Positions 1 through 64,000 of a DNA stretch of 64,000 nt are shown piece after piece (within the stretch, counting starts at the first letter, position 1; each line of letters begins with the position of its first letter). Source of the DNA: an uncultured Sulfitobacter sp. (GTDB taxonomy: Bacteria > Pseudomonadota > Alphaproteobacteria > Rhodobacterales > Rhodobacteraceae); the NCBI GenBank assembly GCA_913060815.1, contig CAJXSZ010000001.1, positions 369,645-433,644 of the forward strand, in the 5' to 3' direction. The position numbers and the translations under genes were made by a program. Below the pieces are notes generated by a model. The model was not told the DNA's origin. It ran no database searches and was given only the letters and a program-made list of their open reading frames with translations.

Positions 1-2089
1 GATCCGTCGTGCCTTTGAACACCAGATCACAGGCCGCTTTGAACGCGATGCCATCGAACGAAGGCGCCATCGGCTTGTAGAGCGGATCGCCGGCGTTCTG
101 GCGGTCCACGACCTGGGCCATCTGCTGCATGATCTCGGTCACTTCCTCTTTGCCGATGACGTCATGGTGCAACCAGTTGGCAACATGCTGCGCAGAGATG
201 CGGCAGGTTGCGCGGTCTTCCATCAGGCCCACATCGTTCATATCCGGCACTTTGGAGCAGCCGATACCCTGATCAATCCAGCGCACCACATAGCCCAGGA
301 TACCTTGGGCGTTGTTCTCCACCTCGCGGCGGATTTGGGCCTTGCTCCAGCGGCGGTATGCGGCCACAGGAATGGTCAGCAGCGCCTCGACATAGGCACG
401 ACGCCCACCGGCAGCCAGCTTTTCCTGAACGGCAAAAACATCAACCTTGTGGTAGTGCAGCGCGTGCAGCGTCGCGGCAGTTGGGCTTGGCACCCATGCG
501 CAATTGGCCCCCGCACGCGGGTGGTCAATCTTTGCATCGAGCATTCCTGACATATTGTCAGGCTCAGCCCACATGCCCTTGCCGATCTGCGCCTTGCCCG
601 ACAGGCCACATTCCAGCCCGATGTCGACGTTCTGGTTCTCGTAGGCGGTGATCCAGCCTTTGCGCTTGATGAAATCCTTGCGGCTGAAGGGGCCTGCTTC
701 CATCGAGGTGTGGATTTCGTCGCCCGTGCGGTCCAGAAAGCCAGTGTTGATGAAACACACGCGCGCAGCTGCAGCACGGATACATTCCTTGAGGTTGGCC
801 GAGGTGCGGCGCTCTTCATCCATAATCCCCAGCTTGACGGTATTTGCGGGCAGGCCGAGCACGTTTTCCACATGGGTAAAGATCTCGTCTGCAAAGGCGA
901 CTTCGTCAGGCCCGTGCATCTTGGGCTTGACCACATAGACAGAGCCGCAGGTAGAGTTGCGCAGGCCGTCGGTTTTGTTCAGGTCATGCATGGCGATCAG
1001 CGTGGTGATCATCGCATCCATCAAACCCTCGAAGGCTTCGTTGCCGTCACGGTCCAGAATGGCAGGGTTGGTCATCAGGTGGCCGACATTGCGCACCAGC
1101 AATAGGGCGCGGCCCTTGATCGCGCCTTCGCTGCCGTCTGCAGCGGTAAAGCTGCGGTCACCGTGCAGCGCGCGGGTCATCTCGGCGCCGCCCTTCTCAA
1201 ACGTCTCTGACAGATCGCCCTTCATAAGGCCCAGCCAGTTGCCGTAGGCCAGCACCTTATCCTCGGCATCGACGCAGGCTACAGAATCTTCCATGTCGAC
1301 GATGGCAGAGATCGCGGATTCCATCACCACATCGGCCAGCCCCGAGGGCGATTGCGCGCCAATCGGGTGGCTGGCATCAAACACCAGCTCGACGTGCAGG
1401 CCGTTGTTGCGCAGCAATATCGCATCAGGCTTGGCCGCGTCGCCACGGTAGCCGATAAATTTCTCCGGCTGCATCAGCGCGGAGCCATCTACATGCAGCG
1501 CGCCGTCCTTTACGGCATAGGATGCAGCCTTGGCGTGGCTGGTGTCTGCCACGGGGAAGGCCTCATCCAGAAAGACTGCTGCACGGGCTACAACGCGCGC
1601 GCCGCGCCCGTCATTGAAAGGGCCTTTGGGAGGCAGGCTGCCCATGGCGTTGGTGCCATAGAACCCGTCGTACAGGCTTCCCCAGCGGGCGTTCGCAGCG
1701 TTGAGCACGAAGCGGGCATTGGTGCTTGGCACGACCAGCTGCGGACCTGCGATGCTGGCGATCTCTGGGTCGGTGCTGGCCGTTGTAATTTTAAAGTCGC
1801 CCTGATCGGGCACCAGATAGCCGATCTTGGTCAGGAATTCTTTATAGGCAGCGCCGTCTTGCCCTTGGCCCCGTTGGTCGATGTGCCATTGGTCGATTGT
1901 GGCCTGCAACTCGGCGCGGCGCGCCAGCAGCTCACGGTTGCGCGGACCAAAGTCATGGACCAGCGCGGACAGACCTGCCCAGAATGTGTCAGCGGTGACG
2001 TTGAGGCCGGCGAGGGCACGCTCTTCGATGAAAGAAACAAGCTCTTCCGAGATGGCGAGGTCGGCGCGGTTGAGGCGTTGAGATGTCAT
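1..2089 (-). CDS. glcB: Malate synthase G (3' end runs off the window start)
   Basis: Translating the minus strand from ATG at 2089 gives [62 protein letters not shown]... and later [72 protein letters not shown]. These are typical GlcB segments. The frame is open to position 1, so the ORF track omitted it. Confidence 0.93.
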
Positions 2090-2381
2090 TGTGTCAGGTC
2101 CTGTTGGTCATTCATGGAAACATCCGCCCAAATGCACGAATGCGACTGATCGCGCTTATTCCAGCAACGGGAATGAATTTCCAGCCAAGTTTCCGATAGG
2201 CGACAAAATAATCCGATAGAGGATGGTGGTCGTGCTGCAGTGGTCCCCTCTGCGCGGGGCTTGAGCGCCGCAGCGTCACACGAAATTGAGGCTCTGTCAG
2301 CGCTCTCATTCCCCGATCGTCCATGGACTTAGCCGCCAATCTTTGGCCTACTCCACCGCGTGGTGCAGGGGAGGATAAACC

Positions 2382-4013
2382 ATGGGATATGACTACGTTA
2401 TTGTTGGTGGTGGCTCGGGCGGGGCAACGCTTGCGGCGCGCCTGTCCGAAGACCCTAGTGTGAATGTCTGCCTGCTGGAAGCGGGCGGTAAGGGCGATCA
2501 CATGCTGATCCGTACCCCGGCGGCAGTGGTGGCAATGCTGCCCGGTATTGGAAAGATATCGAACTGGGCGTATGAGACGGTCCCCCAGAAAGGCCTGAAC
2601 GGGCGTAAAGGGTATCAGCCGCGCGGCAAGGCGCTGGGCGGGTCGAGCGCGATCAATGCCATGCTCTATGTGCGCGGCCAACGCGAGGATTACGACGGCT
2701 GGGCGGCTGCGGGATGTGACGGTTGGGACTGGGACAGTGTTCTGCCGTACTTCCAGCGTTCCCAAAACCACGAGGACGGCGGCAGCGACCTGCACGGTGG
2801 TACAGGCCCGCTGCAAGTCTCGCACCAGAAGTCCCCGCGCCCGATCACGCGAGCGTTCATCGAGGCGGCAGGCCGCTTGCAACACCGCGAAGTGGCCGAT
2901 TTCAATACGGGTGATAACGAAGGCGTCGGCCTCTATCAGGTCACCCAATTCCATGATGAGGCGCGCAACGGGGAGCGGTGCTCGGCTGCGGCTGCCTACT
3001 TGCATCCTGTGATGGAGCGCCCCAACCTCACCGTGATCACGGGCGCCCACGCAACGCGCCTGTCGCTGGAGGGCAAGCGTGCCACAGGCGTACATTACCG
3101 TGAGGGCAAGCAAGACAAACACGTAGCGGCCACGCGTGAAGTGATCCTGTGCGGCGGTGCGTTCAATTCCCCGCAACTACTGCAACTGTCGGGGATTGGC
3201 CGCGCCGAGGACATCACGCCGCACGGCATCGACATGGTGCATGAGCTGGCAGGCGTGGGACAAAACCTGCAAGACCACCTTGATTTCACGCTTGGCTATA
3301 AATCCAAGGACACTGACAACTTTGGCATCGGTGCAAAAGGCACGGTCAATCTGATCAAACATGCGCTGGAATGGCGGAAAACAGGCAAGGGCATGCTGGC
3401 CACGCCATTTGCGGAAGGCTGTGCCTTTCTCAAGACCGACCCGAATATCGAGCGTCCCGACATACAGATCCATTTCGTGATCTCGGTGGTGGATGACCAT
3501 GCGCGCAAGCTGCATGCGGGCTACGGCTACAGCTGTCACGTCTGCGTGCTGCGTCCCGCATCAACGGGCTCTGTAACACTGGCAAGTGCCGATCCGATGG
3601 CTGCCCCCGCGATTGATCCGAACTATCTGGCAGAGGACAGTGATCTGGAAACGCTGATCAAAGGCGCAAAGATGTCACGCGAGATTATGAAGACGCCGCC
3701 CTTGGCGGAATACGAGCACAAGGAGCTCTTTGGCGTCCGCGACGGCATGTCTGATGCAGATTGGGAAGAGATCATCCGCAACCGCGCCGATACGATTTAC
3801 CATCCCGTGGGCACCTGCAAAATGGGAGTGGATGCGATGGCCGTGGTCGATCCTGAATTGCGCGTGCACGGGATGGAGGGGCTGCGGGTCGTAGATGCTT
3901 CTGTCATGCCGACGGTCACCAGTGGCAATACCAACGCGCCCACGATAATGATCGCGGAGCGTGCTGCAGATTTGATTAAAGCGAGCGCCGCACAGACGCT
4001 TGCCGCAGAATAA
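2382..4013 (+). CDS. GMC family oxidoreductase (choline dehydrogenase / AlkJ-like alcohol dehydrogenase)
   Basis: N-terminal FAD dinucleotide motif DYVIVGGGSGGATLAARLSED; GMC signatures GKALGGSSAINAMLYVRGQ and GAFNSPQLLQLSGIG; C-terminal HPVGTCKMG...VVDASVMPTVTSGNTNAPTIMIAERAAD. Confidence 0.92.
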   Translation: MGYDYVIVGGGSGGATLAARLSEDPSVNVCLLEAGGKGDHMLIRTPAAVVAMLPGIGKISNWAYETVPQKGLNGRKGYQPRGKALGGSSAINAMLYVRGQREDYDGWAAAGCDGWDWDSVLPYFQRSQNHEDGGSDLHGGTGPLQVSHQKSPRPITRAFIEAAGRLQHREVADFNTGDNEGVGLYQVTQFHDEARNGERCSAAAAYLHPVMERPNLTVITGAHATRLSLEGKRATGVHYREGKQDKHVAATREVILCGGAFNSPQLLQLSGIGRAEDITPHGIDMVHELAGVGQNLQDHLDFTLGYKSKDTDNFGIGAKGTVNLIKHALEWRKTGKGMLATPFAEGCAFLKTDPNIERPDIQIHFVISVVDDHARKLHAGYGYSCHVCVLRPASTGSVTLASADPMAAPAIDPNYLAEDSDLETLIKGAKMSREIMKTPPLAEYEHKELFGVRDGMSDADWEEIIRNRADTIYHPVGTCKMGVDAMAVVDPELRVHGMEGLRVVDASVMPTVTSGNTNAPTIMIAERAADLIKASAAQTLAAE

Positions 4014-4035
4014 GATAACAAGGAGAGACAAGATA

Positions 4036-5649
4036 ATGCTTGGACAAATGATGCAAATGCCGTTGACCATCGGCAGCCTGATTGACCACGCCGCACGGTT
4101 TCACAGCGCGGGACAGATCGTCTCGGTCGAGACGATGGGCGGGGTCGAGCATTCCACGTGGGGGCAGGTCGGCGCCAATGCACGGCGTCTGGCCAGTGCC
4201 CTGCGCAAGCTGGGGATGGAGCAGGGCGCGCGCTGTGGCACGATCGCATGGAACAACCGCCGCCATCTGGAGATATATTTCGGCGTGGCGGGGGGCGGTT
4301 TTGTCTGCCACACGATCAACCCGCGCATGGGACCGGAGCAGATGGTCTATGTCATCAACCACGCCGAGGATCAGGTGTTGTTCATCGACCAGACCTTCGT
4401 GCCAGCAGCGGGCAAGCTCGCGCCAGCGCTTAAGCACTGCAAACACATTGTCATGATGGGGCCGCGCGACGAGGCGGCAGCGGAACAAGTGCCGAACCTG
4501 ATGTTCTTTGACGAGCTTTTGGAAACAGGCGACGCGTCCGAGCCGTGGCCCGAGTTTGACGAGAATTCCGCCTCGAGCCTGTGCTATACTTCTGGCACCA
4601 CTGGCGATCCAAAGGGCGTGCTTTATTCGCACCGCTCGACCGTGTTGCACACGCTGGCGGGTAACCAGCCTGACGGGCTCAACATATCGGCCACCGATAC
4701 GGTGCTGCCTGTGGTGCCTATGTTCCATGTCAACGCATGGGGCGTGCCTTATATCGCTGCCATGTCGGGCTGTAAGCTGGTGCTGCCGGGTCCGAACCTC
4801 GATGGGGTCAGCCTTGTGAACCTTATTGACGAGACGGAAACCACGCTGGCGCTGGGCGTGCCCACGATCTGGATGGGGCTGCTGGCCGCACTCGAAGAAA
4901 CAGGCTCCAAAATGCCGAGCCTCACGCGTACAGTGGTAGGCGGCTCTGCGCTGCCGCCTTCAATGATCCCGAAATTCGCGGCGTATGGTGTTGATCTTGT
5001 GCATGCTTGGGGCATGACCGAGACGTCGCCGCTCGGCTCAGTCAATCAACTGCTCCAACGCCACATGGCGCTGAGCGCGGAAGAGCAGGCGGAGATTAGG
5101 CTGGGGCAGGGCCGCGCGCCCTACGGTGTTGATCTGCGCATTCTGGATGAGGCTGGCAATGTGCTGCCCCATGATGGCGAGGCGCAGGGCGATCTGCAAA
5201 TTCGCGGGCCGTGGATTGTCGAGACGTATTTTGGCAAGGAGACCACCGCGCTCACCGACGATGGCTGGTTTGACACAGGCGATGTGGCCACGATTGACGG
5301 CGAGGGGTTCATGGTGATCCGCGACCGCTCCAAGGACATCATCAAATCAGGGGGCGAGTGGATTTCTACCGTCACGCTGGAGAACATCGCGATCTCCCAC
5401 CCCGCCATCGCCAATGCCGCCGCTATCGCAGCGCTGCACACTAAGTGGGACGAGCGCCCCGTGATTGTTGCGATCAAGTCAGGCGAGGTCAGTGAAGAAG
5501 AGCTGCTTGCCTTCTACAAAGGCAAAGTAGAGAGCTGGCAAATTCCCGACCGCGTGATCTTTGTCGATGCGCTCCCCATCGGGGCGACTGGCAAGGTTCA
5601 AAAGAACCTGCTGCGCGATGAATTCGGGAAAGTCCTGCTGGAGGCGTAA
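4036..5649 (+). CDS. AMP-forming acyl-CoA ligase (medium-chain/AlkK- or DmdB-like)
   Basis: AMP-binding motif SSLCYTSGTTGDPKGVLYSHRS; adenylate-forming motif DGWFDTGDVATIDGEGFMVIRDRSKDIIKSGGEWIS; C-terminal GATGKVQKNLLR. Start placed at ATG 4036 (MLGQMMQMPL) rather than 4000. Confidence 0.92.
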   Translation: MLGQMMQMPLTIGSLIDHAARFHSAGQIVSVETMGGVEHSTWGQVGANARRLASALRKLGMEQGARCGTIAWNNRRHLEIYFGVAGGGFVCHTINPRMGPEQMVYVINHAEDQVLFIDQTFVPAAGKLAPALKHCKHIVMMGPRDEAAAEQVPNLMFFDELLETGDASEPWPEFDENSASSLCYTSGTTGDPKGVLYSHRSTVLHTLAGNQPDGLNISATDTVLPVVPMFHVNAWGVPYIAAMSGCKLVLPGPNLDGVSLVNLIDETETTLALGVPTIWMGLLAALEETGSKMPSLTRTVVGGSALPPSMIPKFAAYGVDLVHAWGMTETSPLGSVNQLLQRHMALSAEEQAEIRLGQGRAPYGVDLRILDEAGNVLPHDGEAQGDLQIRGPWIVETYFGKETTALTDDGWFDTGDVATIDGEGFMVIRDRSKDIIKSGGEWISTVTLENIAISHPAIANAAAIAALHTKWDERPVIVAIKSGEVSEEELLAFYKGKVESWQIPDRVIFVDALPIGATGKVQKNLLRDEFGKVLLEA

Positions 5650-5667
5650 AACACGCGGGCGCGTGTG

Positions 5668-6675
5668 TCAGGGCAGGGGAGACCCAGCCCGCATGCGCGC
5701 CAGCACATCCACGCCCTGACCCGACAGCCAGTGCAGCAGGTCGATGAACACCCAATTCTCAGACAGCTTGTCGCCGCCGCGGCGGTAGATGTCTACCACG
5801 CGAAACTCACCCGCCTTGCCCGTGGCGGGCAGGCCCATGAAGCCACCTGTGGCCTCGGCAGTGAAGTTTGGCCAGCCGAAAAAGCCGCCGAATTCGCCTT
5901 CGGCCAGACGACACAGGTGCCCTGTGCCTGTGCGATTTGTGAAACCGGCGCGAAACGGGCCAGCATGTTGCTCGGCATATCTTTGGATCGTGTAGGTGGC
6001 GCCGATCCCCGCAGGCCCCCACCAGACCATGTCTTCGTTCCACGTGCGCGCCAGCTCCTCCACCAGCGGCAGGCCAGACTGCCACGTGCCCAGATCGTTG
6101 ATCATCGCATTGATCACGGCAAGGGTCTTCTCGCCCTCAGAGGGGGCTTGGGGTGCGTCCATCACGCCGTTGTGCGTGGCAGGGCCAGGCTGGACCAGAT
6201 GCGCTGCGGTCTGGGGCGGGAAGGGGTTTACGCCTGCTTGCATCATCAAATGCGGGATGTCGCAGAACATCGCAGCCTCGGTGACGCGGCCATTCTCTAC
6301 TTTGCAAAACTCGGCATAGCGCAGGAATGTCATCCTGCGCGTGGGCGGAATGCCCAGCCAGTGCGCGTCATGCAGGCCCATCATATGGCCCATCGAGACG
6401 ACCCAAACGCTCTCGAATCCGTCCATCTGATTCCGCCCTGCCATGAAGATATCCTCACGGCGCGAGAGCGAGGTGAGTGCGGTTTTGAGCGGGCTCCAGA
6501 AGGTGTCGGCCACACTTTCTGCGCCGTTCTGGATGTAGAACGGATGCATCCCGCGCCATAGAAAATCGGTGCTCACATGCGGGGCAAGGGCGGAAGCCAC
6601 ATCCCCCGCCGAAGCCCTGTCCAAAGCAGCCTGATAGGCGCGGACAACCGCTTTTGCGTCTTGAAGCTCAGACAT
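5668..6675 (-). CDS. SnoaL/NTF2-like protein with two tandem SnoaL-like domains
   Basis: MSELQDAKAVVRAYQAALD...; two SnoaL-like halves with WLGIPPTRRMTFLRYAEFCKVENGRVTEAAMFCDIPHLMMQAG and FMGLPATGKAGEFRVVDIYRRGGDKLSENWVFIDLLHWLSGQGVD. Start chosen at ATG 6675. Confidence 0.75.
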   Translation of the reverse strand: MSELQDAKAVVRAYQAALDRASAGDVASALAPHVSTDFLWRGMHPFYIQNGAESVADTFWSPLKTALTSLSRREDIFMAGRNQMDGFESVWVVSMGHMMGLHDAHWLGIPPTRRMTFLRYAEFCKVENGRVTEAAMFCDIPHLMMQAGVNPFPPQTAAHLVQPGPATHNGVMDAPQAPSEGEKTLAVINAMINDLGTWQSGLPLVEELARTWNEDMVWWGPAGIGATYTIQRYAEQHAGPFRAGFTNRTGTGHLCRLAEGEFGGFFGWPNFTAEATGGFMGLPATGKAGEFRVVDIYRRGGDKLSENWVFIDLLHWLSGQGVDVLARMRAGSPLP

Positions 6676-6679
6676 TGGA

Positions 6680-7567
6680 TTATCCTTTAACAGCGCCTGC
6701 GGTGAGGCCACTGACGATCTGGCGTTGGAAGAAAAGGATCAGCACGAAGAGTGGCGCTGTGGCCGAGATTACGGCAGCTACGGCGAACATCACGTTGCCC
6801 TCCACCTGCGTCGAGCCAAGGAAGCTGGCGATCTTGGGGATCATCGTCTGGTTCTCCTGATTGAGCAGCAGGGCGGTCACGACAAAGTCGTTATACGCAA
6901 GCAGGAAGGAGAACAGCCCCGTCGTGATCACACCGGGCCACATCACAGGCACGATCACATGGCGAAAGGCCTGAAACCGTGTGCACCCGTCGACCATAGC
7001 GCTCTCGTCCAGATCCTTGGGGATGTTGAGAAAGAAGGAATGAAGCATCCACAGGGTGAACGGCTGGTTGATTGCGACCAGAACGATGATCGAGGTCGGG
7101 ATATAGCCCCAGAGGTTCCATTCGAAAAACGGCACCAGATAGCCCGAGACCAGCGTGATATGCGGCATCGCGCGAAACACCAAAGCCAGCATCAGCAGCC
7201 AGAAGGCATAGCGGTAGCCCGAGCGCGCCAGCGCGTAGCCGCCCAGCGTGCCAAGGGTGAGGGAGATGATTACCGTGAAGAAGACGATAATCCCTGTATT
7301 CATCGCAGCGCGCCAGAATTCCTTCTCGATCCACGCGCCCTCATACCCCGCGCCCGTGAAGGGGCCGCCTGTTTCAATCAGGGTGCGCGTGCCGTAGATC
7401 GCATTGCGCCAGTCGGCTTTGGAAAAGAAATCCCCCTGCACTTTGAACGATCCCCAAAGCGTCCAGAGAAACGGAAAGGCGGCCACGATGATCCACGTGA
7501 TCACCAGTATGGACGAGACGATGACAAGTGTGCTCGAGCGTTTTGTTGATGCTGCGGCCATGGTCAA
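6680..7567 (-). CDS. Carbohydrate-type ABC transporter permease (MalG/UgpE-like)
   Basis: Multiple TM segments; EAA-like loop DLDESAMVDGCTRFQAFRHVIVPVMWPGVITTGLFSFLLAYNDF. Confidence 0.88.
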   Translation of the reverse strand: MTMAAASTKRSSTLVIVSSILVITWIIVAAFPFLWTLWGSFKVQGDFFSKADWRNAIYGTRTLIETGGPFTGAGYEGAWIEKEFWRAAMNTGIIVFFTVIISLTLGTLGGYALARSGYRYAFWLLMLALVFRAMPHITLVSGYLVPFFEWNLWGYIPTSIIVLVAINQPFTLWMLHSFFLNIPKDLDESAMVDGCTRFQAFRHVIVPVMWPGVITTGLFSFLLAYNDFVVTALLLNQENQTMIPKIASFLGSTQVEGNVMFAVAAVISATAPLFVLILFFQRQIVSGLTAGAVKG

Positions 7568-8592
7568 ACCACCTTTCGGTTAAAGTCGCGCCATGTGCGG
7601 ACCAGCACAGGCGTCAGCAGGATTGCTACGCCAATAACGGTCAGCACGGATGTGGCCGCGGCCGAGGCGTATTGCACATTGTCGCCCAGCAGATCGCCGT
7701 AAATCTCGGTCGAAAGCGATGAGGCATTGGCCTGCGCCGAGAAGCCGATGATCGGCTCAAGCACGCGAAAGTTGTCCATGAGCTGGATAAGCGCCACAAA
7801 AACAAACAGCGGCCCCATATAGGGCACGACGACATAACGGATACGCTCCCACCGCGAGGCACCGTCGATCATAGCGGCCTCAAGCGTCTCCTCGGGCACG
7901 CCTTGCAGGCCTGCATAGAAGACCACAAAGGCAAAGGGGATGCCCGACCAGACACCATAAGTAAACAGGGTAAGCCACGTCAGCAAGGGCGAGGCCTTGA
8001 GAGAGAGGGCAGGATCGTCAAACACCCATTGCAGCGCCTTACCCAGAATACCGTCCGCATCAATCATCCAATAGAGGATCAGCGAGCCGACCAGCGGCGT
8101 TACGATCATGGGCAGCAATGATATAAAGATCGTCGGTCCTTTGGTCAGCTTTGGCAGGTTGTTCACGCCAAGCGCCACGGCAAGGCCCAGCAGAATGACC
8201 AACGGTGTGACAACAGCCGTGTAGGCCATCGTGAACGCCAGTGCTTTATAGAAAGGCAGATTCATCAGCTTCGAGCCGAAACTCGCGAGCCCCGTGGAGC
8301 TGCGCCACGCCTCTGCCACCTCGGCTGTAGCCAGATGGTTGCGGCTGAGATAGGTGCCGAGCCCGTTCCATTGGCCCAAAGGTGCGGCTTCTTTGAGGAG
8401 GGCTGTCGCTTCGAGGTCAACGGCGGTGCTGGGGGTGCAGCCGAAGGGGCCGCAGCTCTCTGTTGTGATGATGACTTGCTCGTGCTCGATGTGGAGCGAT
8501 TGGATCACCACAGAGACAAGCGGAAAGGCGATGAACAGCAGCATCGCAAGGGCGGAGGGGAGGATGAACCAGAAAAACGTACGATGTGGCAT
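7564..8592 (-). CDS. Carbohydrate-type ABC transporter permease (MalF/UgpA-like)
   Basis: TM segments; EAA loop VPEETLEAAMIDGASRWERIRYVVVPYMGPLFVFVALIQLMDNFRV; 4-nt overlap with the downstream permease gene. Confidence 0.88.
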   Translation of the reverse strand: MPHRTFFWFILPSALAMLLFIAFPLVSVVIQSLHIEHEQVIITTESCGPFGCTPSTAVDLEATALLKEAAPLGQWNGLGTYLSRNHLATAEVAEAWRSSTGLASFGSKLMNLPFYKALAFTMAYTAVVTPLVILLGLAVALGVNNLPKLTKGPTIFISLLPMIVTPLVGSLILYWMIDADGILGKALQWVFDDPALSLKASPLLTWLTLFTYGVWSGIPFAFVVFYAGLQGVPEETLEAAMIDGASRWERIRYVVVPYMGPLFVFVALIQLMDNFRVLEPIIGFSAQANASSLSTEIYGDLLGDNVQYASAAATSVLTVIGVAILLTPVLVRTWRDFNRKVV

Positions 8593-8663
8593 CAGCGTCG
8601 CCCTGTTATGAGAATGATGGAGAAGAGGGCAACGCGCAGGCTGCCCTCTCTAGGTCTACGTGC

Positions 8664-9902
8664 TTACTGGAGAAAGCCCTGCGCTGTCGCAGCCGTCGTG
8701 TAGGCAGCGGTCACGTCAGCGAGCGCCTGCTCGGCTGATTCCGAGCCTTGCAAGAACTCGGCCAGATTCTCACCCAGAGCCGTGTGCATCAGGCCTACAT
8801 AGGGCAGCATGGGGTAGGGGCGCGCGCCTGACTGGGCAGAAGCCACAACACCTGCGGATGCTGGTGTCGCCTGATATGCAGGGTTCAGCCAGACGGCCGC
8901 GTCCTGATTGGCCTCGACCACCTCGGTGGCCAGACCTGCCATCATCGCCTGAAAGCTGGCGGCGGCGTCTTCGTCAGAGATGTTGGTCGCGATTGTGAAG
9001 CCGTCCCACCACAGAGTGGTCGCAGGGATCGCGTTGCCGCCGAATGTGGGCGCCGCTGCCAGAACTGTCGAGCTTACGATAGACGCGTCAGAGCCTTCGT
9101 CGTCGAGGATCGGACCACCGCGTGAGCCCCACATAACCGACAATGCTGTGTCGCCTGCTTCCCAAAGCGCCTGCGTGGCGTTGGAATCGAAGGTCAGGAA
9201 GTCGGGATTGGAATAGGCGGTCAGCTCCTTGAGCATGTTGAGCGCGGCCACGCCGTTCTCGTTCTCGATGCTGGCGTTGGCAGTACCTGCCTCGAACAGC
9301 TCACCGCCAGTACCCATGTACATGTTGATGAACTCTTCCGCGAGGTTCCAGCCTGCGCCGGTGTTCAGCGCGACAGGCGTCTCCATGATGCCAGCGGCGC
9401 GGATGGCTTCCGCCGCGGCGACGACTTCTTCGTAGGTGGTTGGCACTGCAACACCGGCCTGTTCGAGGATATCCGCACGATAGAAGAGGTGCTGCGCGTT
9501 GGCCATGAAGGCAACAGCCATGACTTTGCCATCTACCGTGACCTTGTTCACATTTGGCAGATCGGGCGCATATTGTGCGATCAGATCATCAAGCGGGCGG
9601 ATCAGACCGTCATTGAGCAGCGGCACGATGGAGGAGTTGGCGATCACAGCAACGCTGTATTCAGCAGGGTTGCCCGTCATGCCGGGCGCATTGAGCGTCT
9701 GATGCTCTTTGGTGAGGTTCGCGGTAACAGTAACCCCGTCACCCGCGCAGGCCTTGGCCGCTTCCGAGATTGCCTGAATGGCGGGGAAGTCATTGGCGAT
9801 GATGGATACATTTCCTGCTGCGATGCCGCAGCCCGCGATAGCTGTTGTGCCCGACAAAACGGCGAAAGCTGTCCCGAGAGCGGCTGTCTTAAACATGTTC
9901 AT
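8664..9902 (-). CDS. ABC transporter extracellular solute-binding protein (family 1)
   Basis: Signal peptide MNMFKTAALGTAFAVLSGTTAIAGCG; solute-binding protein features PLDDLIAQYAPDLPNVNKVTVDGKVMAVAFMANAQHLFYRADILEQAGVAVPTTYEEVVAAAEAI. Confidence 0.87.
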   Translation of the reverse strand: MNMFKTAALGTAFAVLSGTTAIAGCGIAAGNVSIIANDFPAIQAISEAAKACAGDGVTVTANLTKEHQTLNAPGMTGNPAEYSVAVIANSSIVPLLNDGLIRPLDDLIAQYAPDLPNVNKVTVDGKVMAVAFMANAQHLFYRADILEQAGVAVPTTYEEVVAAAEAIRAAGIMETPVALNTGAGWNLAEEFINMYMGTGGELFEAGTANASIENENGVAALNMLKELTAYSNPDFLTFDSNATQALWEAGDTALSVMWGSRGGPILDDEGSDASIVSSTVLAAAPTFGGNAIPATTLWWDGFTIATNISDEDAAASFQAMMAGLATEVVEANQDAAVWLNPAYQATPASAGVVASAQSGARPYPMLPYVGLMHTALGENLAEFLQGSESAEQALADVTAAYTTAATAQGFLQ

Positions 9903-10006
9903 AGTTTCAAATCCCTATCGTACAGGCCCCGCACAGCAGACCGAGGAGGCCGTTATTTGTTGTGTCCGGACAGCGCCGGCTTGGCCCTGACGAATCGGAG
10001 CACATC

Positions 10007-10020
10007 TGCATACGTGTGCA
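10007..10020. promoter_or_regulatory. Putative LacI-family operator 1 (TGCATACGTGTGCA)
   Basis: Imperfect palindrome centred on CG in the divergent SBP/ATPase intergenic region; closely resembles TGCAAACGTATGCA at 10131-10144. Confidence 0.5.
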
Positions 10021-10130
10021 AGTAAATTCGCAAATACCCGGTTCTAGCAAGCGTTTTCTCTCTACTGGTGAATTTTCAGGCACCAGAAAAAAAAGAGTTG
10101 ATAGAGGTAAAGATTCCTGCGTTGATTGCG

Positions 10131-10144
10131 TGCAAACGTATGCA
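10131..10144. promoter_or_regulatory. Putative LacI-family operator 2 (TGCAAACGTATGCA)
   Basis: Imperfect palindrome with central CG, matching operator 1. It lies just upstream of the ATPase GTG start at 10157. Confidence 0.5.
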
Positions 10145-10156
10145 GGAGGGCACGCC

Positions 10157-11197
10157 GTGGCCGAGGTTCAACTACGCAATATCTCCAAAAGATGGGGCAA
10201 CTTTTTCGGGGTCGCTGATTTTGACCTGACCATTGCGGACCGCGAGTTTCTGGTGCTGCTGGGGCCGTCGGGCTGCGGGAAGACAACGACCATGCGTATG
10301 ATTGCTGGGTTAGAGGATGCGTCGGGCGGAGACATCCTGATCGATGGCAAGCGTATCAATGATCTTGACCCCAAGGACCGCGATGTGGCGATGGTGTTCC
10401 AGAGTTATGCGCTTTATCCCAATATGAATGTCTATGAGAATATCCGCTTTCCGCTGAAAGTACGCGGCATCCCGCAGGGTGAGCACGACGAGCGGGTACG
10501 CCGCGCCTCTGCCATGGTGGAGCTTGACGAATTCCTGCACCGCCGCCCCGCCGAATTGTCAGGCGGACAACGCCAGCGCGTGGCACTTGCCCGTGCCATC
10601 GTGCGTGAGCCGAATGTGTTTTTGATGGATGAGCCGCTGTCCAATCTCGACGCAAAGCTGCGCGTCTCCACCCGTGCGCAGATCAAGAACCTGAGCCATG
10701 AGTTGAAGGTCACCACCATTTACGTGACCCACGACCAGATAGAGGCGATGACACTGGCCGACCGTGTGGTGGTGATGAACGGTGGCGTGGTCCAGCAGGT
10801 GGGCACGCCTACGGAAATTTATGACTGCCCCGCGAACGCCTTTGTCGCCAGCTTCATTGGCAGCCCTGCGATGAACCTGATGGAGGGTAAGCTAGAAAGC
10901 GGCACTTTCACAGCGCCAAACGTGCAGATCAGCGGCCTAAGTGGACCTGACGGGCCATGCACACTCGGCTTTCGCGCCGAGGATGCGAAAGCGGCGGAGG
11001 CAGGCGAGGTGAGTGCGCCGATCTACTCGCTCGAGCTTTTGGGTGATGCCACGATGGTCACAGTCAAATCAGGCGGCGCGTTGGTGTCCGTCAAAGCGCA
11101 TAAAGAATTCCGCGCAGAAATTGGCGCGCCGTTTTCCGCCGCCATCTCCTCCGAGATTTGCCACCTGTTTCACAGCGAGACAGGCGAGCGCCTTTAA
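10157..11197 (+). CDS. ABC transporter ATP-binding protein (UgpC/MsmK-like)
   Basis: Walker A GPSGCGKTTTMRMIAGLE; signature LSGGQRQRVALARAIVREPNVFLMDEPLSNLDAKLR. Start placed at GTG 10157 (VAEVQLRNISKRWG) with a good upstream RBS (GCAGGAGGG); the ORF-track start at 9962 looks too long. Confidence 0.9.
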   Translation: MAEVQLRNISKRWGNFFGVADFDLTIADREFLVLLGPSGCGKTTTMRMIAGLEDASGGDILIDGKRINDLDPKDRDVAMVFQSYALYPNMNVYENIRFPLKVRGIPQGEHDERVRRASAMVELDEFLHRRPAELSGGQRQRVALARAIVREPNVFLMDEPLSNLDAKLRVSTRAQIKNLSHELKVTTIYVTHDQIEAMTLADRVVVMNGGVVQQVGTPTEIYDCPANAFVASFIGSPAMNLMEGKLESGTFTAPNVQISGLSGPDGPCTLGFRAEDAKAAEAGEVSAPIYSLELLGDATMVTVKSGGALVSVKAHKEFRAEIGAPFSAAISSEICHLFHSETGERL

Positions 11198-11215
11198 TCA
11201 TCAAGGTATATTTGA

Positions 11216-12526
11216 ATGACAATCACCCATCTGAAATCAGGAAAACCCGAGTCCGAACGCGCCGAAGATGACGCGGCCGTGCGCAAAACGGTTGAGGCTA
11301 CGCTCGCCGATATCCAAGCTCGCGGCGATGCCGCCGTTCGGGAACTGTCGGCCAAGTTCGACAAATACGAGCCCGAGAGCTTCCTGCTCAATGCCTCCGA
11401 GATTGAAGCGGCCATGCAAAAGGTCTCCACGCGGGATATGGAGGACATCAAATTCGCCCAGACCCAGATCCGCACCTTTGCCGAGGCGCAGCGTGCTTCC
11501 ATGACCGATATCGAGGTCGAGACGATGCCAGGCGTGGTGCTGGGCCACAAGAACATCCCCGTGCAATCCGTGGGCTGCTACGTTCCGGGCGGCAAGTTCC
11601 CTATGGTGGCGTCTGCGCATATGTCCGTCCTAACCGCTACCGTAGCAGGGGTGCCGCGTATTGTGGCCTCCGCGCCGCCCATGAACGGCGCGCCGCATCC
11701 TGCCATTGTGGCGGCGATGCAGTTGGGCGGGGCGCATGAGATCTACGTAATGGGCGGGATGCAGGCCGTGGGCGCTATGGCCATCGGCACCCAGACGATT
11801 GATCCCGTGCACATGCTGGTAGGGCCAGGCAACGCGTTCGTGGCGGAGGCAAAGCGCCAGCTTTATGGCCGCGTCGGCATCGATCTGTTCGCTGGCCCGA
11901 CCGAAACCATGGTGATTGCGGACGAGACGGTTGACGCAGAGCTATGCGCCACCGATTTGCTCGGGCAGGCAGAGCACGGTTACAACTCGCCCGCCTGTCT
12001 CATTACCACAAGCCGCAAACTGGCCGAGGAGACTTTGGCCGAGATCGACCGCCTGCTGGAGATCCTCCCCACGCGGGAGACGGCCTCCATCAGCTGGCGT
12101 GATTACGGTGATGTGATCGTCTGCGACACCCATGACGAGATGCTGCAGGTGGCCAATGATATGGCCTATGAGCATGTGCAGATTATGACGGACCGTGATG
12201 ATTGGTATCTCGAGCAGATGCACAGCTATGGCGCGCTGTTTCTGGGGCCGCGCACCAATGTAGCCAACGGCGACAAAGTGATCGGTACCAACCACACGCT
12301 GCCCACGAAAAAGGCAGGGCGGTACACGGGCGGCCTTTGGGTCGGCAAGTTTCTCAAGACCCACAGCTACCAGCGTATTACCTCAGATGCCGCAGCAGCG
12401 CAGATCGGCGAATATGGTTCGCGCCTTTGCATGCTCGAAGGGTTCGTGGGCCATGCCGAGCAATGCAATGTCCGCGTGCGCCGGTATGGCGGTAAGAACG
12501 TGGCCTACGGGACGGCGGCGGAATGA
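11216..12526 (+). CDS. Histidinol dehydrogenase-family protein (possibly sulfopropanediol/polyol dehydrogenase-like)
   Basis: HisD-family segments [73 protein letters not shown] and [19 protein letters not shown]. Sits in a catabolic operon, not a his operon. Confidence 0.85.
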
Positions 12527-13548
12527 CCCTTCACGCTGCACTGAAGCCTTTGCAGAAGGCATTGGCGACGGCGACGGCGGAAGACGTGCAAAAAGCGCTC
12601 AAAGTCATCGCGCCCGACGCCGTGATCCACATGTGCCACCCGTTTGGTGATATCGACGCTACAGACGTCTATGACACGCTCTATGCCCCGCTCATGGATG
12701 CAATGCCTGATCTGGAACGGCGCGATATGGTCACCCTGACCAATGTGACGCCTGAGGGGGAGACATGGGTCGGCTGCATGGGCAATTACATGGGCACGAT
12801 GCTGCGCCCGTGGCTGGATATCCCGCCCACGGGGCATCTCACCCACATGCGCTATCACGAGTTCTTCCGCATAGAGGAGGGCCGCGTCACCCAAGCGCAG
12901 ATTATCTGGGACATCCCCGAAGTAATGATGCAGGCCAGCGCATGGCCAATGGCGCCACAGCTGGGCAAATACCTCGCTACGCCTGCGCCTATGACCCAAG
13001 ACGGATTGGTCGCGGAGGGCGATGGCACCGCAACGATGGACCATGTGATCGCCATGCTGACCGATCTGTGCAAATACCCCTCCAACCCCGATCCTGCGGT
13101 GATGCAGCTTGAGACCTACTGGCATCCGCGCAGCAATTGGTACGGGCCTGCAGGCATCGGCACGGGGCGCGGTATCGCGGGGTTCCGCAACTGGCACCAG
13201 ATACCGTTTCTCAAAGCAATGCCTGATCGCAAGCTTGATGCGCTGGGCGATCTGATGTCCCATTGGTTTGCCCAAGGTGACTACGTCTGTGAAACAGGTT
13301 GGCCCAACATGCGCCTCACCGTAAGCGCAGGAGAATGGATGGGGCTGGCCCCTGCGGGACGCGAAATACTGATGCGCAGTCTTGATTTCTGGCGCGTTGA
13401 GGATGGGCTCATCCGCGAGAACTGGGTGCTGGTGGACCTTTTGGACGTCTACCGCCAATTGGGCGTAGATGTTTTCGCCCGCATGCGCGAATTTAACAAG
13501 GCCCGCAATCTGGGGCCAATCACGCTGCCTGAGGGAGAATTTACATGA
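12523..13548 (+). CDS. Tandem SnoaL/NTF2-like domain protein
   Basis: Two SnoaL-like halves ([93 protein letters not shown]); ATGA overlap with upstream gene. Confidence 0.8.
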
Positions 13549-14309
13549 GCTTGCCGCAAACTCCGAGCTTTCGCCTTGAGGGCAAGCGGGCTTTGGTCAC
13601 AGGGGCAAGCTCGGGCATTGGCCTCGCAGCCGCAGTTGCTCTGGGGCAGGCGGGGGCGGATGTGGTTCTGGTCGCGCGCGGGGCGCAGGCGCTGGACGAT
13701 GTCTGGAACCAGATGACGGCGGCGGGCTATACGGCTACGGCCCTGCAACTCGACATTACCGATCTGGCTGCCACGCAGGCCGCAGTGGAGGCACAGGGCC
13801 CGTTCGACGTTCTGGTCAACTCGGCAGGGTTGGCGCGCCATTCTGCGGCTGTGAATACAACGCCCGAAGACTACGATGCCGTCATGGACGTGAACCTGCG
13901 CGCAGCCTATTTCCTGACCCGCACAGTTGCGGCAGGGCTGATCGCTGCAGGCAAAGGCGGCAGCCTCATCAATATATCTTCGCAGATGGGCCATGTCGGC
14001 GGGATCGAGCGCGCAGTGTACTGCGCCAGTAAACACGCGCTCGAGGGGATGACCAAATCCATGGCGATCGAATGGGGCAGCAGGGGCATCCGCGTCAACA
14101 CGCTGTGCCCTACGTTCATCCGCACGCCGCTGGCCGAGCAGACACTCAAAAATCCTGAACGCCGCGCTTGGATCGAGAGCATGATCAAGCTGGGACGCGT
14201 GGGGGAGATCGAGGACATGATGGGCCCCGTGGTCTTTCTGGCCTCTGACGCCTCGGCGCTGATGACGGGCGCGAGTTTGCTCATTGACGGAGGTTGGACA
14301 GCTGACTGA
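13545..14309 (+). CDS. Short-chain dehydrogenase/reductase
   Basis: Rossmann motif ALVTGASSGIGLAAAVALGQAGADV; catalytic YCASKHALEGMTKSMAIEWGSRGIRVNTLCPT; ATGA overlap with upstream gene. Confidence 0.9.
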   Translation: MSLPQTPSFRLEGKRALVTGASSGIGLAAAVALGQAGADVVLVARGAQALDDVWNQMTAAGYTATALQLDITDLAATQAAVEAQGPFDVLVNSAGLARHSAAVNTTPEDYDAVMDVNLRAAYFLTRTVAAGLIAAGKGGSLINISSQMGHVGGIERAVYCASKHALEGMTKSMAIEWGSRGIRVNTLCPTFIRTPLAEQTLKNPERRAWIESMIKLGRVGEIEDMMGPVVFLASDASALMTGASLLIDGGWTAD

Positions 14310-15328
14310 TGGCTGAGGGGAAAGTCACATCTTTGCACGTTGCGCGCCGCGCAGGTGTGAGCCAGTCGGCTGTGAGCCGCGTGTTCTCTGGTGCGTCCGC
14401 CTCCGAGCAGACAGTGCGCAAAGTGCGCAAGGCAGCCGAGCATCTGGGCTATCGCCCTAATCCGCTTGCCCGTGCCATGATCACAGGGAAAAGCAAGATC
14501 ATCGGTCTGGTGGTCGCTTATCTCGATAATCAATTCTATCCGCTGGCGCTGGAGCATTTGTCCAATGCGCTGCAGGAGCAAGGGTATCACGTGCTGGTCT
14601 TCATGGCGCCCAACGATGAAGCGGCGGTCGAGAAGGTGGTGCATGACCTGATGGACTATCAGGTGGCGGGGATCATCACAGCCAGTGTCGGCATGACGAA
14701 CGACCTGACGCAGCGCTGTACGGATGCTGGTATTCCTGTGGTGATGTTCAATCGCGGGCAGGACGGTAGCGGCATTTCCTCGGTCACATCCGCCAACGTT
14801 GCGGGCGGTGCGCAGATTGCAGATTTTCTTGTGGCGGGCGGGCATACACGCATCGCACATATCGCAGGGTGGGAAGGCTCTTCCACAGGCCGCGACCGCC
14901 AGCGTGGATTTACAGACCGTTTGGCGCATCACGCTATGGAGTCTGTCGCCATCATTGACGGTCATTTCGACCGCGAGATCGCGGCACAGGCCACACGCGA
15001 CATCATGGCAGGACCACAGCCCGCAGACGCCATATTTGTCGGCAATGACCATATGGCATTTGCGGTCATGGATACGCTGCGCAGCGAATTGGGCCTGTCC
15101 GTTCCTGATGATGTGTCCGTCGTGGGCTATGACGATGTGCCGCTTGCGGCATGGGCCGCGTATGATCTGACAACGCTGCGCCAGCCGCTTGTCCGTATGG
15201 TCGAGGCGACGGTCGACACGCTGCTGGCCAAGATTACAGACGCAGCGCGCCCCGCACAAAAAATCGAAATCGAAGGGCCATTGATCCTGCGCGGATCGGC
15301 GAAAATACCAGAAGGATGGACAGCGTGA
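14309..15328 (+). CDS. LacI family transcriptional regulator
   Basis: N-terminal HTH VTSLHVARRAGVSQSAVSRVFSGASASEQTVRKVRKAAEHLGYRPNPLARAM; sugar-binding-protein-like C-terminal domain. Confidence 0.9.
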   Translation: MAEGKVTSLHVARRAGVSQSAVSRVFSGASASEQTVRKVRKAAEHLGYRPNPLARAMITGKSKIIGLVVAYLDNQFYPLALEHLSNALQEQGYHVLVFMAPNDEAAVEKVVHDLMDYQVAGIITASVGMTNDLTQRCTDAGIPVVMFNRGQDGSGISSVTSANVAGGAQIADFLVAGGHTRIAHIAGWEGSSTGRDRQRGFTDRLAHHAMESVAIIDGHFDREIAAQATRDIMAGPQPADAIFVGNDHMAFAVMDTLRSELGLSVPDDVSVVGYDDVPLAAWAAYDLTTLRQPLVRMVEATVDTLLAKITDAARPAQKIEIEGPLILRGSAKIPEGWTA

Positions 15329-16314
15329 AGGGTTTCTCAGACAGGTTCGAGGATTTTCCCGATTATATCTTGGGCATTACCAAGGAGATCTGGGAGGACC
15401 GTGGCATTGCCACGCTGCACCACTATTATGCCCCCGATCTTGTCGTCCGCTCCCCTTCATCGGTAGTGGTTGGCAACGAGAACGTCATCGGAGCCACTAT
15501 GGCCACGCTGGCCGAATTTCCTGACCGCACGCTTCTGGGGGAAGATGTGATCTGGTCCGGTACACCCGAGGAGGGCATGCTGTCCTCGCACCGCCTGTTT
15601 TCTACCGCGACGCATCTTGGCGACGGGGTCTACGGTAAGGCCACGGGCAAAAAGCTGGTCTACCGGATCATCGCCGACTGCCATGCGATCAATGACCAGA
15701 TCAACGATGAATGGCTCATCCGCGATCAGGGAGCCATTGTGCGCCAGATGGGATGGGACCCTGCCGACTATGCCCGCAGCCTCATCGAGAGCGAAGGCGG
15801 ACCCGAGAACGCGGTGCAGCCATTCACGCCTGCTATCGACAAACCCGGACCGTACAAGGGGCGCGGCAATCATAACGAGTGGGGCACACGCTATGCCGAT
15901 CTGCTGACGCGGATCATGGGCGCGGATATGGCGGCGATCCCCGCTGTTTATGACCGCGCTTGCCAGCTCGAATTGCCGGGCGGTGTAACCGGCCACGGCT
16001 GGGGTGATGCCGACCGCTTCTGGATGGGCCTGCGCGCAGCCTTTCCTGATGCAAAGTTTGAAATCCATCACGTGATTGGCCGCGATGATCCGACCCTGCC
16101 ACCCCGCGCGGCGGTACGGTGGAGCCTGCATGGCAAGCATTCAGGCTGGGGTGATTTTGGCAAGCCTACGGGCGCCGAGGTCCACATCATGGGCATCAGT
16201 CACGCCGAGTTTGGTGCGATAACAGGCACCGAGCCCAAACTGCGCCGCGAATTTGTAAATATTGACGAAACCGCGATCTGGAAGCAGATCCTTTTGCGCA
16301 CAGGTGCTCTATGA
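15316..16314 (+). CDS. SnoaL-like protein (nuclear transport factor 2 superfamily), divergent third paralogue
   Basis: FSDRFEDFPDYILGITKEIWEDRGIATLHHYYAPDLVVRSPSSVVVGNENVIGATMATLAEFPDRTLLGEDVIWSGTPEEGMLSSHR is SnoaL-like; a second SnoaL-like half follows. Overlaps the lacI-like gene by 13 nt. Confidence 0.7.
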   Translation: MDSVKGFSDRFEDFPDYILGITKEIWEDRGIATLHHYYAPDLVVRSPSSVVVGNENVIGATMATLAEFPDRTLLGEDVIWSGTPEEGMLSSHRLFSTATHLGDGVYGKATGKKLVYRIIADCHAINDQINDEWLIRDQGAIVRQMGWDPADYARSLIESEGGPENAVQPFTPAIDKPGPYKGRGNHNEWGTRYADLLTRIMGADMAAIPAVYDRACQLELPGGVTGHGWGDADRFWMGLRAAFPDAKFEIHHVIGRDDPTLPPRAAVRWSLHGKHSGWGDFGKPTGAEVHIMGISHAEFGAITGTEPKLRREFVNIDETAIWKQILLRTGAL

Positions 16315-17279
16315 CCCCGCAACAGATGAACGAACGCATCGTCCGATACGGCGAATTGCGCCCTTGCAAAACCGCCTTTATCGACGCCCACACGCCTGGC
16401 TCGGACCAGAAAGAGAACTTCACCATCATCGGCGGTGGCGTCTCGGAAAGCCCTGACCAGCACGTGCACATCGCCATCCCGCACGGGTTTAACATCGGGG
16501 CCGCAGGCCAGCCGCCCCATTGCCGCAATTCCCTGCACAATCACCGTACGGCGGAGGTGTTTTTTATCCTCTCGGGTCGCTGGCGCTTTTTCTGGGGGCA
16601 GCATGGGGACGCGGGTGAGGTCATCCTCGAGGAGGGTGACATCTTCAACATCCCGACCAATATGTTCCGTGGCTTCGAGAATGTCGGAACCGACTATGGA
16701 ATGATCATGGCGATCCTCGGCGGGGATGATGCAGGCGGTGGTGTGATCTGGGCGCCCCATGTGATCGAGGATGCGCAAGCGCACGGCCTCGTGCTGGGCG
16801 ACAACGGCAAGCTTTATGACACCAAACAGGGTGATGCGCTGCCAGAAGGCGTCTCTCCGATGCCCGTGCTGACACAGGCCGAACTGGCGACGGTCAACAC
16901 GCCAACCCCTGCGCAAGTGGTCGGCGGCTATGTGCGCCGCTACCTTGATATGCTGGCGCTTGCGACCAGTGGTGATCCCGTGAAAGTCATCGGCGAGACA
17001 GGGCTCATCCGCGACAAGCCCGGATTTGACGTTGATCTCATCACCCGCGATTGCGCGACAGACGCCCCCCACAGCCATGACCGCCCGTCAGTCCTGATGC
17101 CGGTGAAAGGGCATTGGAAAGTGACATGGGACGGCGGCGACACCGTACTCGCCCCTGGTGATACGATGTCGGTGCCCGAGGGGTTGAGCCACGCAGCGGT
17201 TCCGTCGATGACTGGAGAAGCCGCGCTTTACCATGTGGTCGCCACCAATGACGCCGCTGGCCCCACGTGGGAAGGATAA
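16311..17279 (+). CDS. Bicupin domain protein
   Basis: Two cupin motifs: HCRNSLHNHRTAEVFFILSGRWRFFWG...GDIFNIPTNMFRGFENVG and HSHDRPSVLMPVKGHWKVTWDGGDTVLAPGDTMSVPEGLSHAAV. Confidence 0.8.
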   Translation: MTPQQMNERIVRYGELRPCKTAFIDAHTPGSDQKENFTIIGGGVSESPDQHVHIAIPHGFNIGAAGQPPHCRNSLHNHRTAEVFFILSGRWRFFWGQHGDAGEVILEEGDIFNIPTNMFRGFENVGTDYGMIMAILGGDDAGGGVIWAPHVIEDAQAHGLVLGDNGKLYDTKQGDALPEGVSPMPVLTQAELATVNTPTPAQVVGGYVRRYLDMLALATSGDPVKVIGETGLIRDKPGFDVDLITRDCATDAPHSHDRPSVLMPVKGHWKVTWDGGDTVLAPGDTMSVPEGLSHAAVPSMTGEAALYHVVATNDAAGPTWEG

Positions 17280-17282
17280 AAG

Positions 17283-18404
17283 ATGACTGTACTAACAACC
17301 CATGTAGGCTCGCTGCCCCGCTCTCAGGAAGTAGTGGATTTCATTTTTGCGCGCGAAAACAACACGCCCTTTGATCAAAGTGCTTTTGACGCGGCGATGA
17401 CATCCGCCGTCTCGGACACGGTGGCCAAACAGGTCGCAGCAGGGGTCGGGATCGTGAGTGACGGCGAGACTTCCAAGATAAGCTATGCCACCTACGTCAA
17501 AGACCGCTACACTGGATTTGATGGTGACAGCCCGCGCAACGCGCCAGCGGACCTCAAGCAATTCCCGGGCTTTCTCAAGCGTCTTGCCGAAGGTGGCGGC
17601 ACGCCCAAATACGCGCGGCCCATGTGTGTAGGTGAAGTCAAATCCAAAGGGCAGGGCGAGCTGGAAAAGGACATCGCAAACCTCAAGGCGGCGATGAGCA
17701 CGCATGGGGCCGAGCGCGGTTTCATGAACGCGGCCTCGCCGGGGGTGATCTCGCTTTTCCTGCAAAACGATTTCTACAAAACCCGTGAAGCCTATCTCAC
17801 TGCTCTCGCCGATGCGATGAAGGCGGAATACGAGACGATTGTCGCCTCTGGTCTAGACCTGCAACTTGATTGCCCCGATCTCGCACTCTCGCGGCATATG
17901 CTTTTCAATGACCTCACAGATGCGGAATTCGTGAAGATCGCCAACAGTCACGTCGAAGCGCTCAACCATGCGCTGTCGGATATTCCGGAAGAGAAGGTCC
18001 GCATCCACATTTGCTGGGGCAACTACGAGGGGCCGCATGTCTGTGACGTGCCCATGGCCACGATGTTTGACACACTTATGTCCGCTAAAGCGCGTTATGT
18101 TCTGTTCGAGACATCCAACCCCCGTCATGGCCATGAATGGACAGTGTTCCGCGACCGCAAGGGAGATATTCCCGATACAAAAGTGCTCGTGCCGGGGGTG
18201 GTCGACACCACCACCAATTTCGTCGAGCATCCCGAACTGGTGGCCCAACGGATTGACCGCTTTACGCCGTTGGTGGGCCACGACCGTGTGATCGCAGGAT
18301 CAGATTGCGGTTTCGGCACCTTTGCGGGCTTTGGCGCGGTCGACCCTGACATTGCCTTTGCCAAGCTCAAAGCGCTTTCGGACGGGGCAGCGCTCGCCTC
18401 ATGA
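17283..18404 (+). CDS. MetE C-terminal domain-like / cobalamin-independent methionine synthase family protein (epoxyalkane:CoM transferase-like)
   Basis: THVGSLPRSQEVVDFIF; HICWGNYEGPHVCDVPM; C-terminal ELVAQRIDRFTPLVGHDRVIAGSDCGFGTFAG. Confidence 0.8.
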   Translation: MTVLTTHVGSLPRSQEVVDFIFARENNTPFDQSAFDAAMTSAVSDTVAKQVAAGVGIVSDGETSKISYATYVKDRYTGFDGDSPRNAPADLKQFPGFLKRLAEGGGTPKYARPMCVGEVKSKGQGELEKDIANLKAAMSTHGAERGFMNAASPGVISLFLQNDFYKTREAYLTALADAMKAEYETIVASGLDLQLDCPDLALSRHMLFNDLTDAEFVKIANSHVEALNHALSDIPEEKVRIHICWGNYEGPHVCDVPMATMFDTLMSAKARYVLFETSNPRHGHEWTVFRDRKGDIPDTKVLVPGVVDTTTNFVEHPELVAQRIDRFTPLVGHDRVIAGSDCGFGTFAGFGAVDPDIAFAKLKALSDGAALAS

Positions 18405-19099
18405 CACTGCCGCTGATCCTGCTGCCTGGCATGATGTGCGATGCACGCTTGTTTGCGCCGCAAGTTGAGACGTTAGGCGCGCAGCGCGCGGTCAAAGTTG
18501 CGGATATCAGTGGGCTTGAAACGATGCACGATCTGGCGGCCGCCGTGCTTGCGGATGCGCCGCCTGTATTCGCGCTGGGCGGTTTGTCGATGGGCGGGAT
18601 CGTCGCGATGGAGATGGTGCGACAAGCGCCCGAGCGTGTGGCCAAGCTTTGTCTGATGGACACCAATCCGTTGGCGGAAACGGAGCAGGTCGCAGCCCGC
18701 CGCGCACCCCAGATTGAAAAGGCGCAGGCAGGCCAGTTGGACGCCGTGATGCGCGACGAGATGAAGCCGAACTACCTTACCGACGGTCCAAACCGTGCGG
18801 CGATCCTTGATCTATGCATGGAGATGGCCTTGGACCTTGGGGCGGAGGCCTTCGTGCGCCAATCAAAGGCCCTGCGCGCGCGACCGGACCAATCCGAAAC
18901 CCTGCGCGACGTCACTGTGCCAACGCTGATCCTATGTGGGCGCGAGGACAAGCTTTGCCCCGTGTCGCGCCATACCCTAATGCACGCGTTGATGGCGGGG
19001 TCCATGCTTGAGATCATCGAAGGGGCAGGGCATCTGCCCACGCTGGAACAACCTGAGACAACAACGGCGGCACTGGTCCGCTGGCTGGAGAGAGAATGA
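18401..19099 (+). CDS. Alpha/beta hydrolase
   Basis: LPLILLPGMMCDARLF; nucleophile elbow GGLSMGGIVAMEM; late acid/His LILCGREDKLCPVSRHTLMHALMAGSMLEIIEGAGHLPTLEQPE. Confidence 0.85.
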   Translation: MTLPLILLPGMMCDARLFAPQVETLGAQRAVKVADISGLETMHDLAAAVLADAPPVFALGGLSMGGIVAMEMVRQAPERVAKLCLMDTNPLAETEQVAARRAPQIEKAQAGQLDAVMRDEMKPNYLTDGPNRAAILDLCMEMALDLGAEAFVRQSKALRARPDQSETLRDVTVPTLILCGREDKLCPVSRHTLMHALMAGSMLEIIEGAGHLPTLEQPETTTAALVRWLERE

Positions 19100-19806
19100 C
19101 AAAAGACGTTCTGGACGACACGCTGCTGGCGCTTTTGCGCAGCGTGGATACACCGACGGTTTGTAATGCGATCGAGGTCGCACAGGGCAAGCGCGGGTTT
19201 GATGCGTTTACCCGTGGCACGATGCTGTGCTCGGACACCGATGGCGGTGCGATGGTGGGCTATGCGGTCACGGCCAAGATTGCCGCTGTCGAGCCACCGT
19301 CTGAGGCGCCCGACGTAATCCGCGCACGGCGCATGGCCTATTACAAAGCAATGGCAGAGGGGCCAAAGCCTTCGGTCGCCGTTGTTGAGGATCTCGATTA
19401 TCCCCACGCCATTGGTGCCTATTGGGGAGAGGTGAACACTACCATCCACAAGGGGTTCGGAATGTCTGGCGCGCTGACCAACGGGGTGATGCGCGATCTG
19501 GGCGATATGGCCGAGGGCTTTCCCGTGGTCGCAGGCTCCATCGGGCCGAGCCACGGGTTCGTGCATGTGCGCGAGATTGGCACGCCTGTGACGATTTTCG
19601 GCATGACTGTCGCGCAGGGTGATCTAATCCATGCCGACCGTCACGGCGCGGTTGTCATCCCGCCAGAGGTTGTCGGGCAACTGGGCGCTGCGATTGCCAA
19701 GATGCAGGAGACGGAGAAGCTGGTACTGGAGCCTGCGCGCACGGCAGGCTTTGACTTTGCAGCGTTCGAGAAAGCATGGGCTGCCTTTGAAAAATCGCGC
19801 ACCTAA
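19096..19806 (+). CDS. RraA family protein (dimethylmenaquinone methyltransferase-like / HMG-CHA aldolase-like)
   Basis: TPTVCNAIE, GYAVTAKI, GALTNGVMRDLGDMAEGFPVVAGSIGPSHGFVHV, GDLIHADRHGAVVIPPEV. Confidence 0.82.
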   Translation: MTKDVLDDTLLALLRSVDTPTVCNAIEVAQGKRGFDAFTRGTMLCSDTDGGAMVGYAVTAKIAAVEPPSEAPDVIRARRMAYYKAMAEGPKPSVAVVEDLDYPHAIGAYWGEVNTTIHKGFGMSGALTNGVMRDLGDMAEGFPVVAGSIGPSHGFVHVREIGTPVTIFGMTVAQGDLIHADRHGAVVIPPEVVGQLGAAIAKMQETEKLVLEPARTAGFDFAAFEKAWAAFEKSRT

Positions 19807-19812
19807 GTGCGC

Positions 19813-19840
19813 GCACAGCCCCGCCGTGACAGGGCTGTGC
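19813..19840. terminator. Candidate stem-loop terminator between convergent genes
   Basis: Perfect inverted repeat GCACAGCCC...GGGCTGTGC located between convergent stop codons; no strong U tract. Confidence 0.45.
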
Positions 19841-19848
19841 GGAAGGAT

Positions 19849-21201
19849 CTAGGCTTGTGAAAGGCCGTGATCGATGTCGGACAGGACTTTGGCCACTTCC
19901 GCCTCTTCAATCACCAAAGCAGGCGAACAGATCAGGTTTGGTCCAGAAACGCGCACCATCGTGCCAGCGGCATAGGTTGCCTCATAAACGGCGTCGATGC
20001 GCTTTTTATCGAGCGGTGTCTTTTTGTCCTTGTCGCCAATAAGTTCCATCGCTGTCATCAGACCCACGCCGCCACGGACATCACCGATTATGTCGTGTTT
20101 CTCCATCAATGCTTTGAAGCCCTCGAACATCTGGGTGCCACGCGCGGCAGCATTGTCTTTGACGTTGAGGCGCTGTGTCTCCTTGAGACAGGCCACAGCC
20201 GCCGCCGCCCCCACGGGATGACCCGAATAGGTATAGCCCGAGCCGATGTTGGCCACGCCCGCAGTGTCGCCCTCGAAGGTCTCGGCCACGGCGTCTGAAA
20301 TCATCACCGCACCAAAAGGGAAGTAGCCGTTGGTGATGGCTTTGGCGGTAGATATCATATCGGGCTTGATTCCAAAGTGACGCCCGCCCGACCAGCTGCC
20401 AAGACGGCCAAAGGCGGTGATGACCTCGTCCAGCAGCAGCAGGATGCTGTGACGCGAACAGATTTCGCGCACGCCTTTGTGGAAACTCGGATGCGGCGGG
20501 ATCACACCGCCTGCACCCAGAACAGGCTCCATGATGAACGCCGCGATGGTGTTCGGACCTTGGAAAGCGATCTCGTCTTCGAGCGCTTGCAAACAGAGCT
20601 GGGCCAGCTTTTCGGGATCCGTTTCATTGAATGGATTGCGGTAGGTATAGGGGGCGGGCAGGTGGTGACATCCCGCCAGCAGCGGCTCGTATTGCGTGCG
20701 GAAGTTGGCGTTGCCGTTGATGGAGGCGCCGCCTGTATGCGTACCGTGATAGCCCTTCTTGAGCGATAGATATTTGGTGCGCCCCGCCTGACCACGCACC
20801 TTGTGATACTGCCGCGCGAGACGCAGCATGATCTCGACGCTGTCAGAGCCGCCAGAGGTAAAGAAAGAGCGCGACAGCCCGTCAGGCTCGAAGAATTCAG
20901 CCAGCATGTAGCTGAGTTCAATCACCTGATCATTCGACGTGCCACGGAATGTGGCATAATAGGGCAAGTCGTCCAGCTGGCTTTTGATCGCCTCCTTCAC
21001 GGCCGCGTTCGAGAAGCCCAAGTTGACGTTCCACAGACCGCCCACCGCATCAATCGTTTCATGCCCGTCGATATCGGTGATGCGCACACCGCTGCCCTTG
21101 GTCACGATGCGCGGCGGGTTGGCGTGCATGTCGGCGGGGTGGGCCATCGGATGCCACATATGGCGCGCATTGTTGGCCTTGAGAAAATTTTCGTCTTTCA
21201 T
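19849..21201 (-). CDS. Class III (omega) aminotransferase
   Basis: HPMAHPADMHANPPRIVTKGSGVRITDIDGHETIDAVGGLWNVNLGF; ILLLLDEVITAFGRLGSWSGGRHFGIKPDMISTAKAITNGYFPFGAVMIS (PLP lysine region). Confidence 0.9.
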   Translation of the reverse strand: MKDENFLKANNARHMWHPMAHPADMHANPPRIVTKGSGVRITDIDGHETIDAVGGLWNVNLGFSNAAVKEAIKSQLDDLPYYATFRGTSNDQVIELSYMLAEFFEPDGLSRSFFTSGGSDSVEIMLRLARQYHKVRGQAGRTKYLSLKKGYHGTHTGGASINGNANFRTQYEPLLAGCHHLPAPYTYRNPFNETDPEKLAQLCLQALEDEIAFQGPNTIAAFIMEPVLGAGGVIPPHPSFHKGVREICSRHSILLLLDEVITAFGRLGSWSGGRHFGIKPDMISTAKAITNGYFPFGAVMISDAVAETFEGDTAGVANIGSGYTYSGHPVGAAAAVACLKETQRLNVKDNAAARGTQMFEGFKALMEKHDIIGDVRGGVGLMTAMELIGDKDKKTPLDKKRIDAVYEATYAAGTMVRVSGPNLICSPALVIEEAEVAKVLSDIDHGLSQA

Positions 21202-22004
21202 TTCAGGTGCTCCTGCAAAGGGGATTGATGAGGGGCGGCGGGTTGGATGCCACCCAATTCGCGGGTGAGCTTTTGACCAGCTGTCAAAAGCGCTGTTTCA
21301 ATTTTGCGTGCCAGTGCCCCGTCAAATCGTGATGCGACGGCGGCCACTGCGATGGCCCCTGCTGGTCTGCCATTCGCACCGAAAAAGGCGACAGAGGTAC
21401 CGATGACATCAGCTTCATAAGACTGGTTTGCACGGGCAAAACCTTGGGTGAGAGTCTGCGCGAGTGCGGCACGAAATGCAGGTTCCGAGGGCAGGGTGTT
21501 CTGAGTGAATTGCTCCAGATCCGATGCGGCAATCATCGCGGCGCTTTCGCTGGCTGGCAGATGGGCGGCAATCGCAAGACCTGATGCAGTGGCGTGCACG
21601 GGCAGATCGATGGAGGGGTCCATAAAGACGCGGGTTGCGCGGTCGGGTTCCGCGACCGACACGTTCATCAGGCGACCAGAGGACAAAAGCGTTGCATGGG
21701 CCGTCTCTTGGGTCAGGTCCCGCAAGGCCTCCACATGCGGTTGCAGGATCGCCATCAGGGGGAAGCTCTGTTCGCGGATGCGTGCAAGGTTAATCGGGGC
21801 CAGCCCGAGGTGATAGTGCTTGGTGCGTGCATCCTGCTCGACAAAGCCGTTACGCTCGAGCGCCGTCAGACAGCGTAGTGTCGTCGTCTTATCGAATCCT
21901 GCCAGCCGCGCAAGCTCGCTCAGCCCCAGTGTGGGATTCTGGACCGTGAAATGGCGCAGCAGCGACAGGGCTTTGTCGACAGTGCTCATAACGGGTTTCG
22001 ACAT
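21198..22004 (-). CDS. IclR family transcriptional regulator
   Basis: HTH STVDKALSLLRHFTVQNPTLGLSELARLAGFDKTTTLRCLTALERNGFVEQ; IclR effector domain PIDLPVHATASGLAIAAHLP. Confidence 0.88.
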   Translation of the reverse strand: MSKPVMSTVDKALSLLRHFTVQNPTLGLSELARLAGFDKTTTLRCLTALERNGFVEQDARTKHYHLGLAPINLARIREQSFPLMAILQPHVEALRDLTQETAHATLLSSGRLMNVSVAEPDRATRVFMDPSIDLPVHATASGLAIAAHLPASESAAMIAASDLEQFTQNTLPSEPAFRAALAQTLTQGFARANQSYEADVIGTSVAFFGANGRPAGAIAVAAVASRFDGALARKIETALLTAGQKLTRELGGIQPAAPHQSPLQEHLK

Positions 22005-22167
22005 GGGGCGGGGGCTCCTCGTGGTGCGGGTTCACAGTAATGTTGACAGAACAAAAGGTGCAGTGCAAACTATATGTACCGACGGTAACAATAGCGTACC
22101 GACGTGGTCAAGACACGATCTGCTCGACAATTTCACGGGGGCGAAGACCTCCATCAGGGAGAATGAA

Positions 22168-23115
22168 ATGAAGACCATCACCAAGGCCGTATTGGCCGCC
22201 AGCACGGCGCTTGCCCTGCTTGCCGCACCTATCGCGGCTGTCGCCGAATACCCCGAAAAGCCGGTTTCATTTGTGGTGCCTTGGCCTCCGGGTGACCTCG
22301 AGGATGTGCTGACGCGCATGATTGCCGAAGACTTCCAGATTAAATACGGCGTGCCAGCGGCTGTGGTGAACAAGCCCGGCGGCGGCGGTGGCCCGTTCCC
22401 GGGGGCTGTTGAAGTGGCCAATGCGCCTGCGGATGGCTACACAGTCGGTTCCTTCATTATCGCGGTGCCTGTTGTCGGCCCGAACATCGGCATTCCAGAG
22501 TTGAGCCCCGATCCGTTCGAACCGCTTGGCACATTCCTGACGTATCCCTTCGTGATCGTGGCAGGGGCCGATGCGCCCTATGACGATATGGCAGGACTGG
22601 CTGCGCATGCGAAAGAAAACGATGTGGTGCTCGGCCACTTTGGCGCGCCGTTGGTTCCAACGCAGGTGACCAAGGCGCTCGCCAAAAAGATGGAGTTCTC
22701 CTACGCTTCGGACGCTGCATTCGATGCGCTTGACTGCAACACGCTGGCTTCTGGCGATGTGGATGTGATCAACACCACGCTGCAACTGGTGCTGCCGTGC
22801 TTGGACGATGTCAAAGTGCTGGCCTCCATCGGTGGCGAGCGGATCAGCCTGACACCTGATGCACCCACCGTGGCCGAGCTTGCGCCCGAGTTGAACGTAT
22901 CGCTCTGGAACGGCTTGTTTGTGCACAAGGACACGCCTGCGGATGTGCGTGAAAAGATCATCGAAGTTGCCTCGGAGACAGTGATGTCCGAGCGCGCCCA
23001 AGCGCTGGCCGCCGAGACTGGCGCGCTGGTCTACTGGATCAATGCCGAAGACAGCAAAGCGCTGATCGCCAAGGATATCAAGACAATGGGTGCCATCGGC
23101 GCCATGCTTGAGTAA
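22168..23115 (+). CDS. tctC: Tripartite tricarboxylate transporter (TTT) substrate-binding protein (TctC/Bug)
   Basis: MKTITKAVLAASTALALLAAPIAAVAEYPEKPVSFVVPWPPGDLEDVLTRMIAEDFQIKYGVPAAVVNKPGGGG; start at ATG 22168, not 21820. Confidence 0.88.
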   Translation: MKTITKAVLAASTALALLAAPIAAVAEYPEKPVSFVVPWPPGDLEDVLTRMIAEDFQIKYGVPAAVVNKPGGGGGPFPGAVEVANAPADGYTVGSFIIAVPVVGPNIGIPELSPDPFEPLGTFLTYPFVIVAGADAPYDDMAGLAAHAKENDVVLGHFGAPLVPTQVTKALAKKMEFSYASDAAFDALDCNTLASGDVDVINTTLQLVLPCLDDVKVLASIGGERISLTPDAPTVAELAPELNVSLWNGLFVHKDTPADVREKIIEVASETVMSERAQALAAETGALVYWINAEDSKALIAKDIKTMGAIGAMLE

Positions 23116-23193
23116 ACTGGTCGCAGCGCTGCCCTTGGCGGGGAGGCGCTGCATCCGCGCGCTTTGGGCCATTTCACAAAAGGGCACGCCACC

Positions 23194-23733
23194 ATGACCC
23201 GCCTCAAAGGGCTGCAAGAGCTTTTTAAACGCTATAGGCGCCCCGGTGATATTGTTTTCGCTTGGGTTTTCCTGCTCTTCTCGCTGTTTCTGCTAAGCCA
23301 GCTTGGCACCCAAGCGCCGTGGAAATCAGGAGGCAAGACGTTCACCCAGCCTGCCTTCTGGCCGACAATCTCCATCATAATTATGGCAGGGTTTGCCGCC
23401 CTCCATCTGCTCTCATCCGCCTTGTCCCCACGTATCCTGGGGCGCTGGGCCGAGGTATGGGCGTGGGTCCGCTCGGTCGAATACGCTGGCTGGTTCATGG
23501 CGTACGTCTTTATTGTGCCGCAGCTGGGCTATCTGGGCACAACGATCATCTTCGCGGTGCTGTTGGCCTTGCGCGCAGGCTACCGCGATAGGCGAACCTT
23601 TCTTGCGATGGCCCTGACAGGCATCGCAATTGTAGTTTTGTTCAAGTCGCTATTGCAGGTCAAAATACCGGGGGGGGCGATTTACGAATTCCTGCCCACC
23701 GCGCTGCGCTCCTTCATGCTGACCTATTTCTGA
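23194..23733 (+). CDS. tctB: TTT small permease (TctB family)
   Basis: About 180 aa membrane protein with hydrophobic segments between tctC- and tctA-like genes; GFAALHLLSSALSPRI...QLGYLGTTIIFAVLLALRAGYR. Confidence 0.82.
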   Translation: MTRLKGLQELFKRYRRPGDIVFAWVFLLFSLFLLSQLGTQAPWKSGGKTFTQPAFWPTISIIIMAGFAALHLLSSALSPRILGRWAEVWAWVRSVEYAGWFMAYVFIVPQLGYLGTTIIFAVLLALRAGYRDRRTFLAMALTGIAIVVLFKSLLQVKIPGGAIYEFLPTALRSFMLTYF

Positions 23734-23745
23734 AAGACCTGACTG

Positions 23746-25266
23746 ATGGATGTACTCACCTCTGCTGTGACGTTGTTGATGGACTGGCAGGTGCTGCTGG
23801 CGCTGCTGATCGGCTCCATCGGCGGGGTGATCATCGGTGCGATCCCCGGAGTGGGGGCGGCGGTGGCCATTGCGATCCTGCTGCCAGCGACTTTTGCCCT
23901 GCCGCCCTTGGTCGGTCTGGTGATGCTGCTGGGGATCTACGGCTCTAGCATGTATGGGGGCGCGCTGCCTGCGGTGTTGATCAACACACCGGGCACGGCG
24001 GTGAACGCGCTGACGACGTACGACGGCTACCCGATGACGCAAAGGGGCGAGGCGCGACGCGCTGTGGCACTTGCCTATTCCGCCTCTTTCTTTGGGGGCA
24101 TCTTCTCGATCCTGTGTCTGATGCTGCTGGCCCCGCTGCTGGCCAAGATTGCTCCGCATTTCGGCTCTCGCGAGATTTTTCTTGCGGCTCTTCTGGGCAT
24201 CATCCTTGTGGTGCTGGCCCACCGCGGCCAGATTTTCGCTGCGGGTATGCTCGCCGCGTTCGGGATCTTCCTGCAAACCGTAGGGCTTGAGCCGATCACC
24301 TACTCGCGCCAGTTCACCTTTGGCCAGACGTGGCTCACCTCTGGCGTTGATCTGATTGTTGTTGTGCTGGGCCTCTTCGCGCTGAGCCAAGCATTCTTGC
24401 TCCTCACCCAACCCGACGAAAGTCCTGAGATGGTTTCGATTGAAGGCTCCATGCTATCGGGGCTCAAGGAGTTATGGCTTTATAAACGCGTGGCGACTGT
24501 CGCATCGAGCCTTGGAGTCTTGATGGGCATGATCCCCGGTGTGGGAGAGTTCACGGCACAATTCATGTCCTACACCTATGCGCAGAAGACCTCAAAAACG
24601 CCCGAGTTGTTTGGCAAGGGGGCGCCCGAAGGGTTGATTGCTTCGGAGGCGGCCAACAACGCCGTACCGGGTGCGGCGATGATCCCTTTGCTGGCGCTCG
24701 GCATTCCGGGGGAGGCGCTCACGGCGATGATGCTTTCTGTCTTCTATGTGCACAACGTGATCCCCGGCCCGCAGTTGTTCCAGAACGACATGCCGTTTGT
24801 CATGGCGCTCTATCTGGCGTTGTTGGTGCTCAATATGATTGTGCTGGCGTTTCTCATGGTGTCCACCAACCGCCTGACCAAAATGATCGAACTGCCCACG
24901 CGGCTCATTGGTGTGACGATCCTGTTGCTGGGTTTTGTGGGCGTCTACAGCTTGCGCAATTCTATCACGGATTGCGCCATCGCGGCGGGGTTTGGCGTGT
25001 TTGGCGTTATCCTGAAACGGCTCAACCTGCCTATCGTGCCGATTATCCTCGGCATGGTGCTCGGCGGAATCATGGAGACCAAGCTGCGTTCGGCCATGCC
25101 ACGGGTGAAGGACCCGCTGGACATGATTGAACGCCCGATTGCGATGATAATCTTCGTCATGATTCTGCTGGTGATCGCCCTGCATATCCGCACGCTGGTA
25201 AAGGAGGCGCGCAATCCACCGCGCGATGTGGACACTGATATTCATCCTACGCAACAGGGCCAGTAA
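23746..25266 (+). CDS. tctA: TTT large permease (TctA family)
   Basis: IGSIGGVIIGAIPGVGAAVAIAILLPATFALPPLVGLVMLLGIYGSSMYGGALPAVLINTPGTAVNALTTYDGYPMTQRGEARRA is a TctA hallmark. Confidence 0.95.
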   Translation: MDVLTSAVTLLMDWQVLLALLIGSIGGVIIGAIPGVGAAVAIAILLPATFALPPLVGLVMLLGIYGSSMYGGALPAVLINTPGTAVNALTTYDGYPMTQRGEARRAVALAYSASFFGGIFSILCLMLLAPLLAKIAPHFGSREIFLAALLGIILVVLAHRGQIFAAGMLAAFGIFLQTVGLEPITYSRQFTFGQTWLTSGVDLIVVVLGLFALSQAFLLLTQPDESPEMVSIEGSMLSGLKELWLYKRVATVASSLGVLMGMIPGVGEFTAQFMSYTYAQKTSKTPELFGKGAPEGLIASEAANNAVPGAAMIPLLALGIPGEALTAMMLSVFYVHNVIPGPQLFQNDMPFVMALYLALLVLNMIVLAFLMVSTNRLTKMIELPTRLIGVTILLLGFVGVYSLRNSITDCAIAAGFGVFGVILKRLNLPIVPIILGMVLGGIMETKLRSAMPRVKDPLDMIERPIAMIIFVMILLVIALHIRTLVKEARNPPRDVDTDIHPTQQGQ

Positions 25267-25278
25267 GGGAGCACACCC

Positions 25279-26514
25279 ATGAGCAAAACCATACTCGTCA
25301 TCGGCACCTATGACACCAAGGACGAAGAGCTGCATTATGTCGCCGAGCGGATCGAGGCGATGGGGGGCAGCGTTGTCTCGATGGATGTGAGCGTGCTGGG
25401 CGATCCGTCAAAGCCCGCCGATTGGTCCAAGCATCAGGTGGCCGAAGCCGGCGGTTCCAGCATTAAGGCCGCCATCGACAGCGGCGACGAGAATACGGCC
25501 ATGCAGATCATGGCGCGGGGCGCGGCGCTCCTCACTGCGCAATTGCACAGTGACGGCGCGATTGACGGCATGATTGCCCTTGGCGGGACGATGGGCACCG
25601 ATCTGGCGCTCGATTGTGCGCAGGCCCTGCCGATGGGCGTGCCAAAATATGTCGTCTCCACCGTAAGCTTTTCACCCATCATCCCGACAGAGCGCCTCAG
25701 CCCCGATATCCAGATGATCCTCTGGGCGGGCGGGCTTTATGGCCTCAACGCGATCTGCAAATCCTCGCTGTCCCAAGCGTCGGGGGCCGTGTTGGGCGCT
25801 GCCATGGCGGTGGAAGCGCCTGAGGCCACGCGGCCGATGATCGGGATGACTTCACTAGGGTCGTCCTGCCTCAAGTATATGAAGCTGCTGCGCGATCCGC
25901 TGATTGAACGGGGCTTTGACGTCGCTGTGTTTCACGCCACGGGCATGGGCGGTATGGCGTTCGAGGCGCTGGCCCGCCAAGGAAAATTCGCCGCTGTGAT
26001 GGATTTTTCACTCCAAGAGCTGAGCAATTTGGTCGGTGGCTCGGTTGTGCATTCAGGTCAGGACCGTTTGACGGGGGCAGGGGCCGCGGGTGTGCCTCAA
26101 ATTGTTGCCGCAGGCTGCGCCGACCTAATTGATTTTGCAGGCTGGCAGGAAATCCCAGCACAATATGGCGACCGCCCGCTACACGAGCATAACCGCCTGA
26201 TCAAATCCGCCGTTCTGTCAGCGCAGGAGCGGCGTGCGGTGGTTCAGGCGATGGCAGAACGTTTGGCAGAAGCAAAAGGCCCCGCTCATGTCCTGATGCC
26301 CACCCAAGGCATTGAGGAATGGGACAGGGAAGGCGAGCCGATGTATGATCCAGAAGCACTGGCGGCGATGGTGGACGAGATGGGCAAGGCCGTCAAAGCG
26401 CCAACCGAGCTGACGATGCTGGACTGTCACATCAATGATCAGGCCTTCGCGGATGCAGCGCTTAGGGTTCTGGACGGCTGGATCGCCGATGGCTCTGTCA
26501 AACCCATGCTTTAG
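25279..26514 (+). CDS. Tm-1-like ATP-binding protein (UPF0261 family)
   Basis: KTILVIGTYDTKDEELHYVAERIEAMGGSVVSMDVSVLGDP; IGMTSLGSSCLKYMKLLRDPLIERGFDVAVFHATGMGGMAFEAL; GVPQIVAAGCADLIDFAGW. Confidence 0.88.
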   Translation: MSKTILVIGTYDTKDEELHYVAERIEAMGGSVVSMDVSVLGDPSKPADWSKHQVAEAGGSSIKAAIDSGDENTAMQIMARGAALLTAQLHSDGAIDGMIALGGTMGTDLALDCAQALPMGVPKYVVSTVSFSPIIPTERLSPDIQMILWAGGLYGLNAICKSSLSQASGAVLGAAMAVEAPEATRPMIGMTSLGSSCLKYMKLLRDPLIERGFDVAVFHATGMGGMAFEALARQGKFAAVMDFSLQELSNLVGGSVVHSGQDRLTGAGAAGVPQIVAAGCADLIDFAGWQEIPAQYGDRPLHEHNRLIKSAVLSAQERRAVVQAMAERLAEAKGPAHVLMPTQGIEEWDREGEPMYDPEALAAMVDEMGKAVKAPTELTMLDCHINDQAFADAALRVLDGWIADGSVKPML

Positions 26515-27422
26515 GATGTGGCATGGGCGAGATGCTTTTTGCCTGCGTCCCGTACCAAGGCTGCAATCTCTTCTAATTGGACCGAAAGCGCGGAGGTCTT
26601 GCGCCAGATCATGCCAACAGTGCGTTTGGGGTGAGGCGCGCCCATTGGCGCCACGCTGACGCGTGCCGAGCGTGTCTCAACAGGAACAGCCATTTCGGGG
26701 ATAAGCGTCACTCCGATGCCAGCGCCCACCATCTGGACAAGCGTGCTGAGCGATGAGCCGTCCAGTCCCTCGCGCGGCAGGGCATTGCGCAGGGTGCAAA
26801 ACGACAACGCCTGATCGCGAAAGCAGTGTCCTTCCTCCAGCAACAAAAGTTGCATCTGGCTAAGCGCATTCATATCGGGCACGGGGCGTTCGGCATCGGC
26901 CTCGGGGCGCACCAGCACCATCGCTTCGTCAAAAAGTGCCACCTCCGTCAGTGCAGGCTCGGAGACGGGCAGGGCCACGATAGCGCAGTCAAGCTTGCCG
27001 TCGCCCAGCTCCTCGATGAGTTTGTGGGTCATTGTCTCGCGTACCAGCAGATCAATTTCGGGAAAGCGGGAGGTGATCTGCCCGATTATCGAAGGCAGCA
27101 GATAGGGCGCGATGGTGGGGATGACGCCAATGCGCAAACGGCTGAGCGCTGTGCCGCCCACGCTGCGCGCCAGATCGCCCAAGGCTTCTGCCTCCCGCAA
27201 GATTGTGTTTGCACGGGGGGCAAACTGCTCTCCGAAGGCTGTCAGCTGGACGTGGCGCGCAGAGCGCTCGAAAAGCTGATGGCCCACCGCCGCCTCAAGG
27301 GCTGCGATCTGTGCCGAGAGGGCAGGCTGGGAGATCGCGCAAAAATCGGCAGCGCGGCCAAAATGGCCCTGCCGCGCGACGGCTTCGAAATAGCGGAGCT
27401 GTTTAAGTGTGAAATTGATCAT
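26511..27422 (-). CDS. oxyR: LysR family hydrogen peroxide-inducible regulator OxyR
   Basis: LysR HTH FTLKQLRYFEAVARQGHFGRAADFCAISQPALSAQIAALE; LLLLEEGHCFRDQALSFC around the redox Cys; divergent from katG. Confidence 0.9.
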   Translation of the reverse strand: MINFTLKQLRYFEAVARQGHFGRAADFCAISQPALSAQIAALEAAVGHQLFERSARHVQLTAFGEQFAPRANTILREAEALGDLARSVGGTALSRLRIGVIPTIAPYLLPSIIGQITSRFPEIDLLVRETMTHKLIEELGDGKLDCAIVALPVSEPALTEVALFDEAMVLVRPEADAERPVPDMNALSQMQLLLLEEGHCFRDQALSFCTLRNALPREGLDGSSLSTLVQMVGAGIGVTLIPEMAVPVETRSARVSVAPMGAPHPKRTVGMIWRKTSALSVQLEEIAALVRDAGKKHLAHATS

Positions 27423-27431
27423 AGGCTTAAC

Positions 27432-27443
27432 TTATCATGATAA
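27432..27443. promoter_or_regulatory. Palindrome TTATCATGATAA in the oxyR-katG divergent intergenic region (candidate LysR/OxyR box)
   Basis: Perfect 12-nt palindrome adjacent to the oxyR start, in the intergenic region shared with katG. Confidence 0.45.
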
Positions 27444-27511
27444 TCAGAAAATCAAACTTAAACATATCGGCGGGCTTTGTTAGAACGATTGTAAGGGATG
27501 CGAATCCTTAA

Positions 27512-29758
<2,247 letters not shown>

Positions 29759-29777
29759 ACACATCGACGAATGAGAA

Positions 29778-29807
29778 AAGACGCGGCTCCTTTCGGGGCC
29801 GCGTCTT
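29778..29807 (+). terminator. Rho-independent terminator-like hairpin after katG
   Basis: AAGACGCGGCTCC-TTTC-GGGGCCGCGTCTT, 13-bp stem (one G-T wobble). Confidence 0.75.
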
Positions 29808-29886
29808 GCGTTTCTATAGGTGGGAATTTGCCCTGCTAGATGCGACGGCAGAGGCGAAGATCTAGCAGGCCGATGCTCCGGAAAGC

Positions 29887-31680
29887 CTAGGCCGAATGCG
29901 CTGGGATTTTGCGCAAGCAAATCTGTATTTCGATCTGCGCGCCTGCGCTTACACCGTCAAAAGACTTGGGTACTGAACCTGTGTCGGGGCGCAAGAATAC
30001 GCCGCTAGAGGCACAGGCGACTTCGATAGCGTTATTGCTTATATCCTCCACCGAGAAGCCATGCCCGTCTTGAGAAACCCCTGCGGCCACGCGAAAAACG
30101 CGCCCGTCGGCCACGGTCTTTAGTTTGATGTAAACGACTTCGAAATCAGTGGTTTCCAAGTCGTGTTCGAACCTGAAACGCGCATCAACGCGTATTGGCG
30201 TCCAGCTGGATGTGTAGTGGGTATGCACGCCGCTTGGCGTTGAGAGGCTACCATCCGCATGCCCCCGAAACGCTTCCACCAGACTGTCGGTGTCTTTGCC
30301 CTTGCCAGAGGCATAGCCCACGATGTCAGCAGTATAATTGCCGTCCGCGCCGCTGGTCTTGACCACCGTGAGCGCCCCGCCAGCACCGTAGCTATGCGTT
30401 TTACTATCGGGATCGTCATTCCTCCCACCGGGAATTTGGAGCAGGTGGCCCACTTCGAGATTAGCAGGAATATTAGTGCCGTATCGGTCATCGACGATGC
30501 GGTCTGTGACCCAATAGGGCCCCGTGCTGGTGCTGCCGTCGGCGTTCAATTCAATGCTCTTGAACGAGGTCCGTGTCCCTTCTAGCGGGTCGAGCGCGGA
30601 GACGTGGTGGCGGGTGTGGGTGGGAATGGAGGCAAGCCTTGCTTGGTAGGGCGTTGCCACGGTTATTGCCCCAAGTGCCACGAAGTCTTTTGCAACATGG
30701 TCCCAGCGCGTGATCTTTACCTGATCGCTGCCATCGGTGAAACGCACCAACGGGTAGGTAAGATCGGTCACTGCCGTCTCGGCATGACCCGGGATGTGCA
30801 CGCCTGCATTTATGAACGTGCAGCCGTTATGCGCGACACTGTGCATGTCGGATTGTTTGGTGGCGGTATCTCCCATGACATGACCGCTAAACCATGCGGA
30901 CACGGGGTGCTGCTTCATGTGATCGGTAAAGCGCTGGCTTTGGCTGATGTATTGATCACTTAGCGGGTTTGAAGAGGTCGCCATTCCCGTTCCGAACACG
31001 GGCTGGTGGCTGAACACAAATTTGTTGAAACCCGCGTGGTTCTCGATGACCTGAGTGTACCAGTCGAAAACATAGTCGGTGATGATGCCTTCGGTGCCTT
31101 CCCCCATATCGCCAAGATAGATAAACAGGAAATTCCCCCAGATTTCATAGTAAAACGTTTTCTGGAAATAGCGTTTAAAATGGTAGAAGGGATCGCCTTC
31201 TTCTGGCGCAGTGCGTTCGCTCAGAGGTCTGTAGTCGCGGTCGTGATTGCCCGGGATCGGGCTGATGTAAGCGACGCCGCTGCCTTCAAGATCCGCAATC
31301 ACATCAGGAAAATCGTAGTAGGGCACTTTGTTCGAAGCCAGCTCGGCCGCATCGGGAGGGCCGCGGTCGATGATGTCACCCCCTACGACCAAATGGTTCA
31401 CACTTGGATGGTGGACCCGCAGTTCGTTCAAGATATCGCGGCAAATCTGGACCTGATCGGGAAACCCGCCAGCATGGCTTTTGTGATCGGGATTGGCGTC
31501 GGGTTGCAGGTCCTGCATGACCGCGATTGTGCGCTGCTGCGGCTGGTCAACGAGCAGCTCGCGCCCTTCTTGGGTGGGGCGGTCGCCGTCAGTCTGCACC
31601 GTCACCCCGTTTTGCGCTGCATTTGCCATGGAGGCAGGGGCCAACGCCGCACCCGTTGCCAGAAATTTACGGCGATCCAT
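29887..31680 (-). CDS. Tat-exported calcineurin-like metallophosphoesterase with C-terminal accessory region
   Basis: Twin-arginine leader MDRRKFLATGAALAPASMANAA; metallophosphoesterase motifs VVGGDIIDRGPP, PIPGNHDRDY, FSHQP, SGHVMGDT. Confidence 0.85.
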   Translation of the reverse strand: MDRRKFLATGAALAPASMANAAQNGVTVQTDGDRPTQEGRELLVDQPQQRTIAVMQDLQPDANPDHKSHAGGFPDQVQICRDILNELRVHHPSVNHLVVGGDIIDRGPPDAAELASNKVPYYDFPDVIADLEGSGVAYISPIPGNHDRDYRPLSERTAPEEGDPFYHFKRYFQKTFYYEIWGNFLFIYLGDMGEGTEGIITDYVFDWYTQVIENHAGFNKFVFSHQPVFGTGMATSSNPLSDQYISQSQRFTDHMKQHPVSAWFSGHVMGDTATKQSDMHSVAHNGCTFINAGVHIPGHAETAVTDLTYPLVRFTDGSDQVKITRWDHVAKDFVALGAITVATPYQARLASIPTHTRHHVSALDPLEGTRTSFKSIELNADGSTSTGPYWVTDRIVDDRYGTNIPANLEVGHLLQIPGGRNDDPDSKTHSYGAGGALTVVKTSGADGNYTADIVGYASGKGKDTDSLVEAFRGHADGSLSTPSGVHTHYTSSWTPIRVDARFRFEHDLETTDFEVVYIKLKTVADGRVFRVAAGVSQDGHGFSVEDISNNAIEVACASSGVFLRPDTGSVPKSFDGVSAGAQIEIQICLRKIPAHSA

Positions 31681-32360
31681 CGATTAACTCCTGTAAGTGC
31701 AGGACACGCCCACATGGCCCGACAACCTGTTTGGTAACCACTAATAGTGACTACACCAAAAACTGAAAGGAATTTGCATGTTCCACGATTCTCTGTTGTC
31801 CGTTGGGCTCTTTGCTAATTTCTCGGTCCCCAGCTTGGCCTGCGCGCGCAGCATCGAAGAACATAAACAGTCCTAGATTGGTGATTGGTAGGTATCGAAC
31901 GGATTTGGCATGCTCCGCTTCGACGGGCGCACTACTCCTCATCCTGCTGGAAACAGTACGTCCGCCACAATCGAACTTACAAAAACTGGCCTGCTCGTTT
32001 CAGGAGGTGCCGCTACGGGAACCCAAGCCATTCAGTTTGTCGCGGATGCCAGCTTCGTCCTGCACGCCCCGAGCCGGACCATCTTGAACCAAGGTGCCGC
32101 GTGGTTCGACGAAAACCCTTGGATCATCACCGGTGAAGAGCCTGCTGTTGTCGCAGGCTACGCGGAGGGTCAAATGCTGGTTCGAATTCGGGTTTCGGAG
32201 GCTTTCCGAGACTCTGAAGGGCCTGTGCAAACTTCGGCCGCAACGGGAGTTGCCGCGGCGCGGCCATGGATGCCCGCTTATTAGAAATATCTTGATTTAT
32301 TATCTGATTCACTCTCATCCTGTGAGAACACTTCTCGTGTAACAAGAGCGATCATTCTAA

Positions 32361-33119
32361 ATGCATCTCGAACGTCTCATCAGCTTGCTCGAAATTATTG
32401 CCGTCATCGGTCGCCCCGTTTCTGCGACAGAAGTTCAAGGCGCCAGCGGTCTACCGAAGCCGACATGTTATCGGCTGGTGCAAACCTTGCATGGGCAGGG
32501 GTTGATCGAAGACCCGAATGATGACGGGCGTTACGTGATCGGCGAGAAATTGATACGGATCGCTCTGCTGGGCAAGTCGGATGTAGACGTACGGCGCGTG
32601 GCCGCTCCGTTGCTGAAGGGCGCGGCCACAGTGTTTAACGAAACAGTGTTTCTTGCGCGCTTCCGTGACAGCAAGGTTGAAATTATCCACGTGGAAACGC
32701 CGGACGACCCCGCACGCGCCTTTATCCATCCGGGCATCGGAGAACGCCCGTTGCACGCATGTTCATGCTCCAAGGCCATCGCCGCTTTTGCAGAAACCGA
32801 ATTTCAGGAAACGATCATGCAGGGCAGCCTGCAGGCCTATACGGATCATACGAAGACAACGCGCGACGATCTGCTGGCGGAGTTTGACGTGATCCGCCGT
32901 CAAGGATTTGCGGACTGCGACCAAGAGATTGATATAGGGATATCCAGTGTCGCGGCCCCCGTGACTATAGGTAATATTGGCGCCACTTTTAGCGTAGGCG
33001 CGGTTGGTCCGGTTCGGCGTTTCGCAACGGACTACAGACACAATATCGGGCACCAGTTGACGCAACTTGCGACAAAGATCAGCGGTGCCATCCAACTATG
33101 CAATGTGGGCGAGGTTTGA
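32361..33119 (+). CDS. IclR family transcriptional regulator
   Basis: ERLISLLEIIAVIGRPVSATEVQGASGLPKPTCYRLVQTLHGQGLIEDPNDDGRYVIGEKLIRIAL; IHPGIGERPLHACSCSKAIAAF. Confidence 0.88.
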   Translation: MHLERLISLLEIIAVIGRPVSATEVQGASGLPKPTCYRLVQTLHGQGLIEDPNDDGRYVIGEKLIRIALLGKSDVDVRRVAAPLLKGAATVFNETVFLARFRDSKVEIIHVETPDDPARAFIHPGIGERPLHACSCSKAIAAFAETEFQETIMQGSLQAYTDHTKTTRDDLLAEFDVIRRQGFADCDQEIDIGISSVAAPVTIGNIGATFSVGAVGPVRRFATDYRHNIGHQLTQLATKISGAIQLCNVGEV

Positions 33120-33185
33120 GGAGGCCAAGGCCACGGTTGTATCACAACCCCATGGAGGTGGGGAAAATCCTAGGGAGGAATACAA

Positions 33186-34592
33186 ATGAATAAACCGATG
33201 AAACCGGACCCAACATTTCACGCATCAGCCAAGCTCGCGATGGAAGCGCCGCCAGAAAATTTCGCCTTTACGGTGATGCTTGGCAAAGACAAGGATCAGC
33301 ATGACGGGATTGCTGTGATCGATCTGCGCGATGGTTCAGACACCTACGGGGAGATCGTCCATACCGTGATGACCGAAACCACGGGTGATGAGTTCCACCA
33401 CTTTGGCTGGAACGCTTGTTCATCCTCGCTGTCGCCGTTATCCGGCCACGCATTTCTGGAACGCAGGTATCTGATTGTGCCTGGCATCCGCTCTTCGCGC
33501 ATCTTTATCTTTGACGTCAAAGAGCCACTCAAGGCGCATATCCACAAGATAATCGAGCCCGAAGAGTTATTCGAGAAAACAGGCTACTCGCGGCCGCACA
33601 CAATTCACTGCGGGCCTGAGGGCATCTACGTCTCAACGCTCGGCGGCGGCGGTGAGGACGGGACAGACGGCCCGCCGGGCATTTTCATCATGGATTGCGA
33701 GACGTTCGAGATCATCGGCCGCTATGAGTTGGACCGCGGCCCGCAGGACAAGCACTATGATTTCTGGTGGAACCTGCCGCAGGATTACATGGTCAGCTCC
33801 GAATGGGGTCTGCCGCCGCAATATGAAAACGGTGTTGTAGCCGAGGACCTTTTGTCCAACAAATACGGCCATTCTATCCACTTCTGGGATTTGCGCGCGC
33901 GCAAAAACATCCAGACCATAGATTTTGGCGAAAACTACCAGATGGCGCTGGAAATCCGACCCGCCCATGATCCCGCAAAATCCTACGGGTTCTGCGGTGT
34001 GGTGGTGGATACAACCAATCTGCAAGGCGCGATCTTTACTTGGTGGCGCGATGATGACGGTGTGTGGCAGTCCAAAAAGACCATCACCATTGATCCGCGC
34101 CCCGAAGACCCCGAGAACCTGCCCGAATTGCTCAAAGGGTTTGGTGCGGTGCCACCGCTGGTGACCGACATCGATCTCAGCCTCGATGACAAATATCTAT
34201 ATGTCGCCTGCTGGGGGCTGGGCGAGATGCATCAATACGATGTATCGGACCCGATGAACCCTGTGCTGAACGGCAAGGTGGAATTGGGCGGCATCGCCAC
34301 CGAGCACAAACACCCCAACGGCAAGGAAGTGATCTATGGCCCGCAAATGGTCGAGATCAGCCGTGACGGCAAGCGCGTCTACTGGACCAACTCGCTGTAT
34401 TCCACGTGGGATGACCAGTTCTATCCGCATCAGGAGGGGGGGCAGATGGTCATGGCCAATGTGGGCGAGGATGGCAGCTTCGCGCTTGATCCCGACTTCT
34501 ACATCGACTTCCCGGAGAACACGCGCGCGCACCAGATCCGTCTGGAAGGCGGTGACTGTTCAACCGACAGCTTCTGCTATCCGTCGGTATAA
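33186..34592 (+). CDS. SBP56/selenium-binding protein family (methanethiol oxidase-like)
   Basis: GDEFHHFGWNACSSSLSP; SRPHTIHCGPEGIYVSTLGGGGEDGTDGPPGIFIMDCETFEIIGRYELDRGPQDKHYDFWWNLPQDYMVSSEWG; VYWTNSLYSTWDDQFYP; C-terminal GGDCSTDSFCYPSV. Confidence 0.92.
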   Translation: MNKPMKPDPTFHASAKLAMEAPPENFAFTVMLGKDKDQHDGIAVIDLRDGSDTYGEIVHTVMTETTGDEFHHFGWNACSSSLSPLSGHAFLERRYLIVPGIRSSRIFIFDVKEPLKAHIHKIIEPEELFEKTGYSRPHTIHCGPEGIYVSTLGGGGEDGTDGPPGIFIMDCETFEIIGRYELDRGPQDKHYDFWWNLPQDYMVSSEWGLPPQYENGVVAEDLLSNKYGHSIHFWDLRARKNIQTIDFGENYQMALEIRPAHDPAKSYGFCGVVVDTTNLQGAIFTWWRDDDGVWQSKKTITIDPRPEDPENLPELLKGFGAVPPLVTDIDLSLDDKYLYVACWGLGEMHQYDVSDPMNPVLNGKVELGGIATEHKHPNGKEVIYGPQMVEISRDGKRVYWTNSLYSTWDDQFYPHQEGGQMVMANVGEDGSFALDPDFYIDFPENTRAHQIRLEGGDCSTDSFCYPSV

Positions 34593-35279
34593 TTGATGGA
34601 AGACATGACATTGACGGCCCTTTGGTGGGCCGTCATTTTTTCGGGCATCTATCACGGCGTCAATCCTGGGATGGGTTGGCCTCTGGCCGTTTCAGCGGCC
34701 CTGTTCGAGCGTAAAAAATCCGCAATGGCCAAGGCGCTGGCTATGCTGGCGACGGGTCATTTCCTCGCCATGATCGTCATATTGCTCCCGTTCTCTCTGT
34801 TGTCTTTTCTCGTCGACTTCGAACGCGAAATCCGCATCGGGGCAGGCGTCCTTGTCATCGCAATGGGGCTCTATCTATTTATTAACCGCCGTCATCCGAA
34901 AATCCTTGCGCGGGTGCATCCGGCCAAGCTGGGCCTATGGTCGTTTCTGGCCGCCACTGCGCATGGCGCGGGATTGATGCTGGTCCCCATTTATCTCGGC
35001 ATTTGCGGCCTATTGGTCCCTGGAGAAAGCGTTTCCGAAACGGGGCACGCTGCTGCACAATCGCTCATGGGGAACAACGTGATGACTGCCCTTCTGGTGG
35101 CCGTAACCCATACTTTTGCCATGACCTTTGCAGGGGCTGGGATCGCTGTCTTTGTCTATGCTTGGTTCGGTTTGAAATTCATCTCGAAGAGCTGGTTCAA
35201 CCTTGATTTGGTCTGGGCGCTGAGCCTTATCGTCGTTGGTGCATTTGGTATATATTCTGCCTTTGCGGTCCATCATTGA
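34593..35279 (+). CDS. Integral membrane protein, function unknown, immediately downstream of the SBP56 gene
   Basis: Several hydrophobic segments; begins right after the SBP56 stop (34592/34593); SGIYHGVNPGMGWPLAVSAALFERK. Confidence 0.75.
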   Translation: MMEDMTLTALWWAVIFSGIYHGVNPGMGWPLAVSAALFERKKSAMAKALAMLATGHFLAMIVILLPFSLLSFLVDFEREIRIGAGVLVIAMGLYLFINRRHPKILARVHPAKLGLWSFLAATAHGAGLMLVPIYLGICGLLVPGESVSETGHAAAQSLMGNNVMTALLVAVTHTFAMTFAGAGIAVFVYAWFGLKFISKSWFNLDLVWALSLIVVGAFGIYSAFAVHH

Positions 35280-36122
35280 AAGGAGATCTACGCTTTCGGG
35301 TACATAGAAGGCGGGGGTAAGCAGGCTTGAAATTCAGGAGCCTGATCCCAAAAGATCAGCCCTCGTAAATGGCTGGTTCATTAGAAGCGTTCCTCAAGCG
35401 AGCGCGCAGTGCTGCAACTGCGGAAAATGCTGCGCGAGAGACAGGCGTCACCCCAACGCGCACCGGAAAACAAGCATTCTCTACATGAGCGACAGAGTAA
35501 ACAGCCTCGCAAACACAGCGTGTTTTCAGACGCGAAGCGGATCAGGGCTCGAGGTATGTGTATTTGGGGGTTATCGGATGGATGACGCTTGAGCAGAGGA
35601 GCGGCAGTTCCGGATTAGCGAAGGCCATTTCGCCTTGCGGACCGATACGAACATCAAGCTGGAAGGATCGAAGGCTTGTCTTTGCAGCAAATGCTCTTCC
35701 AAGCGAGTGTAGATGACAGCAGAGGGGTATCTGAAGGCCAGCCTGCAAAGTGACGGAAATTTCTATCAAGCTATTTGAAAAATTGAGATGGCCCAAGCGT
35801 CCTCATATTAGGTTTATAAACGTTTGAATTATTAACATTAAATCTATTGTAACCGAACTGATACGCCATTGATAACTCCGAATTCTTCTTACTGACTGAA
35901 AATTGGGATACTGGGTGTTGAACGTTAGGTGAATTTGACCAGTACGTGTTCAGCTTACCCAAGCACGTCAAATGGGACCTTGGCGCAAACTGTGACGAAG
36001 GTCCGGTTCGAGCCTAAATTTGAAGGTCGAGAAGGGAGCTGTTTTTGAGAATGAAAACTGTGCATGACGTAATCTGGTGAGGAGTATTTGAAGTATTCCC
36101 GTTTGCCCTAATGCACCGAGAC

Positions 36123-37055
36123 CTAGATGCGACAAAGGCTCCAATCGGGAAATAGGCACGCACGCCTGACGAACGGCTTTGTTTCATAACCCGAGAATAG
36201 TCCATCCTGCGTAACCAGAACGGTGCGCCACTCCCGCGCGGCGGCCCCCAGAATATCCGTATGAAGCGTGTCTCCACACATCGCGATCCGGTTCGTCGGG
36301 GTCGTCGGGAGTGAGGCCTCAATCAGATCATAGACTTCAGGAAACGGTTTGCCGAAAAATTGCACATGGTCAGGGAAGGTGTCTGCGATGAGGTGGCCAA
36401 AATACCCCGGCTCGACCGAGAACCCGTCATCACGGGGCGCGGCAAGATCAGCGTTCGCGATTAACAGTGGGCGCGGATTACGCTGCATGGCGGCTTCCAA
36501 CAACGCCTGCCGCGAAGCAGTCCAATCAGCCGCTGAAAGGAATAGAAACTGGTCCACTAGGTCATAGTCGGCGGCAGTGTCCGTTAAGCGTGTGGACTTA
36601 TGCGGTAGATCGTCGAGTTGGTCTGCATCGGCGGTAATTACGCCCCAGTGTCCTTCGCCCATCGCATCAAGGGCGGCTTGCCGGCTTGTGATGATCTCAT
36701 CATCCTCGACCCGCAGGCCGAGCTGTTTGAATTTGGCGATCGCACCGCAGCGGTCATAGCTGGCGGCGTTGGTCAGGATACGAATAGCGCAGCCCCGCGT
36801 GCGGAGCTGGTCAAGGCGCTCGTCCGCGCCGGGGATGAGCGTTTCACCGACATTCAGCACGCCAAAGGCATCGAAGACGAAGGCGTCGACTTGATCAGCA
36901 ATATCCAGCAGCGAGTTGATGTCCAAGGTGTTCGGTTGGGTCGTGACCTGTGGCAGCCGTGGTCGAATCTCTTCGTAGCGGTCGAAAATTTGGTTGGTGC
37001 TCAACGAGGCATCTGGCTTGGTCACGTGGTGTGTCCTTTGGACAGGGCAAAACAT
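36123..37055 (-). CDS. HAD-superfamily subfamily IIA hydrolase (GTG start near 37025 also possible)
   Basis: HAD motif I VDAFVFDAFGVLNVGETLIPGADERLDQLR; RILTNAASYDR (motif II); FFGKPFPEVYDLIEASL...IAMCGDTLHTDILGAAA (motifs III/IV). Confidence 0.85.
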   Translation of the reverse strand: MFCPVQRTHHVTKPDASLSTNQIFDRYEEIRPRLPQVTTQPNTLDINSLLDIADQVDAFVFDAFGVLNVGETLIPGADERLDQLRTRGCAIRILTNAASYDRCGAIAKFKQLGLRVEDDEIITSRQAALDAMGEGHWGVITADADQLDDLPHKSTRLTDTAADYDLVDQFLFLSAADWTASRQALLEAAMQRNPRPLLIANADLAAPRDDGFSVEPGYFGHLIADTFPDHVQFFGKPFPEVYDLIEASLPTTPTNRIAMCGDTLHTDILGAAAREWRTVLVTQDGLFSGYETKPFVRRACLFPDWSLCRI

Positions 37056-37091
37056 CAGGGCCGCTGGATGATCCAGCAGCCCTGACAGTTG

Positions 37092-37889
37092 TTAAAGAAG
37101 TTTCTTGCGCAGCGCTGATGAGATCACCTCACCTGCGATGACAAGGGCGAGGATTGTCAGCAGGACCATCGACACCTCTTGCCATTGGAAGGTATCAATC
37201 GCCCCTTGCAGGATGATCCCGATACCGCCTGCGCCAACGAGGCCGAGAACCGTGGATTCACGCAGGTTGATGTCCCAGCGTAGGATGCTGATCGCAAAGA
37301 ACGCGGGCATCACTTGCGGCACGATCCCATACATCACCACTTTGAACCGCGACGCGCCGCAGGCTTCCAGCGCCTCGACCGGAGCGTGGTCGATTTCCTC
37401 AATCGCTTCGCCCAGCAGTTTGCCAAGGAACCCGATTGACCGGAACATGATCGCAATGATCCCCGCAACGATCCCCGGTCCGAAGATGGCTACAAACAGG
37501 AGTGCCCAGATGATCGTGTTGACCGACCGCGACGACACCAGAATGAACCGCCCGATCCAGAGGCATACCACATTCGGCGTGGTATTTTGCGCCGAGATGT
37601 AGGCGACAGGCAGCGACAGCACGACGGCGATCATCGTGGCGATTGTGGCGATGTTGATGGTTTGCCACGTGGCCTCAAGGATCGAGGGCAGGTTGGTCGG
37701 GTCCGGCGGCACCATACGGGCGAACAGGTCGACCAGTTGGATCGGCGCATCCCAGACCCATTCCCAGATCACGTCGATACTGCCCAAAGCCCAAACGACC
37801 ACCAGCGTGATGACTAGCAGCGCAACATAGCGTTTCATCCGTTGGGCAGGGGTAAACCGCGCCCATTCGTGAGTGAATGTCTGTGTCAT
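37092..37889 (-). CDS. phnE: Phosphonate-type ABC transporter permease PhnE (second copy)
   Basis: PhnE pattern: EAIEEIDHAPVEALEACGASRFKVVMYGIVPQVMPAFFAISILRWDINLRESTVLGLVGAGGIGIILQGAI. Confidence 0.9.
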   Translation of the reverse strand: MTQTFTHEWARFTPAQRMKRYVALLVITLVVVWALGSIDVIWEWVWDAPIQLVDLFARMVPPDPTNLPSILEATWQTINIATIATMIAVVLSLPVAYISAQNTTPNVVCLWIGRFILVSSRSVNTIIWALLFVAIFGPGIVAGIIAIMFRSIGFLGKLLGEAIEEIDHAPVEALEACGASRFKVVMYGIVPQVMPAFFAISILRWDINLRESTVLGLVGAGGIGIILQGAIDTFQWQEVSMVLLTILALVIAGEVISSALRKKLL

Positions 37890-38677
37890 GTCATCCGCTT
37901 TCTGATCATGCCGCTGACGGCTTCGGAAATCAGGATCGCCCCGACGATGACCATCGTGATGGCAAGCGCGAAATCGTAATCGTAGCGCCCGAATGCATTG
38001 GCTAGGGTCGCCCCAATGCCGCCCGCGCCAACAATGCCAACCACGGCAGAGGCGCGCAGATTGCTATCGAGCTGATAGATCCCAAGCCCCACAAGGCGCG
38101 GCATGATCTGCGGCAGGATTGCATAGATCATTGTGCTAAAGAACGACGCTCCGACAGAGCGCATGGCCTCGACCTGCCCGAAGTCGATCTCCTCGATCCG
38201 TTCGGCCAGCAGCTTTGCTACAAAGCCGATGGAATAGACGGTCAGCGTCAACGCGCCAGCCAAGGGGCCAAAGCCCACGGCCTTCACAAAGATGATCGCA
38301 ACGATCACAGGGTGGAAACTGCGTGCCAGGATGAACGTACCGCGGCCCAGCAGATAAACCGGCTTGGGCGAGATATTCCGCGCTGCCATGAAAGCCAGCG
38401 GCACCGACAGGATCATCCCCAGCGTAGTGGCAAGGATCGCAATTTTCAGGCTTTCCATGAAGCCCGAAATCAACAAGCCAGAGCGTTCAAAGCTGGGCGG
38501 AAACGCCCCGCTAAAGATGCGCTGTGCCCGTGTAAGGCCTTGGGCTGTGCGTTCCCAATCAATGGGCAGCGTCGCAATGGTCCCGATCACATAGGCCGCG
38601 ACGGCGATATAAAACGCCCACCTCACGATCGGGGACTTGATGAACGGCGGTTTACGCCAGACTGTTTGGGTGGTCAT
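37886..38677 (-). CDS. phnE: Phosphonate-type ABC transporter permease PhnE (first copy)
   Basis: ERIEEIDFGQVEAMRSVGASFFSTMIYAILPQIMPRLVGLGIYQLDSNLRASAVVGIVGAGGIGATLANAF. Confidence 0.9.
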   Translation of the reverse strand: MTTQTVWRKPPFIKSPIVRWAFYIAVAAYVIGTIATLPIDWERTAQGLTRAQRIFSGAFPPSFERSGLLISGFMESLKIAILATTLGMILSVPLAFMAARNISPKPVYLLGRGTFILARSFHPVIVAIIFVKAVGFGPLAGALTLTVYSIGFVAKLLAERIEEIDFGQVEAMRSVGASFFSTMIYAILPQIMPRLVGLGIYQLDSNLRASAVVGIVGAGGIGATLANAFGRYDYDFALAITMVIVGAILISEAVSGMIRKRMT

Positions 38678-39447
38678 GCGACTGCACCCATTTCCTGACG
38701 GTCCTTGGACGGGGTGCCCGCATAGATTTCATCCATCTGGGCTGCGTCCAATGCGGCAGGCTTGTCGTCAAAAATGATCCGCCCGTAGCGCATCCCGACA
38801 ATCCGGTCGCTGTATTCTTTGGCTTCGGTCACGTTGTGGATGTTGATGATTACTGGCAGGTTCAATTCGCGTGCGAGGTCGCGCAGCAATGACATGATCT
38901 GTTCGGATGTTTTCGGGTCGAGCGAGGCCGTAGGCTCATCCGCAAGCAGTATTTCGGGGCGCTGCATCAGGGCCCGCACCACGCCAACACGTTGGCGTTC
39001 ACCGCCCGACAACTCGTCGGCACGTTTGTCCGCATACTGCGCAATGCCCACACGTTCCATCAACTCAAACGCGCGTTCGATGTCTTCTGGAGGATAGCGG
39101 CGCGTGACGGCGGCCCATGTGGAAATGTAGCCCAGACGGCCAGACTGCACGTTTTCCATAACGCTCAATCGGTCCACCAGATTGAAACTTTGGAACACCA
39201 TGCCGACACGGCGACGCGCCTTGCGTAGGTCTTTTGCACCCAGTGTCGTAAAGTCGGTCCCGTTCAGCGTAATGCTGCCTGACGTGGGTTCGACCAAACG
39301 GTTCACACAGCGCAATAGCGTGCTTTTGCCTGCACCGGACGATCCAATGATCGACATCAGTTGTTCACCGTCAACCGAGAGATTCAGATCCTTCAGGACA
39401 GGCGCACCTTTCCCGTATCTTTTCACAAGATTCTTAATTTCTAGCAT
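38674..39447 (-). CDS. phnC: Phosphonate-type ABC transporter ATPase PhnC
   Basis: Walker A IIGSSGAGKSTLLRCVNRLVEPTSGSITLNG; signature LSGGERQRVGVVRALMQRPEILLADEPTASLDPKTSEQIM. Likely start MLEIKNLVKRYG at 39447. Confidence 0.92.
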   Translation of the reverse strand: MLEIKNLVKRYGKGAPVLKDLNLSVDGEQLMSIIGSSGAGKSTLLRCVNRLVEPTSGSITLNGTDFTTLGAKDLRKARRRVGMVFQSFNLVDRLSVMENVQSGRLGYISTWAAVTRRYPPEDIERAFELMERVGIAQYADKRADELSGGERQRVGVVRALMQRPEILLADEPTASLDPKTSEQIMSLLRDLARELNLPVIINIHNVTEAKEYSDRIVGMRYGRIIFDDKPAALDAAQMDEIYAGTPSKDRQEMGAVA

Positions 39448-39510
39448 GTTGCCTCTCAAACGCATGAGCAGCCCCGACCAATTGGTCGGAGCTGCATTTT
39501 TGCGGGAGTA

Positions 39511-40494
39511 TTAATTGTTAGCGAGGCCTTGTGGCGTGTATTCAACGCCATTGGACGCCTGAATTTCACGGATCACAGCCCATTGGTCCTGATAGGTGAT
39601 CGGGATGAACTTGCTCACGCCGTCGAATTCATCACCCAATGCGGTGCCTTCGAATTTAAACGAGAAGAATGCGTCTTTGATGGTCTCTGCCAGCTCTGGG
39701 TCCAGATCGTGGGCCAGTGTGAAGGATGTCGTCGGGAATGGATCGCTTTCCCATATTTTACGCACGTCTGCGACGTCATACAGGCCGCGTTCCGCCATGC
39801 GGTCCACAACTTCGGAAGCCACGGGGGCCGCGTCATAATCACCTGCAACAACGCCCAACATGGATTGGTCGTGCGAACCGGAATAGACCACTTCGTAGTC
39901 CTCATCAGGGATCACACCAAGACCGGGGAACAACGCGCGCGGCGCTTGGTTGCCGGAATTTGATGTTGGCGAGGTGTGCGCCACGCGGCGGCCAGCAAGA
40001 TCGGACACTTCCTGAATATCGCTATCGGCTTGTGTGAACACCTGAAGGCGGTAACCGAACTGTCCGTCTTCTGCGCCCATGATTGCAAAGGGCACGGCCC
40101 CTGCAAGGTTCACCGCAAAAGGTGTCGGGCCGGTAGAGAAGCCTGCAATGTGCAGACGACCAGAGCGCATTGCTTCAACTTCAGCAGAGTTGGACTGCAC
40201 CGCAAAAAACTGCACATCTTTGCCTGTCGCTTCTTCGAGGTGCGCAATAAACGGCGCCCAGATGTCAGCGTAAACAGCAGGGTCTTCGACGGGCGTATAG
40301 GCGAACACCAAAGTGTTCGGGTCGTTCAATTCAGCCGGATCTGTTGGCGCGTCGGCCACAAGGTCACCGTTCGCATCGCAATACAATGCGTCCAGCGCAC
40401 CACGTTCAGCGCACTCTTGCGCGGCGGCTACGGTTGCACTGCCAAGCACGAGAAGACTTGCAGCAATAGCTGCATTGGTCACTTTAAAGGTCAT
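39511..40494 (-). CDS. phnD: Phosphate/phosphite/phosphonate ABC substrate-binding protein PhnD
   Basis: Signal peptide; LVFAYTPVEDPAVYADIWAPFIAHLEEATGKDVQFFAVQSNSAEVEAMRSGRLHIAGFSTGPTPFAVNLAGAVPFA. Confidence 0.9.
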   Translation of the reverse strand: MTFKVTNAAIAASLLVLGSATVAAAQECAERGALDALYCDANGDLVADAPTDPAELNDPNTLVFAYTPVEDPAVYADIWAPFIAHLEEATGKDVQFFAVQSNSAEVEAMRSGRLHIAGFSTGPTPFAVNLAGAVPFAIMGAEDGQFGYRLQVFTQADSDIQEVSDLAGRRVAHTSPTSNSGNQAPRALFPGLGVIPDEDYEVVYSGSHDQSMLGVVAGDYDAAPVASEVVDRMAERGLYDVADVRKIWESDPFPTTSFTLAHDLDPELAETIKDAFFSFKFEGTALGDEFDGVSKFIPITYQDQWAVIREIQASNGVEYTPQGLANN

Positions 40495-40732
40495 GTAGAT
40501 CTCTCCCTAGTTTTCATTCGCAATCTGGTGGGGTCCTCCTACCACCACCACGCGATTTGGTAAGACTATGTGCATCGCATAGCGTCACGCGAGGGTGCCT
40601 GTGTTAACACGAGGTTACAGGATCGGCTTTAATGTTAACAATATTACAAGCGATACCTTCGCACTGTCTTTTCCTTTAAACCCCGCGCAGTTTAAGCAAA
40701 GCTTGTACAACGCTGTCTCGGGGAGGATCAGG

Positions 40733-41470
40733 GTGACGTTCGAAAATCAAAGCCAAGATCAGTCGCCGCCCGTCGTCGCAATCGTAGATGACGATCAAGA
40801 GGTGCGCGAGACTTTGTGCGAATTGTTGTCCAGCAGTGGTTTTACCCCGATTGCCTGCGAGGGCAGCACAGATTTTCACGCGCTTGGTGAACCGCCCGCC
40901 GTTGACCTCGCAATCATTGATCTGCGGCTGAGCGGTGAATCCGGTCTGGATTTAGCGGTGCAGATCGGCGCGCGCTATGCCTTGCCAATTGTGATGCTGA
41001 CAGGTGTTGGCGACGAGATCGACAAAATCATCGGTCTCGAGACAGGTGCCGATGATTACCTGATGAAGCCCTTCAACCCTCGTGAGCTGGTCGCGCGTAT
41101 CCGCTCGGTACTGCGCCGCTACGGGCATGGAATGAACCGCGCGCCATCGTTGCCTGAACACACTATCACTTTTGGGAACAAGAATCTTGATCTGCAAAGT
41201 CGAGTTCTGCTTGATCACGCGGGCCATGAAGTCCCCCTGACAAACGGCGAATACCGTCTGCTAGAATATTTTGCACGTAACCCGTCGCGGGTGATTTCAC
41301 GACCCGAACTGTTGTCCGAACTCGGCTCGGATATGGAACGCTATGTGGACCGCACGATTGATGTGCTGATCCTGCGACTGCGCCGCAAGATCGAGGATAC
41401 ACCTTCAAAGCCGGTTCACCTGCAAACCCGCCGCTCGCAGGGCTATTTCTTCAAGCTAGAAGCGGAATAG
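40733..41470 (+). CDS. OmpR/TorR-type response regulator
   Basis: REC domain PPVVAIVDDDQEVRETLCELL...DLAIIDLRLSGESGLDLA...ADDYLMKPFNPRELVARIRSVLRR; winged-helix C-terminus LTNGEYRLLEYFARNPSRVISRPELLSEL. Start proposed at GTG 40733 with upstream GGGAGG. Confidence 0.9.
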   Translation: MTFENQSQDQSPPVVAIVDDDQEVRETLCELLSSSGFTPIACEGSTDFHALGEPPAVDLAIIDLRLSGESGLDLAVQIGARYALPIVMLTGVGDEIDKIIGLETGADDYLMKPFNPRELVARIRSVLRRYGHGMNRAPSLPEHTITFGNKNLDLQSRVLLDHAGHEVPLTNGEYRLLEYFARNPSRVISRPELLSELGSDMERYVDRTIDVLILRLRRKIEDTPSKPVHLQTRRSQGYFFKLEAE

Positions 41471-41474
41471 GGCT

Positions 41475-43979
41475 ATGCGTCCCGCAATCCACACGCCCAG
41501 CGTCAAGGCACGGCTTTCGATTGCGATCCTGACGCTTTGTGCTGCGACACTGGTCATCTCAGTGATCAGCCTTTTGCTGCTGCGCAATGCGGAAAGCTGG
41601 CTCGATACGATCCACCGTGACACGCTGTCCGAGGTGTCACAAGCCTTGGAATTGTCACGCAACGCTGCCCACCTCGCCACCGCTGCGCCGTTTCTTTTGA
41701 CGGTGCAAGTGCCATACCAGCGACAGGTCGATGCAGACGCCATCTTGGAAACCATCGAACAATTGGAAACCCTATCAAAGGACACGGACGATTTGGCGCT
41801 GCCTCTTGCGCGGATCAGAGTGGCAATTTCCAACTTGTTGCGTGTGTCATTGCCGCAAAGCAGGTTGCAGGCCGAAATTTCACAAGTCGATATCGAGCTG
41901 GCCCGCCTGCAAGACCGATTTCAGCGGCAAGCCAGCGCGATTTCTTCGTCATTGGATGATCGGCTGGCGTGGGCAGCCCTGAGCCGCCTGGCCAGCGACG
42001 CCCGCCGCGTGACCCGTGCTCAGGAAATCATCGAAGTGGGAGAGATAAATCGCCGCTACAACCGCAGTCGTGCAGCGCTTCCTATGAGCGAAATTGCGGC
42101 GCTGGGTTTGCGTCAAATCGAGGCGATACTGACGCGCCCGACAACCGATCTATTCCAGCTTAAATACCAATCACTCACCGCTGCTCTGGATGCGGAAAAC
42201 GCGCTGTTTCGCATCCGCCAGTTGTCCAGCGATATCAATGTCTATGCGACGTCGCGGGTTGAATCGGCGCAGGAGCGGCTTCGGATAGCACGCATGCAAA
42301 CCTCGCATGATCTTAAGCTCGCGCAAACGGTTGTTGCCGTGCTTGCCGCGTTTAGTGCCTGCGTTGCGGTGATCTCGTCATTGTTTGTATCGCGATATGT
42401 GACCCGCAATCTACGCCTTATTGCAGACGGGATGCGTCAACTTGCGGCGGGCGATCACTCCGTTACCGTGCCGACCAAGAACGCGACGGATGACGAGATC
42501 GGCCAGTTGTTCCATGCCTTCGGCGTGTTCCGCTCAAACGCGCGCAAACTAGATCGACGGACGGCGCAAATCACCCGCCAGAACACGCTGTTTTCCAGTG
42601 TCTTCAGCGGCATCAAGGACGGCGTCGCGATCCTGACACCACAAGGCGAGGTCGAGGCCGAGAACGACAAGGTGCGCGCGCTTTTAAACATTCCCCGCGA
42701 CGCCTTGGCACAAACCATGCAGGATCTGTTCGCGCTGTCGGCATTCCGCCTGCAAAGCGCGGCGGATGACCGCGGCGGGTATGATGAATACACTAACCCT
42801 ATGGGTGACGTAATCGAGGTGCGCTCTTCGCTTCTGCCCGATGGTCGATCCGTCTGGCTGTTGTCCGAAGCCACTGAGCGCAAGCGCATCGAAGACCGTC
42901 TTGAGGAAATCCGCCGTGTAGAGGCGCTTGGCAAGGTCACGGGCGAAGTGGCCCACGATTTCGGCAACATCCTGTCGACAATTTCCGGCAACTTGCACCT
43001 GTTGGAGACATCCAACGCGGCCGCCGCACCCTTCCGCCTTGGACGTATCAGGACAGCCGTTGATTTGGGCGTGTCCCTGACGGAACGTCTGGTCGCCTTT
43101 GCCCGCAAACAACACCTTGAACCAGAAAGGGTCGATCTTGGGTCCTTGGTCGAGGGAATGCAGGATCTGTTGGACATTGCCTTGCCCGAGAATGTCGAAC
43201 TTCATCTCGATGTCGGGGATGGGCCTTTGATCGTCTCGCTCGACCCCGGCCAACTTGAAAGCGCATTGCTAAACGTCTGTATGAACGCCGCACAGGCCAT
43301 GCCTGACGTGGGCAACATCTGGATCACCTTGATGTCACCGGACCGTCACGCTGTCCTGTCGGTCAAAGACGACGGCACCGGCATGACAGAAGAAACCCGC
43401 CGCCATGCGTTTGAACCTTTCTATACGGCCCGTCCGAACGGAGAAGGCACGGGACTGGGCCTGTCGATGGTATATGGTTTCGTCACTCAGTCTGGCGGCA
43501 ATATCGAAATTTGCTCAGCCATGGGGCAGGGCACAACCATCGAAATTCGCTTCCCTATTGCGGATACGGCAACCATTCCCAAGCCAAAAATACCTTTTGC
43601 GGGTAGGGCAATCGTTGTCGATGACAATCGAGAAACGGCGTCTGCCTTAAAGGTCACGCTCACGACGCTCGGGTTCGATACATTGGTCGCCACAACCTAC
43701 TCGGAAGCGCAAAAAACCATCGAACAGACCCAAGAAATAACACTATTGGTTTCTGATCTCAATCTAGACCATGGGCATTCAGGGCTGCAATTGATCCACG
43801 CAACACTAGAACGACACCCTTTGGCATTTGCCATTTTGATATCATCGCGCCTGCCTGCCCAAGTCCCTGTGATCAAGAAATATCGCAACCGTTTTGAAAT
43901 GCTCCCGAAGCCCGTTGATGAAACTGATCTGGTTCATGCAGTCACCGACGCGCGTAGAAGAATACTAGAGGATACTTAA
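41475..43979 (+). CDS. Hybrid sensor histidine kinase (TM-HAMP-PAS-HisKA-HATPase-REC; TorS-like layout)
   Basis: H-box VEALGKVTGEVAHDFGNILSTISGNLHLLE; ATPase NVCMNAAQAMPDVGNIWITL, DDGTGMTEETRRHAFEPFYTARPNGEGTGLGLSMVYGFVTQSGG; C-terminal receiver AIVVDDNRETASALKVTL...LLVSDLNLDHGHSGLQL. Confidence 0.9.
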   Translation: MRPAIHTPSVKARLSIAILTLCAATLVISVISLLLLRNAESWLDTIHRDTLSEVSQALELSRNAAHLATAAPFLLTVQVPYQRQVDADAILETIEQLETLSKDTDDLALPLARIRVAISNLLRVSLPQSRLQAEISQVDIELARLQDRFQRQASAISSSLDDRLAWAALSRLASDARRVTRAQEIIEVGEINRRYNRSRAALPMSEIAALGLRQIEAILTRPTTDLFQLKYQSLTAALDAENALFRIRQLSSDINVYATSRVESAQERLRIARMQTSHDLKLAQTVVAVLAAFSACVAVISSLFVSRYVTRNLRLIADGMRQLAAGDHSVTVPTKNATDDEIGQLFHAFGVFRSNARKLDRRTAQITRQNTLFSSVFSGIKDGVAILTPQGEVEAENDKVRALLNIPRDALAQTMQDLFALSAFRLQSAADDRGGYDEYTNPMGDVIEVRSSLLPDGRSVWLLSEATERKRIEDRLEEIRRVEALGKVTGEVAHDFGNILSTISGNLHLLETSNAAAAPFRLGRIRTAVDLGVSLTERLVAFARKQHLEPERVDLGSLVEGMQDLLDIALPENVELHLDVGDGPLIVSLDPGQLESALLNVCMNAAQAMPDVGNIWITLMSPDRHAVLSVKDDGTGMTEETRRHAFEPFYTARPNGEGTGLGLSMVYGFVTQSGGNIEICSAMGQGTTIEIRFPIADTATIPKPKIPFAGRAIVVDDNRETASALKVTLTTLGFDTLVATTYSEAQKTIEQTQEITLLVSDLNLDHGHSGLQLIHATLERHPLAFAILISSRLPAQVPVIKKYRNRFEMLPKPVDETDLVHAVTDARRRILEDT

Positions 43980-44408
43980 CACGCCAGTTCAACAGTACGG
44001 GAGACGGCCAACTTTCAGAATGTCCGCTTTTCCATTTAGAATCTTATCTCAAGCATCAGCAGCGAAGGTCCGCAATCCGCCCTGTAGTCCCGATCGACGC
44101 GAGCGGCCCTGAGCAGCCATTGTCTGGGGTCCAATTTCTGCATCGCAGTTTCCCCAAAGCAGACATGGACCCATTAGCGCAGCATTTTGACGTGCTGGAT
44201 CGCTGCATCGCGGACGGAGAAGCCCTCGGTGCGAAACGCGCCATTGGCCGCCTGCAAGACCAAAAGCCGTATTTCTTCGTCACCATGGGTCGACCTGAAG
44301 GTGTGCCTGCCCGTCGATTGTTTGTTCAATAATGTCCCATCCTCGGCATATTAATGCGCAAAAGCCTTGCCTACTCATTGGCTTGCGATGCTGACGGAAG
44401 TTGCGTGT

Positions 44409-45800
44409 TCATGACGCTGTCCCATCCTTGGTGTGGAAAATACCCCATTTCAGGCTTTGGTCTTGGGCGGCGCGCCTGAGCACAACAGCCGTTAGACCCA
44501 ACAGCATCACTTCGGCCAATGGGCCCGCAATCCAGATACCTATTTCACCGAACCAGACGGGCAGTATGAACGTCATCGGGATTGCAAAGGCGTAAGGTTT
44601 TGTCAGACCCAGCAGAGCGGCCTTGCTTGCGGAGCCAATGGCTTGAAAATAGGAAGCTATCATCATCAGCGGCCCGACCAGAAAAAACACGCTGGTCATA
44701 ACAGGGAGGATACGTGACACTTCGTCGATAACAGCTACGTTTTCCACGAATGCTCTGGCGATCGGGCCCGGCATGCTCATCACGACAATCTGCACCACTG
44801 CGCAATAGATAAACGCGACCCAGAGCGCCATGTAGAGGCTCGCATCCGACCTGTGCCAAAGTGCAGCCCCGAAATTGTTGCCCGTGATCGTCTGCATTGC
44901 GAATGACAGTCCCAATAGCGGCAGGAAGGCAAATGTGATGACCCGCGTGATGATCCCATAGGCAGTAATGGTGTCTGCGAAGCCCGGTCGACCTACCCAT
45001 TGTAGCGCGGTAATAATTGCAGCCGATCCAAGCGCCAGTCCGATGAAGTTAAGACTTTGTGGCGCACCAAGTGCGAGTATCCGCCCCCATTTCCCGCGAA
45101 TGGAGTATGACAGTAGGGTTGCAGGTGGCAACGACGTTTCGCCAAACAAGCGGAAGGCAAGAATGATCGCGAACGCGAGGGCTTGTGCCGCTGCCGTCCC
45201 ATAGGCTGACCCAGCAACGCCCATGTCCAGAATGGCGATCAGCAAGTAGTTAAAACCAATGTTAGCAATCGACACTAGAAGGCTCATCGCGGCCATGAAG
45301 CCCACGCGCCCTTCGTTGCGTAGCGCATCAGAATTGACCGACAACACGAACAGCAGCGGCGAGAAGAACACGGTGATCCGCAGATACACCAACCCCATAT
45401 GCGCCAGCGTCTCGGACCCACCAGCAGCAAGCAATGCAACAGGTGAACCCAGCAACAAGAACATGACGATCAGCACAGCGCCCAACCCGACGGCAAGCCC
45501 GTGTGCACCTGCAAACGTGGCACGCGCACCTTCCATATCCTCTGCGCCAAGCGAACGTGCCAAGAGGCTCGACATGCCGTTGGCCACAAGTGTGGAGAGG
45601 GCTACGATCAACATGTAGATCGGGAACATCAACGTGACCGCCGCCAGCGCGTCTGGGCCTACATAAATGCCCAGAAAAAGCGCATCTGCAACAGACAGCA
45701 GCCCATTCATCCCCATCACGAAAATGATCGGCAGCGCGGTCTTGAGGTAGATCGCGGCAAGTGGCCCTTCGGTGAATGTATTGGTGCGAGTATCAGTCAT
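44409..45800 (-). CDS. MATE family efflux transporter
   Basis: About 460-aa polytopic protein with MATE-like halves: PIIFVMGMNGLLSVADALFLGIYVGPDALAAVTLMFPIYMLIVALSTLVANGMSSLLARSLGAED; LPLLGLSFAMQTITGNNFGAALWHR. Confidence 0.88.
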   Translation of the reverse strand: MTDTRTNTFTEGPLAAIYLKTALPIIFVMGMNGLLSVADALFLGIYVGPDALAAVTLMFPIYMLIVALSTLVANGMSSLLARSLGAEDMEGARATFAGAHGLAVGLGAVLIVMFLLLGSPVALLAAGGSETLAHMGLVYLRITVFFSPLLFVLSVNSDALRNEGRVGFMAAMSLLVSIANIGFNYLLIAILDMGVAGSAYGTAAAQALAFAIILAFRLFGETSLPPATLLSYSIRGKWGRILALGAPQSLNFIGLALGSAAIITALQWVGRPGFADTITAYGIITRVITFAFLPLLGLSFAMQTITGNNFGAALWHRSDASLYMALWVAFIYCAVVQIVVMSMPGPIARAFVENVAVIDEVSRILPVMTSVFFLVGPLMMIASYFQAIGSASKAALLGLTKPYAFAIPMTFILPVWFGEIGIWIAGPLAEVMLLGLTAVVLRRAAQDQSLKWGIFHTKDGTAS

Positions 45801-46149
45801 TTCCCATATCTCTCTTGCCTGATCGCGCAGTTTGAGATGGGACCCGCATTACCATCCGCGCGAAATGCGGAAAGAGTTAGATAGAGAAATTCGTCGCAGA
45901 ACTTAACCGGGACAAGCGTCAGCGGAAGGCAGGTGTCTGTAACCTGAATGTCGGATATTCTGAAAATTCGCTATGGTCAAGCGTGCAGGGTAGCTCCCCG
46001 CTTTCGAGATATGGCCTTCGCCGCGCAGCGGAAAACCGGAAGGTTGGGCTCGAAGCCGACTTCGGATGCATTGCAGCATCCTGCGATATGCTGGCTCGGT
46101 CAACGTCGGATTGTCGATGTGGGAGGGATTGGCGGATCGAAGGATCAGT

Positions 46150-46783
46150 CATGGAAGCACAAAACGTACCTGCCATCCGGCCGCTTCGCCCCGCCTGGAA
46201 CAAGGGCCGCATTCTCGGTCAGAAGCGGCCACTGAAACCCAAGCATGTGTAGGCGATCCGGGTCAGGCTTGAGCTTGCCGAGAACCATCGCGATCTCGCG
46301 CTATTCAACCTTGCCATCGCTAGCAAGCTGCGCGGATGCGATTTGGTCAAAATGAAACTAGTCGATGTTATGGCGTCAGGCCAAAACCAAAAGCGGGCGT
46401 CGGTGCTGCAAATCCAGACGCAGGAACCCGTACGCTTCGCAATTCCTGAAGGCACCCGAGCATCGCTGGCAAGGTGGATGCGGGAGCGGCAAATGATGGT
46501 ATCCGAATACCTCTGGCCTGGGTGTTTTCACGACGGGCTTCATATCTCGACCCGCCAGTAGGCGCGGATTGTCCGTGAGTGGGGGACATACATCGGTCTG
46601 GAGGCCAGCACATTTGGCACGCACTTAATGCGGCGCACGAAGGTCTCGTAGATTTAGAAGAAAACCGGCAACCTGCGAGCCGTCTAACTTCTGTTGGGAC
46701 ACGCGAAGTTGGACAGCACGGTCAGATACCTCGGCGTTGAGCTTGAAGATGCCATCGCTATCGCCGAGGCTATCGAATTCTAA
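46150..46783 (+). pseudogene. Decayed tyrosine recombinase/integrase with five in-frame nonsense codons
   Basis: Single reading frame: MEAQNVPAIRPLRPAWNKGRILGQKRPLKPKHV*AIRVRLELAENHRDLALFNLAIASKLRGCDLVKMKLVDVM...EYLWPGCFHDGLHISTRQ*ARIVREWGTYIGLEASTFGTHLMRRTKVS*I*KKTGNLRAV*LLLGHAKLDSTVRYLGVELEDAIAIAEAIEF. Confidence 0.85.
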
Positions 46784-47097
46784 ACGACTGGGCCGTCTTC
46801 ACGGACGGTCCAATGCGGTCATTCATCTACAGATCGGTATGCTGCGGTGCGGTCCAGCTTTCAGGATGGCCGAGACGAGAAGAAGGTACGAAAATCGGCA
46901 TATTTGAAGACTACGAGGCTTTTGACTTCAGGACGTGTCCGATGACTATGCTACAAATGGAGTGCGACCGCCCGCACAACTTAATTCATTCGTGTTAACG
47001 TTCTTTGCCAACCCCGCGCCAATTCGTTTGCTCAAAGCACTTAAAATTCATTCGCTTCAAGACAGGCGAGCAGCAGCGATCAATCGTATTCAGCCGC

Positions 47098-47787
47098 CTA
47101 TGCGAGAAAATGGGTAGGGTAATCGCTTACCAAAAGCCGCGATGGCTCTGCATCCTCTGCAATCTGGGAAAAACGCGTTATTGGTTCATGGAATATATTA
47201 TCGGTCTCATCATCGTTGACGGTGCTGACTTCGCCGATCAACACATCTTCGCCTTCGGCCCAAAACGCGTGCCAGTCTCCGGGGCGCAACGTGACGCTTT
47301 CGCCCGGAGCAAGTTTCAGCTTGTCGCCTGCCTTGAAGGGGACCGACAGGCCGTCGCACATTACGCTGCCACCGCCGTGCTGGTCCAAGTGTCCTTCGGC
47401 ATCCGAGCCAAAGAGTTCTACCACCAGAGTGCCGCCACCGCGATTGATGATATCTTCGGCTTTGATGATGTGGGTGTGCATTGGAGAGAGTTGGTCCTGT
47501 CGCGAGATCAGCAATTTCTCGGCATAGCACATGCCACGACCAGCGTTCAGGTCACTTAGAACCCCATTGCGTAATGTGAACAGAACCAAACCCATGTCGT
47601 CAAAACGCCCAGCACCATAATCTGTAACATCCCAGCCGCATCGTGATTGAATCAGATGTGCGGCGCTTCTTTGATGAGCGGCAAAATCGGTCGGGCTCCA
47701 ATGCGCGAAGGGAGGTAAGCTAAATCCGTGCCGTTTGAACATTTCGCCTGCGTCTTCGAGTAGCATATTTATTTGAGACCGCTTCAT
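47098..47787 (-). CDS. D-lyxose/D-mannose ketol-isomerase family protein (cupin fold)
   Basis: MKRSQINMLLEDAGEMFKRHGFSLPPFAHWSP; MCYAEKLLISRQDQLSPMHTHIIKAEDIINRGGGTLVVEL; LKLAPGESVTLRPGDWHAFWAEGEDVLIGEVSTVNDDETDNIF. Confidence 0.82.
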   Translation of the reverse strand: MKRSQINMLLEDAGEMFKRHGFSLPPFAHWSPTDFAAHQRSAAHLIQSRCGWDVTDYGAGRFDDMGLVLFTLRNGVLSDLNAGRGMCYAEKLLISRQDQLSPMHTHIIKAEDIINRGGGTLVVELFGSDAEGHLDQHGGGSVMCDGLSVPFKAGDKLKLAPGESVTLRPGDWHAFWAEGEDVLIGEVSTVNDDETDNIFHEPITRFSQIAEDAEPSRLLVSDYPTHFLA

Positions 47788-47806
47788 ACCGGATGTTCCC
47801 TGCCAG

Positions 47807-49003
47807 TCAGACGAGTTGCGATGTTATGAAAAATTGGTTGTAGATCGGATCGCAGGCAGCGCCAAGCGCACGCGCTCCGCCGCCGATGACGCCCTCGGCC
47901 ACGTCCGGCACGAGCAGACCGCGGCTATCTTCGTTCAAGAGTTTTGCGCGCACGGCTTCAACCAACCTCTGGCGAACATCTCCCGGAAGCGCACCATCGA
48001 TAATGACCGCTTCAAAGTCGATGACAGCACAGGCCGACATACATGCTTGTGCGATTGCGTGTGCCGCCCCGTCGATCCAGTCTTTGACTTCATCTTCAAA
48101 ACCCGACCAATCCTGGGGCTGTTTCCAAAGGTCGCGGTAGTCCTTTCCTGCCTTGGCAAGAGCGGTTTCAAGAACATAAACAGATGCTACATCGAGCAGT
48201 TGCTGCGTTCTGCCAGAACGGTCCCCGACACGTAGCGGTCCGAACGCTCCAGCATTGCCTCTGGTGCCTTCATAAACGGACTGGTTCAGGACGATACCGC
48301 CCCCGACAAAAGTCGAGACGAAGAAATAAGCATAATCATTGAATTTTCGCCCCCCGCCATAAAGCTGCTCGGCCCAGCACGCGCTTGTCGCGTCGTTCAG
48401 CATGAAGACTGGCAGATCGGTGAACCTGGCGATTTCACGCTCGAATGACAAATCTTTCCAAGAGAGGAACTCTTCGGGCGTATTGCCGTCCGAGGCACCC
48501 CATTTCCAGATTTCGAAAGGGGCTGCGATGCCAAAGCCGCATAGCCGTTTCGCAGCTTTCTCACCAATTTCTCCAAGAGCATTCGCATAGCTTTCCTCGA
48601 GGAAGCTAAAGACGGTCTGTGGAATCGCGATATCATAGGTCAAATTGCGCTCGAACAGCGTCTTGCCGCAAAAATCCATAACAATCAGGTCACAGCTCCG
48701 GCGGCCCAGTTTGCATCCAACGGAGAGCGCGCCAAAAGGATTAAGCGTGATCGGAACCGAAGGTTTGCCGACTTTTCCGCGCACCGGCTTGCCTTGTTGC
48801 GTCAAACCGTTGCTTTTCAGCTTTCGCAGTATGACCGAAATCGTCTGGGCTGACAGGCCAGTCTGCCGTGCCAGATCACTGCCCGGCATCGCCCCGTTGC
48901 GTTGCAAAAGGGAGAGGATAGCGCGCTCGTTCGGGTTGAGATGCGGTGCATGATTTGGGCGGTTCCCCGCGCCTATGGCGTTAATCTGGTTCATCAACTG
49001 CAC
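47807..49003 (-). CDS. ROK family transcriptional regulator
   Basis: N-terminal wHTH NERAILSLLQRNGAMPGSDLARQTGLSAQTISVILRKLKSNGLTQQ; ROK domain SVGCKLGRRSCDLIVMDFCGKTLFERN...YFFVSTFVGGGIVLNQSVYEGTRGNAGAFGPLRV. Confidence 0.9.
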   Translation of the reverse strand: MQLMNQINAIGAGNRPNHAPHLNPNERAILSLLQRNGAMPGSDLARQTGLSAQTISVILRKLKSNGLTQQGKPVRGKVGKPSVPITLNPFGALSVGCKLGRRSCDLIVMDFCGKTLFERNLTYDIAIPQTVFSFLEESYANALGEIGEKAAKRLCGFGIAAPFEIWKWGASDGNTPEEFLSWKDLSFEREIARFTDLPVFMLNDATSACWAEQLYGGGRKFNDYAYFFVSTFVGGGIVLNQSVYEGTRGNAGAFGPLRVGDRSGRTQQLLDVASVYVLETALAKAGKDYRDLWKQPQDWSGFEDEVKDWIDGAAHAIAQACMSACAVIDFEAVIIDGALPGDVRQRLVEAVRAKLLNEDSRGLLVPDVAEGVIGGGARALGAACDPIYNQFFITSQLV

Positions 49004-49043
49004 TCATACCTTGTAGCTACATCAGGAAACTTTCCTCTGATCG

Positions 49044-49072
49044 AATTAATAAGTCAAGTTGATTTACTAATT
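49044..49072. promoter_or_regulatory. Inverted repeat AATTAATAAGTC-N5-GATTTACTAATT in the ROK/frcB divergent intergenic region (candidate ROK operator)
   Basis: 12-nt arms matching at 10 of 12 positions, located between the divergent starts. Confidence 0.5.
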
Positions 49073-49157
49073 GACAGGCGTCGGTTTTTTGTAAAATTTG
49101 ACATCATGGCAACGCTGCGATTCGTGACGTTGGTAAAATCTTTCTGGGAGGAAAATC

Positions 49158-50177
49158 ATGAAAAAACTTATCGCAGGGACCGCACTTGGTCTGATCGCAA
49201 TGGCTGGCACGGCATCGGCAGATGCACATTCGGTATCGGCTTGCCTGATTACGAAAACCGACACCAACCCCTTCTTTGTCAAAATGCGCGAAGGCGCTCA
49301 GGCCAAGGCAGAAGAGCTTGGGATGGAGCTGAACACATATGCCGGCAAAATTGACGGTGACCACGAGACACAGGTGGCCGCGATTGAAACTTGCATTGCC
49401 AATGGCGCGAAAGGCATCCTTTTGACGCCATCCGACACATCCTCGATCGTACCGGCCGTGCAGCAGGCTCGCGATGCAGGTATCCTTGTGATTGCACTTG
49501 ATACACCGCTTGATCCGATTGATGCCGCCGACATGACCTTTGCAACGGACAACTTCCTTGCAGGTGAGCTAATCGGTCAATGGGCTGCCGCAGCTTTGGG
49601 TGATGAAGCAGCGAACGCAAAAATTGCCATGCTTGACCTTGCCGTCAGCCAGCCAACCGTTGGCGTTCTACGCGATCAGGGGTTCTTGCAAGGCTTCGGC
49701 ATCGATCTTGGCGATGCAAGTAAATGGGGTGACGAGACCGATCCCCGTATTGTGGGCAACGACGTAACAGCCGGTAACGAAGAAGGGGGCCGCAAGGCGA
49801 TGGAAAACCTTCTGGCGCAGGATCAGGGCATCAACGTTGTTTACACGATTAACGAACCTGCCGCAGCGGGTGCATATGAAGCGCTGAAAGACATCGGTCG
49901 TGAGAACGACGTGCTGATCGTGTCCGTCGATGGCGGTTGCCCCGGTGTTCAGAACATCGAGGATGGCGTGATCGGTGCCACATCGCAGCAGTATCCGCTG
50001 TTGATGGCATCCAAAGGCATCGAGGCGATTGCCGCGTTTGCCAAGGACGGCACGAAGCCTCAGGCAACCGAAGGCAAAGATTTCTTTGACACGGGCGTTG
50101 CGCTTGTGACCGACAAAGCAGTCGACGGTGTAGAGAGCATCAGCGTCGCTGAAGGCAAGGAACTGTGCTGGGGCTAA
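49158..50177 (+). CDS. frcB: Sugar ABC transporter substrate-binding protein (FrcB-like)
   Basis: [136 protein letters not shown]. Confidence 0.9.
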
Positions 50178-50202
50178 CCCCCGGCAATCCTATGCAGAAA
50201 GC

Positions 50203-50230
50203 CTGCCGGGCGGATTTTAGCGCCCGGCAG
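50203..50230. other. Strong stem-loop between frcB-like and frcC-like genes
   Basis: Perfect 10-bp stem CTGCCGGGCG / CGCCCGGCAG with 8-nt loop GATTTTAG. Confidence 0.6.
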
Positions 50231-50281
50231 CAACCTCGAACGCGAGGCCTCACAGCACAGTCAACCTAACGGGAGCGGGCA

Positions 50282-51343
50282 ATGTCCACCGGAGATAACT
50301 ATGAGGCGGCAGCCTCGAATAGCGCCACGGATGTCGCGCGTTTCGATGAAACCTCTTCGGGGTTTGTTGGAAAGATACACCACGCTTTACATGTGACACC
50401 CGCCCTTGTGCCGTTGATCGTTCTTGTGGCCTCAATTATCGTTTTTGGGCTGCTACTGGGGTCTAAATTCTTTTCCCCCTTTGCGCTGACCCTAATCTTG
50501 CAGCAGGTGCAGATCGTCGGCATTGTCGCCGCAGCGCAAAGCCTCGTCATTTTGACCGCCGGCATTGATCTGAGCGTCGGTGCAATTGCCGTCATCTCCT
50601 CCGTGGTCATGGGGCAATTTACCTTCCGCTATGGCTTGCCTCCTGAAATCGCCGTCGCTTGCGGGCTTGCCTTTGGTACTTTGATCGGGACGGTCAATGG
50701 CTGGCTCGTCGCAGTGATGAAGCTGCCTCCCTTCATTGTGACGCTTGGTATGTGGCAGATCGTGCTTGCGGCCAACTTCCTCTATTCCGAGAATGAAACA
50801 ATTCGCAGTCAGGAAATCGCGGTAGAAGCGCCGTTGCTTCAACTGCTGGGCACGAAATTCAATGTGGGCGGTGCGATCTTCACGCTCGGCGTAATTTTCC
50901 TGTTGGTTCTGGTTATCCTGCTCGCCTATGTGCTGAAGCACACCGCTTGGGGCAGGCATGTCTACGCTGTCGGTGACGATCCCGATGCGGCGGAGCTGTC
51001 GGGCGTCGATGTCAAGAAAACGATCATATCGGTTTACGCCATTGCGGGCCTGATTTGCGCCTTTGCGGGGTGGGCCTTGATCGGACGGATCGGTTCGGTC
51101 TCTCCCACCTCCGGTCAGTTGCTCAATATCGAGAGCATTACGGCGGTTGTGATCGGCGGGATATCCCTCTTCGGGGGACGCGGCTCGATCCTCGGAACAT
51201 TCTTCGGTGCCTTGATCGTTGGGGTCTTCACGCTGGGTCTTCGGTTGGCAGGCGCTGACGCACAATGGACATATCTTTTGATCGGCGTGCTGATCATCGC
51301 CGCGGTCGCAGTGGACCAATGGATTAGAAAGGTAGCAGCCTGA
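50282..51343 (+). CDS. frcC: Sugar ABC transporter permease (FrcC/RbsC-like)
   Basis: QSLVILTAGIDLSVGAIAVISSVVMGQFTFRYGLP; GRHVYAVGDDPDAAELSGVDVKKTIISVYAIAGLICAFAGW; SITAVVIGGISLFGGRGSILGTFFGALIVGVFTLGL. Confidence 0.93.
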   Translation: MSTGDNYEAAASNSATDVARFDETSSGFVGKIHHALHVTPALVPLIVLVASIIVFGLLLGSKFFSPFALTLILQQVQIVGIVAAAQSLVILTAGIDLSVGAIAVISSVVMGQFTFRYGLPPEIAVACGLAFGTLIGTVNGWLVAVMKLPPFIVTLGMWQIVLAANFLYSENETIRSQEIAVEAPLLQLLGTKFNVGGAIFTLGVIFLLVLVILLAYVLKHTAWGRHVYAVGDDPDAAELSGVDVKKTIISVYAIAGLICAFAGWALIGRIGSVSPTSGQLLNIESITAVVIGGISLFGGRGSILGTFFGALIVGVFTLGLRLAGADAQWTYLLIGVLIIAAVAVDQWIRKVAA

Positions 51344-52107
51344 TGGAACCGATGTTGAAAGCCCGTGGACTGGTAAAACGCTACGGCAAGGTTACTGCAC
51401 TCGATCATTGCGACTTCGATCTAATGCCAGGTGAAATCATGGCGATCATCGGCGACAACGGTGCAGGCAAAAGCTCGTTGATCAAGGCGATTTCGGGTGC
51501 GGTCGTTCCCGACGCGGGGACAGTCACTCTAGAAGGCAAAGAAATCCATTTCCGCACACCGATCGATGCGCGCAACGCAGGCATCGAAACTGTGTACCAA
51601 ACACTGGCCATGTCACCCGCACTGTCCATTGCAGACAACATGTTCATGGGGCGAGAATTGCGCAAGCCCGGATTGCGGGGGTCGGTCCTGCGTCAGCTTG
51701 ACCGCAAACGCATGGAAGAAGTCGCCCGCGAAAAGCTGTCCGAGCTTGGCCTGATGACGATCCAAAATATTAATCAGGCCGTAGAAACACTCTCAGGCGG
51801 CCAGCGTCAGGGCGTGGCTGTTGCACGTGCGGCCGCTTTTGGCTCCAAGGTCATTATTCTTGATGAACCGACAGCCGCCCTTGGCGTCAAAGAGAGCCGC
51901 AAGGTGCTTGAACTCATCCTCGAAGTAAAAAGCCGCGGCATTCCAATCATCCTGATCAGTCACAACATGCCGCACGTCTTTGAAGTAGCTGACCGCATCC
52001 ACGTGCACCGCCTCGGCAAGCGGCTTTGCCTGATTGACCCGAAAGATCACTCGATGTCAGACGCTGTAGCCTATATGACAGGTGCCGCGGTGCCAGAGGC
52101 GGCATAG
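51343..52107 (+). CDS. frcA: Sugar ABC transporter ATP-binding protein (FrcA-like)
   Basis: Walker A IIGDNGAGKSSLIKAISGAVVPDAGTVTLEGKEIHFRTPIDARNAGIETVYQTLAMSPALSIADNMFMGREL; LSGGQRQGVAVARAAAFGSKVIILDEPTAALGVKES. Confidence 0.93.
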   Translation: MEPMLKARGLVKRYGKVTALDHCDFDLMPGEIMAIIGDNGAGKSSLIKAISGAVVPDAGTVTLEGKEIHFRTPIDARNAGIETVYQTLAMSPALSIADNMFMGRELRKPGLRGSVLRQLDRKRMEEVAREKLSELGLMTIQNINQAVETLSGGQRQGVAVARAAAFGSKVIILDEPTAALGVKESRKVLELILEVKSRGIPIILISHNMPHVFEVADRIHVHRLGKRLCLIDPKDHSMSDAVAYMTGAAVPEAA

Positions 52108-52112
52108 AGAAA

Positions 52113-52772
52113 GTGGTCCAACCCAAAGATCTATTCGAGATGATCAAAGCCGCGCCGTTCAGCGGAAGGCGGCGCTTGGTCGCCTTGGTCGGCCCGCCCG
52201 CAAGCGGGAAATCAACGCTGGCACAGGCTCTTGCCAAAATCGACCAGCACACACAGGTCGTCCCGATGGATGGCTTTCATCTGGACAACTCCGTTCTGTC
52301 CGATCGCGGCGTCCTGCACCGCAAAGGTGCGCCTGAAACCTTTGATGTTGCCGGGTTTTTGCACTTGGTAGAGAGGCTCAGAACAGAGGATGACGTCATT
52401 TTTCCCGTGTTCGACCGATCCCGTGACCTATCCATTGCAGGTGTGGGGGTGATATTGCACAGTACCGAGACTGTGATTGTTGAAGGCAATTATTTAATGC
52501 TGGACCGACCCCATTGGCGGGATCTTGCCCGCCTGTGGGATTTTTCCGTCAGGATTGACGTCCCGTTTCAGGTCTTGCGGCAGCGCTTGCTGCAACGGTG
52601 GCTGGATCACGACTACAGTCAGGCGCAAGCAACAGAAAAAGCGCGCAGCAACGATCTACCAAATGCCGAATTAGTGCAAGAAACCAGCCTGCAATGTGAT
52701 GTCGTCATCGCTGGTGATCAGATCACAATCGCATCGTCACCTGCACCAGCGACCGCGAATAACCGCGAATGA
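52113..52772 (+). CDS. Uridine kinase / phosphoribulokinase-like P-loop kinase
   Basis: P-loop LVALVGPPASGKSTLAQALAKIDQHTQVVPMDGFHLDNSVLSDRGVLHRKGAPETFDVAGFLHLVERLR; VIVEGNYLMLDRPHWRDLARLWDFSVRIDVPF. Confidence 0.85.
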   Translation: MVQPKDLFEMIKAAPFSGRRRLVALVGPPASGKSTLAQALAKIDQHTQVVPMDGFHLDNSVLSDRGVLHRKGAPETFDVAGFLHLVERLRTEDDVIFPVFDRSRDLSIAGVGVILHSTETVIVEGNYLMLDRPHWRDLARLWDFSVRIDVPFQVLRQRLLQRWLDHDYSQAQATEKARSNDLPNAELVQETSLQCDVVIAGDQITIASSPAPATANNRE

Positions 52773-52776
52773 TCCT

Positions 52777-53706
52777 ATGATTTTATGCTGCGGTGAAGCT
52801 TTGATCGACATGATCCCCGCCCCGACCATGACGGGGTCGCAGGGGTTTGTTCCTCATGCCGGTGGGGCCATATTCAACACAGCGATCGCATTGGGTCGGC
52901 TGGGCATTTCGACCGGAATGCTGACTGGCCTGTCGACAGATATGTTTGGCCAGCAACTTGCCTCGGCGTTGAATGCCAGCTTGGTCGATACTTCCCACAT
53001 TGTGACGTCCAAGCGGCCGACAACATTGGCCTTTGTGCATCTTGTAAAGGGGCAGGCCACCTACACCTTCTTCGACGAGAATTCTGCGGGGCGAATGTTG
53101 AAACCAGAAGACATGCCAAATCTTGATGCAGATGTTTCGGCACTTTATCTTGGCGGAATAAGCTTGGCTTGCGAACCGGGTGCTGATGCTTATGTCGCGC
53201 TTCTTAAGAAAGAAGGCGCCCGCCGTCCGGTAATGATCGATCCTAATATACGGCCAGGATTTATCGATGATGTCGAAGCTTATCGGTCGCGGCTTGAGGC
53301 CGCCATGGCTCTTGCGGACATTATCAAGGTCTCTGATGATGACTTGGACTGGTTGTCTCCAGGACCTTCAACGTTGAAAAGCAAAGCAAGCGCCGTGCTT
53401 GAATTGGGACCTGCCGCGGTGATTGTGACGTGCGGCGCAGAGGGTGCGATCGGATATCTCAGGACAGGAACTGAAGTTCGTGTATCTGCAACCCGCGCGG
53501 AGGTTGTGGACACGGTAGGTGCGGGTGATACCTTCAACGCGGGCGTTCTTGCAGACCTTTACGCGACCGGAAATCTGACCAAAACAGGTATTTCGAACAT
53601 GTCGGCCGAAACGCTGCAGCGCGCGATCAGATTTGGCGCGAAAGTAGCGGGGATAACGGTATCCCGCGCAGGAGCAAATCCACCTTGGCTTAGTGAAGTC
53701 GAGTGA
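52777..53706 (+). CDS. PfkB-family carbohydrate kinase (fructokinase-like)
   Basis: MILCCGEALIDMIPAP...GFVPHAGGAIFNTAIALGRLG; PfkB signature VVDTVGAGDTFNAGVLADLYATG. Start placed at ATG 52777. Confidence 0.9.
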   Translation: MILCCGEALIDMIPAPTMTGSQGFVPHAGGAIFNTAIALGRLGISTGMLTGLSTDMFGQQLASALNASLVDTSHIVTSKRPTTLAFVHLVKGQATYTFFDENSAGRMLKPEDMPNLDADVSALYLGGISLACEPGADAYVALLKKEGARRPVMIDPNIRPGFIDDVEAYRSRLEAAMALADIIKVSDDDLDWLSPGPSTLKSKASAVLELGPAAVIVTCGAEGAIGYLRTGTEVRVSATRAEVVDTVGAGDTFNAGVLADLYATGNLTKTGISNMSAETLQRAIRFGAKVAGITVSRAGANPPWLSEVE

Positions 53707-54134
53707 GAGTGGCTTTTGACACGCAATGCTCCAGCTGATCTTGACCAAAGCGATCCTTATTGAAGAGCATTTATTTCTGGGAGCAATTCAGCTCCACGGC
53801 CCAGAGGTTGCAGGAATGTTTCAATTTCTCCCATTGGCCAAAGTGCGCCATCGGTTCTAAGGGCCCGATTTTTACTGGGTGAACGGTGAACTTTGCACCC
53901 GCAGCGAATGGGCGGTTTCCGCCCCTTGATCTCGAGCCAGGTCGAAAATCTTGTTGAATGCGGCGCTGCAGAAAGTCGCAGATATGACCGTTCTGTTAAC
54001 GCTGACCTAGACCGCACCCAAGGTCCAGTCTACGTCAGAAATGTTTGACGTTTTGGCCAATATTGTACGAGGCGGGTCATTGATCCGATCCAGATAATCC
54101 CCTGCATCAATTCAAAGGTGCGCGACGTTCTACA

Positions 54135-54434
54135 CTATGGGGCGTGCAGGTGAGCTAGAATATCCATGAAGACATTTCTGATTTTCGGACTATCACCTAG
54201 CTTATTCTTGGCTCCATCCGTTCCGCCGTACTTAGCTTTCAAGAAGTCGCCGATCATAGACAGAACTAATTCGTCAACGCCATGAGTTTCACAAGCTGAC
54301 AAAACAGTATCAAGGAACGAACGTATTTCTCCTTCTGGGTCGGAGAGGCCGTTTTGTCTTGCTGTTTCAGCCCGCTCAGATCGTAACTGAAGCACCGTAC
54401 CGTAGACCATCTGGTGCCTATTGACGCCGGGCAA
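54135..54434 (-). pseudogene. Probable remnant of the C-terminal domain of a type I restriction HsdR (EcoEI-R C-terminal-like)
   Basis: GEIRSFLDTVLSACETHGVDELVLSMIGDFLKAKYGGTDGAKNKLGDSPKIRNVFMDILAHLHAP resembles the short EcoEI_R C-terminal domain by eye; no upstream hsdR body in the window. Confidence 0.4.
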
Positions 54435-54503
54435 TCTGCCACGATACCCTGTGTTTTGCCGGAGATACGGGTTGGACAGGTGCCTGTAACGGGAACAGAA
54501 CCT

Positions 54504-54570
54504 CCGTGTGGGGGCACCACTTCTTCAGCTAATACCTTGGCCTCAATACTACTTTTAATTTGAGCTAGGA
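54504..54570 (+). repeat. Inverted-repeat copy B of the tRNA-Thr 3' end plus downstream sequence
   Basis: CCGTGTGGGGGCACCACTTCTTCAGCTAATACCTTGGCCTCAATACTACTTTTAATTTGAGCTAGGA; matches the reverse complement of 55767-55833 with about 8 mismatches in 67 nt. Confidence 0.9.
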
Positions 54571-54588
54571 GCCGTAGACCATGTCGGC

Positions 54589-55745
54589 TTACATTGCTTC
54601 CTTCATCCCATTGCGAAGAACGTCAATGGGGTATCCGGTGCCGTATCCGTGACCTACTCCGTCTGTTTGCCATCCGCCGATCTGATCTGCTACATCAGCG
54701 GGGCATACGACGGCCCTGAGGCGGTCTCGCATTGAATGACGAAAGCCACGCATCGTGCATCCGTTGGGCACGTATTCTTTCACCCATTTGCTTAATGCAG
54801 CGCTGGCGGCGCTCGCGTTCGTGGTTTTTGTGGCGTTATAGCGTGGAAAGGCGAATGAAGAGCTGGACGACTGTTCTAGAATACGCTCTGCGGCCCATCG
54901 CGCTTGCCCTTCAAGGGGAACAACATGCTCGCTGCCATTCGGTTTTAGACGCCGCCAAGCATGCGGATGGACAAGCGTAACGAGTGGCCCATCTCACTCC
55001 CCAACGATGTCATCTTTAGTCAGACTTGCGGCCTCTGCTAAGCGCATTCCTGTATCTGAGACCATCGCGACCAGCCATCGAAGATCGTCGTTTGCCTCAC
55101 AGCATTTTCTCCGGATGACTGCAATGACATCTTTAGGGACTGCGTTGCGACCAGAGACCCCAGCGGTCCTGTTCTAGTAAACACCAGCAAGTATATTGGT
55201 TGAAGACATGCCTTTCTCACTGGCTGCAAAGTTTATCACAGCCCTCACTGTTCCGAAGAAATCGGGTCAGACTGCTGCCAGCCAGACCACGTGAAATCAG
55301 GGCATCACGGAACGCATTCGGATCAGCTTTGGTGGAGACGTCGAGGTGCTTGTCGCCGCAGGCATCGATCAAGTAGCCACACGCTCTCTCAGCAGCTCGG
55401 CGAAAAGTTACTGGGCGGCCTTTTCCTTTTTGCTGAAGATAGATTTCTACAGCCTCTGTTAAAAGTACAAATGGAGACGGGTAAGCGGGCAGGGTGGTGC
55501 CAACCCCATTCGACGCTGAACATCCCCGCCGCAACATGTGCTTTCCGGCCAGGTCAGCATCTTTCGACCTCAGAGCGATTCAGTAATCATCCAGTTGCTC
55601 AGCGGCCTTTCTACCTCTCGCCTCAGCTACCCTTGGGGACCTCGTACATAAAGGGAAAGCGATCCGAGGTGACGAGTAATGACGAAGCAGCTCTTTCAGG
55701 ATGCGACGACTGAAGTAGAATACGCCGTCTTTGACGAAGGTGAAC
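54589..55745 (-). pseudogene. Near-full-length tyrosine recombinase (phage-type integrase) pseudogene
   Basis: Joining frames on the minus strand: FVKDGVFYFSRRILKELLRHYSSPRIAFPLCTRSPRVAEARGRKAAEQLDDY*IALRSK...FRDALISRGLAGSSLTRF[frameshift]FGTVRAVINFAASEKGMSSTNILAGVY*NRTAGVSGRNAVPKDVIAVIRRKCCEANDDLRWLVAMVSDTGMRLAEAASLTKDDIVGE*DGP...CTMRGFRHSMRDRLRAVVCPADVADQIGGWQTDGVGHGYGTGYP. Catalytic R (TGMRLAE), HxxR (RHSMRDR) and Tyr region visible. Confidence 0.85.
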
Positions 55746-55766
55746 GTGGGTGAATTGTTCTACGAA

Positions 55767-55833
55767 TCCTAGCTCAACTTAAAAGCTGTAGTGATACCAA
55801 GGTGTTAGCTGAATAAGTGGTGCCCCCACACGG
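55767..55833 (-). repeat. Inverted-repeat copy A, overlapping the tRNA-Thr 3' end
   Basis: Reverse complement is CCGTGTGGGGGCACCACTTATTCAGCTAACACCTTGGTATCACTACAGCTTTTAAGTTGAGCTAGGA; pairs with copy B at 54504-54570. Confidence 0.9.
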
Positions 55834-55893
55834 ACTCGAACCGCGGACCTATTGATTACAAATCAATTGCTCTACCAGCTGAGCTATAGGGGC
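55818..55893 (-). tRNA. tRNA-Thr(TGT), 3' CCA encoded
   Basis: Reverse complement GCCCCTATAGCTCAGCTGGTAGAGCAATTGATTTGTAATCAATAGGTCCGCGGTTCGAGTCCGTGTGGGGGCACCA. Acceptor stem GCCCCTA/TGGGGGC, anticodon loop TTTGTAA (TGT), T-loop GGTTCGAGTCC. Confidence 0.95.
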
Positions 55894-56014
55894 ACTGCGG
55901 CGTCGTTTAATCGCATTCAGAAGATCGTGCAAGAGGCTTTTATCTTCGTTTTGCAGGTTTTACAGATTTGGTCCGGACTGATATAGTTTGGCGAAAATAA
56001 ACAGGCGATACATA

Positions 56015-56890
56015 ATGAAAATGATCTTGCATGCTGGCGTGCATTTCACCGAAGAAGACAGGATGTTCAAATGCCTGCTGCGCAACGCCGAGGACTTCGC
56101 GGCGCGTGGAACCACAGTACCCGGGCATGGCAAATATCGCGGTCTGCTGCGCGATACGCTTAATGCAATGGCCAAAGCACCACCGTCCGAAATGGCACGT
56201 GACGTCCTGCTGGATGCGATTTTGGATGAGGGTGAGGCGGAACGCATTATCCTGTCGGACGCAAATTTCTTCCGTACACCCAAGACTGCTTTCGAGCAGG
56301 GGATGTTTTATCCGGCGGCAGCGGTGCGCATGATGCATATGGCGCAGATCTTCGCACAAGATGACGTCGAGATTTTCATGGCGATCCGCAATCCTGCGAC
56401 GCTACTGCCGATCTTGTACAGCAAGTCGGGTGCCGAAAGCCCTGCAGCCTTTTGGGGCGGGCGCGATCCGCGTGATATCGTCTGGTCCGATATGATAAAA
56501 CTGGTGCGTGATTCTGTGCCTGACGTGCCCATCACTGTTTGGTGCAACGAGGATACGCCGCTGATTTGGGCGCATATCATCCGTCAGATGGCAGGTCTGC
56601 CTGATAGCCAGAAAATCATCGGCGGGTTTGATTTACTCAGCTCGATTATGAGCGCCGAAGGTATGAAGCGCTTCCGCGCCTATCTCAAAGACCACCCCGT
56701 GATGACAGAACATCAAAAGCGCCGCGCGATCGCTGCTTTCCTCGATAAATACGCCTTGGATACCGAAGTCGAAGAAGAACTGGATATGCCGGGTTGGACG
56801 GACGAGGTCGTGGACGAGATGACCGAGGTCTATGATGAGGATGTCACCACGATCGCGGCCATCCCGGGCGTTCGTGTATTGATGCCATAG
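56015..56890 (+). CDS. Conserved-looking hypothetical protein
   Basis: Long ORF with MKMILHAGVHFTEEDRMFKCLLRNAEDFAARGTTVPGHGKYRGLL...; in-frame start at 56015. No family assigned by eye. Confidence 0.65.
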   Translation: MKMILHAGVHFTEEDRMFKCLLRNAEDFAARGTTVPGHGKYRGLLRDTLNAMAKAPPSEMARDVLLDAILDEGEAERIILSDANFFRTPKTAFEQGMFYPAAAVRMMHMAQIFAQDDVEIFMAIRNPATLLPILYSKSGAESPAAFWGGRDPRDIVWSDMIKLVRDSVPDVPITVWCNEDTPLIWAHIIRQMAGLPDSQKIIGGFDLLSSIMSAEGMKRFRAYLKDHPVMTEHQKRRAIAAFLDKYALDTEVEEELDMPGWTDEVVDEMTEVYDEDVTTIAAIPGVRVLMP

Positions 56891-56926
56891 GCCTCGTGAG
56901 GCACCATTGTTGAAGGAGAGGCCCGC

Positions 56927-57754
56927 ATGAGCGATTTTGATGCAGCATCACGGGGAGCCAAAATGGATTTCTCCAAGGACATGGCTTATGGCGACTACCT
57001 CTCGCTTGATCCGATCCTGAATGCGCAGCATCCGCTGTCTGAAGCGCATGACGAGATGCTGTTCATCGTGCAGCATCAGACGTCCGAGCTGTGGATGCGT
57101 CTGGCTTTACATGAGCTGGAGGCAGCGCGCCGCGCGATGCTGTCGGGCGAATTGCCAGCTGCGTTCAAGATGCTGACCCGCGTGGCGCGGATATTCGAGC
57201 AGCTCAATAATGCGTGGGATGTGCTGCGCACAATGACACCCAGCGAATACACTGCCTTTCGCCCCAGCCTTGGTAACTCGTCAGGGTTCCAGTCACATCA
57301 GTACCGGCTGGTGGAGTTCATGCTGGGCAACCGCAATGAGGCGTTGATGAAGCTGCACAAACACAAGGCCGACGCTTTTACACGGCTGGAGGAAGAGCTG
57401 GCCCGCCCGAGCCTTTATCAAGTGGCGATCTCCTTGCTCTCTGCGCGGTTTGAAGAGGCCGATCTGGCAGGCCCGGCTGCCACACAGGACTGGCAAGCGA
57501 AGCAGCCCGTCCAGGACCTGTGGCAGCAGGTGTATGAAGACCCGCGCGCCCATTGGGACCTCTACGAGCTGGCCGAAAAGCTGGTCGATCTCGAGGACTA
57601 CTTCCGCCGCTGGCGCTTTAACCACGTCACCACGGTGGAGCGTATTATTGGTTTCAAGCGTGGGACGGGGGGCACCGCAGGGGTGGCTTACCTGCGCAAG
57701 ATGCTCGAAGTGGAGTTGTTCCCTGAGCTGTGGCACGTGAGGGGCGCACTATAG
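56927..57754 (+). CDS. kynA: Tryptophan 2,3-dioxygenase
   Basis: [105 protein letters not shown]-like C-terminus. Confidence 0.95.
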
Positions 57755-58061
57755 GCTGCGGTGGTGCGATGAAAAGGTGAAGTATCTTCAATATCGAGAT
57801 GCTATGCCTCAATGGCAGGGGCTTAATAGAACTTCGCATCAATTCCTATGCCTTGAAAATAAGCCTCTCACCGTATCGCTTTATTCGGATACTCACGTCG
57901 TACCTGCCGTCTCCTTGTGCCCTTGGCAGCAGTGTCGGGACACATAGTTTATGCTGGACCCGCGCTTGTGCGGATACTTTCGGAAATAAAGCCAATCACC
58001 ATCGGCTCTGGTGCCACCGCTTTCACCTTTCCAGCGCACAAAAGGTAGCCCAGTCTGACGT

Positions 58062-58856
58062 CTAGGTCCGACCGCGCAAGAGCGGGCCGATGGCAGCACT
58101 GAGGGCGAAAAGCGCGGCCCCCACGGCGACAATACTTGGCCCAGCGGGGGTATCGAGGGCAAAGGCTCCCGCCAACCCGCCGAGCGCGGCAATGCTGCCT
58201 GCCGCCACGGCATAGGCGGCCATGGCTTCGGGCGTGCGGGCAAAGGGACGCGCGGTTGCGGCGGGGATGACCAGCATCGCGGCGATAAGCAATGCGCCCA
58301 CCACTTTGATCGCCACAGCAACGGTGACAGCCAGAGCGAGGGTTAGGACAAGCTGTTCGCGGCGCGGTGATATTCCGCTTGCTGTGGCAAGATCGGGCGA
58401 GAGCGTTGCGGTCAGAAGCGCATGCCAGCGCCACATCAACAGGGCCGCGACACAAGCCGCACCGCACCAGATCACCACCAGATCGGTGTTTGTGACGGCA
58501 AGGATTTCACCAAAGAGATACCCTTCAAGGTCCACACGGATGCTGTCGATAAGAGAGACGGCCACCAGCCCAAGCGCCAGCGCCGAATGGGCGAGAACCC
58601 CCAAGAGCGTGTCCGAGCTGAATTGTCGCGCAGACAGACCCGTGATCAGCAATGCCATGGCCAGCGCCGTGGCAAGCACGCCTGCAAAGACGGGCAGTTC
58701 GGTCGCCAGCGCCAAAGCAACCCCGAGGATCGCCGCGTGGCTGGTGGCATCGCCGAAATAGGCCATGCGCCGCCAAACGACAAAACAGCCCAAGGGTGCA
58801 GCCGCCAGCGCCACACCAAGCCCAGCGAGGGCTGCTCGCATGATAAAGTCGTCCAT
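58062..58856 (-). CDS. znuB: Zinc ABC transporter permease ZnuB
   Basis: ABC-3 permease: GCFVVWRRMAYFGDATSHAAILGVALALATELPVFAGVLATALAMALLITGLS; adjacent to znuC and zur. Confidence 0.9.
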   Translation of the reverse strand: MDDFIMRAALAGLGVALAAAPLGCFVVWRRMAYFGDATSHAAILGVALALATELPVFAGVLATALAMALLITGLSARQFSSDTLLGVLAHSALALGLVAVSLIDSIRVDLEGYLFGEILAVTNTDLVVIWCGAACVAALLMWRWHALLTATLSPDLATASGISPRREQLVLTLALAVTVAVAIKVVGALLIAAMLVIPAATARPFARTPEAMAAYAVAAGSIAALGGLAGAFALDTPAGPSIVAVGAALFALSAAIGPLLRGRT

Positions 58857-58858
58857 GG

Positions 58859-59623
58859 CTATGCGCTCTCTTTTTCGACGGGGACGTCGCTGTGTTCATG
58901 GTCGCAGCCGTCGTGATGATCATGGTCGTGGTGATGACGGTAAAGCGCAAGCGCCCCTTGGGTGCCTGTGCCAAACAGGGCGCGATATTCGGGCGCATCG
59001 GCGACCACCTGCGGCGTCCCCTCACAGCACAAATGCCCGTTAAGGCAGAGCACGCGGTCAGACGCGGCCATAACCACGTGCAGATCATGGCTCACCATCA
59101 GGACAGCACAGCCAATGCTTTGTCGCACGCTCTCGATCTGTTGGTAGAAGCGTGCAGCCCCCGGCTGGTCAAGGCCTTGGGTAGCCTCGTCGAGGATCAG
59201 GATGTCAGGCGATTGCAGCAACGCGCGGGCCAGCAGCACCCGCTGGAATTGACCGCCAGAGAGTGCCCCTAACTGTCGCTGTGCCAGCTCTGGCACACCT
59301 GCGCCTTCGAGGGCCGCGAGGGCCGCCTGCGCGCTGACCCGTTTTGGCAGGTTCAGAAAACGTGCCACAGTGAGGGGCAGGGTGCTGTTGATGCTCAGCG
59401 ATTGCGGCACGTAGCCGATACGCAGCCCTTCCGCACGGATGATGCGGCCGCTGATAGGGTGGATCGCTCCTATGAGGGCACGCAGCAGTGAGGATTTGCC
59501 CGACCCATTGGGGCCAACAATAGTGACAATCTCGCCGCGTTGGACGCGCAGGCTCACATCGCGCAGCACCGTGTTGCCGCCATAGGCAAGGTGCAGGTTT
59601 TCGGTCTCGATCAATGCGCTCAT
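58859..59623 (-). CDS. znuC: Zinc ABC transporter ATPase ZnuC
   Basis: Walker A IVGPNGSGKSSLLRALIGAIHPISGRI; LSGGQFQRVLLARALLQSPDILILDEATQGLDQPGAARFYQQIE; start at MSALIETENLHLAYGG (59623). Confidence 0.92.
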   Translation of the reverse strand: MSALIETENLHLAYGGNTVLRDVSLRVQRGEIVTIVGPNGSGKSSLLRALIGAIHPISGRIIRAEGLRIGYVPQSLSINSTLPLTVARFLNLPKRVSAQAALAALEGAGVPELAQRQLGALSGGQFQRVLLARALLQSPDILILDEATQGLDQPGAARFYQQIESVRQSIGCAVLMVSHDLHVVMAASDRVLCLNGHLCCEGTPQVVADAPEYRALFGTGTQGALALYRHHHDHDHHDGCDHEHSDVPVEKESA

Positions 59624-60102
59624 GCACGTTCCTCCGTGCAGGCAGGGCAGAGGCCCGTCGCCTCGACCACCGTATGCTCGATGACAAAGCCCGCTCCGCG
59701 CGCGGCAGCGCCCAACCGCCCATTTGCGAGGGTTGTATCCGTCTCGGCCACGGTTTGGCACCCGCGACAGATGAGGAAGGCTGGAGTGTGATCATGACCC
59801 GGATGCATGCAGGCGGTATAGGCATTAAGTGCTTCGATCTTATGGGCCAATCCCGCTTTGACCAGAAAATCGAGCGCTCGGTAGGCGACGGGCGGCTGGC
59901 TGCCCATGCCTGCGTCCGCCAAATGCGCCAGCACATCATAGGCGCCCAAGGCGCGGTGCTCGGCCAGCAAAATCTCCAGTGTGCGTCGCCGCACGGGTGT
60001 CAGCCGCAGCCCGCGCGATGCGCAATGGGCCTCCGCCTGCGCCAGCGAGGTGGTTTTGCACCTACTATGGTCGGCACATTGAAAGCCTATCGTGTGGGGC
60101 AT
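59620..60102 (-). CDS. zur: Fur-family zinc uptake regulator Zur
   Basis: LTPVRRRTLEILLAEHRALGAYDVLAHLADAGMGSQPPVAYRALDFLVKAGLAHKIEALNAYTACMHPGHDHTPAFLICRGCQTVAE; C-terminal CPAC. Confidence 0.93.
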   Translation of the reverse strand: MPHTIGFQCADHSRCKTTSLAQAEAHCASRGLRLTPVRRRTLEILLAEHRALGAYDVLAHLADAGMGSQPPVAYRALDFLVKAGLAHKIEALNAYTACMHPGHDHTPAFLICRGCQTVAETDTTLANGRLGAAARGAGFVIEHTVVEATGLCPACTEERA

Positions 60103-60138
60103 GGGGGTATCGCACCTTGTCTAAAGTCAGCTATTGAT

Positions 60139-60150
60139 ATGTTATAACAT
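60139..60150. promoter_or_regulatory. Candidate Zur box (ATGTTATAACAT) between zur and znuA
   Basis: Perfect 12-nt palindrome in the divergent zur/znuA intergenic region; resembles the GTTATA/TATAAC core of known Zur sites. Confidence 0.65.
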
Positions 60151-60193
60151 TCTGTTTAGCAAGGGGACACTCATTTTCTGACAGGAGCCTGCC

Positions 60194-61291
60194 ATGCGTC
60201 GCACCCTTGCCGCCCTTTGTATATTCGCCACCCCTGCTTTTGCACAAGAGCCGCCCAACGTAGTGGTCGATATCGCCCCGATCCGCAGTCTGGTTGCGCA
60301 GATCATGGAAGGGGTCGGCACGCCGTCGCAGATCATTCCGACAGGTGCTTCTCCCCACGGCTATGCCATGCGCCCGTCAGAAGCGCGCGCGCTGAGTAAC
60401 GCCGATCTGGTTGTCTGGGTTGGTCCTGCGCTCACATACTGGCTCGAAGAGCCGCTGGAAACGCTGGCACCTGATGCGGAGCATTTGACGCTAATGGCGC
60501 TGGGCGGGTCCAAAGAACTGCCCATGCGCGAAGCAGAAATACTGGAAGCGTCGCATGAGGATGACCATGCGGACCATGACCACGACAAGGAGCATAAAGA
60601 AGAGGGCCATGATGATCACGCAGGCCACGACCATGACCAAGAGCATAAAGACGAGGGACACGACGACCATGCAGGCCATGACGATCACGCAGGTCACGGC
60701 CATGAGCAAGAGCATAAAGACGAGGGACATGACGACCATGCAGGCCATGAAGATCACGCAGGTCACGGCCATGCGCATCATGGCACCATAGACCCTCACA
60801 GTTGGTTGTCACCTTCCAATGCGGTACTCTGGGCGGGGGTGATCTCTCAGAAGCTGGGAGAGATTGATCCTGCCAATGTCCAGACTTACGCGGCCAACTG
60901 GGAAAACCTTAACGCTGAAGTCCGGACCCTCGAGGCTGACCTGAACGCTATGTTGACGCCGTACCGTGACACCCCCTTCTTGGTGCTGCATGACGCGTTT
61001 TCCTATTTCGAAGAAACATTTGGCGTAGAAGCGGAAGCATTTGTGATCGCTGGAGACGGCGCGACACCTGGTCCTGCGCGCGTGCAGGCGTTGCGCGAAC
61101 ACCTTGCCGATAACCCTGTCACATGCGCCTTTACGGCCCCGCAGGAAAACGAGAGCCTGTTGCGGACTGCAACAGAAGGGCAAGATGTCCGTGTGGCTGT
61201 GCTTGACCCGTTGGGCGATGGCGAAACTTCCTACGCCACGTTTATGCGCACCTTTGCCACTGCGATGGTCGATTGTTTCGAAGGGCGCTAA
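60194..61291 (+). CDS. znuA: Zinc ABC transporter substrate-binding protein ZnuA with extended His/Asp/Glu-rich loop
   Basis: MRRTLAALCIFATPAFAQEPPNVVVDIAPIRSLVAQIMEGVGTPSQIIPTGASPHGYAMRPSEARAL; His-rich loop HDHDKEHKEEGHDDHAGH...; HHGTIDPHSWLSPSNA. Confidence 0.95.
   Translation: MRRTLAALCIFATPAFAQEPPNVVVDIAPIRSLVAQIMEGVGTPSQIIPTGASPHGYAMRPSEARALSNADLVVWVGPALTYWLEEPLETLAPDAEHLTLMALGGSKELPMREAEILEASHEDDHADHDHDKEHKEEGHDDHAGHDHDQEHKDEGHDDHAGHDDHAGHGHEQEHKDEGHDDHAGHEDHAGHGHAHHGTIDPHSWLSPSNAVLWAGVISQKLGEIDPANVQTYAANWENLNAEVRTLEADLNAMLTPYRDTPFLVLHDAFSYFEETFGVEAEAFVIAGDGATPGPARVQALREHLADNPVTCAFTAPQENESLLRTATEGQDVRVAVLDPLGDGETSYATFMRTFATAMVDCFEGR
60638..60775 (+). repeat. Tandem repeat (two 69-nt units) encoding the His-rich ZnuA loop
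   Basis: CAAGAGCATAAAGACGAGGGACAYGACGACCATGCAGGCCATGAMGATCACGCAGGTCACGGCCATG.. at 60638-60706 and 60707-60775; a degenerate partial unit precedes. Confidence 0.88.
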
Positions 61292-61327
61292 GGCGATCAG
61301 CCGTTTGGCATACCAAAACTACAAGCG

Positions 61328-61358
61328 CGGCCCCGCAAGAGATATGCGGGGCCGTTTT
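61328..61358 (+). terminator. Rho-independent terminator after znuA
   Basis: CGGCCCCGCA-AGAGATA-TGCGGGGCCG followed by TTTT. Confidence 0.8.
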
Positions 61359-61384
61359 CTATTGAGAAGTAGGGCAGCCGCTCC

Positions 61385-63409
61385 CTAGACGGCGATCTTA
61401 CCGCCGCCTTGTTTGGTCACGACCACCACGGAGGGGCGTGGCGGCATGGCGGGATCAAAGTCTGGCCAGCGGGTGGCAGGGTCCTCGAAGGTGCTGTCGC
61501 GCTCGAACCCAGCGAGGTCTCTTGTCCCATCCGTACCCGGATGCTGCACAGCGAGGAACAGCGTCTCCTGATCGTCGGTAAAATACGGGCCGCACATCTC
61601 TCCGCCCACAGGGCAGCGGAAGAAGAGCTTTGAGGTGCCGCGCGCTTCGCCTTCGGTCTCGAGCGCATAGAGCCCGTCGGATTTGCCCGTCTTGCCCCAA
61701 TTGCGGCCCTGATCAGTCGAAATCCATAGCCGCCCTTCAGCGTCGATTGCGGCATTGTCGGGGGCCCCGAACCAGCCGTTCTCGGAAGTTTCGGGGTTCC
61801 AGACAGCGCCCACTTCGGCGACCGCAGGATCACCGCATTGCACGAGGATCGACCATGTGCCGCGTGTGGCGCCGTGATCGCCACCGTCCTCCTTGACCTC
61901 GATGATATGGCCAAAAGCACTCTCGGGGCGGGGGTTCGCGGCGTCGATCTGATCGGGTTTGCGTTTGGAGTTGTTGGTCAGCATCAGATAGACCGAGCCA
62001 TCGCCACGCGGTTGTGCATCCTCGGGGCGGTCCATCGGCGTGGCACCCAGCAAGTCCGCCGCGATGCGGGTGTCGATCATCACGTCGCCCTGATCGTTAA
62101 AGCCGTTCTCGGCGGTGAGCGGTCCTTCACCGTGGATCAGTGGAAGCCACGCTATGGTGCCGTCGTCGTCAAACCGCGCCACGTAGAGCGTGCCATCGCT
62201 TAGCAGCTTGGAGTTCGCTGCCTTATCCTCGGTCACCACACCGCCAGAGACATACTTATACTGGTAGTCAAAGCGGTTATCGTCGCCTGAATATATCACA
62301 AGGCGGCCATCAGCAGCGAGTGTCGTCTCGGCCCCTTCATGGCGGAATCGGCCGAGGGCGGTATGCTTGACCGGCATGGCGTCAGGGTCGCGCGGATCGA
62401 CTTCAACAATCCAGCCGAAGCGATTGGATTCATTTGGTTCTTTGTCGATGTTGAAGCGATCGTGACGCGTGCCCCAGTTGTACCAGCGACCCGGCACACC
62501 ATAGCGCTTCATCTGCCGCGCCTCAGGCTGGGCACTTAGATCGACCTTGCCGTCCGCATTCGTCACATCACTCCAGAAATAGCCGTGGAAATTCTCCTCG
62601 GCCATGAGGTACGTGCCCCAAGGCGTCATGCCGCCTGCGCAGTTGTTGAGCGTGCCGATCACCGTCAGTCCTTCGGGGTCCTCGTTCGTCTGCATACGAG
62701 GATGCCCTGCAGCGGGGCCGTCAATCGTCATCGCTGTGTTGAGCGGGGTAATGCGGCGATTGTATTTCCCGTTCCTGTCGACGCGCCACTGGCCTGTGGT
62801 CTCTTTCTCGATCTCGACGACCGTGCCACCATGGGCCGCCATCTCGATGTCGATCAGTTCGGGCGTCATGCCTTTGAATCCGTCGCGGTCCTGACGGCCC
62901 AGCTTGGGGAACATGACTTCCTCATTGGTGTATTCGTGGTTCACACACAACAGACCACGGGTGCCTTCGTCATTGAGCGCAGTAAAGCCAACGTAGTCGT
63001 TGTTATAGCCGAACTGCGTCAACTGCGCCTGCGCCGTCTGGTTCATCACGTCGAACTCTGGCGCATCCGCCGTAATCGGATCGCCCCAGCGCAGCAGGAT
63101 GTCCGCGTCATAGCCTTCGGCCACGTGGTGCTTCTCGTCATTGCCCCACGCCAACTCGGAGAAGTTGTAGCGCGAAGTGGTTGCCGCTGCGGCGCCTTTG
63201 GGCGCGACCATGGCGGAGGTGCCAAAGAGGGCGGTTGTCGTGGTCACAGCCAGCGCGCCCTTGAACATATCACGGCGCGAATACCGTGCCGCGACCACCT
63301 CTCCGATCGTGCGGCTCAGGTTAGGATTCGTAGGGATGTCATCAAAGGCTTCATAGGCTTCGGCCTTGTTGCCGATGGTCGGATCGTTGAGAATATCTGT
63401 ACGGTTCAC
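61385..63409 (-). CDS. PhoX family phosphatase (DUF839), Tat-exported
   Basis: YSRRDMFKGALAVTTTTALFGTSAMVAPKG Tat-like leader; NTAMTIDGPAAGHPRMQTNEDPEGLTVIGTLNNCAGGMTPWGTYLMAEENFHGYFW; CPVGGEMCGPYFTDDQETLFLAVQHPGTDG. Confidence 0.92.
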   Translation of the reverse strand: MNRTDILNDPTIGNKAEAYEAFDDIPTNPNLSRTIGEVVAARYSRRDMFKGALAVTTTTALFGTSAMVAPKGAAAATTSRYNFSELAWGNDEKHHVAEGYDADILLRWGDPITADAPEFDVMNQTAQAQLTQFGYNNDYVGFTALNDEGTRGLLCVNHEYTNEEVMFPKLGRQDRDGFKGMTPELIDIEMAAHGGTVVEIEKETTGQWRVDRNGKYNRRITPLNTAMTIDGPAAGHPRMQTNEDPEGLTVIGTLNNCAGGMTPWGTYLMAEENFHGYFWSDVTNADGKVDLSAQPEARQMKRYGVPGRWYNWGTRHDRFNIDKEPNESNRFGWIVEVDPRDPDAMPVKHTALGRFRHEGAETTLAADGRLVIYSGDDNRFDYQYKYVSGGVVTEDKAANSKLLSDGTLYVARFDDDGTIAWLPLIHGEGPLTAENGFNDQGDVMIDTRIAADLLGATPMDRPEDAQPRGDGSVYLMLTNNSKRKPDQIDAANPRPESAFGHIIEVKEDGGDHGATRGTWSILVQCGDPAVAEVGAVWNPETSENGWFGAPDNAAIDAEGRLWISTDQGRNWGKTGKSDGLYALETEGEARGTSKLFFRCPVGGEMCGPYFTDDQETLFLAVQHPGTDGTRDLAGFERDSTFEDPATRWPDFDPAMPPRPSVVVVTKQGGGKIAV

Positions 63410-63495
63410 GGCAGTGCTCCTGCGGGTTTCAATCTACTTTGGCAGGGTTGCAGAGATGCGTCACGGTTTTGTGACGGCTGCGCCAAATTTTTGTA

Positions 63496-63946
63496 TCAGC
63501 GTGCAAACTGATCCAGCAGATCGGGGATATTCTTACGAAATTTAAAGAACCCTGCGGTGGCCAGCGGCCATGCGGCAGTGTCGATCTTACGGCGTACTTC
63601 GGTGAGTGGCGCGTCACCATCCTTGCGCACACGTTTCAGCAGCGACCGCACAGGCCCCACAGGCGCATGCGGCGTAACGATTTGGTCAAGGTCGTGCTCG
63701 CGCGTCCACGCGTCCACATCCTCGGCGCTGTCGAGGATATCAGCATCAGGCCAGATGTCAGCGGCGAGCCTGCGCCGGAATTCTACCACTTGCTCCGACA
63801 TAAGCCACGGGGTTTGCGTGGATGTACCGTCAATATAGGCGATCCGCGCTGGCCTGATCTGTAGCTGTTCAAGAAATGGTGCGCCCAGATCATCCGAGTG
63901 CAGCAGCAGTCCCGTGTTGTCAGCAGGCGCGCCGCTGTAGGGGGCG
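63496..63946 (-). CDS. C-terminal part of a protein, possibly cryptochrome/photolyase-like FAD-binding family (5' end truncated by contig end/adapter)
   Basis: LLLHSDDLGAPFLEQLQIRPARIAYIDGT...DLDQIVTPHAPVGPVRSLLKRVRKDGDAPLTEVRRKIDTAAWPLATAGFFKFRKNIPDLL. Residues upstream of APYSG are encoded by adapter sequence. Confidence 0.5.
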
Positions 63947-64000
63947 TGTCTCTTATACACATCTCCGAGCCCACGAGACAGGCAGAAATCTCGTATGCCG
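63947..64000 (+). other. Illumina Nextera transposase/i7 adapter contamination
   Basis: TGTCTCTTATACACATCT (18 of 19 nt of the mosaic end) + CCGAGCCCACGAGAC + 8-nt index AGGCAGAA + ATCTCGTATGCCG. Confidence 0.98.

Follow-up and report, generated by a model that had tools for sequence, protein, structure and literature searches.

A conserved operator pair predicted to place divergent importer and catabolic genes of Rhodobacterales under a local LacI-family regulator

Two near-identical palindromes separate an ABC importer arm from a divergently transcribed catabolic operon that encodes a LacI-family protein. The computed results are the sites themselves, how well they are conserved, their constant position with respect to -35-like boxes and their co-occurrence with this LacI. 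Comparison of orthologous loci indicates that the LacI-family repressor encoded at 14309-15328 very probably uses the two palindromes as its operators, and that each covers the probable start of one of the two divergent promoters. The predicted local control of both arms by this protein is well supported.

Two palindromes and the gene arms around them

In the 64 kb stretch of DNA that was analysed (the window), predicted operator 1, belonging to the left arm, occupies positions 10007..10020 (TGCATACGTGTGCA) and predicted operator 2, belonging to the right arm, positions 10131..10144 (TGCAAACGTATGCA), where it abuts the Shine-Dalgarno sequence of the ATPase gene; neither site is assigned to a strand. 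Both 14-mers are palindromic in 6/7 base pairs and have CG at the centre, with a centre-to-centre distance of 124 bp. The first-pass annotation had reported near-identical imperfect palindromes with a central CG, 124 nt apart, and its coordinates proved exact. No other 14-bp palindrome of such quality occurs in the intergenic region, nor do longer ones (16-20 bp with at most one mismatched pair). A single CG-centred 6/7 palindrome has a chance expectation of 0.07 in such a region, and when the 254-bp region was shuffled 3000 times with its dinucleotides kept, at least two turned up in 0.17% of the shuffles. The main text of Ravcheev et al. 2014 (PMC4052901) describes LacI-family motifs as mostly even palindromes with a central CG and local regulators as mostly autoregulated; the earlier assignment of the two sites to the LacI-type operator form agrees with this norm.

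The left arm runs on the minus strand from 9902 down to 5668. It begins with a solute-binding protein (SBP; 8664..9902, minus strand; PF01547), continues with ABC permease 1 (7564..8592, minus) and ABC permease 2 (6680..7567, minus), and ends with a SnoaL-like double-domain protein (5668..6711, minus; PF07366). Both permeases are open reading frames that are conserved neighbours in the orthologous loci, where their orthologs are annotated as sugar ABC transporter permeases. The right operon occupies the plus strand from 10157 to 19806. Its first gene encodes an ABC ATPase of the UgpC/MalK type (10157..11197, plus; NF008653, 440.5 bits, above cut-off) and starts with GTG at 10157, preceded by the Shine-Dalgarno sequence AGGAGG at 10144-10149 directly against site 2. 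There follow, all on the plus strand, a HisD-like dehydrogenase (11216..12526) whose nearest solved relatives are the DHPS 3-dehydrogenases HpsN, a SnoaL-like protein (12523..13548; profile match), a short-chain dehydrogenase (SDR) of KduD/HpsO-like type (13545..14309) and the LacI-family regulator of 339 aa (14309..15328). The remainder (15316..19806) encodes SnoaL-like, bicupin, MetE-like, alpha/beta hydrolase and RraA-like proteins, as assigned from open reading frames, profiles and the annotation of the orthologous Octadecabacter genes. The ends of the right-arm genes mostly overlap, and both arms are bounded by convergent genes. The flanking genes are as the first-pass annotation had placed them, an SBP/permease arm on one side and an ATPase-HisD-like operon encoding LacI on the other. 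The cluster holds three SnoaL-like double-domain proteins (5668-6711, 12523-13548 and 15316-16314), and relatives carry more copies.

The LacI protein has an N-terminal helix-turn-helix domain (PF00356, 41.5 bits, cut-off 27) and a C-terminal, periplasmic-binding-protein-like effector domain (PF13377, Peripla_BP_3, 104.7 bits, cut-off 26.5). Its recognition helix reads VSQSAVSRV, and it is the presumed binder of both operators. A hydrophobic hinge residue (Leu in the PurR and LacI structures) wedges into the central CG step. In the orthologs the hinge is ARAM or ARSL, the Met aligning with the hinge Leu of RbsR 9ny7. The lacI gene would be expected to be transcribed from the right-arm promoter, because it overlaps the end of the SDR gene and lacks an operator of its own. 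Only two other LacI-family genes occur in the genome, with the recognition helices TATVSRC and EMTVSRV. Among 298 sampled Rhodobacteraceae genomes, 127 encode a relative of this LacI at E <= 1e-60.

Conservation of the sites alongside the regulator

Scanning the LacI protein against 84,980 genomes yielded 80 orthologous loci (64-89% identity), nearly all of them from Rhodobacterales and Roseibium and with the same gene set. The recognition helix VSQSAVSRVF is present in 80/80 orthologs. Where the SBP and ATPase genes diverge (38 regions, the window included), 36 carry two sites of at least 13 bits, a threshold that gives one match per 1.08 Mb of shuffled sequence. In all 36 the order is the same, site 1 upstream of the SBP gene and site 2 just before the ATPase gene. 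The other two are Ruegeria loci with one site of at least 13 bits plus weaker, altered ones. In these two (L062 and L083) the degenerate sites are arranged differently, two of them lying close to the ATPase gene at a distance of 20 bp, and the LacI helix is unchanged.

Taking all architectures together, a site of at least 13 bits is found in each of the 64 loci that have the ATPase gene with at least 150 nt upstream, and 57 of them carry at least two, leaving seven with a single site; these loci are related, so the counts are not independent. The site model was built from the divergent loci, which form part of the test set, and the SnoaL/ATPase, betaproteobacterial and rhizobial loci lay outside the training. 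An untrained core, TGCANNCGNNTGCA, is present in 59/64 loci. It has 112 matches outside cluster genes (525 kb), two inside them (896 kb) and none in the control loci (317 kb). The window's own two sites score about 20 bits, below most sites of its relatives. One further locus (L048) keeps lacI, the SDR gene and one SnoaL-like gene, with neither a transporter arm nor a site within 21 kb, and is a possible remnant.

In rearranged clusters the site stays in front of transcription units. Where a SnoaL-like gene and the ATPase gene diverge, a pair of sites 54-56 bp apart flanks the promoter. In Roseibium hisD begins a separate unit, and a third site precedes it. Sinorhizobium medicae has sites before the SBP gene, the cupin gene and one additional unit. 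Delftia and Cupriavidus have just the core hisD-SDR-lacI, with two copies of the operator 26 bp apart before hisD. The LacI proteins of Sinorhizobium, Delftia and Cupriavidus are 48-55% identical to that of the window, with the same helix (VSQSAVSR) and the same operator. On a plasmid of Octadecabacter arcticus (L139) the left arm is rearranged and transposase genes are nearby; both operators before the ATPase gene are still recognisable (13.3 and 21.8 bits).

Eighteen loci with a HisD-like gene (74-86% identity), from genomes without an ortholog of this LacI, served as controls. The site is absent from 17/18 of them. The transporter arm, too, is missing from most of these loci, so the comparison does not isolate the regulator as the variable. 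In the one locus that does have a site (L103), a LacI carrying the helix VSQSAVSRAF is encoded at a distance of about 6 kb. At L107:9788-9927, two sites that resemble the operator pair and are spaced 126 bp precede a nitrate/sulfonate-type ABC importer; the genome concerned has no ortholog of this LacI and encodes LacI proteins with the related helix VSRSAVSRTF.

Taken across the loci, the motif recurs near orthologous clusters in 64/64 testable cases and also beyond the Alphaproteobacteria. The first-pass annotation had further suggested local control of both arms, and this gains from the same counts, from the absence of the site in nearly all LacI-less loci and from the invariant helix.

Within the genome the sites appear to be confined to the cluster. 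No further place in the window lies within one mismatch of the joint pattern of both sites, and across the 3.5 Mb genome TGCANACGTNTGCA is matched exactly at these two sites only. Eight other places match TGCANACGTNTGCA with one mismatch (the reversed control pattern gives five). They are mostly coding; of the two exceptions, one precedes a carA-like gene and the other lies between two open reading frames on contig C14. A wider regulon in the same genome was rejected on these grounds, as the count is near that of the control and none of the places is at a related gene.

Candidate promoters and a proposed repression switch

When the loci are aligned on the operators, CTTGC stands 29-31 nt before operator 1 in 34/36 loci and a CTTGC-like box 30-33 nt before operator 2, again in 34/36; both are oriented towards the arm that they would serve. 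We take this box to be of the kind found as the -35 element of alphaproteobacterial sigma-70 promoters. In the window the candidate -35 of the left (SBP) promoter is TTGCTA (10045..10050, minus strand) and the candidate -10 is a weak TTTACT (10021..10026, minus), which touches operator 1 and is proposed from a consensus match only. For the right (ATPase) promoter the candidate -35 is TTGATA (10098..10103, plus), matching 3/5 positions of the CTTGC-like box, and the candidate -10 is a likewise weak TTGATT (10122..10127, plus), placed by the position of TANNNT in relatives. A simple consensus promoter scan of the window alone returned nothing, the promoters being visible only in the operator-anchored alignment. 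Since an 18-nt spacer puts the end of the -10 element 0-3 nt before the operator, the start site would fall inside the operator. Depending on the locus, the two operators are 103-158 bp apart, in one case 212 bp; the distance from the -35-like box to the operator is fixed.

We propose steric repression of two divergent promoters of sigma-70 type, which is the simplest mechanism. Site 1 would cover the start of the leftward SBP-permease-permease-SnoaL arm and site 2 that of the rightward ATPase-HisD-SnoaL-SDR-LacI-SnoaL-cupin-MetE-like-hydrolase-RraA arm. When substrate is absent, a LacI dimer on each operator would block RNA polymerase. Binding of the importer substrate, or of an early breakdown product, to the sugar-binding-like domain would release the repressor, and release would turn on both arms together. 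As a gene of the right arm with no further operator ahead of it, lacI would be subject to the same switch, so that LacI would be expected to limit its own synthesis. In this scheme protein binding, repression as the sign of control, the start sites and ligand release are what we infer.

The same LacI and operators might instead repress through a DNA loop joining the bound dimers, as GalR does at E. coli gal. This had been raised in the first-pass annotation, and we consider it unlikely. Two operators lie 124 bp apart in most divergent loci, and most spacings found here are 121-125 bp, with two of 103 bp; GalR loops at 113 bp, and repression is best at 103, 113, 123 and 133 bp (PMC4693257). However, spacings of 118, 126, 146-147, 158 and 212 bp occur as well, and the 12 distinct spacings show no significant phasing with the DNA helix (R 0.38, p about 0.17 at 10.5 bp/turn). 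Seven loci have a single site, and a loop is unneeded when either promoter has its own operator. The LacI orthologs end at about residue 339 (ILRGSARIPEGW...; overall about 338-343 aa) and lack the C-terminal leucine-heptad tetramerisation helix of the E. coli LacI type, although GalR is a dimer yet loops at 113 bp (PMC4693257). With a range of 103-158 bp (once 212 bp), phasing short of significance and an operator for each arm, the looping suggestion finds no support.

Dual effects are known in the family, GalR at OE repressing P1 and activating P2 (PMC4693257), so that LacI could act from these sites as an activator or with mixed effects. This is improbable, as the two sites follow the -35-like boxes and overlap the expected starts, the position of a steric block. 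Motif similarity alone does not name the binding protein, and the operators could be real with a different DNA-binding protein of the genome as their main regulator. We regard this as highly improbable, since the helices of the two other LacI-family proteins differ and since, in different genera and classes, the site is found together with this LacI. There is next to no likelihood that the palindromes are chance sequences without function. One CG-centred 6/7 palindrome is not very rare, but two together have a probability of about 0.002 in the intergenic region alone, and both sequence and place are conserved in 64/64 loci; on conservation and shuffles together, a chance origin was rejected. 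Steric repression by the LacI encoded in the right arm thus stays the preferred reading.

The pathway and its relation to known systems

The gene content gives some indication of what the cluster is for. The SBP has weak matches to sugar-binding proteins, including SmoF, which binds sulfoquinovosyl glycerol. The HisD-like enzyme shares 47% identity with HpsN, the DHPS 3-dehydrogenase of R. pomeroyi (8wwe), which is below the level of 62.9% at which HpsN proteins have been grouped (PMC11382572). Routine annotation of 11216-12526 would give histidinol dehydrogenase; the protein is nearer HpsN than HisD. It belongs to a subfamily of its own, present in 139/298 sampled Rhodobacteraceae genomes. 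The SDR (13545-14309) is nearest the KduD type, with HpsO lower, and the operon annotation contains no HpsP-like gene. Identity with a DHPS (hpsNOP) cluster was rejected on the 47% identity of the HisD-like enzyme to HpsN and the lack of HpsP. No solved relatives of the cupin and MetE-like proteins were found, and a literature search returned no description of this cluster. Judging from the predicted enzymes, the substrate is most likely a hydroxylated compound that is oxidised at a primary alcohol.

The cluster may be one instance of a widespread, undescribed regulon, in which this LacI and a near-invariant operator control a hisD-like/SDR core in alpha- and betaproteobacteria, marine Rhodobacterales adding the ABC importer and the SnoaL, cupin and MetE-like enzymes, for what is probably a common hydroxylated compound. 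We regard this broader proposal as evenly balanced. The work replaces a vague importer annotation with a defined regulon, and the operator can be used to find co-regulated genes in many genomes. Marine roseobacters, rhizobia and betaproteobacteria share the hisD-like/SDR/LacI/operator core, which points to a catabolic pathway that is as yet uncharacterised. The pairing of operator and LacI offers a direct route to the inducer and hence to the substrate.

This is a new regulon within the well-known class of local LacI regulons. With those set out in the main text of Ravcheev et al. 2014 (PMC4052901) it shares a regulator beside its targets, an even palindrome with a central CG, autoregulation through a common operon, and the combination of an importer with catabolic enzymes. 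The main-text passages searched in that study describe GapR as a regulon of Rhodobacteraceae and do not contain the present one, which has a TTGCATACGTATGCAA-like motif.

In Ruegeria pomeroyi, DHPS catabolism is under the control of a LacI-family protein, HpsR (SPO0590; PMC4334477). In both systems, each from a marine alphaproteobacterium, a LacI-family gene neighbours genes for a HisD-like dehydrogenase (HpsN in R. pomeroyi) and an SDR (HpsO in R. pomeroyi); the two were compared by gene content. The HpsR cluster has a TRAP transporter, HpsP and slcD, whereas the present one has a CUT1-type ABC importer, three SnoaL-like proteins, a cupin, a MetE-like protein and RraA.

The GalR operators OE and OI at E. 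coli gal (PMC4693257) resemble the present pair in lying about 11-12 helical turns apart and serving two promoters. At gal the promoters overlap and point in the same direction, and of the two operators one is upstream and the other within galE. The present promoters, in contrast, are divergent, with a separate operator at the predicted start of each.
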